DNA of 64,000 bases from Psychroserpens algicola (GTDB taxonomy: Bacteria > Bacteroidota > Bacteroidia > Flavobacteriales > Flavobacteriaceae). The translations under genes and the position numbers were made by a program. The first letter of the stretch is position 1; every line of letters begins with the position of its first letter. Positions 1 through 64,000 of the stretch are shown here, piece by piece. The DNA lies in contig NZ_JACNMJ010000009.1 of NCBI RefSeq assembly GCF_014526325.1, forward strand, positions 1-64,000. The letters are read 5' to 3'. A model generated the notes under the pieces. The model was given only the letters and a program-made list of their open reading frames with translations, ran no database searches and was not told the origin of the DNA.

Positions 1-1
1 T

Positions 2-127
2 TGGAATGGTACCTATAATGGTAATGAGATGCCAACCAGCGATTATTGGTTTGTTGTAGAGTACAATGATCCTAATAATTTAGAAAATCGTAAAGAATTT
101 AAAGCCCATTTTACCCTGAAAAGATAA
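2..127 (+). CDS. C-terminal end of a T9SS type B sorting-domain protein (partial)
   Basis: Only the last 41 codons are in the window; the gene begins upstream. The tail contains the run DYWFVVEYNDP and ends FKAHFTLKR, the hallmark of the gliding-motility-associated C-terminal (T9SS type B, CHU_C) sorting domain, which directs a protein through the type IX secretion system to the cell surface. The stop TAA is 7 bp before the PorP/SprF gene. Type B substrates are commonly encoded directly upstream of a PorP/SprF protein, which fits this pair. What the missing N-terminal part does cannot be told. Confidence 0.85.
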   Translation, partial: WNGTYNGNEMPTSDYWFVVEYNDPNNLENRKEFKAHFTLKR

Positions 128-134
128 AAATCGT

Positions 135-1142
135 ATGAATTTAAAAAAGTATTGTTTAATAGCTAGTATAGCGTTATTTTCAATTATTGGGACAGCCCAA
201 GAAGGATTGCCCATCTACGCAGATTATTTAACAGATAATTATTATCTCATTCACCCATCAATGGCTGGAGTTGCTAATTGTGCTAAAGTAAGATTGACAG
301 CTAGAGCACAATGGTTTGGACAAGATGAAGCGCCTAATTTACAAACGTTGAGTGTTAATGGTAGAATTGGAGACTCGCCATCTGCTGTTGGAGGTATAGT
401 ATATAATGATAAAAATGGGTACCATTCACAAACAGGTGCTTACCTAACGTATGCACATCACATTATGTTTTCTCGTAATGAGATAGATTTGAACATGTTA
501 TCTTTTGGTTTAAGCGCAGGGTTAATTCAGTATAAACTGGATGAGACAGAGTTTTTAGCTGACGGATTTGATCCTATTATTGGAGGTGTTGAACAAAGTG
601 CAACTAATTTTAATATTGACTTTGGATTCTCATACCATTTGATTGACTTTTATGCGCATGCCACTGTGAAAAATATTTTAAGTAACGAGGGAATTAACTT
701 TAACGAACAAGGACTGAGTTATGATAACTTAAGAACTTATTTGTTCACAGCAGGAAACACATTTAGCAAGTATAATAGTGACTGGAGTTTTGAACCTTCA
801 ATTATGTTCATGTATAGAGATGCTACTGAAGAGGCTTCAATTGATATCAATGCCAAAGCTTATAAAGAAATGGAATTTGGTACACTTTGGGGCGGATTAT
901 CTTACAGAAGAAGTTTAGATGGAGCAGAATTTCAAGAAGGCTCTGGAGTAAGCAGCCAAAAACTACAGTATTTCACACCTTTTTTAGGTGTTGATTATAA
1001 TAATTTTGTATTTGCTTATACCTATTCTTATCAAGCGAATTCTGTTGTATTTAATAATGGAGGCTTTCATCAAATTACTCTAGGATACAACTTTAATTGC
1101 AGACGTGAGAAATACGAATGTAATTGTCCGGCAATTAACTAA
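135..1142 (+). CDS. PorP/SprF family type IX secretion system membrane protein
   Basis: 335 residues, usual length for the PorP/SprF family. An N-terminal signal peptide (about residues 1-21, ending GTAQ) is followed by the family opening LPIYADYLTDNYYLIHPSMAG and an alternating-residue pattern expected of an outer-membrane beta-barrel. Members act at the outer membrane in type IX secretion and gliding, and help anchor or export type B sorting-domain substrates. The ATG lies 7 bp after the stop of the truncated type B substrate gene, so the two are probably co-transcribed and work as a pair. A strong hairpin terminator follows. The family call is firm; the specific partner is inferred from position. 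Confidence 0.9.
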   Translation: MNLKKYCLIASIALFSIIGTAQEGLPIYADYLTDNYYLIHPSMAGVANCAKVRLTARAQWFGQDEAPNLQTLSVNGRIGDSPSAVGGIVYNDKNGYHSQTGAYLTYAHHIMFSRNEIDLNMLSFGLSAGLIQYKLDETEFLADGFDPIIGGVEQSATNFNIDFGFSYHLIDFYAHATVKNILSNEGINFNEQGLSYDNLRTYLFTAGNTFSKYNSDWSFEPSIMFMYRDATEEASIDINAKAYKEMEFGTLWGGLSYRRSLDGAEFQEGSGVSSQKLQYFTPFLGVDYNNFVFAYTYSYQANSVVFNNGGFHQITLGYNFNCRREKYECNCPAIN

Positions 1143-1162
1143 AACTATATAAACAGATAATT

Positions 1163-1197
1163 AAAAAGTCTCGATACGCTAAGTATCGAGACTTTTT
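1163..1197 (+). terminator. Rho-independent terminator after the PorP/SprF gene
   Basis: A 15-bp perfect stem (1163-1177 with 1183-1197) around the loop GCTAA ends in five T on the plus strand and five T on the minus strand, so it could work in both directions. Confidence 0.85.
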
Positions 1198-1211
1198 GCA
1201 TTAGTGATGGA

Positions 1212-1299
1212 GGTAGTTGTTGGAGCTCTCCAGATATATTTTATCTGGAAGCGACTACCGAGAGCACGACGCGTTTTAAATTGATAAGAATTTAAAACG
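1212..1299. repeat. Nested inverted repeats between convergent genes
   Basis: GGTAGTTG (1212-1219) pairs with CGACTACC (1252-1259) with one G-T pair and encloses a perfect CCAGATA/TATCTGG hairpin (1230-1248). A separate 11-bp stem, CGTTTTAAATT (1272-1282) with AATTTAAAACG (1289-1299), follows. Neither has a proper T tract on either strand, so they are not simple terminators. They may be a dispersed palindromic element or 3'-end RNA structure of the minus-strand gene that ends at 1321. Confidence 0.5.
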
Positions 1300-1320
1300 G
1301 GTAATGCCCTCAATACCAAG

Positions 1321-2475
1321 TTACCAAGTATACTTTTTCTGCTTAGCTTGTGTTTTAATGGCTTTAATCATGGCGTTTTCCAGACCATTATCATCAGTAG
1401 TTTGCTGCGCTTTGATATAGGCTCTACGTTTTTCGTTTAATTCCTGAATATCTTTTTGTATGGTCTCACGTTCCTGACGCTTCTTAGCTACATAAGCTTT
1501 TATTTCTGATATGCTTTTGCCTTTCAATTCTTTTGGGAGTTCTTCTTTTTTTAAGCTATCATATTTGAAATCTTTTTCTTGTTCGGCATCGACCAAATCC
1601 CAAGTTGAATTGGTATATAAATGTGAACTTTTACTTACTGTACGACTCACAGCATTTTCTTGACTGTAGCCCATAGCATTAACATCCTGCTCTGCTTGTA
1701 ATGCCATTTTTTGATGTCCAACTTGACCATAAGCCACATAAGTTTTATTGAGTTTTTGATTTAAATTTAGAATTTTATCGTCGTATGGTGATGCGACATA
1801 AGTTGTAGCATGATTATGATTAATAGCCATGTAATCACCATGTGCCAGAGTTGCTCCATCTTTCCAGTAGGTTGAAATACCTTGGTTGTAATCACCACAA
1901 AATATAGTATTGACAGTCACGTCGTTTTTATGTGCTTGTTTTGCAGCATCTTGATAGTTAATCTTACCTTGCGTAAAAGGTTCGTTTCCTGCAATAAAGA
2001 TTAGTTTAAGGTCGTCTGGATTGTTTCCCCATTTAAGTTGATTTAAAGAGGTTTGAATCACATGACCACAGTATTCGTTTCCGCCATTGGTTGTCAGTGA
2101 AAACAATTGTTTTGAAATTTCATCAAGGTCGCTACTAAATGCTAAAACCTGTCTGATGTAGCCTTCATCACTATTTAAATTATCATTTCCGTATTCGTAT
2201 AAAGCGATTTCCAGATTTGGTTTTTCATCACCGCATTTTGCATAGGAAAGTTCATTTACAATATCCCAAAGCTGGGCTTTTGCTTGATCTATAAGTCCGT
2301 CCATACTATTGCTGGTATCTAATAACAATGCCACTTTAATAAATTGATGGTTGGGTTTATGTGCGTTTGTTTCAGCTAATGCCAGAGGCTTAGTTTCTTT
2401 TTTCTCTTTGGCATTGCAGGACAAAAAGCTCATCATGCAAAGTGAGATTACGAGTGTTTTAATTATTGTTTTCAT
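1321..2475 (-). CDS. VWA domain-containing lipoprotein
   Basis: 384 residues. A lipoprotein signal (hydrophobic stretch, then FLSC with Cys20) is followed by a von Willebrand factor A domain from about residue 46. The MIDAS metal-binding motif is visible as DTSNS at 53-57, preceded by VALLL. The C-terminal third is Lys/Glu-rich and probably coiled coil (about 310-365). VWA domains usually mediate metal-dependent protein binding, so this is likely a periplasmic or surface lipoprotein adhesion/assembly factor. It lies 38 bp downstream of the SIMPL-like gene on the same strand, so they may be one transcript. The exact role is unknown. Confidence 0.8.
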   Translation of the reverse strand: MKTIIKTLVISLCMMSFLSCNAKEKKETKPLALAETNAHKPNHQFIKVALLLDTSNSMDGLIDQAKAQLWDIVNELSYAKCGDEKPNLEIALYEYGNDNLNSDEGYIRQVLAFSSDLDEISKQLFSLTTNGGNEYCGHVIQTSLNQLKWGNNPDDLKLIFIAGNEPFTQGKINYQDAAKQAHKNDVTVNTIFCGDYNQGISTYWKDGATLAHGDYMAINHNHATTYVASPYDDKILNLNQKLNKTYVAYGQVGHQKMALQAEQDVNAMGYSQENAVSRTVSKSSHLYTNSTWDLVDAEQEKDFKYDSLKKEELPKELKGKSISEIKAYVAKKRQERETIQKDIQELNEKRRAYIKAQQTTDDNGLENAMIKAIKTQAKQKKYTW

Positions 2476-2513
2476 TTTAATATGTATTAAATTATTACTG
2501 TTTTTACAATTGT

Positions 2514-3530
2514 CTAATTGGTTTGTAATGCTTTGATGTCGATAGTTCCATTTGGAGATACGACGTAATATTTGTGCTTAATTTCAGTTTTAACCACGGG
2601 TTCTGGTTTTACTTCTTTTGGTTTTGGCGAATATTGTAGCCTGATGTTCATGCCTATCTGAACTACAGGTTCTAGAATAGATGGGTTGACAACCACATCA
2701 TAATTTTCATAGGATAAAGGCTGGTAGTAATACGATGTTTGTTTTTTAGCCGTTGTAATGCCTCTGTTTTTTTTAATAGCTTCAAATGACACACTGTTAA
2801 AAGCCTGATAACTTTGATAAAAATCTTTTGGGAAATAGCAATACTGGTCATCTGCAATAGCTACATTATAATTAGCTAAATCAAAACCTAATACTTTGTA
2901 ATATGCCTTTTTTTCTTCAATGAGTTTTAAAAGTTTAGTTTGAAGGTTTTTATACACTTCAGCAATATGTTCTATATAATAATCCACTTTCACCAAATTG
3001 TAGATTTCGCTTTTGGCACAGGCTGTTAAAATGGATTCAAATTGACTTGTTTTAGTAAATTGAATATGGAGGTTTTGTTGGAGTTCGAATCCGTTTGGCA
3101 CTTCTGTATATGTTTTACTGAAGAGTTTTTTTTGAACTTCAATTTCATAATTTGGAACAAATGAAATAACATCAACAGCAACATCATCATCGGTTATTCC
3201 TAAGGGTTTCAATTGACTTTTTATGTTTTGGATTCTTTGATTGATAAGTAGAGCTGTACTGTCTGCCGTAGGTCCAATTTGGGATACGTTAAAAATTGCG
3301 GTATATGTTGTTGCCTGTACATTTTGTAAGGCCTTTACATCAATAAACACATGAGTGCTAGGTGTCAGAACCTTATTAATATTTTGTTGTACTGTTGGAT
3401 TGTAAATGGTGGCATTACCAGATAGTAGGATATTTTGTCTTGAGATTTGATCATAGTTACCTTTATGCTGAGCAAATGAGGTAAAGAAGCAAACACAAAT
3501 TAGCAAAAGACTAAGTGTTTTAGTTTTCAT
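2514..3530 (-). CDS. Exported SIMPL (DUF541)-like protein
   Basis: 338 residues with a clear signal peptide (residues 1-20, ending SFAQ). Residues about 35-190 resemble the SIMPL/DUF541 family: a beta-rich start, then alternating helices with the GITDDDVAVDVISFVPNYE region that matches the usual GI..DI.T....P.YE pattern. The rest has no recognised domain. It would act in the periplasm or outer membrane. It is upstream of and co-directional with the VWA lipoprotein gene. The SIMPL call rests on pattern recognition only and is moderate. Confidence 0.55.
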   Translation of the reverse strand: MKTKTLSLLLICVCFFTSFAQHKGNYDQISRQNILLSGNATIYNPTVQQNINKVLTPSTHVFIDVKALQNVQATTYTAIFNVSQIGPTADSTALLINQRIQNIKSQLKPLGITDDDVAVDVISFVPNYEIEVQKKLFSKTYTEVPNGFELQQNLHIQFTKTSQFESILTACAKSEIYNLVKVDYYIEHIAEVYKNLQTKLLKLIEEKKAYYKVLGFDLANYNVAIADDQYCYFPKDFYQSYQAFNSVSFEAIKKNRGITTAKKQTSYYYQPLSYENYDVVVNPSILEPVVQIGMNIRLQYSPKPKEVKPEPVVKTEIKHKYYVVSPNGTIDIKALQTN

Positions 3531-3590
3531 TATTTTCGATTGTTTTTTGATTAATGCTGTAAATCTATTGGCAACTTTTTTTAATAAAAA

Positions 3591-3674
3591 ACGACAATGA
3601 GTAAAGTCATGTGTTGGTTGAGTAAGCTAGAACGTCAAATGAGTAAAGCAGGTTATTTAACGGGTGAATTTTTA
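3591..3674 (+). promoter_or_regulatory. Putative LytTR-regulator operator: three TGAGTAA boxes with 21-bp period
   Basis: TGAGTAA occurs at 3598, 3619 and 3640, exactly 21 bp apart, with a degenerate fourth copy CGGGTGA at 3661. Copies 1 and 3 share the longer AATGAGTAAAG. Direct repeats about two helical turns apart are the known binding mode of LytTR-domain regulators, and the downstream operon encodes one. The operator role is inferred. A 37-codon open frame (3597-3710) runs through the same bases. Confidence 0.6.
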
Positions 3675-3743
3675 CTATATCGAGAAGGTCTATTTTATTT
3701 AATCAATTAAAGTATGTAAGTTTATTCCGTTCAAGATATTTTA

Positions 3744-5912
3744 ATGAAGCAATTACTTACATATAGTCTTTTATTACTGCTGTTTTTTCCTTCAGAAATT
3801 CTAAGCGCTCAGCAACGAGAAGACGCTATTGAAAAGCGAAAGGCAGCCCCATTGTTTACTATTAGAGGTTCGGTAAGAGAAAGCGACACCTATAAGCCAA
3901 TTTCAAAAGTTAATATTGAAGTTAATGGAGGAGCATACACGCGTACCGATTTAGATGGTTCCTTTTTAATACAAGCACGTAAAGGAGACGAACTGGTAAT
4001 TAGGCACAAAGATTTTGAAACGGTTTATTACACCATTCAAAGTAATGAACGAATTACAGTAGAAGTTGAGCCTGCTAAAGAAAAATTGCAAACGGAGACT
4101 ACTTTTAAAAGAGATATCAAACGGTTTAATAGCTTAATTGATTCGGTGACGAAGTACAAAAAACTCGATGTTGAGAAAAGTATAAGTTTTGTAGGAGAAG
4201 CACTGTCACAAAGCAACTCTAAGAAACAAAATGCTGAAGCCTATTTGGTTTTGGCCGAAGTGTATATGCATTGGAAACAATATGATTTAGCAGTGGCTAA
4301 TTTTAGAGTAAGCCTCGAAAATGTTGAGACCAATCATGCTAAATTGGGACTGGCGAAAGCTTACGGACTCAATAAAAATTATCAAGAAAGTATTGACACC
4401 TATAATGCAATCAACAAAAAAATATTGAGTAACTATCAGTTAGTAGCATTATATGAAGGGCTTGGTGATACGTATTTTAGTATTAAAAACTATGACGCAT
4501 CTATTGAGGCTTACCAGCAAGGGCTTACTATTGCAAACAAGCATTTAATTAAACCCAAAATAGTAGATCTAAACTCTAAAATCGCTCAAGGTTATAATTC
4601 TAGCGGTAAGGTTGATAAAGCGGAAACGTTCTTCGGAAATTCACTTGGTTTAGCCGAAAAGGAAACTAAAAAGAGAGCATTAGAAGAAAAGGTCACTGTA
4701 GCCGATTTCCAGAATACCAATCGAAATTACTCTGAAGAAATACAATTAAGAAAGGAAATTGTAGAAGATGTAAAAGATGTACAAAGAGACTCTGTTATTG
4801 TTAATGAGAGTCCGTTAACACTTCAAAAACAAAATTATAAAATTGGAAACGCTTATTTTTTACAGAAAGATTATGCCAATGCTATTCCGTATTTAGAGAA
4901 AAGTATTGAAGAGGCTGAAGCCAACCAGGATTTAGTAGTAAAAAAGGATGCTACCAAAAAGTTATCAGATGTCTATGTCGATGCTGGTGATTTTGAAAAA
5001 GCCAAAGCAACTTTTGAGTCTTATAAAAATACTGTAGATGAACTCTATATCAAACGCGAACAGGAGTTGTCGCAAGCCGATCGGTTTAGACGAAATATTA
5101 TTCAGCAACAAAACAGAATTACAAGTTTAGAAAGTGATCGTGAACTCACCACAAGTTTGGCAAGCGAACGTGATAAAAATCAACAGTTAATTATTTATTC
5201 CTTAGTTACTGGACTCATTTTATTGTTGATCATGGCATTTTTTATGTTTAAATATATCAAACAACAACGATTAGCAAATAATTTACTAGCTCTGAAATCC
5301 TTGCGAAGTCAGATGAATCCACATTTTATCTTTAATGCTTTAAACTCTGTTAATAGTTTTATTGCAAATAATGATGAGCGTACGGCAAATAAATACCTAT
5401 CAGATTTTTCACATTTGATGCGAGCGGTTCTAGAGAATAGCGAAGAAGATTTTATACCCTTAGAAAAGGAGATAGATTTACTGGATTTATATACCAAATT
5501 AGAGCACTTTCGATTTCAGGATAAGTTTGACTATAGCATTATTGTTAATGAAGATGTTGCGGTTACCGAATATCAAATTCCACCGATGTTATTACAACCT
5601 TATATCGAAAATGCGGTATGGCATGGTTTGCGTTATAAAACTGAAAAAGGACATTTAAAAATCACCATAGCCAAAAAAAGTGAAACTGAAATAACGATCA
5701 CCGTTGCCGACGATGGTATAGGTAGAACACGATCAAAGGAATTAAAAACCTCACATCAACTTAAGCAGAAGTCAAAAGGAATGGGTAATATTAAAAAGCG
5801 TGTCGCCATTTTAAATAATATGTATAAGGATAAAGTAGATGTGTTTATTGATGATTATCAAGATGCAGAAGATGCTGGAACAAAAGTTGTTGTAACCCTA
5901 AAAAAAGACTAG
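3744..5912 (+). CDS. TPR-containing LytS/YehU-type sensor histidine kinase
   Basis: 722 residues. Order of parts: signal peptide (1-22); a carboxypeptidase-regulatory-like beta-sandwich (about 37-105, beginning FTIRGSVRE); several TPR repeats (about 150-440); a coiled-coil linker; one membrane helix (about 482-505); a His_kinase domain with the SQMNPHFIFNALNS box, phospho-acceptor His527; and an HATPase domain with QPYIENAVWHG (about 618) and DDGIGRT (about 657). This is the LytS/YehU class that signals to LytTR regulators. The next gene, starting directly after the stop, is such a regulator. The large extracytoplasmic sensor with a TonB-receptor-like N-terminal domain suggests detection of an envelope or secreted component; the ligand is unknown. 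Confidence 0.92.
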   Translation: MKQLLTYSLLLLLFFPSEILSAQQREDAIEKRKAAPLFTIRGSVRESDTYKPISKVNIEVNGGAYTRTDLDGSFLIQARKGDELVIRHKDFETVYYTIQSNERITVEVEPAKEKLQTETTFKRDIKRFNSLIDSVTKYKKLDVEKSISFVGEALSQSNSKKQNAEAYLVLAEVYMHWKQYDLAVANFRVSLENVETNHAKLGLAKAYGLNKNYQESIDTYNAINKKILSNYQLVALYEGLGDTYFSIKNYDASIEAYQQGLTIANKHLIKPKIVDLNSKIAQGYNSSGKVDKAETFFGNSLGLAEKETKKRALEEKVTVADFQNTNRNYSEEIQLRKEIVEDVKDVQRDSVIVNESPLTLQKQNYKIGNAYFLQKDYANAIPYLEKSIEEAEANQDLVVKKDATKKLSDVYVDAGDFEKAKATFESYKNTVDELYIKREQELSQADRFRRNIIQQQNRITSLESDRELTTSLASERDKNQQLIIYSLVTGLILLLIMAFFMFKYIKQQRLANNLLALKSLRSQMNPHFIFNALNSVNSFIANNDERTANKYLSDFSHLMRAVLENSEEDFIPLEKEIDLLDLYTKLEHFRFQDKFDYSIIVNEDVAVTEYQIPPMLLQPYIENAVWHGLRYKTEKGHLKITIAKKSETEITITVADDGIGRTRSKELKTSHQLKQKSKGMGNIKKRVAILNNMYKDKVDVFIDDYQDAEDAGTKVVVTLKKD

Positions 5913-6647
5913 ATGAAACTAAAATCTATAATCGTTGAAGACGAAGAAACAAGCCGGACAATCCTTAAAAATTACATTGCTAAATACTGTCCAAATGTAG
6001 AAGTTTTGGGTGAAGCCGCTAATATCGAAGAAGCTTTGGTTTTGATTCGTAATACCGAATTGGACTTGGTCTTTTTAGATGTTGAAATGCCTTATGGTAA
6101 TGCATTCGATTTATTAGATAAAGTGGGTGATATTAGTTTTGAAACTGTTTTTGTTACCGCTTATAACCATTATGCTATTGATGCTTTAAACGCACACGCT
6201 TCCTACTATTTAATGAAACCCATTTCAATTGATGAACTCATCAAAGCTGTTGATTATGTCACTGAAATCAGAACAAAAGAAGACGCTTTACAAGATCAGG
6301 TTTTAGTGCCTAAAACGAATAGTGTTAATGGGAAGATTACCATTCCGCAACAAGATGGATTTGAAGTCTTGGAAACTGCCGATATTTTGTACTGCAAAGC
6401 TGATGATAATTACACCGAAATTTATCTCAATACCAATAAAAAGAAACTGGTAAGTAAAACGTTAAAATATTTTGAAGAAGCATTGAGCGATAGCAGTTTT
6501 GCGCGTGTTCATAAAAGTTATCTGGTTAATGTCAATGAAGTTAAGAAATACATAAAAGGCAAAGGAGGTAGTGTGGTATTAAGCAATGGCAAACAAATTA
6601 TGGTATCTGCGTCTAAAAAATCAGATTTGTTATCTTATTTTAAATAG
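5913..6647 (+). CDS. LytTR family response regulator
   Basis: 244 residues. Receiver domain (1-120) with acidic pocket VEDEE at 9-13 and phospho-acceptor Asp56 in LVFLDVEMP; LytTR DNA-binding domain at about 145-244 (begins GKITIPQQDGFEV, contains YCKADDNYTEIYL). Its ATG abuts the TAG of the kinase gene, so the two are translated from one message. It should bind direct repeats with a 21-22 bp period; such repeats are seen upstream of the kinase gene (3598-3667), suggesting autoregulation. The regulon beyond this operon is unknown. Confidence 0.93.
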   Translation: MKLKSIIVEDEETSRTILKNYIAKYCPNVEVLGEAANIEEALVLIRNTELDLVFLDVEMPYGNAFDLLDKVGDISFETVFVTAYNHYAIDALNAHASYYLMKPISIDELIKAVDYVTEIRTKEDALQDQVLVPKTNSVNGKITIPQQDGFEVLETADILYCKADDNYTEIYLNTNKKKLVSKTLKYFEEALSDSSFARVHKSYLVNVNEVKKYIKGKGGSVVLSNGKQIMVSASKKSDLLSYFK

Positions 6648-6648
6648 T

Positions 6649-7179
6649 ATGAAACTCTTTAAACACCTTCAATTATTACTATTAATGTTACCACTTTTAG
6701 TGTCTTGTAATCAACATACAACTAAAGAGAAAGTGCCCTCAGAAACACATGTCAGCAAAGACAATAATATCACTAAAATTATATCTACTGATATTGATAC
6801 TTTAGGCAAAATTTTAGACTTTAGTAATCATAAACCTATTAGGGTTGAATTTAGATATACATTAATTGACAATTCGGGTAAAAATGACAGACTTTCGGTT
6901 TCTGGACCATCTGACTCTAGTTTAGAAGCAGTTTTATATTTTGATAAAAAAACGTTTAGAGCAATAGAAGATTTTGAATTAAATCTAGAATGGATTGAAC
7001 AGCATCACAGTAAAGAAGAATTCAATTTTGAATGGCTCCCTGAAGATGTGCGTCGAGAATTAGAACAACATAACGTAGCGAATTACAAAGGTCATCCCGA
7101 TGTTTTCTTCGAGACAGGAGTACATGGAAAAGCCTGGTATTTAGACCATAAAATATTACTCAAAGCAGACAACAACTAA
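6649..7179 (+). CDS. Small lipoprotein of unknown function
   Basis: 176 residues when started at the ATG 6649, one base after the stop of the response regulator. The open frame extends upstream into the regulator gene, but this ATG gives a clean lipoprotein signal, MKLFKHLQ then LLVSC with Cys20. I do not recognise the mature part. It is acidic, with a region of alternating hydrophobic residues (about 45-115). It is the third gene of the kinase-regulator unit, so it may be a sensor accessory or simply co-expressed. Confidence 0.75.
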   Translation: MKLFKHLQLLLLMLPLLVSCNQHTTKEKVPSETHVSKDNNITKIISTDIDTLGKILDFSNHKPIRVEFRYTLIDNSGKNDRLSVSGPSDSSLEAVLYFDKKTFRAIEDFELNLEWIEQHHSKEEFNFEWLPEDVRRELEQHNVANYKGHPDVFFETGVHGKAWYLDHKILLKADNN

Positions 7180-7191
7180 TACCATATTAAT

Positions 7192-7704
7192 ATGCCAATT
7201 ATAAAGCCAGTAAAAGGGAAACACCCTCAAATACCTAACGATTGTTACGTTGCCGAAAATGCCACAATAGTTGGTGATGTAACTATGGGTAATAATTGCA
7301 GTATCTGGTTCAATGCTGTTGTTAGAGGTGATGTACATTTTATAAAAATGGGCGATAAGGTGAATGTTCAGGATGGAGCCGTTATTCATGCCACATATCA
7401 AAAATCACCAACAACGATAGGCAATAATGTATCTATAGGTCATAACGCTATTGTGCATGGTTGTACAATTAAAGACAATGTATTGATTGGTATGGGAAGT
7501 ATTGTTATGGACGATTGTATAATAGAAAGTAATAGTATTATAGCAGCAGGAGCTGTAGTAACTAAAAACACACATGTGGAGTCCGGAAGCATTTATGCAG
7601 GCGTACCAGCTAAAAAAGTAAAAGACATCAGTAAGGCGTTAATTTCAGGAGAGATTAATCGTATTGCAGACAACTACGTCCAGTATTCCAGTTGGTTTAA
7701 ATAG
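7192..7704 (+). CDS. Gamma-carbonic anhydrase family hexapeptide-repeat protein
   Basis: 170 residues forming a left-handed beta-helix of hexapeptide repeats (about 15-135) with a C-terminal helix. The three histidines expected to bind the metal are present: His66, then His84 and His89 five apart, as in Cam-type gamma-carbonic anhydrases. The sequence is of the short YrdA/PaaY-like group, whose members often have weak or untested anhydrase activity. It begins 12 bp after the lipoprotein gene and converges with murI. Family firm, catalytic activity inferred. Confidence 0.88.
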   Translation: MPIIKPVKGKHPQIPNDCYVAENATIVGDVTMGNNCSIWFNAVVRGDVHFIKMGDKVNVQDGAVIHATYQKSPTTIGNNVSIGHNAIVHGCTIKDNVLIGMGSIVMDDCIIESNSIIAAGAVVTKNTHVESGSIYAGVPAKKVKDISKALISGEINRIADNYVQYSSWFK

Positions 7705-7745
7705 GTTATTATGAGTTTTTTTAATCACTTTGGATATATCAACTC

Positions 7746-8525
7746 TTAAAATTCTAGTGCTTTCACATCAAACTTTTGATCTAAAATAGACTGTAAAACC
7801 GTCTTGTTTCCATTGGAATAAAAGGTGTTTTCAGGAGGTTTTGTGCTGAAGTTTAATAAGTCATGTTGCTCTAAAATAGATTTTGTCTGTTTTGCAACAG
7901 CTAGTCCAGAATCGATAATTTTCACATGCTTAGGAAGCATGCCTAACAACATCGGAATCAAATAAGGGTAATGTGTACAGCCTAACACTAAATAATCGAT
8001 ATTGGCATCTAGCATAGGTTGTATATAGGTTTCTAAAAGTGCTTTCATTTCATCACTTTGTGTTTTACCTTCTTCTATAAGTGGGACAATGCCTTCTCCA
8101 ACTTGCTCTATCACTCTAATACCATTGCTATACAGGTCGGTAGTTTTATGGAAAAGCTCACTGCTCAAGGTGCCTTTAGTAGCAAGAATGCCTATAGCTT
8201 TAGTTTCGGTATTTAAAGCGGCAGGTTTTATAGCAGGTTCAATTCCTATAAAAGGAACGTCATATGAAGCTCTCAATACCTTTATAGCGTTTGTTGTAGC
8301 AGTATTACAAGCTACAACTATCAGTTTACAGTTGTGCTCTAAAAGAAGCTCCGTATTCTTTTTGCTTAGCGCTATAATGTCATCTTTGCTTTTGCCACCA
8401 TAAGGCGCATTTTTACTGTCTGCCAAATAAATGGTATGCTCATGAGGTAAGAGCGTGTGAATTTCTTTGAAGATAGACGTACCTCCAATACCAGAATCAA
8501 ATATGCCTATAGGTTTGTTACTCAT
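7746..8525 (-). CDS. murI: Glutamate racemase
   Basis: 259 residues. Interconverts L- and D-glutamate to supply D-glutamate for peptidoglycan. The two catalytic cysteines are visible: Cys73 in VACNTAT and Cys183 in LGCTHYPYL. IFDSGIGG at residues 8-15 is the N-terminal substrate-binding loop. It is the last gene of the minus-strand envelope cluster, but a terminator hairpin lies between it and the preceding skp gene, so it may be expressed at a lower level or from its own promoter. Confidence 0.97.
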   Translation of the reverse strand: MSNKPIGIFDSGIGGTSIFKEIHTLLPHEHTIYLADSKNAPYGGKSKDDIIALSKKNTELLLEHNCKLIVVACNTATTNAIKVLRASYDVPFIGIEPAIKPAALNTETKAIGILATKGTLSSELFHKTTDLYSNGIRVIEQVGEGIVPLIEEGKTQSDEMKALLETYIQPMLDANIDYLVLGCTHYPYLIPMLLGMLPKHVKIIDSGLAVAKQTKSILEQHDLLNFSTKPPENTFYSNGNKTVLQSILDQKFDVKALEF

Positions 8526-8542
8526 GCCTTACAAAAATAAAA

Positions 8543-8566
8543 AAGCCACTTTATTAAAAGTGGCTT
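8543..8566 (-). terminator. Rho-independent terminator between skp and murI
   Basis: A 10-bp stem (8543-8552 with 8557-8566) around ATTA is followed on the minus strand by a T-rich tract. It follows the 8595-9104 gene and precedes murI, so it would limit read-through into murI. Confidence 0.8.
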
Positions 8567-8594
8567 CTTAACTATTTATTTGCGTATTCTTTTT

Positions 8595-9104
8595 TTAGAA
8601 TCCTAATTCTTTCTTTACGTCAGCTAAAAGGTCTTTTCCTGTTGCAACGATTACACCACCACCTTGAGTAGAGTCTAATACGTATTGGTAACCTTGCGCA
8701 GCAGCAACTTTAGTGATAGCTGCTTTAGCTTTTTCAAAGATTGGCTTTAATAAAGCCGCTTCTTTTTTACCTAAATCTTCCTGAGCTCCAGCTTGGTACT
8801 CACGAATACTCTGTTCCATTTGTTGAACTTCCTGAGCACGTTTAGTATTTTCTTCTTCTGTCTTAGTATCGACTTCAGCTCTGTATTGCTTCACTTTATT
8901 TTGAAGCTCGGTAACCATTGTTTTGTAATCGGCATCATAAGTTTTAGAAAGCTTTTCAATTTCGGCCTGAGCGGCTTTCATCTCTGGCATAGCTTGTACT
9001 AAATCAGTAGTGTTTATATGAGCGACTTTACTTTGTGCTGTTGCAAGACTTGTTGTTCCAACAAATAGTATAGCTGCTAATAAAAGGGTTTTTAAATGTT
9101 TCAT
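8595..9104 (-). CDS. OmpH/Skp family periplasmic chaperone
   Basis: 169 residues with a signal peptide (1-23, ending ATAQ). VAHINTTDLVQAMPEM and a long central coiled coil (about 45-125) match the OmpH/Skp fold, which holds unfolded outer-membrane proteins in the periplasm and hands them to BamA. The length is the family norm. It is one of two tandem skp-like genes 33 bp apart downstream of bamA. Confidence 0.93.
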   Translation of the reverse strand: MKHLKTLLLAAILFVGTTSLATAQSKVAHINTTDLVQAMPEMKAAQAEIEKLSKTYDADYKTMVTELQNKVKQYRAEVDTKTEEENTKRAQEVQQMEQSIREYQAGAQEDLGKKEAALLKPIFEKAKAAITKVAAAQGYQYVLDSTQGGGVIVATGKDLLADVKKELGF

Positions 9105-9137
9105 TTTTAAATTTGTTACGTGTTATAATTATTGTTT

Positions 9138-10181
9138 TTAGTTATCGTCATCATCAGGAACCGAATCATTAGCTTTCTTTTGAGCTTCACGTTCCTCTTT
9201 TGCTTTTTTTCTTTCTTCTAATATTTTCTTTTTTCGTTCTTCAAGAGCTTTTTTTCTTGCGTCACGATCTTTTATTTTTTGTTGTCTCTTTTCTTCAGCT
9301 ATTTGAGCTGGTGTTTTAGTTCCCGAATCAGCTTTTGCTGAGGTAGAATCTTGCTTTTTAGCATTAGCACCTTTTTCGGTAGGAGGTGTATTAGATTTTC
9401 CATTAATACTATCTCTTTCTGCTTTTGCTTTAGCTCTGTCATCTAATATCTTTTGACGCTTTGCTGCTGCAGCTGCTTTGAGTGAATCTCTTCGCTTTAA
9501 TTGTGCAGCTTGACGCTCAGCTATCTCTGCTTCTCTTGCCGATTTTTTATCTTCAATTGCTTTTTGACGTTCATCTAGTTCTTTGTTAACTACAGGAACA
9601 ACATCTTCTTTTTCTGCTTGTTTACGTTCAGATCTAGATTTTGCCTGTGTACGTTTAGAAGAACGTGTTATACTTCTGATAACTAATTCACTTAAGTCAA
9701 AACGTTCTGCAGAAAACAGCATTACCACATCAGCAGATTTGTCAAATATGAAATCATACTTTTTCCCACTGGCAATTTCTTGTACTGCAGCAAAAATTTG
9801 ATCTTGAATTGGCTGTATCAATTGTTGCTTTTGAATCATCAAATCTCCATTTGGTCCAAATCGCTTTTGTTGATAATCTAGAATTTCGGCTTCTTCAAAC
9901 GAAATATCTTCTAAGCGCTCTTCGTACAACTCTTTTGTCAATAAAACACTTTCACTATTTAATTGTTTCTTTTTAGAATCAATTTCAGTTAATCGTTGTT
10001 CAATTTCTGTTTTCCATTGCTGTACTTTTTGATCCAGTTGAGAGGAGGCTTGTTGATATTCTGGTATATTTTGTAAAATATATTCGGTATCTATATAACC
10101 TATCCTAACACCTCGTTGCGCATTAGAAACAAAGCTCATTAGACTTATGATGGTCACTAAAAAAAGAACTTTACTTTTCAT
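9138..10181 (-). CDS. OmpH/Skp family protein with long charged C-terminal extension
   Basis: 347 residues. Signal peptide (1-21), then an OmpH/Skp domain (about 24-170; begins GVRIGYIDTEYILQNIPEY). From about residue 170 to the end it is an extended Lys/Arg/Glu/Ala-rich coiled-coil tail ending in four aspartates, about twice the normal Skp length. The tail may lengthen the chaperone tentacles or bind the cell wall; this is not known. It lies between bamA and the shorter skp, a common arrangement in Bacteroidota. Confidence 0.9.
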   Translation of the reverse strand: MKSKVLFLVTIISLMSFVSNAQRGVRIGYIDTEYILQNIPEYQQASSQLDQKVQQWKTEIEQRLTEIDSKKKQLNSESVLLTKELYEERLEDISFEEAEILDYQQKRFGPNGDLMIQKQQLIQPIQDQIFAAVQEIASGKKYDFIFDKSADVVMLFSAERFDLSELVIRSITRSSKRTQAKSRSERKQAEKEDVVPVVNKELDERQKAIEDKKSAREAEIAERQAAQLKRRDSLKAAAAAKRQKILDDRAKAKAERDSINGKSNTPPTEKGANAKKQDSTSAKADSGTKTPAQIAEEKRQQKIKDRDARKKALEERKKKILEERKKAKEEREAQKKANDSVPDDDDN

Positions 10182-10346
10182 CTGTATTATTTTTGATTTA
10201 TGATATCTATTATAAATTATAAAACGACAGACTAAATTACGATTCTGTCATTGTGTTTAGTTTTCCAAATTAACGAAATATATTTAGAAAAATTTCAACA
10301 CACACATTAAATCGTCGTATTGTTAATAGAAAATATCGTGCCAAAA

Positions 10347-12890
10347 TTAAAATTGTTGTCCAATTATGAAGTGAGTTTCTAATCCGTTTCTTACTGTTTG
10401 ACCAGGAAGAGCATCGAATCCGTAACCAAAATCAATACCTAATAAACCAAAGGCTGGCATAAAAATCCTGATACCAGCACCTGCCGAACGATTAAGAGCA
10501 AACGGGTTATAATCTCTAAAGTTATCATAAGAAGATCCTGCTTCAAGGAACGTTAATCCATAAATTTTTGCCTGAGCTCCTAAAGTAATAGGGTAACGTA
10601 ATTCTAATGAGAATTTATTATAAATAGTACCACCATCTTGAGAAGATAATGATTGGTTAGGATAACCACGTAGCTGAACAACTTCTCTTCCGTCAAGAGC
10701 AAAGTTTCCTAAACCATCTCCTCCTAAGAAGAAGCGTTCAAATGGAATAACACCTCTGTCTTGATTATAAGCGCCTAGGAAACCAAATTCGATACTAGAC
10801 TTAAATACTAATTTATCAACCAATCGGGTATACCAATCTCCTTTAAATTTCACTTTGTAAAACTCGAGCCAGTTATAACGCTCTTGATCTATTTCTCCAA
10901 TTCTTTCAAGGTCATCAGCATCAGTTGCATCCAATCCGTCACGTTCTTCTTTTAAAGCTTCATAATCGACATCATTAAATAATGAATATGGTAAAGATAA
11001 TTTAGCACTTATCGAGAAGCTTGAACCTCCCATTGGGTAAATAGGGTCAGTTCGAGTGTTATTTCGTGTTAAGGCAACTGTGTAGGATAGGTTATTAGAA
11101 TAACCATCACCAAATGTAAATAACCCAGTGTTGTAGTTTTTCAAATTATAATGTTGAAATGCGACAGCCTGAGATAATTGAAAATAATCATCCGGTACTT
11201 TTAATCGTTTTGCAATACCAACTGAAATCCCAGTAATATTAAAACGTCTATTTCGGTCAGCATTTCTCGATATAGGATCAAATAAAAATTGTCGTGTATG
11301 CGATAATGATGTTGATAATTGAACAGGACGTTTACCTCCTAACCAAGGTTCAGAAAAAGAGAAACTATAAGTTTGGAAAAACTGAGATGCCTGTAAACGT
11401 AATGCCAGACTTTGTCCATCTCCTGAAGGAATAGGCTTGTATGCTTCTTTCTTAAAAATATCTTTAATCGCAAAATTGTTAAATGATAGCCCTAAGGTAC
11501 CAATAAAGCCTCCGCCACCATAACCTCCTTGAAGTTCGATTTGGCTTGATCCACGTTCTACAACTTGATATTCAATATCTACAGTACCATCCTGAGTATT
11601 GAAATTCTTCATATTAGGTGTCAACTGCTGAGCATCGAAGAAACCTAGTTGACCAAGTTCTCTAATTGTTCTAATCACATCACTCTTACGATAGAGCCCG
11701 CCAGGTTTGGTTCTTAGCTCTCTGTAAACTACATGGTCATTGGTTTTGTCATTTCCTGAAACCGAAACATTATTGAAGTATGCTGGTTTTCCTTCAGAAA
11801 TTCTAATCTCCATGTCAATGACATTTCCTTCGGCACTAATTTCTACTGGGTTGATAGTTGAGAATAAATAACCACTATCCTGATAGAGATTGGTAATATC
11901 GACAGCGTCTGGTTTAGAATCATCGGCAATACGCTTTCTTAATTCAACACCATTATACGTAGAACCTTCATTAATTTTTAAAATAGAATGTAATTGCTGG
12001 TCAGAATAAACACTGTTGCCAACAAAAGTAATTTTACCAAACTTGTATTGCTCACCTTCTTCTACATCAACATAAAGTGTGACTGTTTTGTCATCTCTAT
12101 AGACGATAGAATCTGATATAATTCTGGCGTCACGATAGCCTTTCTCCTTGTAAGCATCGATAACACTTACTTTATCTTCTTCAAAATTTTCTTTGATATA
12201 CTTTGAACGCTTTAATATACGTATCGGATTTTTTTGCTTGGTATTTTTCATGGCTTTTCTGAGTTTCTTATCAGAAATTTTTTCATTACCATTAAAAATA
12301 ATTTTGTCAATTTTTACTTTTTCACCTTTATCAATATACACAAGCATATTCACCCTACTTTTTTCTATAGAGTCAATGACTTCTTTTGTGCTAACTGTAA
12401 CTTTAGTATTTAAAAACCCATCCTTTTTATATTTATTGGTGATATAGTTACGTGTAGTCGTGAGTAAGTTTTCAGTAACTTTAACACCTTTAGAAAGGTT
12501 GTTGTCTTTTTTGAGTTGTTCTATTTTACCTTTTTTGACACCTTGAATCGTAGCTTCATTTAATTCGGGTAAATCAATAAGGTTGATTTCAAGATAAGCT
12601 TTGTCGCCTTCAGTTTTTGCAAGATAAACATCAATGCTGCTAAATAAATTAGAATCCCAGAGCTTTTTAATAGCATTACTAATTTGTTCTCCAGGAATTA
12701 TAATTTCTTCTCCAATCTTTAGGCGTGAAAAGGTAATAATCGTTCCAGGATTGAAATTAGTATTCCCTGTTATTTGAATATCTTCTAGGATATATCGTTT
12801 ACCTTGATTAAAATCAGATTGTTGTGCAGTAACTACAGTAGATACAATAAGAGTAAATGCTATTAGTAATGACTTGATATAGGTTTTCAA
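10347..12890 (-). CDS. bamA: Outer-membrane protein assembly factor BamA
   Basis: 847 residues from the TTG at 12890, which gives a normal signal peptide (MKTYIKSLLIAFTLIVS, then VVTAQQ). An upstream in-frame TTG at 12929 would add 13 residues and overlap uppS by 29 bp. No ATG is available near the N-terminus. POTRA repeats fill about residues 30-440 and the 16-strand barrel the rest, with the VRGY-type motif as QLRGYP and the C-terminal barrel signature ending in GQQF. BamA inserts barrel proteins into the outer membrane. It sits between uppS and two skp genes. Confidence 0.95.
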   Translation of the reverse strand: MKTYIKSLLIAFTLIVSTVVTAQQSDFNQGKRYILEDIQITGNTNFNPGTIITFSRLKIGEEIIIPGEQISNAIKKLWDSNLFSSIDVYLAKTEGDKAYLEINLIDLPELNEATIQGVKKGKIEQLKKDNNLSKGVKVTENLLTTTRNYITNKYKKDGFLNTKVTVSTKEVIDSIEKSRVNMLVYIDKGEKVKIDKIIFNGNEKISDKKLRKAMKNTKQKNPIRILKRSKYIKENFEEDKVSVIDAYKEKGYRDARIISDSIVYRDDKTVTLYVDVEEGEQYKFGKITFVGNSVYSDQQLHSILKINEGSTYNGVELRKRIADDSKPDAVDITNLYQDSGYLFSTINPVEISAEGNVIDMEIRISEGKPAYFNNVSVSGNDKTNDHVVYRELRTKPGGLYRKSDVIRTIRELGQLGFFDAQQLTPNMKNFNTQDGTVDIEYQVVERGSSQIELQGGYGGGGFIGTLGLSFNNFAIKDIFKKEAYKPIPSGDGQSLALRLQASQFFQTYSFSFSEPWLGGKRPVQLSTSLSHTRQFLFDPISRNADRNRRFNITGISVGIAKRLKVPDDYFQLSQAVAFQHYNLKNYNTGLFTFGDGYSNNLSYTVALTRNNTRTDPIYPMGGSSFSISAKLSLPYSLFNDVDYEALKEERDGLDATDADDLERIGEIDQERYNWLEFYKVKFKGDWYTRLVDKLVFKSSIEFGFLGAYNQDRGVIPFERFFLGGDGLGNFALDGREVVQLRGYPNQSLSSQDGGTIYNKFSLELRYPITLGAQAKIYGLTFLEAGSSYDNFRDYNPFALNRSAGAGIRIFMPAFGLLGIDFGYGFDALPGQTVRNGLETHFIIGQQF

Positions 12891-12900
12891 AAGTAAATTG

Positions 12901-13641
12901 TTAGCTAAGTTGTTCGCTTGTTTTTCCAAATCGTCGTTCTCTATTTTGATAATTAATCAAAGCTTCATAAAGGTCCTTCTTCTTAAAATCAGGCCAAAGA
13001 ATGTCTGTAAAATATAATTCTGCATAAGCAATTTGCCATAATAAAAAGTTGCTTATTCTTTGCTCTCCGCTAGTTCTAATCAATAGATCAACATCTGGCA
13101 AATTTTGCGTGTAAAGATGCTTATTTATAATTGATTCGTCAATACTTTCTACGGAAATTATATTATTTTTAACTTTATCTGTTAATTCTTTAATAACCTT
13201 AACAATTTCTTCTCTAGATCCGTAACTCAGAGCCAGAGTAAGTGTCATATGTGTATTGTTTTGGGTTTTATCTATAACTTCTAATAATTCTTGATGTGCT
13301 TTTTTTGGTAAATCTTTAAGATTTCCAATAGCCAATAAGCGTATGTTATTATCCTGAAGGGTTTTAATTTCTTTCTTTAATGACTTTACCAATAGTTTCA
13401 TTAAAGTTTGCACTTCTAATTTTGGGCGTTTCCAGTTTTCAGTAGAAAAGGCATAGAGCGTTAAATGTTTAATGCCAATTTCGGCACTGGCTTCTACAAC
13501 ATCTCTTACCGATTTAGTACCATTTTCATGACCAATTACCCTAAGCATACCTTGTTGTTTAGCCCAACGCCCATTACCATCCATAATGATAGCAACATGG
13601 TTTGGAAGTTTATTAATTTGTATTTGGTCTTTCAAGTTCAT
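12901..13641 (-). CDS. uppS: Isoprenyl transferase (undecaprenyl diphosphate synthase)
   Basis: 246 residues from the ATG at 13641 (MNLKDQIQINKLPNH). A longer frame starts at 13674 but would overlap the DUF6089 gene, and the chosen ATG is 1 bp after that gene's stop. Catalytic Asp21 lies in IIMDGNGRWA, and RTSGEQRISNFLLWQ is the conserved product-site motif. The enzyme condenses isopentenyl-PP units to make the lipid carrier for peptidoglycan and surface glycans. Confidence 0.96.
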   Translation of the reverse strand: MNLKDQIQINKLPNHVAIIMDGNGRWAKQQGMLRVIGHENGTKSVRDVVEASAEIGIKHLTLYAFSTENWKRPKLEVQTLMKLLVKSLKKEIKTLQDNNIRLLAIGNLKDLPKKAHQELLEVIDKTQNNTHMTLTLALSYGSREEIVKVIKELTDKVKNNIISVESIDESIINKHLYTQNLPDVDLLIRTSGEQRISNFLLWQIAYAELYFTDILWPDFKKKDLYEALINYQNRERRFGKTSEQLS

Positions 13642-13642
13642 T

Positions 13643-14335
13643 TTAAAAATTACAATAACAGGGTCTTTGACCAAAGGTATAGGTTAATGTAAAGCCGGTA
13701 AAAACATACCAGTCATTACTATTTATATTTCCAAAACTAAATATGGGTTGTTTTTGTTCAGAATCAGGTACGCTACCATCCAGTTCATCTGAAAATGTAT
13801 AACGCGCACCAATTTCGAAACCTAATACTAAATGGTTGGTGATATTACTTTTTAATCCAAGCGCTATTGGGATTCCAAAAGCCCAGCTATCGGTACCTTC
13901 TGAAATATAGTCTCCCGAATTATCAAAATAGTAGTTAGGGTGTTTTGCTGATGTTATTCCTGAAAAGATATAAGGTGTAAATTGAATACCACTTTTATGT
14001 AAGTCAAATTCTACGAAGGTAAATTCCATTCCTGCCGAAATTTCCAAAAGGTTTGCATCAAAACTATAATCGCGTTGTAAGCGTCTTGGGTCATCAGATT
14101 TTGAATCTTTCCCTTTTAAATCAGAATAGATAATAGAAACCCTCCATGAATGTCTCGGACTTCGATTCCATTTTAACATCAGTCCTAAAGCTGGAGCATT
14201 GGGAGCAATATAAGTTGTAGAACCTACATCACCTATTAAATTACTTCCACCGCCAAACACACCAACTTCATAGATTTGAGAGTGGCTTGTTTGTACGAAA
14301 AATGTACTCAATAAAAATAAGATTAAATACCTCAT
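13643..14335 (-). CDS. DUF6089 family outer-membrane beta-barrel protein
   Basis: 230 residues with a signal peptide ending SHSQ. The mature part begins YEVGVFGGGSNLIGDVG and has amphipathic strands with aromatic ends and a C-terminal strand ending in an aromatic residue, typical of a small outer-membrane barrel. The sequence matches the DUF6089 family, which is regularly found upstream of uppS-bamA in Bacteroidota. Its function is unknown; position suggests a role in envelope biogenesis. Confidence 0.82.
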   Translation of the reverse strand: MRYLILFLLSTFFVQTSHSQIYEVGVFGGGSNLIGDVGSTTYIAPNAPALGLMLKWNRSPRHSWRVSIIYSDLKGKDSKSDDPRRLQRDYSFDANLLEISAGMEFTFVEFDLHKSGIQFTPYIFSGITSAKHPNYYFDNSGDYISEGTDSWAFGIPIALGLKSNITNHLVLGFEIGARYTFSDELDGSVPDSEQKQPIFSFGNINSNDWYVFTGFTLTYTFGQRPCYCNF

Positions 14336-14446
14336 AAATTTTTAAAAGTTTGCAAATATAATAAATATGAATTGCCTTTGGTAATTTGTGGCATATTGTC
14401 TTACAGAAAACTGATTTTATAAGGATTTATTGCATTATTTTGAGGC

Positions 14447-15322
14447 TCAATTTCGCTTGTCTTCTCCCCAAAGCATTTTCATTCTTAAAGTATCAATAAA
14501 GCTCTCGTCTAAAAGCTCTACCATCTTAATTTTAAAGTTTGCTTTTTTAATTGTAATAAGAGTTGCGTTTGATAAGGTTATAATTCTCGAATCTAATGAC
14601 ATTAAATGTTGGTCTTCGCGACCATCCACTTTTAGTTTAATTGTTGTGTCATCAGGGATAACAAGAGGTCTGGCATTTAAATTATGAGGAGCAATAGGTG
14701 TTAGTACAAAACTGTTGGCATCAGGAGTAATCACTGGTCCGCCACAACTTAAAGAGTAACCTGTTGATCCTGTAGGTGTTGCGACAATAAGTCCGTCAGC
14801 CCAATACGAAGTCAAATACTCATCATTGAGGTGTGTTTCAACGATAATCATTGAGGTGGTATTTTTTCTACTTACAGCAATTTCATTGAGTGCGAAATTG
14901 GTTTGTTTTAAATCGTCATTATCAGGATGCGTTTCTACACTTAATAAGGTACGCTCAGAAGTCTTATAGTTGCCGTTAAGGATGTGGCTAATTGCAGTTT
15001 CTATTTCATCAGTTTGTATGGTTGCTAAAAAACCAAGACGACCTGTGTTAATCCCTACTATTGGTATCGAAAAATCTCTTACATAGGTGATAGCTCTTAG
15101 TATAGTACCATCTCCGCCTATACTAATCAGAAGGTCAAAACTTTCGTTTAATTCTGAAAATGAATGTATCGATGTCTGAGCTTTTAAATCTTCAGAAATA
15201 TGCTCAAAAAAGGACTTTTCTATATAAATGTCAACCTCATTTTGTCGAAGAACGCTAATAAGCTCATCAAAAGATTTTGAAGATTTCTCAGGATAATATT
15301 GACTGTAAACCGCAATCTTCAT
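14447..15322 (-). CDS. nadK: NAD kinase
   Basis: 291 residues. Phosphorylates NAD to NADP. GGDGT at 69-73 carries the catalytic Asp71; GRLGFLA and PTGSTGYSLSCGGP are the other conserved NAD-kinase motifs. Its start lies 2 bp after the stop of the CBS gene upstream, so the two are probably coupled. It is the usual neighbour of the uppS-bamA cluster in Flavobacteriaceae. Confidence 0.96.
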   Translation of the reverse strand: MKIAVYSQYYPEKSSKSFDELISVLRQNEVDIYIEKSFFEHISEDLKAQTSIHSFSELNESFDLLISIGGDGTILRAITYVRDFSIPIVGINTGRLGFLATIQTDEIETAISHILNGNYKTSERTLLSVETHPDNDDLKQTNFALNEIAVSRKNTTSMIIVETHLNDEYLTSYWADGLIVATPTGSTGYSLSCGGPVITPDANSFVLTPIAPHNLNARPLVIPDDTTIKLKVDGREDQHLMSLDSRIITLSNATLITIKKANFKIKMVELLDESFIDTLRMKMLWGEDKRN

Positions 15323-15324
15323 AA

Positions 15325-15981
15325 TTAAATATCTAAGTATTTTTTTAAGTAATCTGATCGCTCCTTCAAATTTTCTACATACGTATCCTCTTCATGTCCT
15401 GAAATAATATTATAACTGTATCTTCTAAAGGTATGGATAACATCATTTAGACCAGCATTTCCAATTTTTAATGTAATTTGTATCAGGTCACTTTCCATTT
15501 TAGATACAAAAGCGCCTAAGATTTTAGCATCATTTGATTCTACTATTTGACTAATTTCACTAAACGAATAATCCTGAATACCTTTTTCAACAATTAAAAT
15601 GCCTCCAGGCTCAGCAAAAAATGGTGTTTCATTAAATAAACCAATAATATCTCCAAGCTCATAATATCCTAAATAATTATTATGCTTATCTAAAACAGGC
15701 ATAATATTGCATGAATTTTGAGCAAATGTTTCAAGTACATCAAGCCAGTTGGTGTCTGGTCTAACAAAAAAGCCATCAAGCGCATAATTACAATTAGCTA
15801 TAGTTTTTTGTGACTCAAAACAATGGGCATCGGTTTCAGAAATACAGCCTTGGTAAATCCCGTTGCTTTCTACAGGAATGTGAGAATAGGTTAACTCATT
15901 AAAAATAAGTTGGACATCACTCACTTTGTCATTAATATTGAGTGGTTTTATATCGTTGATGATGTATTCTTTTAAAGGCAT
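15325..15981 (-). CDS. CBS domain-containing protein
   Basis: 218 residues. Two CBS modules (about 1-60 and 72-130; the second contains NIMPVLDKHNNYLGYYELGDI) are followed by a C-terminal ACT-like region (about 140-205), as in AcuB-type proteins. CBS pairs usually bind adenosyl ligands and act as energy or NAD(P) sensors. It is the first gene of the minus-strand cluster and is directly coupled to nadK, so a regulatory link with NADP production is plausible but inferred. Confidence 0.82.
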   Translation of the reverse strand: MPLKEYIINDIKPLNINDKVSDVQLIFNELTYSHIPVESNGIYQGCISETDAHCFESQKTIANCNYALDGFFVRPDTNWLDVLETFAQNSCNIMPVLDKHNNYLGYYELGDIIGLFNETPFFAEPGGILIVEKGIQDYSFSEISQIVESNDAKILGAFVSKMESDLIQITLKIGNAGLNDVIHTFRRYSYNIISGHEEDTYVENLKERSDYLKKYLDI

Positions 15982-16043
15982 AGGTGTTCTGAATTCTAAT
16001 GCAAATTAATTAAAAATAACCACAATAAGCATGTCGGACTTTG

Positions 16044-16051
16044 TATTTTTG
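16044..16051 (+). promoter_or_regulatory. Putative -7 element of pdxJ promoter
   Basis: TATTTTTG matches the Bacteroidota -7 consensus TAnnTTTG and lies 19 bp before the pdxJ ATG. No clear TTG is seen about 20 bp further upstream, so this is a partial match. Confidence 0.45.
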
Positions 16052-16070
16052 TAATCTAAATTATAGATAT

Positions 16071-16784
16071 ATGACTAAGCTAAGTGTAAATATTAATAAG
16101 ATAGCCACATTGCGAAACTCAAGAGGTGGGCAAACACCAAATGTCGTGCAATTTGCAAAAGACGTCCAGCGTTTTGGAGCCGAGGGTGTTACCGTACATC
16201 CACGACCAGATGAAAGACATATTCGCTATCAGGATACTCGGGATTTAAAACCCGTAGTGCATACAGAGTTTAATGTAGAAGGAAATCCTATTAAATCATT
16301 TATGGATCTGGTCTTAGAGGTCAAACCAACGCAAGTAACTTTGGTGCCAGATGCTGTTGATGCTTTAACTTCGGATGCAGGATGGGACACTATTAAACAT
16401 AAAGATTTTTTAACTGAAGTCATATCAGAATTTAAATCAAATGGTATTCGTACATCCATTTTTGTAGATCCTGTTTTGCAAATGGTTGAAGGTGCTAAAG
16501 CTACAGGTACAGATCGTATTGAGTTATATACCGAATCTTTTGCACATCAATACGGATTAGGTAATGAAAAAGCAATTGAACCTTTTACTAAAGCTGCTGA
16601 ATTAGCTAATAGTATCGGACTCGGAGTGAACGCAGGACACGATTTGTCATTAGACAATATTAAATTTTTTAAACAACATATTCCTGGCTTATTAGAAGTT
16701 TCAATTGGACATGCTCTAGTATCTGAAAGTTTATATCTGGGCGTTGAAAATGTTATACAAATGTATTTACAACGATTACAATGA
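16071..16784 (+). CDS. pdxJ: Pyridoxine 5'-phosphate synthase
   Basis: 237 residues from the ATG at 16071 (MTKLSVNINKIATLRNSRGG). An in-frame upstream codon at 16041 is rejected because it would place the start inside the predicted -7 box. PdxJ condenses 3-amino-2-oxopropyl phosphate with deoxyxylulose 5-phosphate to pyridoxine 5'-phosphate. The family motifs VTVHPRPDERHI and GLGVNAGHDL (phosphate-binding loop) are present. Its stop overlaps the next ATG (ATGA), implying translational coupling. Confidence 0.96.
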   Translation: MTKLSVNINKIATLRNSRGGQTPNVVQFAKDVQRFGAEGVTVHPRPDERHIRYQDTRDLKPVVHTEFNVEGNPIKSFMDLVLEVKPTQVTLVPDAVDALTSDAGWDTIKHKDFLTEVISEFKSNGIRTSIFVDPVLQMVEGAKATGTDRIELYTESFAHQYGLGNEKAIEPFTKAAELANSIGLGVNAGHDLSLDNIKFFKQHIPGLLEVSIGHALVSESLYLGVENVIQMYLQRLQ

Positions 16785-17554
16785 AGTTACATTCTCAAAT
16801 TATAGGTCAAGGTCAACCATTTATTATTCTTCACGGTTTTCTCGGAATGAGCGATAATTGGAAAACCCTTGCAAAAAAGTTTAGTGAAGCTGGTTTTCAA
16901 ATGCATCTGGTCGATCAGCGCAATCATGGTCGCAGTTTTCATGCCGATACGTTTAATTATGATGTGTTATCCGATGATTTAAAACAGTATTGTGATGAAC
17001 ATGATTTAAAAGACATTGTTTTGCTCGGCCATTCTATGGGTGGGAAAACGGCTATGCTTTTCGCTACCGAATATCCTGAACTCGTGTCTAAATTACTCGT
17101 TGCAGATATTAGTCCGCGTTTTTATCCGGTACACCACGATGCTATTCTTGCAGGATTGGATGCGTTAGATTTTTCTAAAATTAAAAGTAGAGGTGAAGCA
17201 GATACACTATTATCACAATATGTTTCTGAAATAGGAACCCGTATGTTTTTGTTAAAGAATTTGTATTGGGTAGAGAAAGGGCAACTCGGATTAAGAGTTA
17301 ACCTAGAAGTGCTGAAAAATCATGTTTCCGAAGTTGGAGAAGCGTTACCAGTACATGCAAAGTTTGAAAATCCAACTTTATTTTTAAGAGGTGATAAAAG
17401 CGAGTATGTCATGCCTAATGATGAAAAATTAATTAAGCAGCATTTTCCATTGGCAGAAATCGTAACCATTAGCAATGCTGGCCATTGGTTACATGCTGAA
17501 AATCCAACCGATTTTTATGAAGCTGTGATTAAATTCATTACTTTAAACACTTAA
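16781..17554 (+). CDS. Alpha/beta-hydrolase (YbfF-like esterase)
   Basis: 257 residues. Nucleophile Ser85 in GHSMGGKT, oxyanion-hole HGFLGMSDNW near residue 18, and the catalytic His in NAGHWLHAENP near the C-terminus. The size and motif spacing match YbfF-type carboxyl/thioesterases. The start overlaps the pdxJ stop by 4 bp. The natural substrate is unknown. Confidence 0.88.
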   Translation: MKLHSQIIGQGQPFIILHGFLGMSDNWKTLAKKFSEAGFQMHLVDQRNHGRSFHADTFNYDVLSDDLKQYCDEHDLKDIVLLGHSMGGKTAMLFATEYPELVSKLLVADISPRFYPVHHDAILAGLDALDFSKIKSRGEADTLLSQYVSEIGTRMFLLKNLYWVEKGQLGLRVNLEVLKNHVSEVGEALPVHAKFENPTLFLRGDKSEYVMPNDEKLIKQHFPLAEIVTISNAGHWLHAENPTDFYEAVIKFITLNT

Positions 17555-17571
17555 TCAAAATATCTTTAATT

Positions 17572-17922
17572 ATGAATCTCCTTATCCGACTTTTAATTAC
17601 CGCAGGAATTGTAATGTTACTTGCGCATTTCTTACCAGGAGTTGCAGTTAGTGGTCTTGCTGCTGCTATTATCGTAGCCATTGTTTTAGCATTGCTTAAT
17701 GCAATTGTAAAACCCATTTTAGTCATTTTAACAATTCCTATTACTATACTTACTTTGGGCCTCTTTTTATTCGTCATTAATGCGTGTATTATTTTACTGG
17801 CTGACAAATTTATAGATGGTTTTGGAGTTGATGGATTTTGGACAGCTTTACTGTTTAGTATTCTTTTATCGATTTCACAATCTATAGCCTATTCGTTTTT
17901 AAAGGAAGGGAAGAAAAATTAG
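17572..17922 (+). CDS. Small four-helix membrane protein (phage holin family 4 / PF04020-like)
   Basis: 116 residues with four predicted membrane helices (about 4-22, 28-48, 53-78, 88-110) and short loops. NAIVKPILVILTIPITILTLGLF is the family hallmark (residues about 43-65). The family name refers to phage holins, but chromosomal copies occur widely in bacteria without phage. It lies 17 bp after the hydrolase gene. Its role is unknown. Confidence 0.8.
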   Translation: MNLLIRLLITAGIVMLLAHFLPGVAVSGLAAAIIVAIVLALLNAIVKPILVILTIPITILTLGLFLFVINACIILLADKFIDGFGVDGFWTALLFSILLSISQSIAYSFLKEGKKN

Positions 17923-17946
17923 TCTCAAATACAGTGAGTTAAAATC

Positions 17947-17977
17947 TTGTTGGGTTGCAAAAAAAAGCGTATTTTTG
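17947..17977 (+). promoter_or_regulatory. Putative tig promoter
   Basis: TTG (17947-17949), 20 bp, then TATTTTTG (17970-17977): a good fit to the Bacteroidota housekeeping promoter. It lies about 50 bp before the tig ATG. Confidence 0.7.
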
Positions 17978-18029
17978 CAGCCCTTTTTAACGTAAAAGTA
18001 AATGCCCTTTTGGGTTTATAGTAGATACA

Positions 18030-19352
18030 ATGAATATTACAAGAGAAAATATCGATGCATTAAATGCAGTGGTAAAAGTAGACATCGCTAAAGAAGATTA
18101 TAGCGATAAAGTAGAAAAAATCTTAAGCGATTACCGTAAATCGGCTAACATACCTGGTTTTAGAAAGGGTCATGTGCCAATGACTATGGTAAAAAAGCAA
18201 TATGGAAAAGCTGTTTTAGTCGATGAGGTAAATAAGCTTTTACAAGATGCTTTAGGAAAGTATTTAACTGAAGAAAAATTAGACGTTTTAGGTAATCCGT
18301 TACCAAAACCTCAAGATGATTTAGATTGGGATGCCGATGCTTTTTCTTTTGAATTCGAATTAGGTTTAGCTCCTGAATTTGAAGTCGATCTAAAAAGTAA
18401 AAAAGCAATCACACATTACAATATCGTTGCCGATGATAAAATGCTAGACAATCAAGTTGAGCATATCAGAAAGCAATATGGTAAAATAGTATCTGAAACA
18501 GAAGTGTCTAAAGATTCTGAAATTACAGGTGTATTTGCTAATGAAGAGAAAGCAATCAATAACTCAACAACCATTACTTTAGATAAATTTAAAGGTAAAG
18601 CAACCGAGAAGAAATTTATTGGTGCTAAAGTTGGAGATGTCATTACTTTAAAAACTAAAGGATTATTTAAAGATGATCATGATCTAATGACCTTTTTAAA
18701 AGTGTCTCATGATGATGCGCATGGTTTAGATGTTGAAGTAACCTTCACGATCACTGAAATCAACTCAAGAGAGTTAGCCGATTTAGATCAAGAATTATTT
18801 GATAAATTATTTGGAAAAGGGATTGTAACGTCTGTAACCGAATTAAAAGAAAAAATTAAAGAAGATTCTGAAAAGCAATTTGCTCAACAAGGCGATCAAA
18901 AATTATTAAACGATGTTACCGAATATTTGGTTGACAACACAAAGTTTGATTTACCAGCAGAATTTTTACAAAAATGGATGCAAACGGCAGGTGAAACTGA
19001 AATGGATGCAGAGCAAGCTAAAGAGGAATATGAAAAGTCTGAAAAAAGCATGCGTTACCAGTTGATTGAAGGTAAACTTATCGAAAAACATAACCTTCAG
19101 GTATCATTTGATGATTTAAAAGATCACGCTAAAGAAATGATTAAAGTACAAATGGCTCAATTTGGTCAAACCAATTCATCTGATGAAGAATTAGAAGGTA
19201 TTGCAGCAAGAATCTTATCTAATAAAGATGAGGTTAAACGTTTGTCTGAACAATTAATGAGTACTAAATTGTTAAACCTTTACAAATCTGAAGCTAATCT
19301 TAAGACAAAAGAGATAACTTACGATGATTTTGTAAAAGAGTTCTACAGTTAA
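18030..19352 (+). CDS. tig: Trigger factor (ribosome-associated chaperone)
   Basis: 440 residues. The N-terminal ribosome-binding domain holds the signature IPGFRKGHVPMTM (about residues 40-52). A PPIase-like middle part (about 160-245) and a helical C-terminal chaperone domain follow. The middle FKBP-type domain is divergent, as is usual in Bacteroidota. Trigger factor shields nascent chains at the ribosome exit. It is followed by a terminator and then clpP-clpX, the common tig-clpP-clpX order. Confidence 0.95.
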   Translation: MNITRENIDALNAVVKVDIAKEDYSDKVEKILSDYRKSANIPGFRKGHVPMTMVKKQYGKAVLVDEVNKLLQDALGKYLTEEKLDVLGNPLPKPQDDLDWDADAFSFEFELGLAPEFEVDLKSKKAITHYNIVADDKMLDNQVEHIRKQYGKIVSETEVSKDSEITGVFANEEKAINNSTTITLDKFKGKATEKKFIGAKVGDVITLKTKGLFKDDHDLMTFLKVSHDDAHGLDVEVTFTITEINSRELADLDQELFDKLFGKGIVTSVTELKEKIKEDSEKQFAQQGDQKLLNDVTEYLVDNTKFDLPAEFLQKWMQTAGETEMDAEQAKEEYEKSEKSMRYQLIEGKLIEKHNLQVSFDDLKDHAKEMIKVQMAQFGQTNSSDEELEGIAARILSNKDEVKRLSEQLMSTKLLNLYKSEANLKTKEITYDDFVKEFYS

Positions 19353-19380
19353 TCGTTTACAGTATAAATTAGTATATTTG

Positions 19381-19411
19381 AGCGTAAGACTGAGAAGTCT
19401 TACGCTTTTTG
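19381..19411 (+). terminator. Rho-independent terminator after tig
   Basis: An 11-bp perfect stem (19381-19391 with 19396-19406), loop GAGA, followed by a T run. The sequence TATATTTG (19373-19380), a perfect -7 box, ends directly before the stem. Confidence 0.9.
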
Positions 19412-19440
19412 TTTCACAATAAATGATTTAATAAAAATCT

Positions 19441-20115
19441 ATGGATTACGGAAAAGAATTTGAAAAATTCGCTATAAAAGATCAAGGTATCAGCAGTACA
19501 TATTACAATAAGATTATCAGTAGTATGTATCCAACAAGTTTAACGCCTAACATTATAGAAGAGCGCCAAATGAACATCGCTATTTTTGATGTGTTTTCGC
19601 GTTTAATGATGGATCGTATTATATTTATGGGCACTGCAATTAATGATCAGGTTGCCAATATTATTCAGGCACAATTACTGTTTTTAGAAAGTACAGATGC
19701 CTCTAAAGACATCCAAATTTACATCAACTCTCCAGGAGGAAGTGTGTATGCAGGTTTAGGAATTTATGATACCATGCAATTAATTAAGCCAGACGTTGCT
19801 ACAATATGTACTGGTATGGCAGCTTCAATGGGAGCCGTTTTATTGTGTGCTGGTGAAAAAGGAAAACGTAGTGGGCTAACGCATTCTCGTGTGATGATTC
19901 ACCAACCCTTAGGAGGTGCACAAGGTCAGGCGAGTGATATTGAAATAACAGCTCGTGAAATATTGATACTTAAAGAAGAGTTATATAGAATTATTAGTAA
20001 GCATTCGGGTCAGGATTACGACAAAATTTATAATGATAGTGATCGTGATTACTGGATGAGAGCTGATAAAGCTAAAGAATACGGAATGATAGACGAAGTA
20101 CTATCAAGAGGATAA
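19441..20115 (+). CDS. clpP: ATP-dependent Clp protease proteolytic subunit
   Basis: 224 residues. Serine peptidase of the Clp protease. The catalytic triad is visible: Ser129 in GMAASMGA, His154 in RVMIHQP and Asp203 in [16 protein letters not shown] (95-102) is the conserved loop near the active site. The N-terminal propeptide region is about 25 residues longer than in E. coli, normal for Bacteroidota. It precedes clpX by 56 bp and would form the ClpXP protease with it. Confidence 0.97.
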
Positions 20116-20171
20116 AAAAAGAATATATGCTTATGGTTTCGCTTCGGAACTATTAAGTTTTAAATTGATTT

Positions 20172-21404
20172 ATGGCAAAAGAAGAATTAGAATGTTCGTT
20201 TTGTGGACGAAAAAAGCCTGAAACCAATCTGTTGATTGCTGGTTTAGATGCACACATTTGTGATCGATGTATCGAGCAAGCTCATGGTATTGTATTAGAA
20301 GAATCTAAGCAATCTGATAATGCAGAATTGTCTTCAGAGTTGATGCTAAAAAAGCCACAACAAATAAAAACATTTCTTGACGAATATATTATAGGACAGG
20401 AACACACCAAGAAAGTGATGTCTGTTGCTGTATATAATCACTACAAGCGTCTATTACAACCGCCATCTGAAGATGATATTGAAATTCAGAAATCAAACAT
20501 CGTCATGGTTGGTCAAACAGGTACTGGTAAAACCTTAATTGCAAAAACCGTTGCAAAAATGCTTAATGTGCCTTTGGCCATTGTTGATGCTACAGTTTTA
20601 ACCGAAGCTGGTTATGTTGGTGAAGATGTTGAAAGTATTTTGACACGTTTGCTTCAGGCTGCAGATTACAATCTTGAAAAAGCAGAAAGAGGAATCGTTT
20701 TTATCGATGAGATTGATAAAATCGCTCGTAAAAGTGATAACCCTTCGATAACAAGAGATGTGTCTGGAGAAGGTGTACAACAAGCCTTACTAAAATTGTT
20801 AGAAGGTACTGTTGTTAATGTGCCGCCAAAAGGCGGTCGTAAGCATCCTGATCAAAAATTTATTGAAGTAAATACCGAACATATTTTATTTATCGCTGGA
20901 GGTGCCTTTGATGGTATAGATCGTCATATATCGAAACGATTAAATATGGCAGCCATTGGTTATAAAGCGTCTCATGATGATGAAATAGCCGATCCTGACA
21001 ATATGTTGCAATATATCATTCCTAAAGATTTAAAAGATTTTGGATTGATACCCGAAATTATTGGTAGACTTCCTGTATTGACTTACATGGATCCCTTAGA
21101 TGCTAATACCTTACGTGCTATTTTAACAGAGCCTAAAAATGCAATCATAAAGCAGTATAAGAAGTTGTTTTCTATGGATGATATAGAATTCTCAATTACT
21201 GAAGGTGCTTTAGAATTTATCGTTACCAAGGCTATAGAATACAAGTTAGGAGCTAGAGGACTGCGTTCGCTGTGTGAGGAAATTTTAACAGACGCGATGT
21301 TTGAAATGCCAAGTTCTGGTGATAAGAAACTTAATGTCACAAAATCTTATGCTGAAAGTAAATTAACAAAGACTACGCTTAAAAAGTTAAAGGCTGTGTC
21401 TTAA
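20172..21404 (+). CDS. clpX: ATP-dependent Clp protease ATP-binding subunit ClpX
   Basis: 410 residues. An N-terminal zinc-binding domain has Cys8, Cys11, Cys30 and Cys33. The AAA+ module has Walker A GQTGTGKT, Walker [11 protein letters not shown] and the sensor region further on. GYVGEDVES is the ClpX pore loop. It unfolds tagged substrates and feeds them to ClpP. It is directly downstream of clpP and ends in a hairpin terminator. Confidence 0.97.
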
Positions 21405-21433
21405 GTTTGTTGCTCAAATGCTTATAAAAAAAT

Positions 21434-21463
21434 AAAACCACTCTTTCCCAGGAGTGGTTTTTT
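21434..21463 (+). terminator. Rho-independent terminator after clpX
   Basis: A 10-bp stem AAAACCACTC (21434-21443) with GAGTGGTTTT (21452-21461) continuing into a T run. Confidence 0.88.
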
Positions 21464-21724
21464 ATTTGGATTTAAAAACTAATATTGCTAAACAATATCT
21501 AAAATATTTTTTATCAATTTTGAGTCTTATAAAAGATGTTTTACACTATCTTTTGCTTTAAGACTTCGTAAATATAGGTGCAATAATTCCATAATAAAAA
21601 CCACTTTCCCCTGTTTTGGATAAACAACAGTAAATACTCGTTGTGTGGGAAAATACTTTACCATTCATCGGATTTTTAAAGAATTTTTTATCCAATTGAA
21701 GGTGTCAACTATAAAATCACTTTA
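21464..21724. other. Gene-free stretch between clpX and the GH3 gene, with possible RNA structure
   Basis: No credible coding frame. ATATTG/CAATAT pair around CTAAA near 21482-21500, and TTTCCC (21605-21610) pairs with GGGAAA (21647-21652) around a CTGTT/AACAG hairpin (21611-21630). No clear promoter is seen. It lies between two convergent genes and may hold a small RNA or 3'-end structure, or nothing functional. Confidence 0.3.
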
Positions 21725-23245
21725 TTAAGAGCTGGTATTTAAGCTTAGTAATTCATCAATATACTCTCTGCTGTTTGATAATCTGGGAATTTTATGTTGA
21801 CCACCTAATTTGTCATGCTGTTTTAGCCAGTCATAAAATAAATGTTCTCTGGCAATATGAATGGTAGGCATATTTAAAGTCATATTATTAAGTCGTTTGG
21901 CTTCATAATCTGAATTTAATGACTTTAGCTTTGTATCTAATAAGGTATTAAATGTCTCAAGATCTTGAGGTGGTTTTTTAAATTCAATTAACCATTCGTG
22001 TGATCCTTTTTGTTTTCCGTTCATAAAAATTGGAGCAGCTGTATAATCAACGATTTCAGCATTTGTAGAACAACATACTTCTCTAAGCGCATCTTCAGCA
22101 TTTTCAATAATCAGCTCTTCTCCAAAGGCATTGATATGATGTTTGGTTCGACCAGAGACTTTAATTCGATAAGGGTTAATAGATGTAAAGCGAACAGTGT
22201 CCCCAATTTTATAACGCCAGAGCCCAGCATTGGTGGTAATAATTACTGCATAGTTAATACCAACCTCTACTTCACTTAACGGAATCACTTTTTGATCAAG
22301 TGATCCATAACTGTGCATTGGTATGAATTCGTAAAAAATGCCATAGTCTAGCATCAGTAATAACTCGCTGCTGTTATTTTGATCTTGTATAGCAAAAAAG
22401 CCTTCCGAAGCATTATAAATTTCATAATATCTAAAATTAGATTTAGGCAAAATGGCTTTATATTGATCCACATAAGGTACAAAACTCACACCTCCATGGA
22501 AGTAAACTTCTAGGTTTGGCCAGATGTCAAAAAGACTTTCATGTCCTGTAGCATCTAAGACATTATTAAGTAGTACAAGCATCCAAGAAGGTACACCAGC
22601 TAAACTGGTCACGTTTTCATTTCTTGTTTCTTCAACGATGGCTTGCATCTTAATTTCCCAGTCGCTCATTAAAGAGACTTTGCTACTGGGTGTGCTACTA
22701 AACTCAGCCCAAAAAGGCATATTGTCAATTAATATTGCAGACAAATCACCAAAAGCAGTGCCATTTTCTTTATACAATTCTTTACTGCCTCCCAATCGTA
22801 AACTTTTACCTGTAAACAGCTGGGAATCTTCATTGTTATTTAAATACATACACAGCAAATCTTTACTGGCAGCATAGTGACAATCCTCGAGCGATTCTGT
22901 ACTTACGGGAATAAATTTACTCTTAGCATTAGTGGTTCCACTAGATTTGGCAAACCATCGTATAGGATGCGGCCAAAAAATATTATGTTCTCCTCGACGA
23001 GAGCGTTCAATCATATGCTGACAATCTTCATACGAGGAAATAGGAATTCGTTCAGAAAAGGTCTTATAATTGGTGATTGAGCTAAAGTCGTAAGTCTTAC
23101 CGATTTCAGTATCCTTTGCAGTAGAAAGGAGCTGAAATAGTAATTCATTTTGGACTTCATTGGGATATTTTAAAAACAATTCAATTTGATGAAATCGCTT
23201 TTTTAAAAACCACGAAGCAATAGAATTTACTAATGGAATCGGCAT
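21725..23245 (-). CDS. GH3 auxin-responsive promoter family protein (acyl-adenylate/amidosynthetase type)
   Basis: 506 residues, full length for the bacterial GH3 group. AKSSGTTNAKSKFIPVS (about 91-107) is the ATP-binding loop of this ANL-like fold; YNASEGFFAIQD is the central acyl-adenylate motif and LWRYKIGDTVRF the hinge region. Plant GH3 enzymes adenylate jasmonate or auxin and couple it to amino acids; the Bacteroidota members have no known substrate. It converges with clpX and is divergent from the DUF2797 gene. Confidence 0.88.
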   Translation of the reverse strand: MPIPLVNSIASWFLKKRFHQIELFLKYPNEVQNELLFQLLSTAKDTEIGKTYDFSSITNYKTFSERIPISSYEDCQHMIERSRRGEHNIFWPHPIRWFAKSSGTTNAKSKFIPVSTESLEDCHYAASKDLLCMYLNNNEDSQLFTGKSLRLGGSKELYKENGTAFGDLSAILIDNMPFWAEFSSTPSSKVSLMSDWEIKMQAIVEETRNENVTSLAGVPSWMLVLLNNVLDATGHESLFDIWPNLEVYFHGGVSFVPYVDQYKAILPKSNFRYYEIYNASEGFFAIQDQNNSSELLLMLDYGIFYEFIPMHSYGSLDQKVIPLSEVEVGINYAVIITTNAGLWRYKIGDTVRFTSINPYRIKVSGRTKHHINAFGEELIIENAEDALREVCCSTNAEIVDYTAAPIFMNGKQKGSHEWLIEFKKPPQDLETFNTLLDTKLKSLNSDYEAKRLNNMTLNMPTIHIAREHLFYDWLKQHDKLGGQHKIPRLSNSREYIDELLSLNTSS

Positions 23246-23288
23246 TTTTATAGTATCTTTAAGTTTTAAAAATAATACTTTTTTTTAT

Positions 23289-24083
23289 ATGTTTTATCAA
23301 GGTGTTTTAACAAAGATGCAAACCGAGTTTGCTGAGCCGATACAATATTATTTGATATTAGAAAATGACTTCCTGAATATGAACCAGTTATTAGGTAAAA
23401 CGATAACTATGGAGTTTGTAAAATACCAATGTTTAAAATGCGGATTAGATAAACCTATTTATCGCCAAGGGTTTTGTAAAGAAGATTTTTTTGATATTCC
23501 TCAAGCTGGTGATTGGATTATGAGACCAGAATTGTCAACAGCACATTTAGGAAAAGAAGATCGTGATTTGGAGTATGAAAAAAAAGTGCAATTGCAACCA
23601 CATATTGTGTATTTAGCCAACTCAAGCAACATTAAGGTTGGAGTGACCAGAAAGGCTCAGGTGCCAACACGCTGGATAGATCAAGGAGCGCATGAAGCTA
23701 TAGAAATTGTTGAGGTGCCAAATCGTTACCTCGCTGGTATTACTGAAGTTGCGCTAAAAGATTATGTGGCAGATAAAACCAACTGGAGGAAAATGCTAAA
23801 GAATGATATAGAGGATGAAAATTTAGTAGAGTGGCGAGAGCGCTTAAAAAGCCATATTCCTGACGAAGCGCAAGAGTATTACATTGCGTCTAATTCTGAA
23901 ACTCATCTTGAATTCCCTGTGCAAAAATACCCTGTAAAACCTAAAAGCCTTAATATGATTAAGGAGCAATCGTACACAGGTATATTAGTTGGTGTTAAAG
24001 GCCAGTATCTCATATTTAATGATGATACTGTTTTTAATGTAAGAGCTAATGAAGGGCTTGTTATAAAGTTTACTATAGCTTAA
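23289..24083 (+). CDS. DUF2797 domain-containing protein
   Basis: 264 residues. A Cys-rich segment (CLKCG near residue 48, later a second Cys in QGFCKEDFF) suggests metal binding. VYLANSSNIKVGVTRK and TRWIDQGAHEA are the DUF2797 core and resemble a GIY-YIG-like beginning. The function is unknown. Divergent from the GH3 gene with 43 bp between the starts; its stop overlaps the stop of the LysE-type gene by 4 bp on the other strand. Confidence 0.82.
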   Translation: MFYQGVLTKMQTEFAEPIQYYLILENDFLNMNQLLGKTITMEFVKYQCLKCGLDKPIYRQGFCKEDFFDIPQAGDWIMRPELSTAHLGKEDRDLEYEKKVQLQPHIVYLANSSNIKVGVTRKAQVPTRWIDQGAHEAIEIVEVPNRYLAGITEVALKDYVADKTNWRKMLKNDIEDENLVEWRERLKSHIPDEAQEYYIASNSETHLEFPVQKYPVKPKSLNMIKEQSYTGILVGVKGQYLIFNDDTVFNVRANEGLVIKFTIA

Positions 24084-24700
24084 AGTGATATCGTAATTGC
24101 CTGAGTAATTCCTATAATAATTAGTAAAACACCTGTGATTTTATTCATCACAAAAGTGATGTTATGCACCTTGTTTTTTAAGGCAATACTAAATTTACTG
24201 TAGGTATAAAGCGTTATTAGTTTACCTATATATACTCCTGAAAAAAATAAGAATAATACTGGTAATGGTGATCCAATTGATAGCATTAAATCATAATTGT
24301 TAATGATGCCAAAAGCAACAATCCAATAGATGAGTACTGGAGGATTTAAGAGTCCTAAAAGAAAACCTATAACATATTTTGAAGAGATGATTGCATTCTT
24401 TTTTTGCATTTTCTCAGTCGTTTTTTTAAAAATCAGATAACTACCAATAGTCATTAAAACGACTACGACAAGAATTTGAATCCACATATTGCGATCAAAG
24501 AAGTCTCTAATGACTATGTTGCAATGCAATGCGTAGTAGGAGAGCAGAACTTCGGCTATACCTGCTGCAATAGCAATTTTAAGCGCTTGTTTTGCATTTT
24601 GTTTTATGGTGGTATTTATTACTGCAATGTTGGAAGCGCCTAAAGGTAGAGCTCCAATGCTACTTGCTAATAATCCGATGAATACATACAAAAGAATCAT
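24080..24700 (-). CDS. LysE family transporter
   Basis: 206 residues with six predicted membrane helices. GALPLGASNIAVINTTIKQN near the N-terminus is the LysE/RhtB start pattern (G-P/L-G at residues 17-22) and GLLNPPVLIYWIVAF (about 114-128) is the second family motif. Members export amino acids or related metabolites; the substrate is unknown. It starts downstream of the rpsU terminator. Confidence 0.82.
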   Translation of the reverse strand: MILLYVFIGLLASSIGALPLGASNIAVINTTIKQNAKQALKIAIAAGIAEVLLSYYALHCNIVIRDFFDRNMWIQILVVVVLMTIGSYLIFKKTTEKMQKKNAIISSKYVIGFLLGLLNPPVLIYWIVAFGIINNYDLMLSIGSPLPVLFLFFSGVYIGKLITLYTYSKFSIALKNKVHNITFVMNKITGVLLIIIGITQAITISL

Positions 24701-24745
24701 GTGGAGTTTGTAGGCCTTGTTTTAAAAAACTTACAGTTAAAACAT

Positions 24746-24782
24746 AAAAAAAGCATCCCGATAATGTCGGGATGCTTTTTTT
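24746..24782 (-). terminator. Rho-independent terminator after rpsU
   Basis: A 16-bp perfect stem (24746-24761 with 24767-24782), loop TAATG, with T runs on both strands. It ends the rpoD-rpsU unit on the minus strand. Confidence 0.92.
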
Positions 24783-24800
24783 ATATCAAGTGAAAAACCA

Positions 24801-24995
24801 CTAAATATCCTCTTGATCTCTCAAGTTTTGGATATAACCGGCTTTTTGAATTTCACGTCTTCTTTTTACTGACGGCTTTGTGAAAAACTGGTTCTCACGA
24901 ATGTTTTGCATCGTCTTAACGTTACGGTGTTTTCTTTTGTAACGTTTTAAAGCACGTTCAATGCTTTCTCCTTCTTTTACTAAAATTTTAATCAT
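24801..24995 (-). CDS. rpsU: 30S ribosomal protein bS21
   Basis: 64 residues, normal size for the Bacteroidota protein. It is strongly basic, starts MIKILVKEGESIERALKRYK and contains the conserved KRKHR...F..KPSVKRR pattern. It lies 28 bp downstream of rpoD on the same strand, so the two are likely co-transcribed, and is followed by a strong terminator. Confidence 0.95.
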   Translation of the reverse strand: MIKILVKEGESIERALKRYKRKHRNVKTMQNIRENQFFTKPSVKRRREIQKAGYIQNLRDQEDI

Positions 24996-25023
24996 TGTAA
25001 TACTTGTAGTTATTGGTTTAGGG

Positions 25024-25887
25024 CTATCCTAAATACGTTTTTAATATTTTACTTTTTGAATCTTGGCGTAAACGCTTGATTCCTTTTTCTCTAATTTGTC
25101 TTACACGCTCTCTTGTTAAATCAAATGTCGCTCCAATTTCATCTAATGTCATTGGTGGCTCATTACTTAATCCGAAATTTAAACGAATCACATCACTTTC
25201 TTTTTGTGATAAAGTGTCTAGCGCTCTATTAATTTCAACATTAAGCGATTCTTTCATCAAGTCTCTATCTGGATTTGGTGACTCACCGGATTTTACAACA
25301 TCGTATAAACTTGAGGTCTCACCTTCTTTTAAAGGTGCGTCCATTGATAAATGTCTCCCAGAATTCTTTAATGATTGTTTCACTTCTGAAACTGTCATAT
25401 CTAATTCTTGTGCGATTTCCTCAGCACTAGGAGGTCTTTGATGGGTTTGCTCTAAAAATGAGAACGTCTTATTGATTTTATTAATTGAACCAATTTTGTT
25501 CAAAGGTAATCTAACTATTCGAGATTGTTCTGCTAAAGCTTGTAAAATTGCTTGTCTAATCCACCAAACAGCATAAGAAATGAATTTGAAACCTCTCGTT
25601 TCATCAAAACGCTTAGCTGCTTTAACCAATCCAGCATTACCTTCATTAATTAAATCAGGAAGCGTTAACCCTTGGTTTTGGTATTGTTTAGCAACAGAAA
25701 CTACGAAACGCAAGTTTGCCGTCGTGAGTTTGTCTAAAGCCAATTGATCGCCTTCTCTTATTCGCTGTGCGAGTTCAACTTCTTCTTCAGCAGTAATCAT
25801 TGGAAGTTTACTGATGTCTTGTAGGTATTTATCTAAGGATTTAGATTCACGGTTGGTAACTTGTTTGGTAATTTTTAATTGCCTCAT
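25024..25887 (-). CDS. rpoD: RNA polymerase primary sigma factor (RpoD/SigA)
   Basis: 287 residues, without region 1.1 and the non-conserved region, as is normal for Bacteroidota. Region 1.2 ([20 protein letters not shown]), region 2 ([25 protein letters not shown] and the WWIRQAI helix), region 3 and region 4 (helix-turn-helix [19 protein letters not shown]) are all in order. This factor reads the TTG/TAnnTTTG promoters seen elsewhere here. Upstream of rpsU in one unit. Confidence 0.97.
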
Positions 25888-26029
25888 ATATTCTATCTTG
25901 TTTTAAATAGTTCGCAAGAATGTAATGTAACTTTTAATTTGAAAAAAGCAAATAAAAAGCTACTTCTTTACAAAAAAATATTAAAAAGGTCGATTTTTTA
26001 AGGTTTTATTAACTTTTCAGAATAAAACC

Positions 26030-28669
26030 TTACTGATTTTTAGTTGAATCTTGCTTCTTTTTCCTGTTTTTAAGTAAGCCTCCCAGTAAATCTTTTACGC
26101 CTTCTTTTAAAGGATCTGAAGTTTTTGTGGTGTCTGTTTTTACAGATGTTGAATCTTTTGTCGTTTCATTTTTAGTGCCACCGAGAATTCCGCCTAATAT
26201 ATCACTGACTTTATCTTTTCCTTTATCTAGTAATTTTTGTTTTTCAATTTCAATGAGTTGTTTGGTTAAATTTGAAACACCACTTGTTAGGTCGGTTTGT
26301 ACTTTCGGACTCGAATATGTTCCAGTAATATTTGCCGTGACAGGAATTGTGATTTTATTGACTTCAGGGTCATTTATCTTTCCAATTAAACGGTTAACTT
26401 CACTACCTAAATATTTTGCAGGTACTTCAAAAACGGCATTATAATTTAAGGTTTTGTCAAAACCATGCGCTCCTGATACAACGATACCTATATCTTTATA
26501 TTTTAGATTAAAAGGCTTTACGTTAACGAGTCCGTTTGAAAAATCTAATCGGGTTTTAATATCTTTTAAATCTATTTTATCAAAATCAATAAAGTTTAAA
26601 GCACCATTGAGTTTATTTAAAACTGAGGCTTCATTTTTATTAATGCTTGTTGTTAATAATTCGGCAAAAGCATCACCAGAAATTGTGCTAAGGTTAGGTG
26701 AGAACTCCTCATCTAGTGTTCCTTGTAGTTTGATTACTGTATTTAATTTTCCTTGTAATGCTTTGGCAATTGGAGCCAAATTTTGAAGTAATTCTAAATC
26801 TTTAAAAGATTTTGATAAGTCAAAGTCTTCGGCGCCTAAATTGAGATTAAAAACCGGAACATCAGTTTTGGTGGATACCGTTCCTGTTAAGGCTAGTACA
26901 CCATCAAATAAATTTGACGTCAGATTTTGCAAATTAGCTTCTTGATCTTTAATAGCAAGCGTACCATTTACATCTTTTAAAGTTAGATTATCATAAACTA
27001 CTGTTTTTGCATTGGCATTGATAGTGCAATCTAAAAAATCAGGAATTTTCAAAGATTCTGATTCAGATGTAGTTTTGTTTGAATCTTTAGTAGCTGTTTC
27101 ATCTTCGACCATAAAATCACTTAGGACAAAATTATTTGAATTCACATTAAAGTTTCCTTGTAATTTTTTGTCGCTTAATAAAAACCCGAGTAAATTTTTA
27201 ATTGTACCTGTGGCTTTGAAATCACTGGTTCCCGTTTTGGCATCAAAACTATTTAATGACACATTTCCTGGGTTAAAGGTCATGTTTGCTGTATTAATTT
27301 GAATAGGATTGACAATGTCTTCCGAAGAAAATACAAAATCGGTTAAACTCACACTACCATTATTTTTGATGCGTTCATAGGCATTGGTTTCAATAGCATT
27401 CATATCAAAAGATGTATTGAGTTTCCCTTTTAAAATTCCGCTTAATTGTTTGTCAAAATCTATAGGATATGCCTTTGTAATGTTTGCTAGATTTAAAGTA
27501 CCATCAATATTGGCATTAACCAGCATGTTTTTTGTTAAGTTTCTAATAACAGCATTCGATTTAAACACATCATCATCGATAGTAAAATTGAGTGTTTTAA
27601 TATCTACAAAAGTGTCGTCAACATTACCACTGGTATTTTTAATTGAGGTGTTAATTGAAATGTTATTAACTCGTTTTGGTAAATCGGGATATTTAAAAGA
27701 CGCATTATTAGATACGATGTTAATGTCTAATGTCGGAATAGTTGTTTCGGTCACTTTTCCTTTAATAATACCGTTAACTTTAAAATCACCAGTGGTTTCT
27801 ACCGATGACATATTTTTAGAATAAGCTTCAGGGATGACGGCTAAAAAATCTTTAAATGACGATTCTGGATTTTCAAACGTGATATCAATATCCTGACCGT
27901 CCTCAAGTTGTTGTACATAACCATCAAATACGAGTGGCAATTGATTGATATAGCCTTTATTTTCCATGAAGGTGTATTTCTGCTCCTTTAGATTCATACC
28001 AATAAGAGCATCTAATTTTATAGCATTTTCATTGAGGTATTGAGTACTGTCAATACTCATGCTAATATTGGCTGAAGTTTCGGTATCGAGTTGTGATTGT
28101 TCTTCGGAAAATGTACCATTTCCAGAATGGTTTAATTCTGAAATATATATCTGAGTATTTGATTTTTCATCAATATAAGTAAAGGCACTATTGTTAATCT
28201 TATAATCTTCAATGTCAAACGCAAAGCCTCCAGATGAATCGGCACTTACCGATGCATTTGCCTTCTCTTTAGTGATGTCGTAATTATTGTTTCCAAACGC
28301 ATCAGTTTTTAGAGTTAGCAAAGCTTCATCAATAGCTATAGAATTAACAACAATTGGGTCTTCATCAGCGCTTTTAAAAAGCTCTTTTACCGACATTGTA
28401 AATGCTATGTTTTTTGCCGTAGCAAAAGTTTCGTTTTCAAAAGGCTTATAATTGGTGATTACCAGATCATCTACAGTTACATGTGCCTGCGGAAAACTTC
28501 TGATAAAACTCAAACTCAAATCGCTAAATTCTACTTTAGCATTTAAGTTGTCATTAATAAAGCTTTTAACCATATCTTTTATTTGTCCTTGAAAGGCAAA
28601 AGGAATGGCAATGAGCAAGAAAAAAATGATAAGAATAGTTATTCCAGTAATTTTAAGTACTTTTTTCAT
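26030..28669 (-). CDS. AsmA family protein
   Basis: 879 residues. One N-terminal membrane helix (about 7-28) is followed by a very long beta-rich periplasmic region made of repeating short strands, as in AsmA/TamB-like proteins. The AsmA signature appears near the N-terminus (FSDLSLSFIRSFPQAHVTVDDL) and again at about 570-690. The C-terminal ~60 residues are Lys/Asp/Thr-rich and low complexity. Such proteins are thought to bridge the inner and outer membranes and carry lipids. It lies between the queuosine-precursor transporter and rpoD on the same strand. Confidence 0.88.
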   Translation of the reverse strand: MKKVLKITGITILIIFFLLIAIPFAFQGQIKDMVKSFINDNLNAKVEFSDLSLSFIRSFPQAHVTVDDLVITNYKPFENETFATAKNIAFTMSVKELFKSADEDPIVVNSIAIDEALLTLKTDAFGNNNYDITKEKANASVSADSSGGFAFDIEDYKINNSAFTYIDEKSNTQIYISELNHSGNGTFSEEQSQLDTETSANISMSIDSTQYLNENAIKLDALIGMNLKEQKYTFMENKGYINQLPLVFDGYVQQLEDGQDIDITFENPESSFKDFLAVIPEAYSKNMSSVETTGDFKVNGIIKGKVTETTIPTLDINIVSNNASFKYPDLPKRVNNISINTSIKNTSGNVDDTFVDIKTLNFTIDDDVFKSNAVIRNLTKNMLVNANIDGTLNLANITKAYPIDFDKQLSGILKGKLNTSFDMNAIETNAYERIKNNGSVSLTDFVFSSEDIVNPIQINTANMTFNPGNVSLNSFDAKTGTSDFKATGTIKNLLGFLLSDKKLQGNFNVNSNNFVLSDFMVEDETATKDSNKTTSESESLKIPDFLDCTINANAKTVVYDNLTLKDVNGTLAIKDQEANLQNLTSNLFDGVLALTGTVSTKTDVPVFNLNLGAEDFDLSKSFKDLELLQNLAPIAKALQGKLNTVIKLQGTLDEEFSPNLSTISGDAFAELLTTSINKNEASVLNKLNGALNFIDFDKIDLKDIKTRLDFSNGLVNVKPFNLKYKDIGIVVSGAHGFDKTLNYNAVFEVPAKYLGSEVNRLIGKINDPEVNKITIPVTANITGTYSSPKVQTDLTSGVSNLTKQLIEIEKQKLLDKGKDKVSDILGGILGGTKNETTKDSTSVKTDTTKTSDPLKEGVKDLLGGLLKNRKKKQDSTKNQ

Positions 28670-28770
28670 AGGGTTGCTTTGTATGCTATATACGTTTAGA
28701 ATATAATTTAAGGTTAATTAAAACAAAAGTTTAGTAAAACTTTAACCCATTTGATATGTTTTTTTGTGCT

Positions 28771-29475
28771 TTAGATGAGTTCGATCTCTTCATTGATTTT
28801 TAAATTAAAACGTTTTCTAAATATATATACACCTAGATATAGTAAAGGTGTATCTAAAGCTGCAACGAGAACTTTAAAAAGGAAACCGCTTATTAGTAGT
28901 CCTTTAAAGCTACTCCAAGGCAAGATGTCGAAGCTGCATAATAGCGTCACAATCGATAATGTATCTATAAATTGAGAAAACCAGGTCGAAAAGTTATTTC
29001 TAAGCCATAAATGCTTGCCTTTAGTAAGCCGTTTCCAAAAGTGATAAATTTGAATGTCAATAAATTGAGCAAATAAATAAGCGGTCATACTGGCAAATAC
29101 AGCTATAGCCGAACTGCCAAACACAGTCGAAAACAAGTCGTCTTTTACCGGAGATGTTTCTATTGCAGGAGCGCTATCGGCAACTACTATGATGAGTAGT
29201 GAAAATATAGACGCAAAAATACCAGCTACAACGACTTGATTGGCGCGCTTTTTTCCATAGATTTCACTAATTAAGTCTGTAATTAAAAAAGTAATGGGAT
29301 ATGGTAAAATTCCAACAGATATTTCAAAAAGTTTAGCTCCAAAAATTTCGACATCAAATGGATGCCAATAAAAAAACTTCTTAAAGATAAGATTCGAAAC
29401 GACTAAAGACGTGATAAACAAGGCAGCGAGAAATAAATAAATTTTCTGAGCAACAAGTTTGTCTTTTAAGGTCAT
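28771..29475 (-). CDS. Queuosine precursor transporter (YhhQ-like)
   Basis: 234 residues with about six membrane helices. GILPYPITFLITDLISEIYG (about 55-74) is the hallmark of the QPTR/YhhQ family, which imports queuine or preQ0/preQ1 for tRNA queuosine formation. MTAYLFAQFIDIQIYHFWKR and DTLSIVTLLC are further family motifs. Divergent from the folK fusion with about 70 bp between the starts. Confidence 0.9.
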   Translation of the reverse strand: MTLKDKLVAQKIYLFLAALFITSLVVSNLIFKKFFYWHPFDVEIFGAKLFEISVGILPYPITFLITDLISEIYGKKRANQVVVAGIFASIFSLLIIVVADSAPAIETSPVKDDLFSTVFGSSAIAVFASMTAYLFAQFIDIQIYHFWKRLTKGKHLWLRNNFSTWFSQFIDTLSIVTLLCSFDILPWSSFKGLLISGFLFKVLVAALDTPLLYLGVYIFRKRFNLKINEEIELI

Positions 29476-29545
29476 AAATTGTGAATAAATACTTAGCGTA
29501 AATATAAGCTAAAATGGATTTCTTTTCATTATTTTGACATTCTAT

Positions 29546-30691
29546 ATGAATTCAACTAACCAAGTTTACATCGCTCTAGGAAGCAATAAAGGTGACAGAT
29601 TAAAAAATCTGCAAGATGCTGTAGATTTAATTTATGCCAAAATTGGTAAAGTAGGCAGTATTGCTAAGGTTTACAATACACCAGCCATAGGTTTTGAAGG
29701 TGACGATTTTTTAAATACATGTATTCATGTAGAAACGATGTGTTCGGCAGATGATGTTCTTGAAAAATTACAAACGATAGAGACCAGATTAGGTCGTGAG
29801 AAGTCACAATCTCAGACTTATGAGTCGCGACCTATAGATTTAGACATGTTGTTTTTTAATTCAGATATTTTTTCTTCGGAAACTTTAAAACTACCACACC
29901 CTGAACTCCAAAACCGACAATTTGTTTTACAACCTTTAAAAGATATTGCGTCAAAATTTGAGCATCCAAAATTAAAGAAAACCGTTGATGAGCTGCATTT
30001 AGAATGTAAGGATACAAGCGATATTGAAGCCATTAAGATATGGTTAAAGAATCCATCACGACAGTTTGATTTTTCGGCTTATAATTATATTGCTATAGAA
30101 GGTAATATCGGAGCAGGAAAGACAAGTTTAGCGCATCAGATTTCTAATGATTTTAATGCGAAACTCATTTTAGAGCGTTTTGCTGATAATCCTTTTTTAC
30201 CCAAATTTTACGAGGAACCACAGCGTTATGCATTTACTTTAGAAATGTCGTTTTTAGCAGATCGTTATCAACAAATTAGTGATGATTTATCACAATTAGA
30301 TTTGTTTAAAGACTTTATGGTTAGTGATTATGATATCTATAAATCTTTGATTTTCTCAAAAATCACACTTCCTGAAGATGAGTTCAAACTCTATCGAAAG
30401 CTATTCTATTTGATGTATAAAGACATAGCCAAGCCTGATTTATATGTCTATTTATATCAAAACACACAACGTTTGCAAGAAAATATAAAAAAGCGTGGTC
30501 GTGATTATGAGCAGAATATTGATGATGAATATCTGGAAAAAATAAATTCAGGATATCTGGACTTCTTAAAAAAACAATCTGAACTCAATGTCAAAATTAT
30601 TGACATATCAGATAAAGATTTTGTGAAAAATCGAGCCGATTATTTGTGGTTATTGGGTGAGATATGTGACTCTGATCAAAAGAAGTTATAA
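29546..30691 (+). CDS. folK: FolK-deoxynucleoside kinase fusion
   Basis: 381 residues from the ATG at 29546 (MNSTNQVYIALGSNKGDR); the frame runs 12 bp further up to a TTG but the ATG is preferred. Residues about 1-155 are the pyrophosphokinase that activates the pterin for folate synthesis (GSNKGDR, then RPIDLDMLFF). Residues about 175-381 are a deoxynucleoside kinase with Walker A EGNIGAGKTS (185-194) and the nucleoside-binding region around DRYQQ and YDIYKSLIF. The stop overlaps the convergent methyltransferase by 6 bp. Such fusions are known in Flavobacteriia. Confidence 0.93.
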   Translation: MNSTNQVYIALGSNKGDRLKNLQDAVDLIYAKIGKVGSIAKVYNTPAIGFEGDDFLNTCIHVETMCSADDVLEKLQTIETRLGREKSQSQTYESRPIDLDMLFFNSDIFSSETLKLPHPELQNRQFVLQPLKDIASKFEHPKLKKTVDELHLECKDTSDIEAIKIWLKNPSRQFDFSAYNYIAIEGNIGAGKTSLAHQISNDFNAKLILERFADNPFLPKFYEEPQRYAFTLEMSFLADRYQQISDDLSQLDLFKDFMVSDYDIYKSLIFSKITLPEDEFKLYRKLFYLMYKDIAKPDLYVYLYQNTQRLQENIKKRGRDYEQNIDDEYLEKINSGYLDFLKKQSELNVKIIDISDKDFVKNRADYLWLLGEICDSDQKKL

Positions 30692-31339
30692 GGTATAGAG
30701 TGAGGTTAAAATAAGACCTTTGTTCCCTTCCAAAACATAGGTGTGTAAAATAGATTGCTCAGTAACCTTTAAGTTAAAAGGCGCTTTAAGTAAGTCAACA
30801 CCACTTTTATGTTTTAGCCGTATGCCTTGTCCGGAAATAATATCTTTATTCGGAATGAAATCTTCGTTAGGAATATGTTCGGTAATAATAATGTATTTGT
30901 AATCGCTTAGTTTTTTGACTACCGAATTAATTTCTACATTCGATAAATGCTGAAGCACTTGTCTAATGATGACGCAATCTGCAACAGGCAGTTGGTCTTT
31001 TGCAATATCTAAACAATGAAATTGAAGATGGTCTTCTTTAAAGGTAATTTTATTTCTTTCTATAAGACGCTCAACAATATCAACTGCATCGTATTTTAAA
31101 GTGTATTTAAACAGATGCTTTCCAATATTAAAATCACCACAACCCAAATCGCATACAGTTAAAGTGTTATTATGAGATTTAAAAAATGTGGTTATAGCTT
31201 CAAGGTAAGGAACGACAATTTTTGGATCATGAGAGCCTTCGCCAGAATAAAAATCAAATGCTTTTCCGCCCCAAAGGTATTGCTCATAAATTTGAGTCAT
31301 GGCAGCTTTTGTTGGCCAAGGTGTCTTCGTTTTTTTCAA
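30686..31339 (-). CDS. Class I SAM-dependent methyltransferase
   Basis: 217 residues from the TTG at 31339, whose TTGA overlaps the TGA stop of the preceding gene. SAM-binding motif I is visible as VCDLGCGDFN (about 63-72), with DAVDIVERLIERN as motif II. The opening KTPWPTKAAMTQIYEQYLWGG is a conserved block for this group. The substrate is unknown. Translationally coupled to the SpoU-type RNA methyltransferase, but it resembles small-molecule or lipid methyltransferases as much as tRNA enzymes. Confidence 0.82.
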   Translation of the reverse strand: MKKTKTPWPTKAAMTQIYEQYLWGGKAFDFYSGEGSHDPKIVVPYLEAITTFFKSHNNTLTVCDLGCGDFNIGKHLFKYTLKYDAVDIVERLIERNKITFKEDHLQFHCLDIAKDQLPVADCVIIRQVLQHLSNVEINSVVKKLSDYKYIIITEHIPNEDFIPNKDIISGQGIRLKHKSGVDLLKAPFNLKVTEQSILHTYVLEGNKGLILTSLYTL

Positions 31340-31878
31340 CTACTTTGGATTTTAGAGAGCTTGCTAAACATATCCCAGATAACCACACCACAACTTACTG
31401 AAATGTTCAATGAATGTTTGGTTCCAAATTGTGGGATTTCAATAACAATATCACTGGCATCAACAACATCTTGAGCAACGCCTTTGACTTCATTTCCAAA
31501 AACCAAGGCGTAGGTTTGATTAGTTTTAGGCTGAAAAGTATCTAGCATCGTCGAACGTTCGGCTTGCTCGATAGAAATGACTTTAATATTTTCTGATTGT
31601 AATTGTTTAACGACGTCCATGGTGTGTTCGGCATATTCCCAAGTAACTGTTTCGGTGCTGCCTAAAGCTGTTTTTCTAATATCGTTATGAGGAGGTGTTG
31701 CACTAATGCCACAGAGATATATCTTTTCAATTAAAAAAGCATCACTCGTCCTAAATACCGAACCAATATTATTTAAACTTCTGATATTGTCCAGAATAAT
31801 AATTAGTGGTGTTTTTTCGGCAGACTTAAATTCCTCAATATTTAATCGGTCGAGTTCACTGTTTTTTAGTTTTCGCAT
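31336..31878 (-). CDS. TrmH/SpoU family RNA 2'-O-methyltransferase
   Basis: 180 residues. SPOUT-fold motifs are present: NIGSVFRTSDAF (motif 1), ALVFGNEVKGV (motif 2) and IPQFGTKHSLNISVSCGVVIWD (motif 3), the knotted SAM-binding end. It methylates a ribose in tRNA or rRNA; which one cannot be told. Divergent from mutS with about 110 bp to its TTG start, and overlapping the next minus-strand gene. Confidence 0.9.
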   Translation of the reverse strand: MRKLKNSELDRLNIEEFKSAEKTPLIIILDNIRSLNNIGSVFRTSDAFLIEKIYLCGISATPPHNDIRKTALGSTETVTWEYAEHTMDVVKQLQSENIKVISIEQAERSTMLDTFQPKTNQTYALVFGNEVKGVAQDVVDASDIVIEIPQFGTKHSLNISVSCGVVIWDMFSKLSKIQSS

Positions 31879-31987
31879 GTTAAAATCTTATACGTTTTGT
31901 AGATAACTTATGCCTTTTGAGCTTTATAAAACTTCAAATTATAAGTACTTTAGCAGTCTTACAATTTTCACAAAAATACGTAAACCA

Positions 31988-34600
31988 TTGGCTAAAAAAG
32001 CAAAAAAAGAAACACCGTTAATGAAACAGTATAATGCCATCAAGGTTAAATATCCTGATGCGTTATTATTATTTAGAGTAGGTGATTTCTATGAGACCTT
32101 TGGACAAGATGCTGTAAAAGCGTCAAAAATTTTAGATATCATTTTAACCAAACGCGGAGCAGGTAGTAAAACAGAAACCGAACTGGCTGGGTTTCCTCAT
32201 CATTCCTTAAATACCTACTTGCCTAAATTAGTTAAAGCAGGAGAACGCGTTGCTATTTGTGATCAATTAGAAGATCCGAAGCAAACAAAAACGATTGTTA
32301 AACGTGGAGTAACCGAATTAGTAACTCCAGGTGTAGCACTCAATGATGATATATTAAACTCTAAAACCAATAATTTTTTAGCAGCCGTTTGTTTTGGTGT
32401 GCAATGGGTAGGTGTTTCTTTTTTAGATGTATCTACAGGAGAGTTTTTTATCTCTCAAGGTAATACTGAATATGTCGACAAACTGCTTCAAAACTTTAGA
32501 CCAAGTGAGGTTTTGGTAGCTAAGCCTAATAGGAAAAAGTACGATACAGCTTTTGGAAATGATTTTCATGCTTTTTACCTCGAAGATTGGGTATTTCAGG
32601 ATGACTATGCTAATGAAACGTTGTTGAAACATTTCAACACAAAATCTTTAAAGGGTTTTGGAATTGATGATTTATATGAAGGCATTGTCGCTTCTGGAGC
32701 AATTTTGCATTATTTAGGAGAAACGCAGCATCATAAATTACAGCATATAACATCGATTCAACGCTTAACAAAAGGAGAGCATGTTTGGATGGATCGTTTT
32801 ACCATTAAAAACTTAGAGTTATATCAGTCTACTAACCAAAATGCTGTAACCTTGATTGACGTTGTTGACAAAACAATTTCTCCAATGGGTGGGCGATTAC
32901 TTAAAAGATGGTTGGCATTACCATTGGTGAATTTAGATCAGATTAATTATCGGCATGATGTGGTTGAGTATGTGAAAAATGATACTCTTTTATTAGAGAA
33001 ACTACAACTTCAATTAAAACAAATAGGAGATATAGAACGCCTTATTTCTAAAGTTGCAACAGCCAAAATCACACCTCGTGAAGTGATTCACCTCAAAAAT
33101 GCTCTGGAAGCGATTGTACCAATTAAAGCTTTGGCGATTCAAACTAAAAACAAAGCATTGCAAGATTTGGGAGAGCAAATGGATGCTTGCGAAGCGCTTC
33201 GTGAACGTATTAAAGCCACATTAAATGAAGATGCTCCAGTTAATATTTTAAAAGGACATACGATTGCTTCCGATTTTTCTTCAGAATTAAAAGAATTACG
33301 TGACCTTTCTGCTTCCGGAAAAGATTACCTCGATAAAATGTTAGAACGTGAAAGCGAGCGTACAGGAATTACATCCTTAAAAATTGCCTCTAATAATGTG
33401 TTCGGTTATTATATTGAAGTACGTCACACACACAAAGATAAAGTTCCTGAAGAGTGGATTAGAAAGCAAACATTGGTAAGTGCTGAGCGTTATATCACAG
33501 AAGAACTAAAAGAATATGAAACCAAAATATTAGGAGCAGAAGAGCGTATTCTGGCCATTGAGCAACAGTTGTTTGCTGAGCTAGTAGGTTGGATAAGTCA
33601 GTTTATTAAACCCGTTCAGAAAAATTCGGCACTTATTGCGCAATTAGATTGTTTGATTGGGTTCTCACAGCTAGCTATAGAAAATAACTACTCTAGACCA
33701 ATACTTACAGACGGGTTTGAGTTAGATATTAAAAATGGAAGACATCCTGTTATAGAAAAGCAATTACCACATGGAGAGCCTTTTATAGCAAATGATGTGT
33801 ATCTGGATAGAGACAAACAGCAAATTATTATGATTACAGGACCTAACATGTCTGGTAAATCGGCAATTTTGCGTCAAACGGCATTAATTGTTTTATTGGC
33901 GCAAATGGGAAGTTTTGTTCCTGCAGAATCAGCTCAAATAGGTCTCACAGATAAAATTTTCACAAGAGTTGGTGCAAGTGATAATATTTCTATGGGAGAA
34001 TCAACGTTTATGGTTGAAATGAATGAAACGGCTTCAATTTTGAATAATATTTCAGATAGAAGTCTCGTATTACTTGATGAGATTGGTCGTGGAACTAGTA
34101 CCTATGATGGCATATCTATTGCCTGGGCTATAAGTGAATACTTACATGAACATCCAAGTAAGGCTAAAACCTTATTTGCAACACACTACCATGAGCTCAA
34201 TGAAATGTCCGAAACATTTGAACGTATTAAGAATTTTAATGTATCGGTTAAAGAGTTGAAAGACAATGTGCTATTTCTACGAAAGTTAGTAGAAGGAGGA
34301 AGTGAACATAGTTTTGGTATACACGTGGCTAAAATGGCAGGAATGCCTCAGCAAGTGATTCATCGCGCTAATAAGATTCTAAAACAGCTGGAGAAATCGC
34401 ATTCTAGTGAAGAGTTAACAGATAAAGTGAAGACTCTAAACAGTGAAATGCAATTGAGCTTTTTTAATTTAGATGATCCCTTGTTGGAACAAATAAAAGA
34501 TGAAATCGTCAATATTGATATCAATACTTTAACACCTGTTGAAGCGCTTATGAAACTTAATGAGATTAAGCGTATGTTATTGAAAAAGAAGCGTGCATAA
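31988..34600 (+). CDS. mutS: DNA mismatch repair protein MutS
   Basis: 870 residues if started at the TTG 31988 ([19 protein letters not shown]), the normal length and start for the family. An ATG at 31910 gives 896 residues with a hydrophobic, unconserved 26-residue lead that I judge untranslated. The mismatch-binding FYE motif lies in [10 protein letters not shown]. The C-terminal ATPase has Walker [10 protein letters not shown], Walker [16 protein letters not shown] and ATHYHEL. MutS recognises mispairs and small loops. Confidence 0.95.
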
Positions 34601-34629
34601 AAAAACTCATTTTTTTTTTATTAAAAGGC

Positions 34630-34659
34630 TTTGCATTTCTAAGAAAAGTCTTAAATTTG
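34630..34659 (+). promoter_or_regulatory. Putative tRNA-Gly/tRNA-Leu promoter
   Basis: TTTG (34630-34633), 18 bp, then TAAATTTG (34652-34659), about 45 bp before tRNA-Gly. A strong match to the Bacteroidota consensus. Confidence 0.7.
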
Positions 34660-34703
34660 CCCTCGCAATTACAACAAACGTTCATTTAAATAATTGCTAT
34701 AAT

Positions 34704-34775
34704 GCGAAAGTAGCTCAGGGGTAGAGCATCACCTTGCCAAGGTGAGGGTCGCGGGTTCAAATCCCGTCTTTCGCT
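34704..34775 (+). tRNA. tRNA-Gly (anticodon GCC)
   Basis: GCGAAAG pairs with CTTTCGC in the acceptor stem, with U as discriminator. The anticodon loop contains GCC in a CCTT/AAGG context, D-loop AGCTCAGG-GGTAGAGC and T-arm GGGTTCAAATCCC are normal. CCA is not encoded. It is followed by tRNA-Leu after 22 bp. Confidence 0.95.
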
Positions 34776-34797
34776 CTGCATCTTAAAAATATACCAA

Positions 34798-34881
34798 GCT
34801 GAAGTGGTGGAATTGGTAGACACGTTGGACTTAAAATCCAATGTCCATTAGGACGTACGGGTTCAAGTCCCGTCTTCAGTA
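34798..34881 (+). tRNA. tRNA-Leu (anticodon UAA)
   Basis: 84 bases, with the long variable arm expected of leucine tRNA (TGTCCATTAGGACG region). Acceptor GCTGAAG pairs with CTTCAGT (one G-T end pair) and the discriminator is A. Anticodon TAA sits in ACTTAAAAT. The T-arm is GGGTTCAAGTCCC. CCA is not encoded. The last 14 bases plus the following terminator are repeated at 35033. Confidence 0.94.
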
Positions 34882-34918
34882 CAGATGAAAAGCCGAAACG
34901 AAAGTTTCGGCTTTTTTG
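34868..34918 (+). repeat. 51-bp direct repeat, copy 1 (tRNA-Leu 3' end plus terminator)
   Basis: Begins TCCCGTCTTCAGTA in the T-arm/acceptor of tRNA-Leu and ends CTTTTTTG. Identical over 51 bp to 35033-35083, 165 bp downstream. Confidence 0.95.
34888..34915 (+). terminator. Rho-independent terminator after tRNA-Leu
   Basis: 12-bp perfect stem AAAAGCCGAAAC / GTTTCGGCTTTT around a GAAA tetraloop, followed by T residues. Confidence 0.93.
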
Positions 34919-35012
34919 GTTTTCAAAATCGTTGGAAGTTTACTTCAGAAATGATTTTGAAAACCAAAAAGAAATCCAAGTATTTGGATTGGCTTTTCTC
35001 ACAATGTTGATA

Positions 35013-35046
35013 TTGGACTCGCCATTGGCAATTCCCGTCTTCAGTA
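35013..35046 (+). pseudogene. Decayed tRNA-Leu remnant
   Basis: TTGGACT (35013-35019) matches the anticodon-arm start of the intact tRNA-Leu (34825-34831), then after a deletion CAATTCCCGTCTTCAGTA matches the T-arm and acceptor 3' half. This looks like a partly deleted second tRNA-Leu copy. The 3' half is certain; the anticodon-arm match is only seven bases. Confidence 0.45.
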
Positions 35047-35083
35047 CAGATGAAAAGCCGAAACGAAAGTTTCGGCTTTTTTG
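35033..35083 (+). repeat. 51-bp direct repeat, copy 2
   Basis: Identical to 34868-34918, including the terminator hairpin (here 35053-35080). After it the sequence again runs TTTTGAAAAT.GCTGGA, loosely like copy 1's flank, so the duplicated unit may have been longer and has diverged. Confidence 0.95.
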
Positions 35084-35259
35084 TTTTGAAAATAGCTGGA
35101 GATTTATTTTCAAAGTTATTTTCAGTACTACAATAAACTACGTCTTGTAGTTAATAGGTTTTACTTAATACATTTAAGTACATACGTTCAATTCCTTTTT
35201 TATAAATAAATACGTTATTTTCGTTTAACTAAGTATTTCAGATTAAGATAATCACTACT

Positions 35260-35919
35260 ATGAAAGTATGTATTCAATTATTAATATTTCTTTGTTTTAC
35301 AGTGTCTTATGCACAGTACACCTGGTCTCCAGCAACAATATATTTAAATGCTGATAGAGTTTTGCAAGGCGAGGCAGTCATTAAGCAAGGTGGAGGGTTT
35401 AGAACATTGCCTAAAGAATCATTACGTTTTAGAGCTCATAAAAAAGATAAGGCTCAAAAAATTGAAGCGTCTGATATAGATTCAATAGTTTTTACAGTAA
35501 GTTATACAGAAAAGGGTAATAAGCGTAAAGTAAAAAAAGAGCGTAAAGCAACTTTTATTACCATGTATGTGGAGAAAGATAGAAAACGACTACATTTTTT
35601 AGAAGTATTAAAAACAGGGAAAGTCCAGCTTTATGGTCAATCTTTTGGCGGAGGTGGAGGTATGAGTTTCGTGCCTATGGGATCAACTCCAACTTCTGCG
35701 GGTCATATTCCAAATGCACCAATGATTCGATTTTATGGAGGACACAACCGTTTATTTTTATCTAAAGGATCTGATTTGGCTGAGGTTATGTACACTCGAA
35801 AGGCAATAGCAAAATTTTTTAGTGACTGTCCTGACCTCGTTGAAAAAATTAAAACAGAACAATTGGAGAAAGATGATTTAAATACAATTGTAAATTACTA
35901 CAATACTAATTGTAATTAA
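35260..35919 (+). CDS. Exported protein of unknown function
   Basis: 219 residues with a signal peptide (about 1-19, ending SYAQ). The mature part begins YTWSPATIYLNADRVLQGEA, has a basic middle (about 60-105) and a Gly-rich loop QSFGGGGGMSF (about 127-137). C-terminal region with two cysteines. I do not recognise the family, though the opening pattern recurs in Flavobacteriaceae exported proteins. Isolated, with its own terminator at 35931. Confidence 0.7.
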   Translation: MKVCIQLLIFLCFTVSYAQYTWSPATIYLNADRVLQGEAVIKQGGGFRTLPKESLRFRAHKKDKAQKIEASDIDSIVFTVSYTEKGNKRKVKKERKATFITMYVEKDRKRLHFLEVLKTGKVQLYGQSFGGGGGMSFVPMGSTPTSAGHIPNAPMIRFYGGHNRLFLSKGSDLAEVMYTRKAIAKFFSDCPDLVEKIKTEQLEKDDLNTIVNYYNTNCN

Positions 35920-35930
35920 GGAATTAAGTC

Positions 35931-35965
35931 AAAAAAAAGGTCTGATAAACATCAGACCTTTTTTT
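35931..35965. terminator. Bidirectional Rho-independent terminator
   Basis: 16-base stem (35931-35946) with loop AAAC and complement 35951-35965, with A and T runs on both sides. It serves the 35260 gene on plus and the 35983 lipoprotein gene on minus. Confidence 0.92.
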
Positions 35966-35982
35966 ATTTATGATTAGAAAGA

Positions 35983-36237
35983 CTAGTTATCATCGTCTCC
36001 TGTCACTTCTTCAACAGCTTCTTCAGTAGCTTTAGCAGCTTCTTCAGTTTCTTCAACAGCATTATCAATAGCTTTACCAGCTTTTTCTAATGCACCTTCA
36101 GCTGCATCAGCAGTGTTTTCAGCTGCATTTTCAACAGCATCTCCTGCTTTTTCAGCACCTTCTTTAGTTTCTCTACATGAGGTTACAGACACCACAAGTG
36201 CCAATACTAATGCAATATTTAAAATTATCTTTTTCAT
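35983..36237 (-). CDS. Small Ala/Glu-rich lipoprotein, paralogue 2
   Basis: 84 residues. Lipoprotein signal with SVTSC (Cys21), then an Ala/Glu/Asp-rich, likely helical region made of loose 11-residue-like repeats (AEKAGDAVENAA, then further variants) ending GDDDN. The first 39 residues are almost identical to those of the upstream gene 36245-36616, from which it is separated by 7 bp. Function unknown; similar Ala-rich helical proteins are often stress-related, but that is only an analogy. Confidence 0.8.
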   Translation of the reverse strand: MKKIILNIALVLALVVSVTSCRETKEGAEKAGDAVENAAENTADAAEGALEKAGKAIDNAVEETEEAAKATEEAVEEVTGDDDN

Positions 36238-36244
36238 TGTGAAT

Positions 36245-36616
36245 TTAGTTTTGTTCTTTTAATTTATTAGAGGCATTGTCTAAAGCTTTAGCGCCTTCTT
36301 CTTTAGCTTTGTCTGCAGCTTCATTTACTGCGTTTTTAGCGTCATTTGCCATGTCTTTAGCACCTTCTTGTACTTTGTTAGCGCCTTCTTTCATCGCAGA
36401 TCCAGCAGAATCAATAGCTTCTTCAACTTCATTAGCAGCATCTTCTAAAGCATCCTCTGTTGCTTCAGCGGCATCCTCGATAGCCTCTCCTGCTTCTTTA
36501 GCTGCGTTTTCAACAGCGTCTCCAGCTTTTTCAGCACCTTCTTTAGTTTCTCTACATGATGTTACAGACACAACAAGTGCCAATACCAATGCGATGTTTA
36601 AAATCAGTTTTTTCAT
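36245..36616 (-). CDS. Ala/Glu-rich lipoprotein, paralogue 1
   Basis: 123 residues. Same lipoprotein signal (Cys21 in SVTSC) as the downstream paralogue, then a longer Ala-rich helical tail with 11-residue periodicity (units such as AGEAIEDAAEA and ANKVQEGAKDM). The tail resembles LEA-like or apolipoprotein-like helices. The pair was clearly made by tandem duplication. Upstream (36677-36695) is an ATGTTAA/TTAACAT inverted repeat that might be an operator. Function unknown. Confidence 0.8.
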   Translation of the reverse strand: MKKLILNIALVLALVVSVTSCRETKEGAEKAGDAVENAAKEAGEAIEDAAEATEDALEDAANEVEEAIDSAGSAMKEGANKVQEGAKDMANDAKNAVNEAADKAKEEGAKALDNASNKLKEQN

Positions 36617-36727
36617 TGTAATAGTTTTAGTGTTAATTGTTGTTAATACACGAAATTAATAACTTAAATTGAATTTATGTTAAAAAAATTAACATTTATT
36701 AAGATTTCTCCTCATTCAAATTATGTT

Positions 36728-37954
36728 TTATATACGAATGTAATTCATGATTTGGACTACTGCGCCTTTATTATTGGAGATAAAAGCAGCATTTTTCAAA
36801 CCTTCACTACGACGAAATTCAACCGAATCTATAAGGGTATCACATACGGTTTTTAACTCCTGTTCACTCCTTACAGAAGTGACACCAGCATGCTTAATCA
36901 TAGCTGAAGCTTCAGGGAATTTACTATAATGCTTACCAATAATTATTGGGACTCCAAATACAGCAGGTTCTAATATGTTATGTAAACCTGTTTGTCCCAT
37001 AGCACCACCTACATAAGCAATATCTGCATAACTATATATTTTTGTTAATAGTCCTATAGTGTCAATTATGAAAACTGAAAATTCATTCAGTTGTTTCCCT
37101 TTACTATCAGAAAATTTAATAACATCAACGTGCAAACTGGAAATTAAAGATTTGATATGTTTATTACTTATTTCGTGTGGAGCAATGATGAATTTTAAAT
37201 CTTCAGAAGCATTAGCATTTATATAAGGTGCTAAAATGTTTTCATCCTCTGGCCAGGAACTCCCAATAACAAAACAGGTGCTGTTTCCTTTAAATTCAGA
37301 AATAAAATCTAAAGTATTATTTTGTGATAATTGATTATTAACACGATCAAACCTTGTGTCCCCTGAAATTGTAACTTGATTATAATTTATAGATTCTAAC
37401 AAAGCTTTAGAACTTTCGTTTTGAACAAAAATATGCTCAAAGGCAAATAAGGCAGATTTCCGCTTATTATTATAAGATTTAAAATAAGATTGATTTTTTC
37501 TGAATAATGCCGATATCAAAATAGCTCTTCCCTTTCTGCGCTGTAATTCTAGCAGAAAATGTGGCCAGATATCATATTTAACAAATACTGTAAATTCAGG
37601 ATTGACAAGATCTAAAAAACGTTTTGCATTTTTTTTAGTGTCCAATGGGAGATAGACAACGACATCTGCAACCTTTGTGTTTTTTCGTATTTCATAACCT
37701 GATGGTGAAAAAAAAGAAAGTACAATTTTATATTGAGGATAGTGATCTCTTAAGGCTTCAAAAATCGGCAAACCTTGTTCGTATTCACCCAATGAGGCAC
37801 AATGAAACCATAAGGTACGTTCGTTTGAGTTTAGTTTTTGTTTTAAAACTTTAAAGGTACTTCTCCTGCCCTTAACACCCAATTGTATTTTTTTATTAAA
37901 TGGTGAAATGAGCTTTAAAATAAAAGACAGTATATGTATTCCGAGGTTATACAA
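36728..37954 (-). CDS. waaA: 3-deoxy-D-manno-octulosonic acid (Kdo) transferase
   Basis: 408 residues, starting at TTG 37954 (no ATG is available: a stop lies two codons upstream). LWFHCASLGEYEQGLPI (about 49-65) is the Kdo-transferase acceptor-site block, with catalytic Glu in LGEYEQG; SWPEDENIL and YVGGAMGQTGLHNILEPAVFG are the donor-binding motifs. It adds Kdo to lipid A at the inner membrane. Divergent from the DegT gene. Confidence 0.92.
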   Translation of the reverse strand: MYNLGIHILSFILKLISPFNKKIQLGVKGRRSTFKVLKQKLNSNERTLWFHCASLGEYEQGLPIFEALRDHYPQYKIVLSFFSPSGYEIRKNTKVADVVVYLPLDTKKNAKRFLDLVNPEFTVFVKYDIWPHFLLELQRRKGRAILISALFRKNQSYFKSYNNKRKSALFAFEHIFVQNESSKALLESINYNQVTISGDTRFDRVNNQLSQNNTLDFISEFKGNSTCFVIGSSWPEDENILAPYINANASEDLKFIIAPHEISNKHIKSLISSLHVDVIKFSDSKGKQLNEFSVFIIDTIGLLTKIYSYADIAYVGGAMGQTGLHNILEPAVFGVPIIIGKHYSKFPEASAMIKHAGVTSVRSEQELKTVCDTLIDSVEFRRSEGLKNAAFISNNKGAVVQIMNYIRI

Positions 37955-38043
37955 AAATCAAAGGTTTTACGGTCTTGCTAAAATAGGGTTCTTTGTAATA
38001 ATTTCATTGCTTAATGCTGATGAATTTCGTAATTTCGTACAAT

Positions 38044-39198
38044 ATGAAAAAAATTCAAATGGTTGACCTCAAAGGTCAATATGCCAAAATAAAAGACGAA
38101 GTAGATCGCTCTGTTTTAGAAGTTTTAGAGTCTACAGCTTATATCAATGGACCAAAAGTTCATGAATTTCAGAAAAACTTAGAGCATTACTTAAATGTGA
38201 AGCATGTGATTCCATGTGCTAATGGTACAGACGCCTTACAAATTGCAATGATGGGACTTGGTTTAAAGCCAGGTGATGAAGTTATTACTGCAGATTTTAC
38301 TTTTGCTGCTACAGTAGAAGTAATTGCCTTATTACAGCTTACTCCTGTTTTGGTTGATGTTGACCCTGTAACATTTAATATAGATATTGAAGCTATAAAA
38401 AATGCAATAACTCCAAAAACTAAAGCGATTGTTCCTGTACATCTCTTCGGAATGTGTGCCAATATGGAAGCTATTATGGAAATTGCCGAACAGCATAATC
38501 TCTATGTTATTGAAGATAATGCCCAAGCCATAGGTTCTACTTACACTTATACTAACGGAAAAAAGGCTAAGGCAGGTACAATTGGTCATGTCTCATCAAC
38601 ATCATTTTTTCCTTCTAAAAACCTAGGATGTTATGGTGATGGAGGAGCTATTTTCACTAATGATGATGATCTCGCCCATACAATTAGAGGCATAGTTAAT
38701 CACGGAATGTACAAGCGTTATCACCATGATGTCGTTGGTGTTAATTCAAGATTAGATTCGATACAAGCTGCGATTTTAGATATCAAACTAAAACGATTAG
38801 ATAGTTATAATCAGGCCAGACAGCAAGCTGCAAGAGCATATAGTAGAGCTTTTGAAGGTCAGAAACATATTGTTGTACCTTCAGGCAAAACTGGTTGCGC
38901 AACGATTTGCAATGATTGTGATTGCCACGTATTTCACCAATATACTTTGCGTATTATAGATAGTGATCGTGACGCTTTAGTTAAGCATTTAAATGATAAT
39001 GGGATTCCTTGTGGTGTATATTATCCAATTCCATTGCATCGTCAAAAAGCATATCAAGATTCAAGATATAACGAAGCAGATTTTAAAATCACTAATCAAT
39101 TAGTAAAAGAAGTGATTTCATTACCAATGCATACCGAATTAGATGATGAGCAGATTGAGTTCATAACATCTACTGTTATAAACTTTGTGAACTCTTAA
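38044..39198 (+). CDS. DegT/DnrJ/EryC1/StrS-type sugar aminotransferase
   Basis: 384 residues from the ATG at 38044 (MKKIQMVDLKGQYAKIKDEV); an ATG 30 bp upstream is in frame but gives an unconserved lead. PLP lysine Lys192 in SFFPSKNLGCYGDGGA, and CANGTDALQIA near residue 58 for phosphate binding. It would aminate a nucleotide ketosugar for surface polysaccharide. A Cys cluster C-x3-C-x2-C-x-C (285, 289, 292, 294) near the C-terminus suggests metal binding. 1 bp before galE. Confidence 0.92.
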   Translation: MKKIQMVDLKGQYAKIKDEVDRSVLEVLESTAYINGPKVHEFQKNLEHYLNVKHVIPCANGTDALQIAMMGLGLKPGDEVITADFTFAATVEVIALLQLTPVLVDVDPVTFNIDIEAIKNAITPKTKAIVPVHLFGMCANMEAIMEIAEQHNLYVIEDNAQAIGSTYTYTNGKKAKAGTIGHVSSTSFFPSKNLGCYGDGGAIFTNDDDLAHTIRGIVNHGMYKRYHHDVVGVNSRLDSIQAAILDIKLKRLDSYNQARQQAARAYSRAFEGQKHIVVPSGKTGCATICNDCDCHVFHQYTLRIIDSDRDALVKHLNDNGIPCGVYYPIPLHRQKAYQDSRYNEADFKITNQLVKEVISLPMHTELDDEQIEFITSTVINFVNS

Positions 39199-39199
39199 A

Positions 39200-40222
39200 A
39201 TGAAGAAAATTCTTGTAACTGGCGGACTTGGTTTTATAGGTTCTCATACCGTTGTAGAACTACAAAATGCAGGTTTTGAAGTTGTAATTATAGATGACTT
39301 GTCAAACTCTTCCTTGGAGGTGCTAAAAGGTATCGAAGATATTACAAACAAGAAACCAGAATTCGAAAACTTAGATTTAAAGGACAAATCTAAGGTGATC
39401 ACTTTTTTTAGAACGCATCATGATATTTCAGGTGTTATACACTTTGCAGCCAGTAAAGCGGTTGGTGAAAGTGTTGAAAAACCGTTATTATATTACGAGA
39501 ACAACCTCAATACATTAATTTATATCCTTAAAGAGGTGTCTGGTTTAGAGACTTCTAATTTCATATTTAGCTCGTCATGTACGGTTTACGGACAAGCAGA
39601 TGAAATGCCAATTACAGAAAAAGCACCTGTTAAACCCGCAGAGTCTCCATATGGAAATACGAAGCAAATAGGTGAAGAAATTATAAGAGATACATGTAAA
39701 GTAATGCCGCATATGAATGCTATTGCTTTGCGATACTTTAACCCAATTGGAGCTCATCCTAGTGCTAAAATTGGAGAACTTCCCATAGGCGTTCCTCAAA
39801 ATTTAGTCCCTTACATCACTCAAACAGCAGCTGGATTACGAGATTGTTTGTCTGTTTTTGGAGATGATTATCCTACACCAGATGGCACCTGTATTAGAGA
39901 TTATATACATGTTGTGGATTTAGCTAAGGCCCATGTTGTAGCACTTCAGAGGTTGCTGGAGCGTAAAAATAATTCTAATTATGAAACATTTAATATAGGA
40001 ACAGGTGTTGGTAGTTCTGTTTTAGAAGTTATAAAATCTTTTGAAAAGGTATCAGGACAGTCTCTAAATTATAAAATGGCACCAAGGCGTGCAGGAGATG
40101 TTATTGAAGCTTTTGCTCATACTAATAAAGCAAATACAGTTTTAGGTTGGAAAGCACAATCAACACTCGATGAGGCCATGCAATCTGCCTGGGATTGGGA
40201 AAAGCATATAAGAAATTTATAA
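39200..40222 (+). CDS. galE: UDP-glucose 4-epimerase
   Basis: 340 residues, typical length. NAD-binding GGLGFIGSHT (8-17), catalytic YxxxK seen as YGNTK, and IRDYIHVVDLAKAHV (about 233-247), the galE signature. It interconverts UDP-glucose and UDP-galactose for surface glycans. Starts 1 bp after the aminotransferase stop, so the two are one unit; the amidohydrolase follows 10 bp later. Confidence 0.94.
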   Translation: MKKILVTGGLGFIGSHTVVELQNAGFEVVIIDDLSNSSLEVLKGIEDITNKKPEFENLDLKDKSKVITFFRTHHDISGVIHFAASKAVGESVEKPLLYYENNLNTLIYILKEVSGLETSNFIFSSSCTVYGQADEMPITEKAPVKPAESPYGNTKQIGEEIIRDTCKVMPHMNAIALRYFNPIGAHPSAKIGELPIGVPQNLVPYITQTAAGLRDCLSVFGDDYPTPDGTCIRDYIHVVDLAKAHVVALQRLLERKNNSNYETFNIGTGVGSSVLEVIKSFEKVSGQSLNYKMAPRRAGDVIEAFAHTNKANTVLGWKAQSTLDEAMQSAWDWEKHIRNL

Positions 40223-40232
40223 ATCAACCATA

Positions 40233-41510
40233 ATGAAAAAAGCACTTCAACTCACATTCCTTTTACTAACAAGTCTAGTAATTGGACAAAACACCTATTT
40301 GCATTGCGGAAAGTTAATCGATACCAAAACAGGTAAAGTTGTATCAGAACAAACGATAATTGTCGTTGGTGATAAAATTTCAGCTGTTGAGAATGGGTAT
40401 GTGCCCACCAAATCATCAGACGATATTCTTATTGATTTGAAAGATAAAACGGTTATGCCAGGTCTTATTGATATGCATGTTCATATTGAAAGTGAAACGA
40501 GTCCGACACGATATTTGGATGTATTCACAAAAAACGATGCAGATGTTGCATTCAATGCTGCCGAAATCGCTAATAGAACATTAATGGCTGGATTTACAAC
40601 AGTAAGAGATCTTGGAGGTAGTGGTGTAAATGTTTCTTTAAGGGATGCAATAGCCAGAGGAAAAGTTCCTGGTCCACGAATTTTTACAGTTGAAAAGGCA
40701 ATTGGTACCACAGGTGGACATGCCGACCCAACAAACGGAAGAAGTAAAGAATTAATGGGTGATCCAGGACCAGCTGAAGGCGTTATTAATAGCCCTGAGG
40801 AAGCCAGAAAAGCGGTTAGACAGCGTTATAAAAATGGTGCAGACCTCATAAAAATTACTGCTACAGGAGGTGTTTTGAGTGTGGCAAAAAATGGGCAAAA
40901 TGCTCAATTTACTCAAGAAGAAGTCAATGAAATCGTAAAAACAGCTAAAGAATATGGAATGGTGGTTGCTGCTCATGCGCATGGAAAAGAAGGTATGAAA
41001 AGAGCTGTACTTGCTGGAGTGCAAACTATTGAACATGGTTCATTTATGGATAAAGAAGTCGCTACATTAATGAAACAACACAATACATATCTTGTGCCAA
41101 CACTTTCTGCAGGACGATATGTTGAAGAGAAAGCTAAAATTCCTAATTATTATCCTCCAGTGATTTTACCCAAGATTGCCAGCACAATGGCTGTTTTGGA
41201 TGATACCTTCGAGATGGTTATCAAAGAAGGTGTTCCTATTGCTTTTGGTACCGATGCTGGTGTTTTTCCTCATGGTGAAAATGCTAAAGAACTTGTATAC
41301 ATGGTTGAAGCGGGATGGACACCTATGTTTTGTTTACAAAGTGCTACAATTACCAATGCTAAGCTATTAGACATGGAAAACCAATTGGGACAAATAAAAG
41401 AAGGGTTTATTGCAGACCTAATTGCTGTCGATGATGACCCAACAAAAAACATATCTACTATGGAACAAGTCGTATTTGTGATGAAAGAAGGAAAAGTGTA
41501 TAAAAAATAG
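40233..41510 (+). CDS. Exported amidohydrolase family protein
   Basis: 425 residues with an N-terminal signal peptide (1-18). Metal-binding HVH in GLIDMHVHIES, a candidate carbamylated Lys in GADLIKITATGG, then AAHAHG, TIEHGSF and AFGTDAG: the full set of an amidohydrolase of the prolidase/imidazolonepropionase-like group. It likely hydrolyses a dipeptide or related amide in the periplasm. The substrate is unknown. Downstream of galE in the same run. Confidence 0.87.
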   Translation: MKKALQLTFLLLTSLVIGQNTYLHCGKLIDTKTGKVVSEQTIIVVGDKISAVENGYVPTKSSDDILIDLKDKTVMPGLIDMHVHIESETSPTRYLDVFTKNDADVAFNAAEIANRTLMAGFTTVRDLGGSGVNVSLRDAIARGKVPGPRIFTVEKAIGTTGGHADPTNGRSKELMGDPGPAEGVINSPEEARKAVRQRYKNGADLIKITATGGVLSVAKNGQNAQFTQEEVNEIVKTAKEYGMVVAAHAHGKEGMKRAVLAGVQTIEHGSFMDKEVATLMKQHNTYLVPTLSAGRYVEEKAKIPNYYPPVILPKIASTMAVLDDTFEMVIKEGVPIAFGTDAGVFPHGENAKELVYMVEAGWTPMFCLQSATITNAKLLDMENQLGQIKEGFIADLIAVDDDPTKNISTMEQVVFVMKEGKVYKK

Positions 41511-41518
41511 ATTGTTAA

Positions 41519-41530
41519 TCTGTTAACAGA
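41519..41530. repeat. 12-bp palindrome TCTGTTAACAGA
   Basis: Perfect palindrome 8 bp after the amidohydrolase stop. No T tract follows, so not a terminator. May be a binding site or chance. Confidence 0.35.
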
Positions 41531-41596
41531 AGCTTGATATCGTTATTGAACTAATAATGAAAGTCGTCTTTTATTAAGGGTTTGTGATTTATGGGG

Positions 41597-41628
41597 TTGA
41601 TTAACAATCATTTAATGTTTTAAATTTG
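41597..41628 (+). promoter_or_regulatory. Putative promoter of the 63-residue gene
   Basis: TTG (41597-41599), 21 bp, TAAATTTG (41621-41628), about 50 bp before the ATG at 41680. Confidence 0.6.
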
Positions 41629-41679
41629 GGATTGGTTAATGGTCTTTGTTTCTTTGGAGTTAATGATAAATGAAAACCA

Positions 41680-41871
41680 ATGAAACTGATTAGTATTAAA
41701 AGAGAAACAAAACCTGAAGTTAGATTTACAAAACGAATGGGAGCATTATCAACTAATGTGACCTACATTAAGAAACAATTTCTTAGTATTCCATACAAAA
41801 CACTTCATAAATACAGAGAAACGTATTACGGTGAAGTTAAAGATTGTGAAAACATTAATTTAGCAAGATAA
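41680..41871 (+). CDS. Small basic protein of unknown function
   Basis: 63 residues, basic, no signal peptide. RETKPEVRFTKRMGALST and TLHKYRETYYGEVKDC are the parts that look constrained. A consensus promoter lies upstream and a terminator downstream, which supports a real gene. I do not recognise a family with a known role. Small, basic and isolated, it could bind nucleic acid, but there is no motif to prove that. Confidence 0.65.
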   Translation: MKLISIKRETKPEVRFTKRMGALSTNVTYIKKQFLSIPYKTLHKYRETYYGEVKDCENINLAR

Positions 41872-41875
41872 ATAA

Positions 41876-41904
41876 AGGCCTTTCAGTAGATGAAAGGCTT
41901 TTTT
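41876..41904. terminator. Terminator between the 63-residue gene and lspA
   Basis: Stem GCCTTTCA (41878-41885) with TGAAAGGC (41891-41898) and a T run after it; A run before. Works for both convergent genes. Confidence 0.85.
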
Positions 41905-42403
41905 ATACGGTTTGTTTTTTGATCTTTTTAGAGAATAGCGTTGTGTATAACAGCACGAACATTCCAAAGGTTACCGACATATCTGCAACGTTAAATATTC
42001 CCGTTCTAAATATACCACCAAAATCTAAGTGAAAGAAATCAGTCACAGACCCAAAAGCGATGCGGTCAAAAACATTTGCAATTCCACCACCAGCAATACA
42101 ACATAAAGCAATTAAACTCAATCTGTCTAAGGCTTTGTTGGTAATGATATAGTAGATTAGGTAACCTAAAACCAAAACCGGTAATATTAATAAGAATATT
42201 AGTTTTAATGTCGGATTCATGTCACTTCCCATGCCTAAAAAAGCACCCGTATTTTCAACATTCATCATTAAAAACATATCACCAATAACATGTATACGAT
42301 CGGTAGGGTCAATGTTAGCTCTAACGATAATTTTTGAAATTTGGTCTATAGCAATATTAAATACTATAAGTAAAAGAATTCCTGTAGTTCTAGATAATTT
42401 CAT
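41903..42403 (-). CDS. lspA: Lipoprotein signal peptidase
   Basis: 166 residues with four membrane helices. Catalytic aspartates in ANVFDRIAFGSVTDF, and the N-terminal NxGxxxG-like motif NTGAFLGMG. It cleaves the signal peptide of diacylated lipoproteins, several of which are encoded in this window. Co-directional with fabD, 5 bp apart. Confidence 0.95.
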   Translation of the reverse strand: MKLSRTTGILLLIVFNIAIDQISKIIVRANIDPTDRIHVIGDMFLMMNVENTGAFLGMGSDMNPTLKLIFLLILPVLVLGYLIYYIITNKALDRLSLIALCCIAGGGIANVFDRIAFGSVTDFFHLDFGGIFRTGIFNVADMSVTFGMFVLLYTTLFSKKIKKQTV

Positions 42404-42408
42404 GTAAA

Positions 42409-43302
42409 CTATGCGTTAGATTCTAAAGTAGCAGAAGCTGTTTCAGTATCTCTATTAATTTTTTTAACTAGTCCTTGTAGTACTTTTCCAGGGCCAACTT
42501 CTGTAAAGTGAGTAGCGCCATCAGCAATCATTTGCTGAACAGATTGTGTCCAACGTACAGGAGCTGTTAATTGTGATATCAAATTAGCCTTAATTTCATT
42601 TTCATCAATCACTGCAGAGGCAGTGACATTTTGATAAATAGGACAATTTGGCTTGTTGAATAATGTGTTTTCAATCGCAGCAGCTAATTCTTCACGAGCA
42701 GGTTCCATTAGCGGAGAGTGAAATGCGCCACCAACAGGCAATACCAATGCGCGACGAGCACCTTCTTCTTTTAAAGTTTCGCAAGCTCTATTAATTGCAT
42801 CAACTTCGCCAGAAATCACCAATTGTCCTGGACAGTTATAATTTGCAGCTACCACGATACCGTCGGTAGTAGCACATACTTTTTCAACAATGTCATCTTC
42901 CAATCCTAAAACTGCAGCCATAGTACTTGGTTGTAACTCACATGCTTTTTGCATGGCCTGAGCTCGTTGAGAGACTAACGTTAAGCCATCTTCGAAGTTT
43001 AAAGTTCCATTGGCAACTAAAGCAGAGAATTCACCTAAAGAGTGACCTGCAACCATATCAGGCTTAAAATGATCACCTAAAGTTTTTGCTAAAATTACAG
43101 AGTGTAAAAAGATGGCTGGCTGTGTTACTTTAGTTTCTTTTAAGTCTTCAGCAGAGCCTTCAAACATAATATCTGTTATAGGAAAACCTAAAATGATATT
43201 AGCTTTTTCAAAATACTCTTGTGCCAAAGGGGAGTTTTCATACAGATCAAGACCCATTCCTGAGAATTGCGCTCCTTGACCTGGAAAAATATATGCGTTC
43301 AT
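42409..43302 (-). CDS. fabD: Malonyl-CoA-ACP transacylase
   Basis: 297 residues from the ATG at 43302 (MNAYIFPGQGAQFSG); the frame begins 9 bp further up at a TTG. Catalytic Ser88 in VAGHSLGEFS, QPAIF at about 61-65 and GGAFHSPLM with the catalytic His. It loads malonyl groups onto acyl carrier protein for fatty-acid synthesis. Confidence 0.96.
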   Translation of the reverse strand: MNAYIFPGQGAQFSGMGLDLYENSPLAQEYFEKANIILGFPITDIMFEGSAEDLKETKVTQPAIFLHSVILAKTLGDHFKPDMVAGHSLGEFSALVANGTLNFEDGLTLVSQRAQAMQKACELQPSTMAAVLGLEDDIVEKVCATTDGIVVAANYNCPGQLVISGEVDAINRACETLKEEGARRALVLPVGGAFHSPLMEPAREELAAAIENTLFNKPNCPIYQNVTASAVIDENEIKANLISQLTAPVRWTQSVQQMIADGATHFTEVGPGKVLQGLVKKINRDTETASATLESNA

Positions 43303-43378
43303 TGTTATCAATTTTTATGCGACAAAAATAGGAATAATATCTTAATGATAAAGGGTTGTTTGAGAAGTCTGAAGATAT

Positions 43379-44938
43379 TTATAAATGCCCAGTAGCAGCC
43401 TCAGCACAACGCTCACCATCCATAGCCGCCGAAACAATGCCTCCAGCATAACCTCCACCTTCACCACAAGGAAATAAGTTTGTGATTTCTGGATGGGCTA
43501 AATTTTCATTTCTCGGAATATTTACTGGTGACGAGGTTCGGGACTCAACACCTATAATATTAGCTTCAGCGGTGTAATATCCTCTCATTTTTTCACCAAA
43601 AGCCTTAAATCCTTTCCGAAGAGAACTACCGATAAGTTTTGGGAAAAGGGAATGTAATGGCGCCGATTTTAATCCGGGTTGATATGAGGTTGGATTCAAA
43701 CTTGAAGATAGATTGCCTTCAACAAAATCGGTGAGCCTCTGTGCAGGTGCTGTTTGTGTTCGTCCTCCAGCAGTAAAAGCTAAGCGCTCTAAATCCTTTT
43801 GGTATTCTAATCCTTTCAGAGCACCATATTGTTCATATTTGTAGAGGTCTTTATCTGAGTTGATTTCAACAACTATTCCAGAGTTAGCATATTCGTTATT
43901 GCGTTTTGACGGAGACATACCATTGACAACAACCTCACCATTAGCTGTAGCTGCCGGAACTATAAAACCGCCTGGACACATACAAAACGAGTATACACCT
44001 CTATGGTTTACTTGTTGCACAAGACTGTAAGCTGCGGCTGGCAAAAGTTCATCTCTTTTTTCGCCTTTACAGTGGTATTGTATACCGTCTATGATGTCTT
44101 GTGGATGCTCTACACGAACACCCATTGCAAACGATTTGGCTTTTAGTTGGATGCCTTTATTGTGTAATAGATAGTAAATATCTCTAGCCGAATGTCCAGT
44201 AGCTAAAATTACGTTTTCAGTATCAAGCTCATGACCGTTTTTAAGTATAATAGATGTGATCTTGTGGTCTTTTATATTAAAATCGGTAACGCGTGTTTCA
44301 AAATGTACTTCGCCTCCAAACTTTAAAATGGTTTCACGTATATTTTTTACCACTTTAGGAAGTTTATTAGTTCCAATATGTGGATGAGCATCAACTAATA
44401 TTTGGTCTGTTGCACCATGAAATACTAAGTTTTCAAATATTTTTCTCACATCACCACGCTTGAGACTTCTAGTATATAATTTTCCGTCGCTATAAGTACC
44501 AGCACCACCTTCACCAAAGCAATAATTAGAATCTTCATTTACGAGATGGTCTTGATTGATTGCTTTTAAATCACGTCGTCTGTCTTGAACATTTTTGCCA
44601 CGTTCAAGAACGATAGGTTTAAATCCGAGTTCAATACAGCGTAGAGCAGCGTACATGCCAGCGGGTCCAAAGCCAATAATATGAATGGGTTTGGCGTGAG
44701 ATACATCCTTATAATCAAAAACATAGTTTGAATGTTCAGGAATTGGTTCATTGATATAAACGTCAACTTTGTAATTGATAATAATCAGTTTTTTTCTAGC
44801 ATCTATGGATTTTCGAAGCACTTTTACTGCCGAAATGTCTTCAGATTTAACATTTAAAAGTTGAGAAGCTTTATTGACCAAAATACCAGTCTGTCGCTCT
44901 TCTTGGAGTGTAATTCGAAGTTGGAGTTGTTTGATCAT
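43379..44938 (-). CDS. NAD(P)/FAD-dependent oxidoreductase (COG2509-like)
   Basis: 519 residues. FAD-binding GFGPAGMYAAL near residue 95, CFGEGGAGTYSDGKL and a C-terminal CGEGGGYAGGIVSAAMDG motif, all found in this group of predicted dehydrogenases. The N-terminal ~80 residues form a ferredoxin-like domain typical of the family. The substrate is unknown. No operon partner is close; fabD is 77 bp downstream. Confidence 0.88.
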   Translation of the reverse strand: MIKQLQLRITLQEERQTGILVNKASQLLNVKSEDISAVKVLRKSIDARKKLIIINYKVDVYINEPIPEHSNYVFDYKDVSHAKPIHIIGFGPAGMYAALRCIELGFKPIVLERGKNVQDRRRDLKAINQDHLVNEDSNYCFGEGGAGTYSDGKLYTRSLKRGDVRKIFENLVFHGATDQILVDAHPHIGTNKLPKVVKNIRETILKFGGEVHFETRVTDFNIKDHKITSIILKNGHELDTENVILATGHSARDIYYLLHNKGIQLKAKSFAMGVRVEHPQDIIDGIQYHCKGEKRDELLPAAAYSLVQQVNHRGVYSFCMCPGGFIVPAATANGEVVVNGMSPSKRNNEYANSGIVVEINSDKDLYKYEQYGALKGLEYQKDLERLAFTAGGRTQTAPAQRLTDFVEGNLSSSLNPTSYQPGLKSAPLHSLFPKLIGSSLRKGFKAFGEKMRGYYTAEANIIGVESRTSSPVNIPRNENLAHPEITNLFPCGEGGGYAGGIVSAAMDGERCAEAATGHL

Positions 44939-45029
44939 AAGTTAAACTTAAAGTGATTCAATTTAAATATTATTTATAGAATTTTCTAAGAATATGTTTC
45001 TAACTGATAAAATTATTATGTATAGATTT

Positions 45030-45551
45030 TCAGAATTGAAACTGAAGAAAAAACTGATACATATAGATATTATTTTTTTTATTGAAATTATACTGAGATA
45101 GTATTCCTAACTGAGTTCTTTGAGATGCTACATACATAAATTTTGCACGAACTGGTATGTTCAAACTTACTCCCTGTTTATCGCTTTTAAGTTTGGTCTG
45201 TTCTATGTAACCAATTCCTGAGAACAGATCAAATGCGAAATTATCAGATAATTCAAATGCTCTTCCGTACAATGCATTAATATCTACATATGCATGAATA
45301 GTATTTTTAAGTACTTCGTTCTCATTTAAAACGCCATAACCAACAGCAAAACTTGAGGCTAATAAATGATTATTAATTTGAAAAGTAATTTGAAATGAAG
45401 CAGAAACACCCGATTTACCTTTGATTTTTTCAAGTTTGTAAAACCCAAGACCATTAGTGATTGATTTAAACTGAATTCCTGAAGATTCTTGAGAAGAAAC
45501 AGATATACTGCAAATTAAGTAGATAAAAACAGTGAATAGGATGTTCCTCAT
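45030..45551 (-). CDS. Exported beta-rich protein of unknown function
   Basis: 173 residues with a signal peptide (about 1-20, ending VSSQ). The mature part has short alternating strands with aromatic residues and ends YQFFLQFQF, an outer-membrane barrel-like C-terminus. Its ATG follows the TAA of the DHFR gene with no gap (TAAATG), so the two are co-translated. No family recognised. Confidence 0.65.
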   Translation of the reverse strand: MRNILFTVFIYLICSISVSSQESSGIQFKSITNGLGFYKLEKIKGKSGVSASFQITFQINNHLLASSFAVGYGVLNENEVLKNTIHAYVDINALYGRAFELSDNFAFDLFSGIGYIEQTKLKSDKQGVSLNIPVRAKFMYVASQRTQLGILSQYNFNKKNNIYMYQFFLQFQF

Positions 45552-46481
45552 TTAATATCTCTTGAATGTCATAAATGTAAACGAATATTCATGTTTCTCA
45601 TCCTTCTCGTGAAACTCACTGTAAGTTTCTTTCCAGATGGTTCTATCAATTTCAGGGAAAAAAGTATCAGCATTTTCAAAGCTGTGATGCACACGCGTGA
45701 TTTCAATTTTATCAGCTAACATCATAAATTGTTTGTAAATTTCACCACCTCCTATAATGAATGGTTGCTTGTCATTTCGAGCTGCATCTAGTGCATCTTC
45801 CATAGTGTTAACGACAATCACACCATTGGGTACTTGATAATTATCTTGCCTTGTAATGACAATATGTGTACGGTTAGGTAATGGCTTAGGAAAACTTTCG
45901 AAGGTTTTGCGTCCCATAATAATATGATGACCATTTGTTAATGACTTGAAACGCTTGAGATCATCACTTAAGTGCCAGATTAAATCATTGTCTTTACCAA
46001 TGGCATTGTTTTCACCAGCTGCAACAATAATGGTTAATTCAGTTTTTTTTTTTTGATTAGAAACCATACTATCTACAGTCTCATTATAGGCTTGAGACTT
46101 GGCTATTTCAGTTTCTTCATTTAGAAATTTTTGTTTTAGGGCGTCAATGCGTTCTTGCTGTTTTGCGACTAAAGCTTCACGTTGTTGATCTTCCCAGTCT
46201 TTACCCATAAAACTGTGTGTAATGAAAACACTTATGAAATGATAGATGAAAAGAGCAAGCCATAATACAATTGCAATCACAAACCAATCCAGTCCTGCTA
46301 TTTTAAAGTCTTTTCCAATGCCTAAAACAGTATTCGCTAAGATTAAAATTACAGAGCCAATTAAGAATATAACAAAATGAATGTAAACACGTTTTTTTTG
46401 CCGAATACGTTTTTCAGCATATTTTATTAATTCTAATTGTGCCTTGTCTATTTGGGGAATGGATTTCTTTTTTCCGAACAT
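45552..46481 (-). CDS. folA: Dihydrofolate reductase with N-terminal 2TM domain (fusion)
   Basis: 309 residues, about twice a normal DHFR. Residues 1-120 match a 2TM domain: basic N-terminus, two membrane helices (about 33-53 and 64-90) and a charged coiled coil. Residues about 148-309 are a full DHFR: IIVAAGENNAIGKDNDLIWH, MGRKTFESFP and IIGGGEIYKQF. The junction (QKKKT, 143-147) is encoded by a run of 12 A on the coding strand (46043-46054), and Met139 (46067) would give a stand-alone DHFR. A membrane-tethered DHFR is unusual; I cannot rule out an indel joining two genes. It reduces dihydrofolate, working with thyA nearby. Confidence 0.88.
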   Translation of the reverse strand: MFGKKKSIPQIDKAQLELIKYAEKRIRQKKRVYIHFVIFLIGSVILILANTVLGIGKDFKIAGLDWFVIAIVLWLALFIYHFISVFITHSFMGKDWEDQQREALVAKQQERIDALKQKFLNEETEIAKSQAYNETVDSMVSNQKKKTELTIIVAAGENNAIGKDNDLIWHLSDDLKRFKSLTNGHHIIMGRKTFESFPKPLPNRTHIVITRQDNYQVPNGVIVVNTMEDALDAARNDKQPFIIGGGEIYKQFMMLADKIEITRVHHSFENADTFFPEIDRTIWKETYSEFHEKDEKHEYSFTFMTFKRY

Positions 46482-46781
46482 AAATCAAAAAGTTTCTAAT
46501 GGTAAAGTTAATCTTTTTAACGCAAACGATGTAATTATTTTTTTCTGGATAAATCAGGAAAATACGAAAACGTTATAGTCTTTAACTTGATGAAAATCAG
46601 AGATTAAACGCTTGTATTTGAATTGAGAATCTCGTAATTAATGTTAATCTTTTTTACATAATTTAAATTAAAGTTATATCAATTTTATTAAAATGATAAT
46701 TCTTTTATTTTCAGTTGATTATTCATTTGAGTGTGAAATATTCTTTTATACATTTGACCCCAGAAATTAATTCATATTATT
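46482..46781. other. Divergent intergenic region between the DHFR fusion and the CBM48 gene
   Basis: 300 bp, very AT-rich, no coding frame. It holds a consensus promoter for the plus-strand gene (46726-46756). No minus-strand promoter with a full match was found; no strong hairpin. Confidence 0.7.
46726..46756 (+). promoter_or_regulatory. Putative promoter of the CBM48 gene
   Basis: TTTG (46726-46729), 19 bp, TACATTTG (46749-46756): a full consensus match, 25 bp before the ATG. Confidence 0.75.
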
Positions 46782-47081
46782 ATGGCAATTAAAAAACAAT
46801 ACTTAAAAAGCAAACCAGTTTGTAAGGTTACATTTTCTGTGCCTGCTGAAGAAGCTAACAAGGTAGCAGTTGTGGGAACATTCAATGAATGGAACGAAAA
46901 GAAAGCTGTTAAATTGAAAAAATTAAAAAACGGAACTTTTAAAGGTACTGTAGATTTAGAAAAAGACAACTCTTATGAGTTTAGATATGTAGTAGATGGT
47001 CAATGGGTAAATGATGACCAGGCTGATGCTTATGCATGGAGCGATTTTGCTGCTACCGAAAACGGTGTCTTAAATGTATAG
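46782..47081 (+). CDS. CBM48-like (glycogen-recognition/isoamylase early-set) domain protein
   Basis: 99 residues, no signal peptide. VAVVGTFNEWNEKKAVKLKK and YEFRYVVDGQWVNDDQADAY are the AMPK-beta/CBM48 pattern, an immunoglobulin-like fold that binds glycogen-type glucans. Whole protein is just this domain, so it probably binds glucan in the cytoplasm or acts as a subunit. Own promoter and terminator. Confidence 0.9.
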   Translation: MAIKKQYLKSKPVCKVTFSVPAEEANKVAVVGTFNEWNEKKAVKLKKLKNGTFKGTVDLEKDNSYEFRYVVDGQWVNDDQADAYAWSDFAATENGVLNV

Positions 47082-47103
47082 TTAACCGTTTTAAAAGAAC
47101 AAC

Positions 47104-47135
47104 AAAAAGCGTCTGGAATTTTCGAGACGCTTTTT
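47104..47135. terminator. Bidirectional terminator between CBM48 and TonB-like genes
   Basis: Stem AAAAAGCGTCT (47104-47114) with AGACGCTTTTT (47125-47135), with A and T runs on both sides. Confidence 0.9.
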
Positions 47136-47138
47136 TTA

Positions 47139-47654
47139 TTAATTTTTTTTCTCCTTCGTGTTATTACCAGTTACAGCAAATACAATTGGTAATGAATAGG
47201 AGACGACTACAGGTTCTCCTTTGTGAATTCCAGGTTTTTCCAAGTCTGGAATTAGTGCTATAACCCGCTTTGCTTCTTTTTCTAGTTCTCTACGAGCTGC
47301 TCTTGCCTGAATATTTATCACTTTTCCTTCTTTATCTATTTTAAAAGTGGTGATAATTCTCACTTTACCAGGAGGTAAGCCTAATCTGGAGGCTAAGCCA
47401 GAATCAAATTCTGTACCCACAAGCCTTCCTATTTTGTCACTCATACACTTTTTTAATTGCGCATTAGATAGTTTGTCATCACAACCTTTGTAAATAGGAA
47501 CATTTTCAACGACTACAAATGGAACTTCTGTTTCTTTTTCTGAATGCTCTTCTATGGTTTCGATTTCGATAACCTCTGTTTCTGAATTGGGCTGCACTTG
47601 AGCAAAAACCATCATGCTCATAAAGAGCATCATTATACTAAAAGTAGTTTTCAT
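47139..47654 (-). CDS. Exported TonB C-terminal domain protein
   Basis: 171 residues. The N-terminus is a cleavable-type signal peptide (about 1-19, ending VFAQ) rather than a TonB membrane anchor. A Glu-rich linker (about 25-45) is followed by a TonB_C-like domain (about 50-160), with the Bacteroidota pattern YKGCDDK...LKKCMSDKI that may form a disulfide, and RIITTFKIDKEGKV. Canonical TonB needs an anchor to couple with ExbB/D, so this may be a soluble variant. 8 bp after thyA, co-directional. Confidence 0.75.
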   Translation of the reverse strand: MKTTFSIMMLFMSMMVFAQVQPNSETEVIEIETIEEHSEKETEVPFVVVENVPIYKGCDDKLSNAQLKKCMSDKIGRLVGTEFDSGLASRLGLPPGKVRIITTFKIDKEGKVINIQARAARRELEKEAKRVIALIPDLEKPGIHKGEPVVVSYSLPIVFAVTGNNTKEKKN

Positions 47655-47662
47655 ATAAATAT

Positions 47663-48487
47663 TTAAATAGCTACAACACCTTTGATATGTGGGTGCGGAT
47701 TATAATTTTCTAAAGTAAAGTCTTCAAATTTAAATGCGAAGAGGTCTTTTACTTCAGGATTTAGTTTCATAGTTGGTAAGGGTCTGATGTCTCTGGATAA
47801 TTGCAGTTCTAATTGTGCAAAATGATTGCTGTAAATATGAGCATCACCAAAAGTATGTATGAACTCTCCTGCTTCATAGCCGCAAACTTGTGCCATCATC
47901 ATGGTGAATAAAGCATAGGAAGCAATGTTAAATGGTACGCCTAAAAAAATGTCCGCGCTACGTTGGTAAAGTTGACAAGATAACTTGCCTTCAGCTACAT
48001 AAAACTGAAAAAAAGCATGGCAAGGTGGTAATGCTGCTTTTCCATTAGCTACATTTTCAGCAAAAGATTTTGAAGTATCGGGTAACACTGAAGGATTCCA
48101 AGCCGAAACAAGCATGCGACGACTATTAGGGTTGTGTTTTAATGTTTCAATGATATCTTTAATCTGATCGATGTCATCACTATTCCAGTTACGCCATTGA
48201 TGACCATACACGGGACCTAAATCACCATTGTCGTCTGCCCATTCATTCCAGATGCGTACACCGTTTTCAGTTAAATATTTCGTGTTAGTATCACCATTTA
48301 AAAACCAAAGCAATTCGTAGATTATCGATTTTAAATGTAGTTTTTTGGTTGTTACCATTGGAAAACCTTCACTTAAATCAAAACGCATTTGATATCCAAA
48401 CACGCTTTTGGTTCCTGTTCCTGTGCGATCTCCTTTTACATTTCCTTCTGCTAAGACATGTTTTACTAAGTCGTGGTATTGTTTCAT
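47663..48487 (-). CDS. thyA: Thymidylate synthase
   Basis: 274 residues from the ATG at 48487 ([12 protein letters not shown]); the frame runs 57 bp further up but through a palindromic repeat. Catalytic Cys156 in [20 protein letters not shown] and [15 protein letters not shown] are the conserved motifs. Converts dUMP to dTMP, producing dihydrofolate that the nearby DHFR recycles. Downstream of the nucleoside transporter. Confidence 0.97.
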
Positions 48488-48492
48488 AATAT

Positions 48493-48534
48493 TTCCCGCC
48501 TTTCGGCTCCGCTCAAGATAAACTCCAGCGGGAA
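48493..48534. repeat. Palindromic dispersed-type repeat in the thyA leader
   Basis: TTCCCGC (48493-48499) pairs with GCGGGAA (48528-48534), enclosing CGGCTCCGCTCAAG and further bases. It is clearly GC-richer than its surroundings and resembles the short repeats with a CTCCGCTCA core that are scattered in flavobacterial genomes. It lies 6 bp before the thyA ATG. Confidence 0.6.
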
Positions 48535-48565
48535 TCTTTTTCATTAAACTTAAATTATGGGTGAG

Positions 48566-48634
48566 ATGCTGAAATCAAAGATTCATAAGCTCTATCATAA
48601 AAAATAGATGGTTGTGAATAAACGTGTTCAGCAT
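48566..48634. repeat. Spaced inverted repeat ATGCTGAA...TTCAGCAT
   Basis: GAGATGCTGAAA at 48563-48574 and its inverted partner TTCAGCATGACG at 48627-48638, 53 bp apart. The two halves resemble the dispersed GAGATGCTGAAA / TTCAGCATGAC element common in Flavobacteriaceae intergenic DNA. Confidence 0.55.
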
Positions 48635-48655
48635 GACGTTTAGCGAAAATAAAAA

Positions 48656-48685
48656 AAAGCCATAAAAAGTAATTCTAATGGCTTT
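48656..48685 (-). terminator. Terminator after the nucleoside transporter
   Basis: AAAGCCAT (48656-48663) with ATGGCTTT (48678-48685), followed on the minus strand by a T run of eight. Confidence 0.75.
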
Positions 48686-48769
48686 GATTTATATTAAAAG
48701 TTATTAACTAATAACCAAGACTAGTTTGCTTATACATTTGGGCTAGTTAACATATCTGTGATAATACCA

Positions 48770-50581
48770 TTAGCCAATTATCATTCCGGCAATAGTAGCA
48801 GATATTAGTGATGCTAAGGTACCACCAATTAAAGCTTTCATTCCAAATTTTGATAATTGTGTTCGTTGTCCAGGCGCTAAAGACCCAATACCGCCAATTT
48901 GAATACCTATAGAAGCAAAGTTTGCAAAACCGCAAAGCATATAGGTCGCCATTATTATTGACTTTTCGTATTTTAAATGTGTCGCATTTGCAGCATTTTT
49001 AAGATCTGCCAATTGAATGTAACCAATAAATTCGCTAGCTGCCAATTTGATACCAAGCAGTTGCCCCATGAGAGCCATATCTTCGGTGGCGACACCAATG
49101 AGCCACATTAATGGCGCGAAAAGGTATCCTAAAATAAGTTCCAGAGATAGACTTTGGTAACTTGTATTTCCTGCAATCCATTCATTGAGGGTAGTGACAT
49201 CACCAACCCAACCTAAAATACCATTAATCATGGCAATAAAAGCGACAAAAACGAGTAACATTGCTCCAACGTTTACTGCAAGTTTTAGACCTTCAGTTGT
49301 ACCGTTGGCTATCGCGTCTAAAATGTTAGAACCTATTTTTTCTTTAGAAACAGCAACGTCTGTATTTACTTTTTCGGTTTGAGGATATAGTATTTTTGAA
49401 ATTACAATAGCACCAGGAGCCGCCATTACAGAAGCCGCTAATAAGTGTTTTGCGTAGAATAGTCTTAGGGCTTCATCTTCTCCTCCCAAGAAACCAATAT
49501 AAGCTGCTAATACAGCGCCTGCAACGGTTGCCATACCACCGATCATGACCAATAGAATTTCGGATTTATTCATTTTTTCGAGATAGGCCTTAATCAGCAA
49601 AGGAGCTTCGGTTTGTCCTAAAAAGATGTTGCCGGCAACACTTAAGCTTTCAGCTCCAGAAATTTTAAGTGCTTTGGATAGTAACCACGCCATAGCTTTA
49701 ACTACTTTTTGAATTACTCCTAAGTAAAACAACACAGAAGTTAACGCAGAAAAGAAGATGATGGTTGGCAACACTTGAAAAGCAAATATAAATCCGTAAG
49801 AATTAACATCCATAACTCCGCTAAAAAGGAATTCACTTCCAGCTCTGGTAAAATCCAATATATTTATAAAGACTTGACCTATGGCTTCGAAGATGTCTTT
49901 TACAAAGTCAACTTGCAAAACACAAATAGCAATAATCAGTTGAAACGCTAATCCTATCACTACTGTTTTCCAATTGATGCCTTTACGATTACTACTAAAT
50001 AAAAACGCAATGATTAAAAGTGTAATCATACCTAAAGCACCTCTCCAAATACTGTTAAAACTATAGCCTTCACTTTTAATAATATCATCAATGGCTTCAC
50101 CTTGCGGAATGTAGTTAGGATGTTTATCTGATACGAATGTGTAAACATCGTTTGCGTTTTTTAAAATTAATTCAGAGTCGCTTTTGTTTACAATCTCGTA
50201 ATAAACATCTACTGTGGTTGGAGCTTTTTGTTTGAATACTAATAGGTTATTGTTTTGCAACCAAAACCCCTTATTGAAATTGTTGTTTAATATGGATTCA
50301 TATTCACCATCTTCGCCAAGATTTAAAAACTCTTTTCCTTCAATAAAATCGACATCTCCAGTTTTACCTTCAGGGTAGTTGTCAAAAGATTCATGCTTTA
50401 ATAATTGCCAATTATTGAGAACGGTGTTTGTTAATTCAACCTTTAATGATTCGACATTGTCTTTGATTTTTTGAAATTGTTCAACTGTTGGTAAACTGTC
50501 TATATTGTTGTTAGTATCTTGACTGAAAGTCAGTGTAATTCCAAAAAAAATAGCTGTAACAGCTAGTAAAAAATGTCTCAT
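48770..50581 (-). CDS. NupC-type nucleoside transporter with N-terminal extracytoplasmic domain
   Basis: 603 residues from the ATG at 50581 (MRHFLLAVTA); the frame extends 63 bp upstream over the end of the bifunctional nuclease gene. Residues 1-20 are a signal peptide, about 21-175 a soluble beta-rich domain (GEDGEYESILNNNFNKGFW, lipocalin-like in character), then the CNT transporter with about ten helices. GQTEAPLLIKAYLEKM and the following GGMATVAGAVLAAYI are the NupC hallmarks. It imports nucleosides with Na+ or H+. Downstream of the nuclease gene (10 bp) and upstream of thyA. Confidence 0.9.
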   Translation of the reverse strand: MRHFLLAVTAIFFGITLTFSQDTNNNIDSLPTVEQFQKIKDNVESLKVELTNTVLNNWQLLKHESFDNYPEGKTGDVDFIEGKEFLNLGEDGEYESILNNNFNKGFWLQNNNLLVFKQKAPTTVDVYYEIVNKSDSELILKNANDVYTFVSDKHPNYIPQGEAIDDIIKSEGYSFNSIWRGALGMITLLIIAFLFSSNRKGINWKTVVIGLAFQLIIAICVLQVDFVKDIFEAIGQVFINILDFTRAGSEFLFSGVMDVNSYGFIFAFQVLPTIIFFSALTSVLFYLGVIQKVVKAMAWLLSKALKISGAESLSVAGNIFLGQTEAPLLIKAYLEKMNKSEILLVMIGGMATVAGAVLAAYIGFLGGEDEALRLFYAKHLLAASVMAAPGAIVISKILYPQTEKVNTDVAVSKEKIGSNILDAIANGTTEGLKLAVNVGAMLLVFVAFIAMINGILGWVGDVTTLNEWIAGNTSYQSLSLELILGYLFAPLMWLIGVATEDMALMGQLLGIKLAASEFIGYIQLADLKNAANATHLKYEKSIIMATYMLCGFANFASIGIQIGGIGSLAPGQRTQLSKFGMKALIGGTLASLISATIAGMIIG

Positions 50582-50591
50582 GAGAAAAGGA

Positions 50592-51200
50592 TTAGCGTTT
50601 GGAAATTTCGTCTCTAATTTTGGCTGCTTTTTCGTAGTCTTCATTATTTACAGCTTCATCTAGAAGGGTATGTAATTCCTGAAGCGACTTATCCATATAG
50701 TTGTCTTGTATGCTAGCTTCAATTTCTTCTGCTACCATATCGTCAACTAAAATGGAGTCTTGATCTTCAGTTTCTTTTTTAGGATTTACCTTAAGGTAGA
50801 TGCCTGCTTTATCTAAGATGTTTTTATAAGTAAAAATAGGCGCCTTAAAACGTAAGGCAAGAGCGATGGCATCACTGGTTCTGGCATCGATAATTTCTTC
50901 AATTTTGTCTCGCTCACAAATTAAACTGGAGTAAAATACACCATCAACTAGCTTATGAATGATGACTTGCTTGACAACAATATCAAAGCGGTCAGCAAAG
51001 TTTTTAAATAAATCATGAGTGAGTGGCCTTGGTGGTCGTATCTCTTTTTCGAGAGCTATGGCTATAGATTGTGCTTCAAAAGCACCAATAACAATAGGTA
51101 ATTTGCGATCACCATCAACTTCATTAAGAATTAAAGCATAAGCACCATTTTGGGTTTGGCTATATGATATTCCTTTTATGTTTAATTTAACTAGGCTCAT
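50592..51200 (-). CDS. Bifunctional nuclease (BFN/DUF151) family protein with UVR motif
   Basis: 202 residues. Residues about 1-140 are the BFN domain (LPIVIGAFEAQSIAIALEKE, then RTSDAIALALRFKAPIFTYKNIL). The C-terminal helix DEAVNNEDYEKAAKIRDEISKR is a UVR-like motif. Homologues have DNase/RNase activity in some hosts, but most are uncharacterised. A long interrupted hairpin (51221-51287) lies upstream, and the transporter gene follows 10 bp downstream. Confidence 0.88.
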   Translation of the reverse strand: MSLVKLNIKGISYSQTQNGAYALILNEVDGDRKLPIVIGAFEAQSIAIALEKEIRPPRPLTHDLFKNFADRFDIVVKQVIIHKLVDGVFYSSLICERDKIEEIIDARTSDAIALALRFKAPIFTYKNILDKAGIYLKVNPKKETEDQDSILVDDMVAEEIEASIQDNYMDKSLQELHTLLDEAVNNEDYEKAAKIRDEISKR

Positions 51201-51220
51201 AATTTATAAAATGTAAAGAA

Positions 51221-51287
51221 CTGTTTTAATTTGGACTTTACAAACTGCAAAATGCAGATTTATGTATAAAGAACCAAATCAAAACAG
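51221..51287 (-). promoter_or_regulatory. Interrupted long hairpin between etfA and the bifunctional nuclease gene
   Basis: A 14-base arm (51221-51234, starts CTGTTTT) pairs with 51274-51287 with one mismatch; inside are TTTA/TAAA and a perfect CTGCA/TGCAG hairpin (51245-51257). On the minus strand it follows the etfA stop by 28 bases and precedes the nuclease ATG by about 20. It may end most etfBA messages or act as a processing or attenuation site. Confidence 0.6.
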
Positions 51288-51315
51288 CCCTTTTCAAACT
51301 ACAATTTATAAAAAA

Positions 51316-52278
51316 TTATGCGTTTTGAGCTTTAAATGCTTTTAATTTTTCAATCAAAACAGGTACAACTTCAAAGGCATCACCAACAACACCATAGTCT
51401 GCAGCTTTAAAGAAAGGCGCTTCAGGGTCGGTATTGATAACAACTTTTACTTTTGAAGAATTAATTCCAGCAAGATGCTGAATTGCACCAGAAATACCAA
51501 TTGCAATATATAAGTTAGAGGCTACTGGTTTTCCTGTTTGACCAACGTGTTCACTGTGTGGTCTCCATCCTAAATCTGAAACCGGCTTTGAACATGCTGT
51601 TGCTGCACCAAGAACTTCAGCTAGTTCTTCAATCATTCCCCAATTTTCAGGACCTTTTAAACCACGACCACCTGACACTACAATCTCTGCATCAGCTATG
51701 GTAACTTTGTCTGTGGCTTTATCCACAGATTGAACCGTTACTCCTGACGAAGGAATCGAAGGTGAAAAATCTTCTGAAGTTGCATTTCCACTAGATGCTA
51801 CGAGTCCGAATGCATTTTTAGATACTCCAATTACCTTGTTAGTTGTGTCAATTGATGTTAAATTAAAAGCTTTATTAGTAAATGCTGTACGTTTAACAGT
51901 GAAAGGTGCAGTGCTCGATGGCGCTTCAACGACGTTAGATGCGTAACCAGCTTCTAAGCCTATAGCAACTAATGGCGCTATGTATTTGCTGTCTGCTGTT
52001 GAACTTAATACGACAACATTCGCACCCTCTTGTTTAGCAGCTTGTTCAATAACACTAGCATAGGCATTAGCATTAAATTTATCTAAATCACCATTGCTAA
52101 CATTTAAAACTTTATCTACACCATATTGTCCTAATTCTGAACCATCGCCAGCATTGATAGTTACTGCTGTGACACTGGTTCCTAATTGATCGGCAACAGC
52201 TTTGGCATAAGAAGCCACTTCAAACGCTGTTTTTTTGAATTTTCCTTGTTCTGATTCTGTATATACTAAAACTGACAT
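51316..52278 (-). CDS. etfA: Electron transfer flavoprotein alpha subunit
   Basis: 320 residues. The C-terminal FAD domain shows SGGRGLKGPENWGMIEELAEVLG and PVSDLGWRPHSEHVGQTGKPV, then the FAD-binding INTDPEAPFFKAADYGVVGD motif. Together with EtfB it carries electrons from acyl-CoA dehydrogenases to the respiratory chain. 22 bp downstream of etfB. Confidence 0.97.
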   Translation of the reverse strand: MSVLVYTESEQGKFKKTAFEVASYAKAVADQLGTSVTAVTINAGDGSELGQYGVDKVLNVSNGDLDKFNANAYASVIEQAAKQEGANVVVLSSTADSKYIAPLVAIGLEAGYASNVVEAPSSTAPFTVKRTAFTNKAFNLTSIDTTNKVIGVSKNAFGLVASSGNATSEDFSPSIPSSGVTVQSVDKATDKVTIADAEIVVSGGRGLKGPENWGMIEELAEVLGAATACSKPVSDLGWRPHSEHVGQTGKPVASNLYIAIGISGAIQHLAGINSSKVKVVINTDPEAPFFKAADYGVVGDAFEVVPVLIEKLKAFKAQNA

Positions 52279-52300
52279 GTTTTTTCTTTTAAATAAGTTA

Positions 52301-53047
52301 TTAAATCGCTTTAGCTTCGTTGTGAAGTAAATTGATTAATTCATCAATGTTATCCGGATCAACTAAAGTTACTGCACCTTTTGGAGCAGGCTTTTCAAAT
52401 TTTACCGATGTTGTTTCTACTGAAGCATTAGTTGGTTCAACAACCGATAAAGGTTTTTGACGCGCCATCATTATTCCTCTCATGTTTGGAATACGTAAGT
52501 CACTTTCTTCAACTAATCCTTTCTGACCACCAATAACTAAAGGTAAGCTTGTAGATACAGTTTCTTTTCCTCCATCAATTTCACGCATGGCAGTTGCATT
52601 AGTGCCATCAATTTCTAAGCTAATACAGTTAGTTACAAAATTAGCGTTGATTAAACCTGCAAGCATTCCTGGTACCATTCCGCCATTATAATCAATAGAC
52701 TCTCGTCCTGCAATAACTAAATCAAAACCTCCGTCATTAACAACAGCCGCTAATTCTTTAGCAACCTGAAACCCGTCTTTTGCATCAGTGTTGACTCTAA
52801 TAGCAGCATCGGCTCCAATAGCTAAAGCTTTACGAAGTGTAGGCTCAGTTTCTGGTCCACCAACATTAACAACAGTAACGTTAGCACCTTGTTTTTCTTT
52901 AAACCACATGGCACGCGTTAAACCAAATTCATCATTTGGATTAATCACAAACTGTACACCATTTGTATCAAATTTTGTGTCGCCATCAGTAAAATTAATC
53001 TTTGAAGTCGTATCAGGAACGTGACTAATACATACTAATATCTTCAT
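52301..53047 (-). CDS. etfB: Electron transfer flavoprotein beta subunit
   Basis: 248 residues. MKILVCISHVPDTTSKINF is the AMP-binding start, and VIAGRESIDYNGGMVPGMLAGLI is the conserved recognition loop. First gene of etfBA. An unusually perfect palindrome (53110-53137) lies upstream and probably controls it. Confidence 0.97.
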   Translation of the reverse strand: MKILVCISHVPDTTSKINFTDGDTKFDTNGVQFVINPNDEFGLTRAMWFKEKQGANVTVVNVGGPETEPTLRKALAIGADAAIRVNTDAKDGFQVAKELAAVVNDGGFDLVIAGRESIDYNGGMVPGMLAGLINANFVTNCISLEIDGTNATAMREIDGGKETVSTSLPLVIGGQKGLVEESDLRIPNMRGIMMARQKPLSVVEPTNASVETTSVKFEKPAPKGAVTLVDPDNIDELINLLHNEAKAI

Positions 53048-53109
53048 ATCGAAATTATTTATTTGAGTGTATATTTTTTCTAAAGCACGAAGATAATTAT
53101 AATAATTTG

Positions 53110-53137
53110 AATTTTACTATGCGCGCATAGTAAAATT
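53110..53137. promoter_or_regulatory. 28-bp perfect palindrome upstream of etfB, likely operator
   Basis: Arm AATTTTACTATGCG and its exact reverse complement meet at 53123/53124, with no spacer. The core ACTATGCG-CGCATAGT is GC-rich inside an AT-rich region. Its position, 63 bp upstream of the etfB ATG, fits an operator for a dimeric repressor such as a TetR-family regulator of fatty-acid breakdown; the regulator is unknown. Confidence 0.7.
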
Positions 53138-53336
53138 GTAAAAATTTCAGTAAAACTAAAAATCATTATTAAATTCTCATTAAAAAACAGTAAAATTAGT
53201 AATTACTCAATTTTTTGACAATGTGACCTATTGAGATTAGCACATTTCAGAATAAAAACTTTAAAAACTGAGCTAGTGTATACTTTGTATCCTTTTTTCG
53301 ACCTTAATTTTATGGTATTTTATGAGCAATAATTAT

Positions 53337-53344
53337 TACTTTTG
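53337..53344 (+). promoter_or_regulatory. Putative pdhB -7 element
   Basis: TACTTTTG matches TAnnTTTG and lies 23 bp before the ATG. No clear TTG at the right distance. Confidence 0.45.
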
Positions 53345-53367
53345 CTATTCGTTAAAAAAACTGATAC

Positions 53368-54345
53368 ATGAAGACAATTCAATTTAGAGAAGCGATTTGT
53401 GAAGCCATGAGTGAAGAAATGCGCAGAGATGAAAGCATTTATTTAATGGGTGAGGAAGTTGCTGAATATAATGGAGCATACAAAGCTTCTAAAGGAATGT
53501 TAGACGAGTTTGGTGATAAACGTGTCATTGATACACCAATTGCTGAGTTAGGTTTTGCTGGTATTGCTATTGGCTCTACAATGACTGGAAATCGTCCTAT
53601 AGTAGAATACATGACCTTCAACTTTTCTCTTGTTGGTATTGATCAAATTATAAATAATGCAGCTAAAATCAGACAGATGTCTGGTGGTCAGTTTAAATGT
53701 CCGATTGTATTTCGTGGACCAACAGCTTCTGCTGGTCAACTTGCAGCAACACACTCACAGGCTTTTGAAAGCTGGTTTGCCAATACACCTGGTTTAAAAG
53801 TAGTTGTGCCTTCAAATCCTTACGATGCTAAAGGTCTTTTAAAATCGGCAATACGCGATGACGATCCAGTAATTTTTATGGAAAGTGAACAAATGTATGG
53901 TGATAAAGGTGAAGTCCCTGAAGGAGAATATACGATTCCTTTAGGTGTAGCTGAAATTAAAAGAGAAGGTACTGATGTCACTATTGTATCTTTCGGGAAA
54001 ATCATAAAAGAAGCTTATAAAGCAGCCGACGAATTAGAAAAAGAAGGTATTTCTTGTGAGATAATCGATTTGCGTACGGTACGTCCGATGGATAGAAAAG
54101 CGATTTTAGAATCGGTTAAAAAAACCAACCGACTCATTATATTGGAAGAAGCATGGCCATTCGGAAATGTGTCTACTGAAATCACATATTTAGTACAATC
54201 TGAAGCATTTGATTACTTAGATGCTCCAATTATAAAAATTAATACTGCAGATACACCTGCACCTTACTCGCCTGTTTTATTAGAGCAATGGTTACCAAAT
54301 AAAGATGAGGTCATCAAAGCGGTAAAAAAAGTAATGTATAAATAA
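53368..54345 (+). CDS. pdhB: Pyruvate dehydrogenase E1 component subunit beta
   Basis: 325 residues. Thiamine-PP-dependent E1 beta; MGEEVAEYNGAYKASKG, FVDTPIAE-like IDTPIAELGFAG and EYMTFNF at about 78 are the E1-beta motifs, with EEAWPFGNVS at the C-terminal domain. It works with an E1 alpha subunit that is not in this window (a split gene arrangement). Followed by a terminator. Confidence 0.95.
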   Translation: MKTIQFREAICEAMSEEMRRDESIYLMGEEVAEYNGAYKASKGMLDEFGDKRVIDTPIAELGFAGIAIGSTMTGNRPIVEYMTFNFSLVGIDQIINNAAKIRQMSGGQFKCPIVFRGPTASAGQLAATHSQAFESWFANTPGLKVVVPSNPYDAKGLLKSAIRDDDPVIFMESEQMYGDKGEVPEGEYTIPLGVAEIKREGTDVTIVSFGKIIKEAYKAADELEKEGISCEIIDLRTVRPMDRKAILESVKKTNRLIILEEAWPFGNVSTEITYLVQSEAFDYLDAPIIKINTADTPAPYSPVLLEQWLPNKDEVIKAVKKVMYK

Positions 54346-54370
54346 ATATTTCGCATTTTTTTGCGTTATC

Positions 54371-54405
54371 AAAACTTCATTAGCATGATTGTTGATGAAG
54401 TTTTT
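54371..54405 (+). terminator. Terminator after pdhB
   Basis: 10-bp stem AAAACTTCAT (54371-54380) with ATGAAGTTTT (54395-54404) and a further T. A smaller CGCA/TGCG hairpin lies just before it. Confidence 0.82.
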
Positions 54406-54499
54406 ACATATAAAGCCATTTTGGTGTGTTCTAGCAACTACTATTTCAATTGTCTAAGAACTAATTTTAAATAATAGTAAATTGCGAATATCTATGTTA

Positions 54500-57010
54500 A
54501 TGAAAAAAAAGCTCCTCATTTTATTTTTGTTCTTCGGAATTTCATTTGCATTCGCGCAAACTAAAGTCAGCGGTTATGTATTTGATGAGTCAAACGAACC
54601 TGTCGCCTTTGCAAATATCTTATTTAAAGGGTCTACAGAAGGTACCATTACTAATGAAGATGGCCGTTTCTATTTAGAATCTGATAATACTTGGGAAACT
54701 TTAATCGTTTCATTTTTGGGTTATGAACTTCAAGAAATTAAACTCGAAAAAAAAGTCAACTACGATTTAAAATTTATTTTAAAAGAGGAAACGGGAGCAT
54801 TAGATGAGGTTGTAATTGTTACAGGAAAACAATCTAAAAAAGCTTCTGAAAATCCAGCCATTAGAATTCTTAAGAAAATATGGGAACGTAAACGACAAAA
54901 TGGGTTAAGACAGTTTAAGCAGTACGAGTATGACAAGTACGAAAAAGTTGAATTTGATTTAAATACGATTGATAGCGCGCTTATAAAAAGTAAGTTGTTT
55001 AGAGGCATGGAGTTTGTTTTTGAAGAAGTCGATACCTCAAGTGTTACAGGTAAAACCTATTTGCCAATTTTTCTCAATGAAGCTGTGAGTAAAGTGTATG
55101 GTGATAATAGACTGAAGAAAGAAAAAGAGGATCTTAAAGGAAATAAAAACTCAGGATTTAGTAATAATCAGGTTATCATCGATTTTGTTGATGACCTTTA
55201 TGCCGATTTTGATATTTATGATAACTATTTAAAGTTTTTTGACAAGAGTTTTGTGAGTCCGTTATCACGAACAGGAGTTCAAACGTATAATTACGTACTT
55301 TCTGATAGTGCGTTTATAGATAATAAATGGTGTTATAATATTGTATACTATCCAAGGCGAAAAAATGAATTGACTTTTAAAGGCGACTTTTGGGTAAATG
55401 ATTCGACCTATGCCATAAAAGACATCAATCTTCAGGCGTCTAAAAGTGCTAATATCAACTGGGTAAAAGAAATCTATATAGAACAAGAGTTTGAAGTTTT
55501 AAACGATTCTGTATTTCTGATTAAGAGGGATTATATGCTGTCTGACTTTGCACTTAATAAAAAGGAGAAATCTCGTGGTGTTTACGGAAAGCGAACAACC
55601 TTGTATGATAATTATGAATTCGATATTCCTAAGACTGAAAAGTTTTATGATGTTGAGGTATACAATTATAATGAAGATGCTTACAATCGGGATGACGAAT
55701 TTTGGGCTCAAAACCGGATGGAATCGCTCAATAAAGATGAACGTGGTGTCTATAAAATGTTAGACACGCTTAAGACCGTTAAAAAATTTAAACGCTTATA
55801 TAATATAGGAAGTATTCTGGCTTCAGGTTATATTGAATTCCCAAGTATAAATTTCGATTATGGTCCAATATTTTCTACGTTTGGAGCCAATGAAGTTGAA
55901 GGTTTACGATTAAGAACTGGTGGTCGAACCTACTTTGGGCCAAACGATTTATGGCGCGTTGAAGGGTTTTTGGCTTATGGGTTTAGAGACGACAAGTTTA
56001 AATATGGAATTTCCGGAAAATGGTTAGTTGACAAAAAACGACGGATTATCATTTCTGGTGGAAACAGGAGAGATGTAGAACAAATAGGCGCTAATTTGAC
56101 AGCTTCTACTGATGTTCTGGGAAGAAGTTTGGCTTCTTCTGCTGTTGTTGGTACGGCGACTAATGACAAGTTAACTACCATTAATTTAACGACCATGGCT
56201 TTTGAAATAGAGCCTTCTAAGAATTTTGTAATCAGAACCAGCGGAACCTATAAAACTTTAGAATCGGCATCGCCAACCTTTAGTCTGGATTATAATGACC
56301 CAAGTTCACCAACAGGTATAGCTTCCGAAGTAAAGCAATTTGAAACAGCTCTATCATTATCCTACTATCCAAAACGAAAAATGACAGGCTTTGGTGTCGA
56401 ACGCCGTACAGCAAACGATGGTTTTGCGAGCTTATTTGCGCAAATAACCAGAGGTGATAAAAATGTGTTTAATAGCGATTTTGATTATACTAAAGTTCAG
56501 TTTTCTTATATCCAGCCATGGCAGGTTGGAGGTTTCGGACGCTTAACAACGACTATTGAAGCAGGAAAAACTTTTGGAGAGGTACCATTAGCTTTGTTAA
56601 GTGTGGTTCCGGGAAATCAATCGTATTTTTCAATTTATAATACATTTCCTCAACTCGATTTTTACGAATTTGTTACGGACACGTACACGTCTTTACACCT
56701 TGAACATAACTTTAACGGACGCATCTTTTCACGTATTCCATTTTTGAAAAAGTATAATTTAAGAGCTATAGTTGGAGTACGAGGTGTTTGGGGAGATTTG
56801 TCTCGTGAAAATATTGCATTAAACACTACTGGGAATCCTGTTGAAACACCTTTAGTTGCACCTAATGATGAGATGTATTATGAATATAGTTTTGGTGTGG
56901 GAAATATTTTTAAAATTCTACGTATAGATTTTAACTTTAGAGGGAACTATCTAAATAATCCTGATGCAAGACCGTTTGGAGTAACCGGCAGTTTTGGGTT
57001 TAGTTTTTAA
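54500..57010 (+). CDS. DUF5686 and carboxypeptidase-regulatory-like domain outer-membrane protein
   Basis: 836 residues from the ATG at 54500 (MKKKLLILFLFFGISFAFAQ); an ATG two codons up and a TTG further up are possible but unneeded. Signal peptide, then a carboxypeptidase-regulatory-like domain (about 20-105, KVSGYVFDESNEPVAFANI), then a DUF5686 barrel region. The fold resembles TonB-dependent receptors without a plug. The function is unknown; it may be a surface or secretion-linked protein. Confidence 0.88.
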   Translation: MKKKLLILFLFFGISFAFAQTKVSGYVFDESNEPVAFANILFKGSTEGTITNEDGRFYLESDNTWETLIVSFLGYELQEIKLEKKVNYDLKFILKEETGALDEVVIVTGKQSKKASENPAIRILKKIWERKRQNGLRQFKQYEYDKYEKVEFDLNTIDSALIKSKLFRGMEFVFEEVDTSSVTGKTYLPIFLNEAVSKVYGDNRLKKEKEDLKGNKNSGFSNNQVIIDFVDDLYADFDIYDNYLKFFDKSFVSPLSRTGVQTYNYVLSDSAFIDNKWCYNIVYYPRRKNELTFKGDFWVNDSTYAIKDINLQASKSANINWVKEIYIEQEFEVLNDSVFLIKRDYMLSDFALNKKEKSRGVYGKRTTLYDNYEFDIPKTEKFYDVEVYNYNEDAYNRDDEFWAQNRMESLNKDERGVYKMLDTLKTVKKFKRLYNIGSILASGYIEFPSINFDYGPIFSTFGANEVEGLRLRTGGRTYFGPNDLWRVEGFLAYGFRDDKFKYGISGKWLVDKKRRIIISGGNRRDVEQIGANLTASTDVLGRSLASSAVVGTATNDKLTTINLTTMAFEIEPSKNFVIRTSGTYKTLESASPTFSLDYNDPSSPTGIASEVKQFETALSLSYYPKRKMTGFGVERRTANDGFASLFAQITRGDKNVFNSDFDYTKVQFSYIQPWQVGGFGRLTTTIEAGKTFGEVPLALLSVVPGNQSYFSIYNTFPQLDFYEFVTDTYTSLHLEHNFNGRIFSRIPFLKKYNLRAIVGVRGVWGDLSRENIALNTTGNPVETPLVAPNDEMYYEYSFGVGNIFKILRIDFNFRGNYLNNPDARPFGVTGSFGFSF

Positions 57011-57130
57011 ACCCCAAAAATTCAAATATTAGACTCATAATTAAGTAGCGTATCTTAAAGTTAAGATACTATTGGTGAATATTGCCAATTTAAAGTGTTA
57101 TTTAATAGAGTTGAGTTTGTTCCATTTTCA

Positions 57131-57913
57131 CTAAAATCGTTTTAAGATTTCATATTCTGTTCTAGCCATATCAACGATTAAAGCATAGCCTCTGGGTATG
57201 TCGCTTGATTTCTCGAATACATTAGATAATTTTAATAATGCTTTTTCAGCATTTTCAAAATCATTGTTTAATAGATAATACTCACTTAAATACAAATACC
57301 CATACATTTTATTTAAATTACTTTCATTGGGAGATGATAATAAATTATCAATAAGTGGTTTGACTTTTTTGTCATTATCAAAATTATCATCAAACATATA
57401 ATAATCTATAATTTTAAAAGTCTCACCTTTCATTTTGTTGGCTTCCTCTTCTTTTGTGTATTTATCCTTTCTGTAAACCATTTTGTCATCTTTGATAAAG
57501 TACCATCGCGCTAATTGATTTTTAGGGTCAGGATTTGATGCAAATCTTCGAGTAGAGTTGTCAAAGTTGGTTAACATTATAAACTGTTTTCCATTAGTGT
57601 CATGCTCATTAAAAAAATAAGCTATCCTGGCGTCTGAAGGCTTATCGATATGAAACTCTACATTTACTTTGTCTTTTTCAGTAACACCGTTGTAAACCTC
57701 TGTTAGTATGCTTGTCATGTCATCATAAGTTAATTGTTTGTAGAGGTCAGTCATAAAAAATGAATCTGCAAAAGTATGATGAACAAAATAAAACGGCTTT
57801 ATGCCAAGCTCATGTTTAGACGTTTCATTTTCTCGAAAAATCTTAAACTTTTCTTGGGAGGTTGCATAAATTGACGATAAAATTAAGCTAATGATTAAAA
57901 GGTGTTTGTACAT
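57131..57913 (-). CDS. Exported protein of unknown function with TPR-like C-terminus
   Basis: 260 residues from the ATG at 57913 (MYKHLLIISLILSS), with a signal peptide ending ATSQ. A mixed alpha/beta middle (about 40-165) is followed by a helical part (about 185-260) that looks like TPR-type repeats. I do not recognise the family. Convergent with the DUF5686 gene (120 bp apart) and divergent from ppa. Confidence 0.65.
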   Translation of the reverse strand: MYKHLLIISLILSSIYATSQEKFKIFRENETSKHELGIKPFYFVHHTFADSFFMTDLYKQLTYDDMTSILTEVYNGVTEKDKVNVEFHIDKPSDARIAYFFNEHDTNGKQFIMLTNFDNSTRRFASNPDPKNQLARWYFIKDDKMVYRKDKYTKEEEANKMKGETFKIIDYYMFDDNFDNDKKVKPLIDNLLSSPNESNLNKMYGYLYLSEYYLLNNDFENAEKALLKLSNVFEKSSDIPRGYALIVDMARTEYEILKRF

Positions 57914-57989
57914 CAAATTGGTGATTTATAGAATGAGATTGTGAATATAATAAACTTGAAAAATTTAAACGAAACATAACACATTTTAA

Positions 57990-58019
57990 TTGCCAGACTC
58001 AAACAATACATTATCTTTG
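57990..58019 (+). promoter_or_regulatory. ppa promoter (consensus match)
   Basis: TTG (57990-57992), exactly 19 bp, TATCTTTG (58012-58019), 27 bp before the ppa ATG. This TTG is also the first in-frame start codon of the ppa frame, so the upstream codons are promoter, not protein. Confidence 0.8.
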
Positions 58020-58046
58020 CAGCCCGAAATTAAGATTATAAAAAAT

Positions 58047-58574
58047 ATGACTGCAACTGGAAAATTAACATTTGATGTACTAATCGAAATCCCTAAAGGA
58101 AGCCGTAATAAATACGAATACGATTTTGAATTAAATAAGATACGCTTTGATCGTATGTTATTTTCGTCAATGATGTATCCTGGAGACTATGGTTTTATCC
58201 CAGAAACCTTAGCTTTAGATGGAGATCCATTAGACGTATTGGTTATGGGAACAGAGCCAACTTTTCCAATGTGTGTTATGGAAGTGAAGCCTATAGGAGT
58301 ATTTCATATGGCAGATGAAAAAGGACCAGATGAAAAACTAATTTGCGTTCCGGTTACTGATCCTATTTGGAATTCATACAACGATATTGGAGATTTAAAT
58401 CCGCATAGAAAAAAAGAAATTACACATTTCTTTCAGGTCTATAAAGACTTAGAAAAAAAGAAAGTTGATGTTGGTGGATGGGGAAATGCAGAGGAAGCTT
58501 ACGATATTCTAAACAAGTGTATCGATCGTTATGAAAACAGTGAGCATAAAACCAATGGTGACTTCACGATATAG
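58047..58574 (+). CDS. ppa: Inorganic pyrophosphatase (soluble, family I)
   Basis: 175 residues from the ATG at 58047 (MTATGKLTFDVLIEIPKGSRNKYEYD); the 19-codon upstream extension overlaps the promoter and is rejected. The metal/PPi site is visible in DGDPLDVLV (about 69-77), with GDYGFIPETLALDGDP. It hydrolyses pyrophosphate in the cytosol, pulling biosynthetic reactions forward. Followed by a terminator and then hppA. Confidence 0.96.
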   Translation: MTATGKLTFDVLIEIPKGSRNKYEYDFELNKIRFDRMLFSSMMYPGDYGFIPETLALDGDPLDVLVMGTEPTFPMCVMEVKPIGVFHMADEKGPDEKLICVPVTDPIWNSYNDIGDLNPHRKKEITHFFQVYKDLEKKKVDVGGWGNAEEAYDILNKCIDRYENSEHKTNGDFTI

Positions 58575-58595
58575 CTATTTAGTTGATTATAAATT

Positions 58596-58629
58596 AAAAC
58601 CCTTCCGTATTAAACGTGAAGGGTTTTTT
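58596..58629 (+). terminator. Terminator after ppa
   Basis: 10-bp stem AAAACCCTTC (58596-58605) with GAAGGGTTTT (58618-58627), an inner CGT/ACG pair, and a T run. Confidence 0.85.
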
Positions 58630-58647
58630 AGTTTTAATGCTTTTCAC

Positions 58648-58655
58648 TACTTTTG
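58648..58655 (+). promoter_or_regulatory. Putative hppA -7 element
   Basis: TACTTTTG matches TAnnTTTG, 35 bp before the ATG and after the ppa terminator. No clear TTG at the expected place. Confidence 0.5.
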
Positions 58656-58690
58656 CCCAGCTAATTAACAAATCAAATACAATAAAAAAT

Positions 58691-61111
58691 ATGGAATCAC
58701 TGATGATTTACATGCCAATAGCTTTGGCGTTATTAGGATTAATTTACATGATTATTAAAAAATCATGGGTTATGAAACAAGACGCAGGAGATGGTAAAAT
58801 GAAAGAAATTTCAGATCATATCTACGAAGGTGCCTTGGCATTTCTAAATGCTGAATACAGATTACTTGCAGTTTTTGTGGTAATCGTAGCTATTCTATTA
58901 GCAATAGTGTCTGTCGTAGTCCCTACAACACATTGGTTAATCGTAATCGCATTTATTTTTGGAGCTATTTTTTCTGCCTTTGCAGGAAACATAGGAATGA
59001 AAATTGCAACCAAAACGAATGTACGTACAACTCAAGCAGCTCGTACAAGCCTACCAAATGCTCTTAAAATCTCTTTTGGAGGTGGAACCGTAATGGGACT
59101 AGGTGTTGCTGGATTAGCAGTATTAGGGTTAACGGCATTTTTTATATTCTTCTTTCACTTTTTTATGGGTGGAGCATGGACAAATACAATGGACATGACC
59201 ATCGTATTAGAAACATTAGCTGGATTCTCTTTAGGCGCTGAGTCTATTGCTTTGTTTGCTCGTGTTGGTGGAGGAATCTATACCAAAGCTGCAGATGTTG
59301 GAGCCGATTTAGTTGGTAAAGTTGAAGCAGGTATCCCTGAAGATGATCCTCGTAATCCTGCTACCATCGCAGATAACGTTGGTGATAACGTAGGTGATGT
59401 TGCAGGTATGGGTGCCGATTTATTTGGATCGTATGTGGCTACCGTTTTAGCGGCTATGGTTCTTGGTAACTATGTGATTAAAGATATGGGTGGAGCAATC
59501 GACGATTTATTCGGTGGAATTGGTCCAATCTTATTGCCTATGGCAATTGCTGGTGCAGGAATTATTATTTCTATCATCGGAACCATGTTGGTGAAAATTA
59601 AAAATAATGACGCTAAAGAAGCTCAGGTAATGGGCGCTTTAAATGTTGGAAACTGGACCTCTATTATTTTAGTAGCAGCGTCTTGTTTCGGATTATGTAT
59701 GTACATGCTTCCTGATACAATGAAAATGGAATTTTTCGGAGAAGGCTTACAGGAAATTTCAAGCATGCGTGTATTTTACGCAACCTTAGTTGGTTTATTT
59801 GTAGGCGCAGTGATATCTTCTGTGACAGAATATTATACCGGTTTAGGTAAAAGCCCAATTTTAAAAATTGTACAACAATCATCTACTGGTGCTGGAACAA
59901 ATATTATTGCTGGTTTAGCAACTGGTATGATTTCTACATTCCCTTCAGTATTATTATTTGCTGGAGCAATTTGGGCATCTTATGCTTTTGCAGGTTTCTA
60001 TGGTGTGGCCTTAGCGGCTTCTGCTATGATGGCGACAACAGCTATGCAATTAGCGATTGATGCTTTTGGTCCAATTTCTGATAATGCTGGTGGTATTGCT
60101 GAAATGAGCGAACAAGAACCAATCGTTAGAGAGCGTACAGATATCTTAGATTCTGTAGGAAATACAACTGCTGCAACCGGAAAAGGGTTTGCTATTGCAT
60201 CTGCAGCATTGACTTCATTAGCTTTATTTGCTGCTTACGTAACCTTTACTGGAATTGACGGAATTAACATCTTTAAAGCACCTGTATTAGCAATGCTGTT
60301 TGTTGGTGGAATGGTACCAGTAGTATTCTCTGCATTAGCAATGAACGCTGTAGGTAAAGCTGCTATGGAAATGGTACAAGAGGTACGTCGTCAGTTTAGA
60401 GATATACCTGGGATTATGGAAGGTACAGGGAAACCTGAATATGATAAATGTGTTGCAATTTCTACTAAGGCATCATTAAAAGAAATGATGTTACCAGGTT
60501 TATTAACTATTGGTTTTCCTTTAATTATTGCTTTCATACCAATGCTATTTGGAATGAATCATTTAGCTATTGCCGAAATGTTAGGTGGTTATATGGCTGG
60601 TGTTACCGTTTCAGGAGTGTTATGGGCTATCTTCCAAAATAATGCTGGTGGAGCTTGGGACAACGCTAAAAAATCTTTTGAAGCCGGTGTAGAGATTAAC
60701 GGAGAGATGACTTATAAAGGTTCAGATGCGCATAAAGCTGCTGTAACTGGTGATACTGTTGGTGATCCGTTTAAAGACACGTCTGGTCCTTCAATGAATA
60801 TCTTAATCAAATTAACTTGTCTTATTGGATTAGTTATTGCGCCGATTTTAGGTGGACATGCTACGGAAACTGGTCTTGCTGATAGTGATTTTGAAACAGT
60901 GGAGCAAAACATTACCATTACCAATGATATAGCTGAAGCTACAATAACTTATACTACGCTTGAAAACGGAGTGGAAGTTACAAAGGAAGAAACATTTTCT
61001 GGTACAGAAGCTGAAATTGAAGCAAAATTGAAAGCTTTTGAAGCGTCTACGACTAAAGTGCAAGGTGACGCTAAAAAGGTGATAAAAAAAATGGAGGTTA
61101 TTAAAGAATAA
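58691..61111 (+). CDS. hppA: Ion-translocating membrane pyrophosphatase
   Basis: 806 residues from the ATG at 58691 ([15 protein letters not shown]); the frame begins 75 bp earlier at a GTG inside the ppa terminator. About sixteen membrane helices; PPi-binding [11 protein letters not shown] (about 198-208) and the acidic [17 protein letters not shown] loop. [10 protein letters not shown] (about 490-499), with Ala rather than Lys after GNTT, is the mark of the K+-dependent subfamily, which includes Na+-pumping enzymes. Residues about 722-806 are an extra acidic tail ([10 protein letters not shown]...[12 protein letters not shown]) beyond the last helix. Confidence 0.95.
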
Positions 61112-61130
61112 CTCCGTTATAATATAAATT

Positions 61131-61177
61131 AAAAAAGTCATGCGACTCCTAAATAATGGATCTCATGACTTTTTTTT
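61131..61177 (+). terminator. Terminator after hppA
   Basis: AAAAAAGTCATG (61131-61142) with CATGACTTTTTT (from 61164), inner TCC/GGA pair, and an eight-T run. Confidence 0.85.
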
Positions 61178-61257
61178 ATACACTTAAATGACTCGTTTAT
61201 TTCGATATAGCATGTTAATGTGGTATTTTAGTAAATGAAAAATAAAAATTAAGTATT

Positions 61258-63993
61258 ATGAAACGAAAATTGCTATTACTTGGTCTGTTATCGGCTGCAC
61301 TATTAATTTACTTTATTCCTTTGACTTCAGAAACAGCGACTAATGAAAAACAAGTCCGTACACTTTCTGATATGAAAAAAGAAAAAACCAGTAAAAAGAC
61401 TATGTCTGAAAAAATGGAGGCTATTGAAGATCGTATTCAATTTGAATATGATATGCAAAAAAATCCATACACAGGTTTGATTCCTCTTGATGAAAAGGAG
61501 AGTGAATTAAACTTAGCGCTTCAACTAAAGCAAGAGCTGAATTTTCAAGCCAGAAGCTTTTCAAGTGCTTATGTCTCCAGAGGGCCAACAAATTTAGGAG
61601 GAAGAACACGATCTGTGGCAATAGATATTAGTGATACATCGGGAAATACAATGTTAGCTGGTGGTGTGAGTAGCGGACTTTTTAGAAGTGTTGATGGTGG
61701 TGCTTCATGGGTAAAGGTGTCATCAAATGACGAAATTCATAATGTGACTGCTATAGCTCAAGATCCAAGACCAGGCTTTCAAAATATTTGGTACTATGGA
61801 ACTGGTGAAAACTCAGGAAACAGTGCCAGTACATTTGGCGCGTTTTATTACGGACAAGGTATATGGCGCTCAATAGACAGTGGTCTTACATGGGAACAAA
61901 TACCTCAAACCAATACACCATACGAAACGTTTGAGGGTGAGTTTGATATCATCCATTCTTTAGCTGTAAGCCCAGTTAATGGTGATTTGTTTGTTGCTGC
62001 TTATCGTACGCTTTTGAGATATGATGGTTCTAATTTTACTGTAGAACTTCAAAATACAAACGGAAATGGATATACTGATGTTAAAGTGACAAGTACAGGT
62101 AGAGTTTTTGCGGCATTTCCAGGAAATGGATTGCTTAATGGTGTGTATACCTCAGATACTGGTAATGGAAGTTATGTAAATATTGCTCAAAACTCCTCTC
62201 CAGCTGGATGGTTTTCTAATGGACGAATAGTATTGGGTATCGCACCTTCAAATCCGAATATTGTTTATGCGCTAATGAGCAATGGTAGTGGTGGTATTGA
62301 AGCCGATTTATGGAGGTATGATTTAGGGTCTGATACATGGACTGATTTTTCTAGTAAGTTGCCTGACGAGCCAGGTGGAGATTTAGCGGGAAATGACCCT
62401 TTTGCTATTCAGGGAGGTTATGATTTAGAAGTCTCCGTAAAACCTGATGATCAAAATTTTGTTGTTATCGGCGGAACCAATATCTATCGTATTAATAATA
62501 TTATAACCGATACGACCTTTGATCGTATAGGTGGTTATGTAAGTAACTCTAGCTATGGTTTGTATAATTTAGGAGGTGGAGACACACATCACCCAGATAT
62601 TCATGACCTTGTATTTAGTCCGTTTAATAGCAATTTGATGTATTCAGGTACAGATGGCGGCGTACATAGTGCAGATGTTACAGTACCTACAGTGGGTTGG
62701 ACGAACTTAAATAATAATTACCAGACTTATCAATATTATCACGTTGCTATGGATCCTCAATCTGGATCTGACTTAGTTATTGGTGGTGCACAGGATAATG
62801 GAACAACAGCTGGAGGCGCAGCAGGAATCACAGGTGTAAGTGGCAGTACAGATATGATATCCGTTTTTGGAGGTGATGGTGTTGCTGTTTCTGTTGGTCG
62901 TACAGGAACAGGAGTTAACTTTAATGATGTACAATTATATCTTGGAACTCAAAATGGTCCGTTATTTTCTCTCGTTAATGGTGGTTTTTCAGACATTAGA
63001 CCCTCTGCTACTACAGGAAATGGTAATAAAAGTATATTTATTACCTATTTTTATTTAGATGTCGAAACGAATACATTATACTACGTTAATGGTAATGACT
63101 TATATAGAAATCTTGATGCACCAACTGCTGACCAATTTTTAACCTGGGAAGATATTGGTTCTTTAAGTACTAATGAAAATATCAGAAGCATGGCGTCTAC
63201 AAGAGGCACATATTCTTCAGCGAGTTATACACTTATTGGAGGTCAAAATGGTGGTGTATTTAGACTTGATGATCCTCGTAATACAACTCTTGCTTCAGCT
63301 GTAAATATTACACCATCAGGAGCAACGGTATTTAGTGGTTCTCTTGTAAGTGGTGTTGCAATACATCCAACAAATCCAGATATTGCTATGGTTGTATATT
63401 CTAACTATGGTATTGATAATATTTTTATTACTTCTAATGCTACAAGTGCATCTCCAACATGGGATTTAGTAGAACGCAACTTAGCGACTTATTCTATCAG
63501 GTCTGCAGCTATCGCTGAGGTTAATGGTCAAGTAGGTTATTTTGTAGGTACAGCTAGAGGTTTATATGCTAGTCAAGATCCAACAACAACCGATTGGCAA
63601 TTAGAGAGTCCGAATGAAATAGGTTTAGCTGTGGTGAGTAGTTTAGTATATAGACCATCTGATAATATTCTACTTGTGGGTACACATGGAAACGGGATGT
63701 ACCAATCAGATTTAACGACCTTAGGTGTTGATGAAAGCGCTATTACTGATAAGAATGTGGCTTTGTATCCAAATCCTAGTCATGGACCAGTTACAATTGA
63801 TTACAGTGGAACACAATCGCTTAAAAGTATAACTGTGTTGGATATGAGTGGAAAAATCATTTCCAGACAGGTCGTAGATGGCATTGATTCTAGTATCCAA
63901 CTAGATTTAAACGAACTTTCTTCTGGTGTTTATTTTGTAAATATAACGGTAGATACTGGTGATTCTATTATCAAGAGATTGATTAAACAATAG
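61258..63993 (+). CDS. T9SS type A sorting-domain beta-propeller protein
   Basis: 911 residues. Signal sequence (1-25, hydrophobic), a Lys/Glu-rich region (about 35-75), then several sortilin/VPS10-like propeller repeats with Asp-rich turns such as GLFRSVDGGASWVKV (about 141-155), GQGIWRSIDSGLTWEQ and a BNR-type SxDGGxxW motif. The last ~80 residues (begin NVALYPNPSHGPVTIDYSG) are a type A T9SS sorting domain ending SIIKRLIKQ. Secreted or surface-attached through type IX secretion; substrate unknown. Complete, ending 7 bp before the window edge. Confidence 0.9.
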   Translation: MKRKLLLLGLLSAALLIYFIPLTSETATNEKQVRTLSDMKKEKTSKKTMSEKMEAIEDRIQFEYDMQKNPYTGLIPLDEKESELNLALQLKQELNFQARSFSSAYVSRGPTNLGGRTRSVAIDISDTSGNTMLAGGVSSGLFRSVDGGASWVKVSSNDEIHNVTAIAQDPRPGFQNIWYYGTGENSGNSASTFGAFYYGQGIWRSIDSGLTWEQIPQTNTPYETFEGEFDIIHSLAVSPVNGDLFVAAYRTLLRYDGSNFTVELQNTNGNGYTDVKVTSTGRVFAAFPGNGLLNGVYTSDTGNGSYVNIAQNSSPAGWFSNGRIVLGIAPSNPNIVYALMSNGSGGIEADLWRYDLGSDTWTDFSSKLPDEPGGDLAGNDPFAIQGGYDLEVSVKPDDQNFVVIGGTNIYRINNIITDTTFDRIGGYVSNSSYGLYNLGGGDTHHPDIHDLVFSPFNSNLMYSGTDGGVHSADVTVPTVGWTNLNNNYQTYQYYHVAMDPQSGSDLVIGGAQDNGTTAGGAAGITGVSGSTDMISVFGGDGVAVSVGRTGTGVNFNDVQLYLGTQNGPLFSLVNGGFSDIRPSATTGNGNKSIFITYFYLDVETNTLYYVNGNDLYRNLDAPTADQFLTWEDIGSLSTNENIRSMASTRGTYSSASYTLIGGQNGGVFRLDDPRNTTLASAVNITPSGATVFSGSLVSGVAIHPTNPDIAMVVYSNYGIDNIFITSNATSASPTWDLVERNLATYSIRSAAIAEVNGQVGYFVGTARGLYASQDPTTTDWQLESPNEIGLAVVSSLVYRPSDNILLVGTHGNGMYQSDLTTLGVDESAITDKNVALYPNPSHGPVTIDYSGTQSLKSITVLDMSGKIISRQVVDGIDSSIQLDLNELSSGVYFVNITVDTGDSIIKRLIKQ

Positions 63994-64000
63994 ATATTTG

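Follow-up and report, generated by a model that had tools for sequence, protein, structure and literature searches.

The 21-bp repeats between the SIMPL-VWA genes and a kinase-regulator operon of Psychroserpens algicola most probably form a LytTR-type operator, which would serve the SIMPL-VWA promoter, a regulon of mostly predicted envelope proteins and an RNA, and probably also the kinase-regulator operon itself (we put this reading at roughly 0.85). The array, its geometry, its conservation, its targets and its co-occurrence with the kinase can be read directly from the DNA. The following features of the window, i.e. the whole stretch of 64,000 nucleotides that was analyzed, are relevant here.

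1321..2475, minus strand: VWA-domain gene, putative lipoprotein (lipobox by eye), predicted co-target
2514..3530, minus strand: SIMPL (DUF541) protein gene, predicted first target
3560..3567, minus strand: predicted SIMPL-VWA promoter, -7 element TAGATTTA, exactly 30 bp after box 1
3588..3590, minus strand: predicted SIMPL-VWA promoter, -33 element TTT, 7 bp after box 1
3598..3604, minus strand: box 1, the one nearest to the SIMPL-VWA promoter, TGAGTAA on the plus strand and TTACTCA when read toward SIMPL, conserved in relatives
3619..3625, minus strand: box 2, middle of the array, degenerate in some congeners
3640..3646, minus strand: box 3, proximal to the kinase promoter, conserved in relatives
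3691..3731, plus strand: conserved kinase promoter block with the -7 element TAAGTTTA at 3717-3724
3744..5912, plus strand: sensor histidine kinase, 722 aa, with TPRs, His_kinase (PF06580), HATPase_c and a sub-threshold CarbopepD_reg_2 match
5913..6647, plus strand: receiver-LytTR response regulator, 244 aa, predicted binder of the boxes

A PorP/SprF gene is also present in the window.

The box array and the two predicted promoters beside it

The first-pass annotation had described three TGAGTAA boxes starting at 3598, 3619 and 3640 with a period of exactly 21 bp, which proved correct on re-reading, and a LytTR regulator in the operon downstream of them, which is present at 5913-6647 behind the kinase (Pfam E values of 2.7e-23 for His_kinase, 7.9e-21 for LytTR and 1.2e-17 for Response_reg). 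A search of the window for the 21-bp pair finds it twice, as two overlapping pairs, and 100 dinucleotide-preserving shuffles do not contain it at all. A fourth, degenerate copy had also been proposed at 3661; positions 3661-3667 read CGGGTGA and are not conserved in a 30-locus alignment inspected by eye, and this copy is therefore dropped. Read on the minus strand, the array takes the form TTYACTCAT-N12-TTYACTCAT, which is the LytTR-type direct repeat that had been expected, with 9-nt repeats, an N12 spacer and a period of 21. Published LytTR sites consist of 9-11-nt repeats with 11-13-nt spacers located just upstream of the -35 element, as described in excerpts of PMC4847170 and PMC6193735. 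The boxes have this repeat length and spacing, and their position, as judged from the sequence, is likewise just upstream of a putative -35/-33 element.

Alignment of relatives had been suggested as a check, and when the regions upstream of 30 kinase genes are aligned with MAFFT, the boxes persist while the spacers vary. Information also lies mostly in the box columns of the 62 arrays with a positive score, although these were placed by the box PWM and are thus biased toward the boxes, a bias from which the 30-locus MAFFT alignment is free. Among 70 kinase loci, a set which excludes those of G022 and G032, the array beside the kinase outscores every shuffle in 64; the remaining six (L400, L409, L416, L434, L435 and L436) score below the best shuffle, and the genus PWM score is negative for 8 of the 70. 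RNA structure over 3560-3745 was no better than in shuffles (z 0.53).

The boxes sit in a divergent intergenic region and face the minus-strand SIMPL gene, a point that was overlooked in the first-pass annotation. In relatives without SIMPL the VWA gene itself is the divergent neighbour, and TAnnTTT, the divergent -7 element, is found at +30 in 52 of the 57 loci whose neighbour is a VWA or SIMPL gene. Taking all 65 pair sites in the loci examined, which were not selected for a promoter, 39 have TAnnTTT at exactly +30 from the last TTYACTCA, another 10 have it at +51 (inner pair) and 16 at neither position, and TTT lies at +7 in 48. In the opposite direction TAnnTTT was found at +30 in none of the 65 pair sites and no offset exceeded 4. 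The resulting consensus unit is TTYACTCAnTnAAA-N7-TTYACTCATT-N5-TTT-N20-TAnnTTTR, derived from 46 sites of which 39 were picked for their -7 element; the -33 TTT is present in 45 of them. Because TAnnTTTG spans -12 to -5 according to an excerpt of PMC9723704, the predicted start lies 42 bp after the box, and if the -7 element spans these positions the proximal box would lie at about -49 to -43 of the SIMPL-VWA start. The orientation of the boxes and their fixed 30-bp distance to the -7 element suggest that the divergent SIMPL-VWA promoter is the main target.

A scan for pairs of boxes, which had been proposed as a further check, was carried out in 23 congeners, where TGAGTRA pairs at N14 number 59 and occur in 22 of the 23 genomes. 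All spacings from N6 to N26 together give 174 matches, i.e. about 5.8 for each spacing other than N14, a comparison made from per-genome totals in which some N14 pairs are counted at N10 and the other spacings are raised by a repeat in G002 and by a conserved coding stretch. These other spacings served as the null in place of a backward-pattern control, which was discarded because ARTGAGT overlaps the real motif AATGAGTRA. The G002 repeat (G002:C1:1885981-2070615, minus strand) comprises 7 exact copies and 3 variants of TGAGTGATCATCTTTTTACGTTTGAGTGA, all on the same strand within about 185 kb; it is unrelated to the operator and is perhaps a cassette or gene-family array.

On the kinase side, counted from the kinase start, the boxes occupy about -131 to -83. 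The first-pass annotation had predicted autoregulation, and it might be argued that control of their own LytTR operon is the main function of the boxes and that the divergent promoter is incidental. Indeed, box 3 and the kinase -7 element are 77 bp apart in 55 of the 70 loci, 76 bp in 6 and 87 bp in 3, the last being 77 plus about one helical turn (in 6 loci this -7 element was not located), and this distance is kept although the spacer, as seen by eye, varies in sequence between genera. In addition, five loci from five genera (L399, L409, L430, L431 and L433) have lost the divergent -7 element and show no VWA or SIMPL gene in the fetched stretch, yet they retain the array and the 76-77-bp distance; the array of L409 is one of those under the best shuffle, and the stretch of L431 begins at a contig end. 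In the other four a PorP-type gene which points toward the array immediately precedes the kinase operon, and there is no divergent partner. However, the boxes point away from the kinase, the -7 element follows at +30 or +51 in the TTYACTCA direction in 49 of the 65 pair sites and at +30 in the other direction in none, the divergent -7 element is intact in nearly all loci with a VWA or SIMPL neighbour (see above), and in the own genome no match of the promoter model R1 (see below) up to E 10 is directed at the kinase. We therefore consider it improbable, with perhaps one chance in ten, that autoregulation is the main function. Since the distance is kept in 64 of the 70 loci and the array in the five loci without a visible divergent gene, autoregulation of the kinase-regulator operon is likely as a second role of the array, so that the earlier prediction would stand in this reduced form.

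The kinase promoter block at 3691-3731 (ATTTTATTT..CAATTAAAGTATGTAAGTTTATTCC) shows stronger conservation than a -7 element would require, and a AAAGTGCGTATGTTTA-like core of it persists beside kinases of about 50% identity; the block is perhaps a second binding site.

Predicted targets of the promoter and their link to the kinase

The model R1, a 74-nt sequence model of the promoter, was built from 34 training sites, three of which come from outside the genus. That the boxes would provide a searchable motif for a regulon was confirmed by five clear sites in the own genome (E values of 1.6e-12, 1.7e-12, 2.1e-11, 2.0e-8 and 7.6e-4, the next being 0.006), the top three of which belong to the training set and the last two of which do not. 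The site in the window ranks first; the other predicted targets are a DUF6146 protein, two CarboxypepD_reg proteins of 260 and 216 aa and an alpha-2-macroglobulin-like protein, and the 216-aa protein carries a Por_Secre_tail and is followed by an M48 peptidase. A weaker site (E 0.17) lies upstream of a DUF4139 gene.

The 23 congeners contain 124 R1 matches at E < 1e-3, 121 of which were readable and three without locus. Six clusters take 103 of the 121 downstream frames (18 lie outside): a CarboxypepD-linked cluster of 45 members, a DUF6146-type cluster of 20 members from 20 genomes, a SIMPL cluster of 13, an alpha-2-macroglobulin-like cluster of 12, a cluster of 945-aa CarboxypepD proteins with 7 and a VWA cluster of 6. 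The largest of them pools several protein types through single linkage, the DUF4139 and YfbK-like VWA proteins included, and example targets gave Pfam matches to DUF4139/DUF4140 and to YfbK_C with vWF_A. Judging from these families and from leader-like starts, the regulon appears to consist mostly of predicted envelope proteins. In the CarboxypepD_reg 'MRT' genes (L242:4281-5130 and orthologs) the ATG coincides with the predicted transcription start, which suggests that the mRNAs of this group are leaderless.

A collection-wide scan for exact pairs yielded at least 116 stretches, mostly unrelated or tandem-repeat loci (e.g. Symploca) among the matches listed. Rescanning 37 of those loci with R1 gave a match at E 0.01 in 8, including Tenacibaculum adriaticum and three Flavobacteriaceae records.

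The supposed linkage of the motif to this particular LytTR system gains support from co-occurrence over 195 genomes: 66 contain both R1 matches and the kinase (scored as present at E of at most 1e-80), 6 only R1 matches, 6 only the kinase and 117 neither. Because the array next to the kinase already supplies one match, the stricter requirement of two or more matches is preferable, and this is found in 56 of 72 genomes with the kinase versus 0 of 123 without it. Fisher values for this co-occurrence overstate independence because the genomes are related. One locus, L420, stems from the same genome as L025 and was removed before co-occurrence, the -7 distance, array information and the 37-codon frame (see below) were counted. 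One of the six genomes with R1 matches only is G036, whose promoter match has an E value of 3.3e-7.

Several LytTR proteins are encoded in flavobacteria and binding by the 244-aa regulator is a prediction, so a different DNA-binding protein, e.g. another LytTR paralog, might bind the boxes instead. This seems quite unlikely, as the motif follows this very kinase across the 195 genomes and the array that scores above every shuffle adjoins it in 64 of the 70 loci. The last alternative, which we regard as hardly credible and have rejected, takes the repeat for the seven-codon period of a 37-residue peptide: the corresponding frame at 3597-3710 exists and is open in the window, but it is not kept open across the 70 loci (only the window and the misplaced locus L435, whose array was not located, retain all 37 codons), its product has no Pfam match, and the conserved columns track the boxes and not the codon position. 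Since the frame is closed in nearly all relatives and the fourth copy is not conserved, the boxes are taken as an operator, in agreement with the preference already expressed in the first-pass annotation.

A structured RNA among the predicted targets

In five congeners R1 matches were found upstream of one conserved sequence and no gene. Two full copies of this sequence gave folding z values of -5.6 and -4.5 and a copy missing half of the closing stem gave -1.7; when five copies are aligned with MAFFT, two-sided changes occur in 10 of the 45 predicted pairs. A search model built from four copies detected the RNA in 30 of the 195 relatives with E values of at most 8.4e-7; a limit of 0.01 brings the number to 33, the extra three being weak. 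Of the 30, 29 possess the kinase, the exception being G037. Among 397 genomes of the family, a set which overlaps the 195 relatives, 38 gave a match to the RNA at 1e-4. The own copy is located at G000:C9:290369-290512 (= L375:1501-1644), the 30 copies being L369-L398.

In the alignment of these 30 sequences pairing holds for 93.1% of the cells and 40 of the 44 pairs vary on both sides; the covariation score reaches 0.512 versus 0.04-0.12 when slid. RNAalifold's own structure of the same alignment has two-sided changes in 37 of 41 pairs; both of these counts use an alignment that was fitted to the RNA model. In 12 of the 30 copies the same strand carries an R1-type site (E up to 0.1) within roughly 150 nt upstream of the RNA, that of L374 being weak, and 11 of the 30 lie directly 3' of the apparent end of a DUF4139 gene (by eye, confirmed by Pfam for the own copy).

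Five RNA-bearing loci matched no Rfam family at its gathering cut-off. The sole sub-threshold match inside the RNA, in three loci searched to E 5, was to L19-Flavobacteria (L161:1684-1705, 21.0 versus 31.5 bits, E 4.9), and a plasmid search with the RNA gave no match. The small RNA Rfp18 of Flavobacterium psychrophilum, as an excerpt of PMC9723704 describes it, is likewise a conserved flavobacterial RNA with several stem-loops; compared by description alone, it may or may not be the same RNA.

We lean toward the view that a so far undescribed structured RNA with a length of about 145 nt belongs to the regulon and would act as a trans-acting or mRNA-stabilising arm of an envelope response. It would be placed downstream of a two-box LytTR promoter of its own or immediately downstream of the regulated DUF4139 gene, and would consist of a closing stem that doubles as a terminator, inner hairpins and a highly conserved GUCUAA loop.

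Comparison with known LytTR systems and proposed mechanism

With a PF06580 kinase adjoining a receiver-LytTR regulator, the system is a two-component system of the LytS/LytTR type, as are BtsSR and YpdAB. The best NCBIfam match of the regulator is BtsR, with 108.6 bits and thus under the cut-off of 246. The targets of BtsSR and YpdAB are transporters. In contrast, the sensor described here consists of TPRs with a weak CarbopepD match, and the targets are mostly predicted envelope proteins. The LytS family is defined by a LytS-type multi-pass sensor domain; no such domain was found here at E 0.001, and the TPR and sub-threshold CarbopepD sensor places the kinase outside the LytS family proper. 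Nor is this a LytTR Regulatory System (LRS), in which the partner of the LytTR regulator is an inhibitory membrane protein and not a kinase, since a kinase is present here. A comparable repeat geometry is known from the AgrA and PlnC promoters.

According to excerpts of PMC4847170 and PMC6193735, the promoters of HdrR-hdrRM and YpdB-yhjX likewise have direct repeats of about 9 nt with spacers of about 12 nt, ending shortly before a -35-type element. Unlike in these known LytTR promoters, a three-box array lies here between two divergent promoters, the promoter is of the TAnnTTTG type, the box is TTYACTCAT and there are many target genes. The 'LRS-like' LytTR operons of Bacteroides, also a member of Bacteroidota, have 11-nt direct repeats 11 nt apart, located 11 bp before a TGTA-19-TATCTTTG promoter, and comprise a membrane protein and a membrane-anchored LytTR regulator (excerpt of PMC6193735), whereas a kinase and a receiver-LytTR regulator are found here. 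Our literature search found no defined regulon for any LytTR system of Flavobacteriaceae.

The identity of the binder, the sign of regulation, the signal and autoregulation are those parts of the following model that we infer. The adjacent TPR-sensor kinase would phosphorylate the 244-aa regulator, which would bind the 21-bp direct repeats and, once bound, aid RNA polymerase at the minus-strand SIMPL-VWA promoter, where the proximal box is directly upstream of the predicted -33 and -7 elements. The same box-box-promoter unit would control the genes for the DUF6146, CarboxypepD_reg, alpha-2-macroglobulin-like, YfbK-like VWA and DUF4139 proteins and the structured RNA, and the array would, from its other side, probably also tune the kinase-regulator operon.

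The analysis provides an exact operator-promoter grammar and a target list for one sensor. This list holds several orphan families, namely SIMPL, DUF6146, DUF4139, the YfbK-like VWA, alpha-2-macroglobulin-like and CarboxypepD_reg proteins, in addition to the structured RNA, and because all of them are tied to one sensor, these families would become testable as one pathway.
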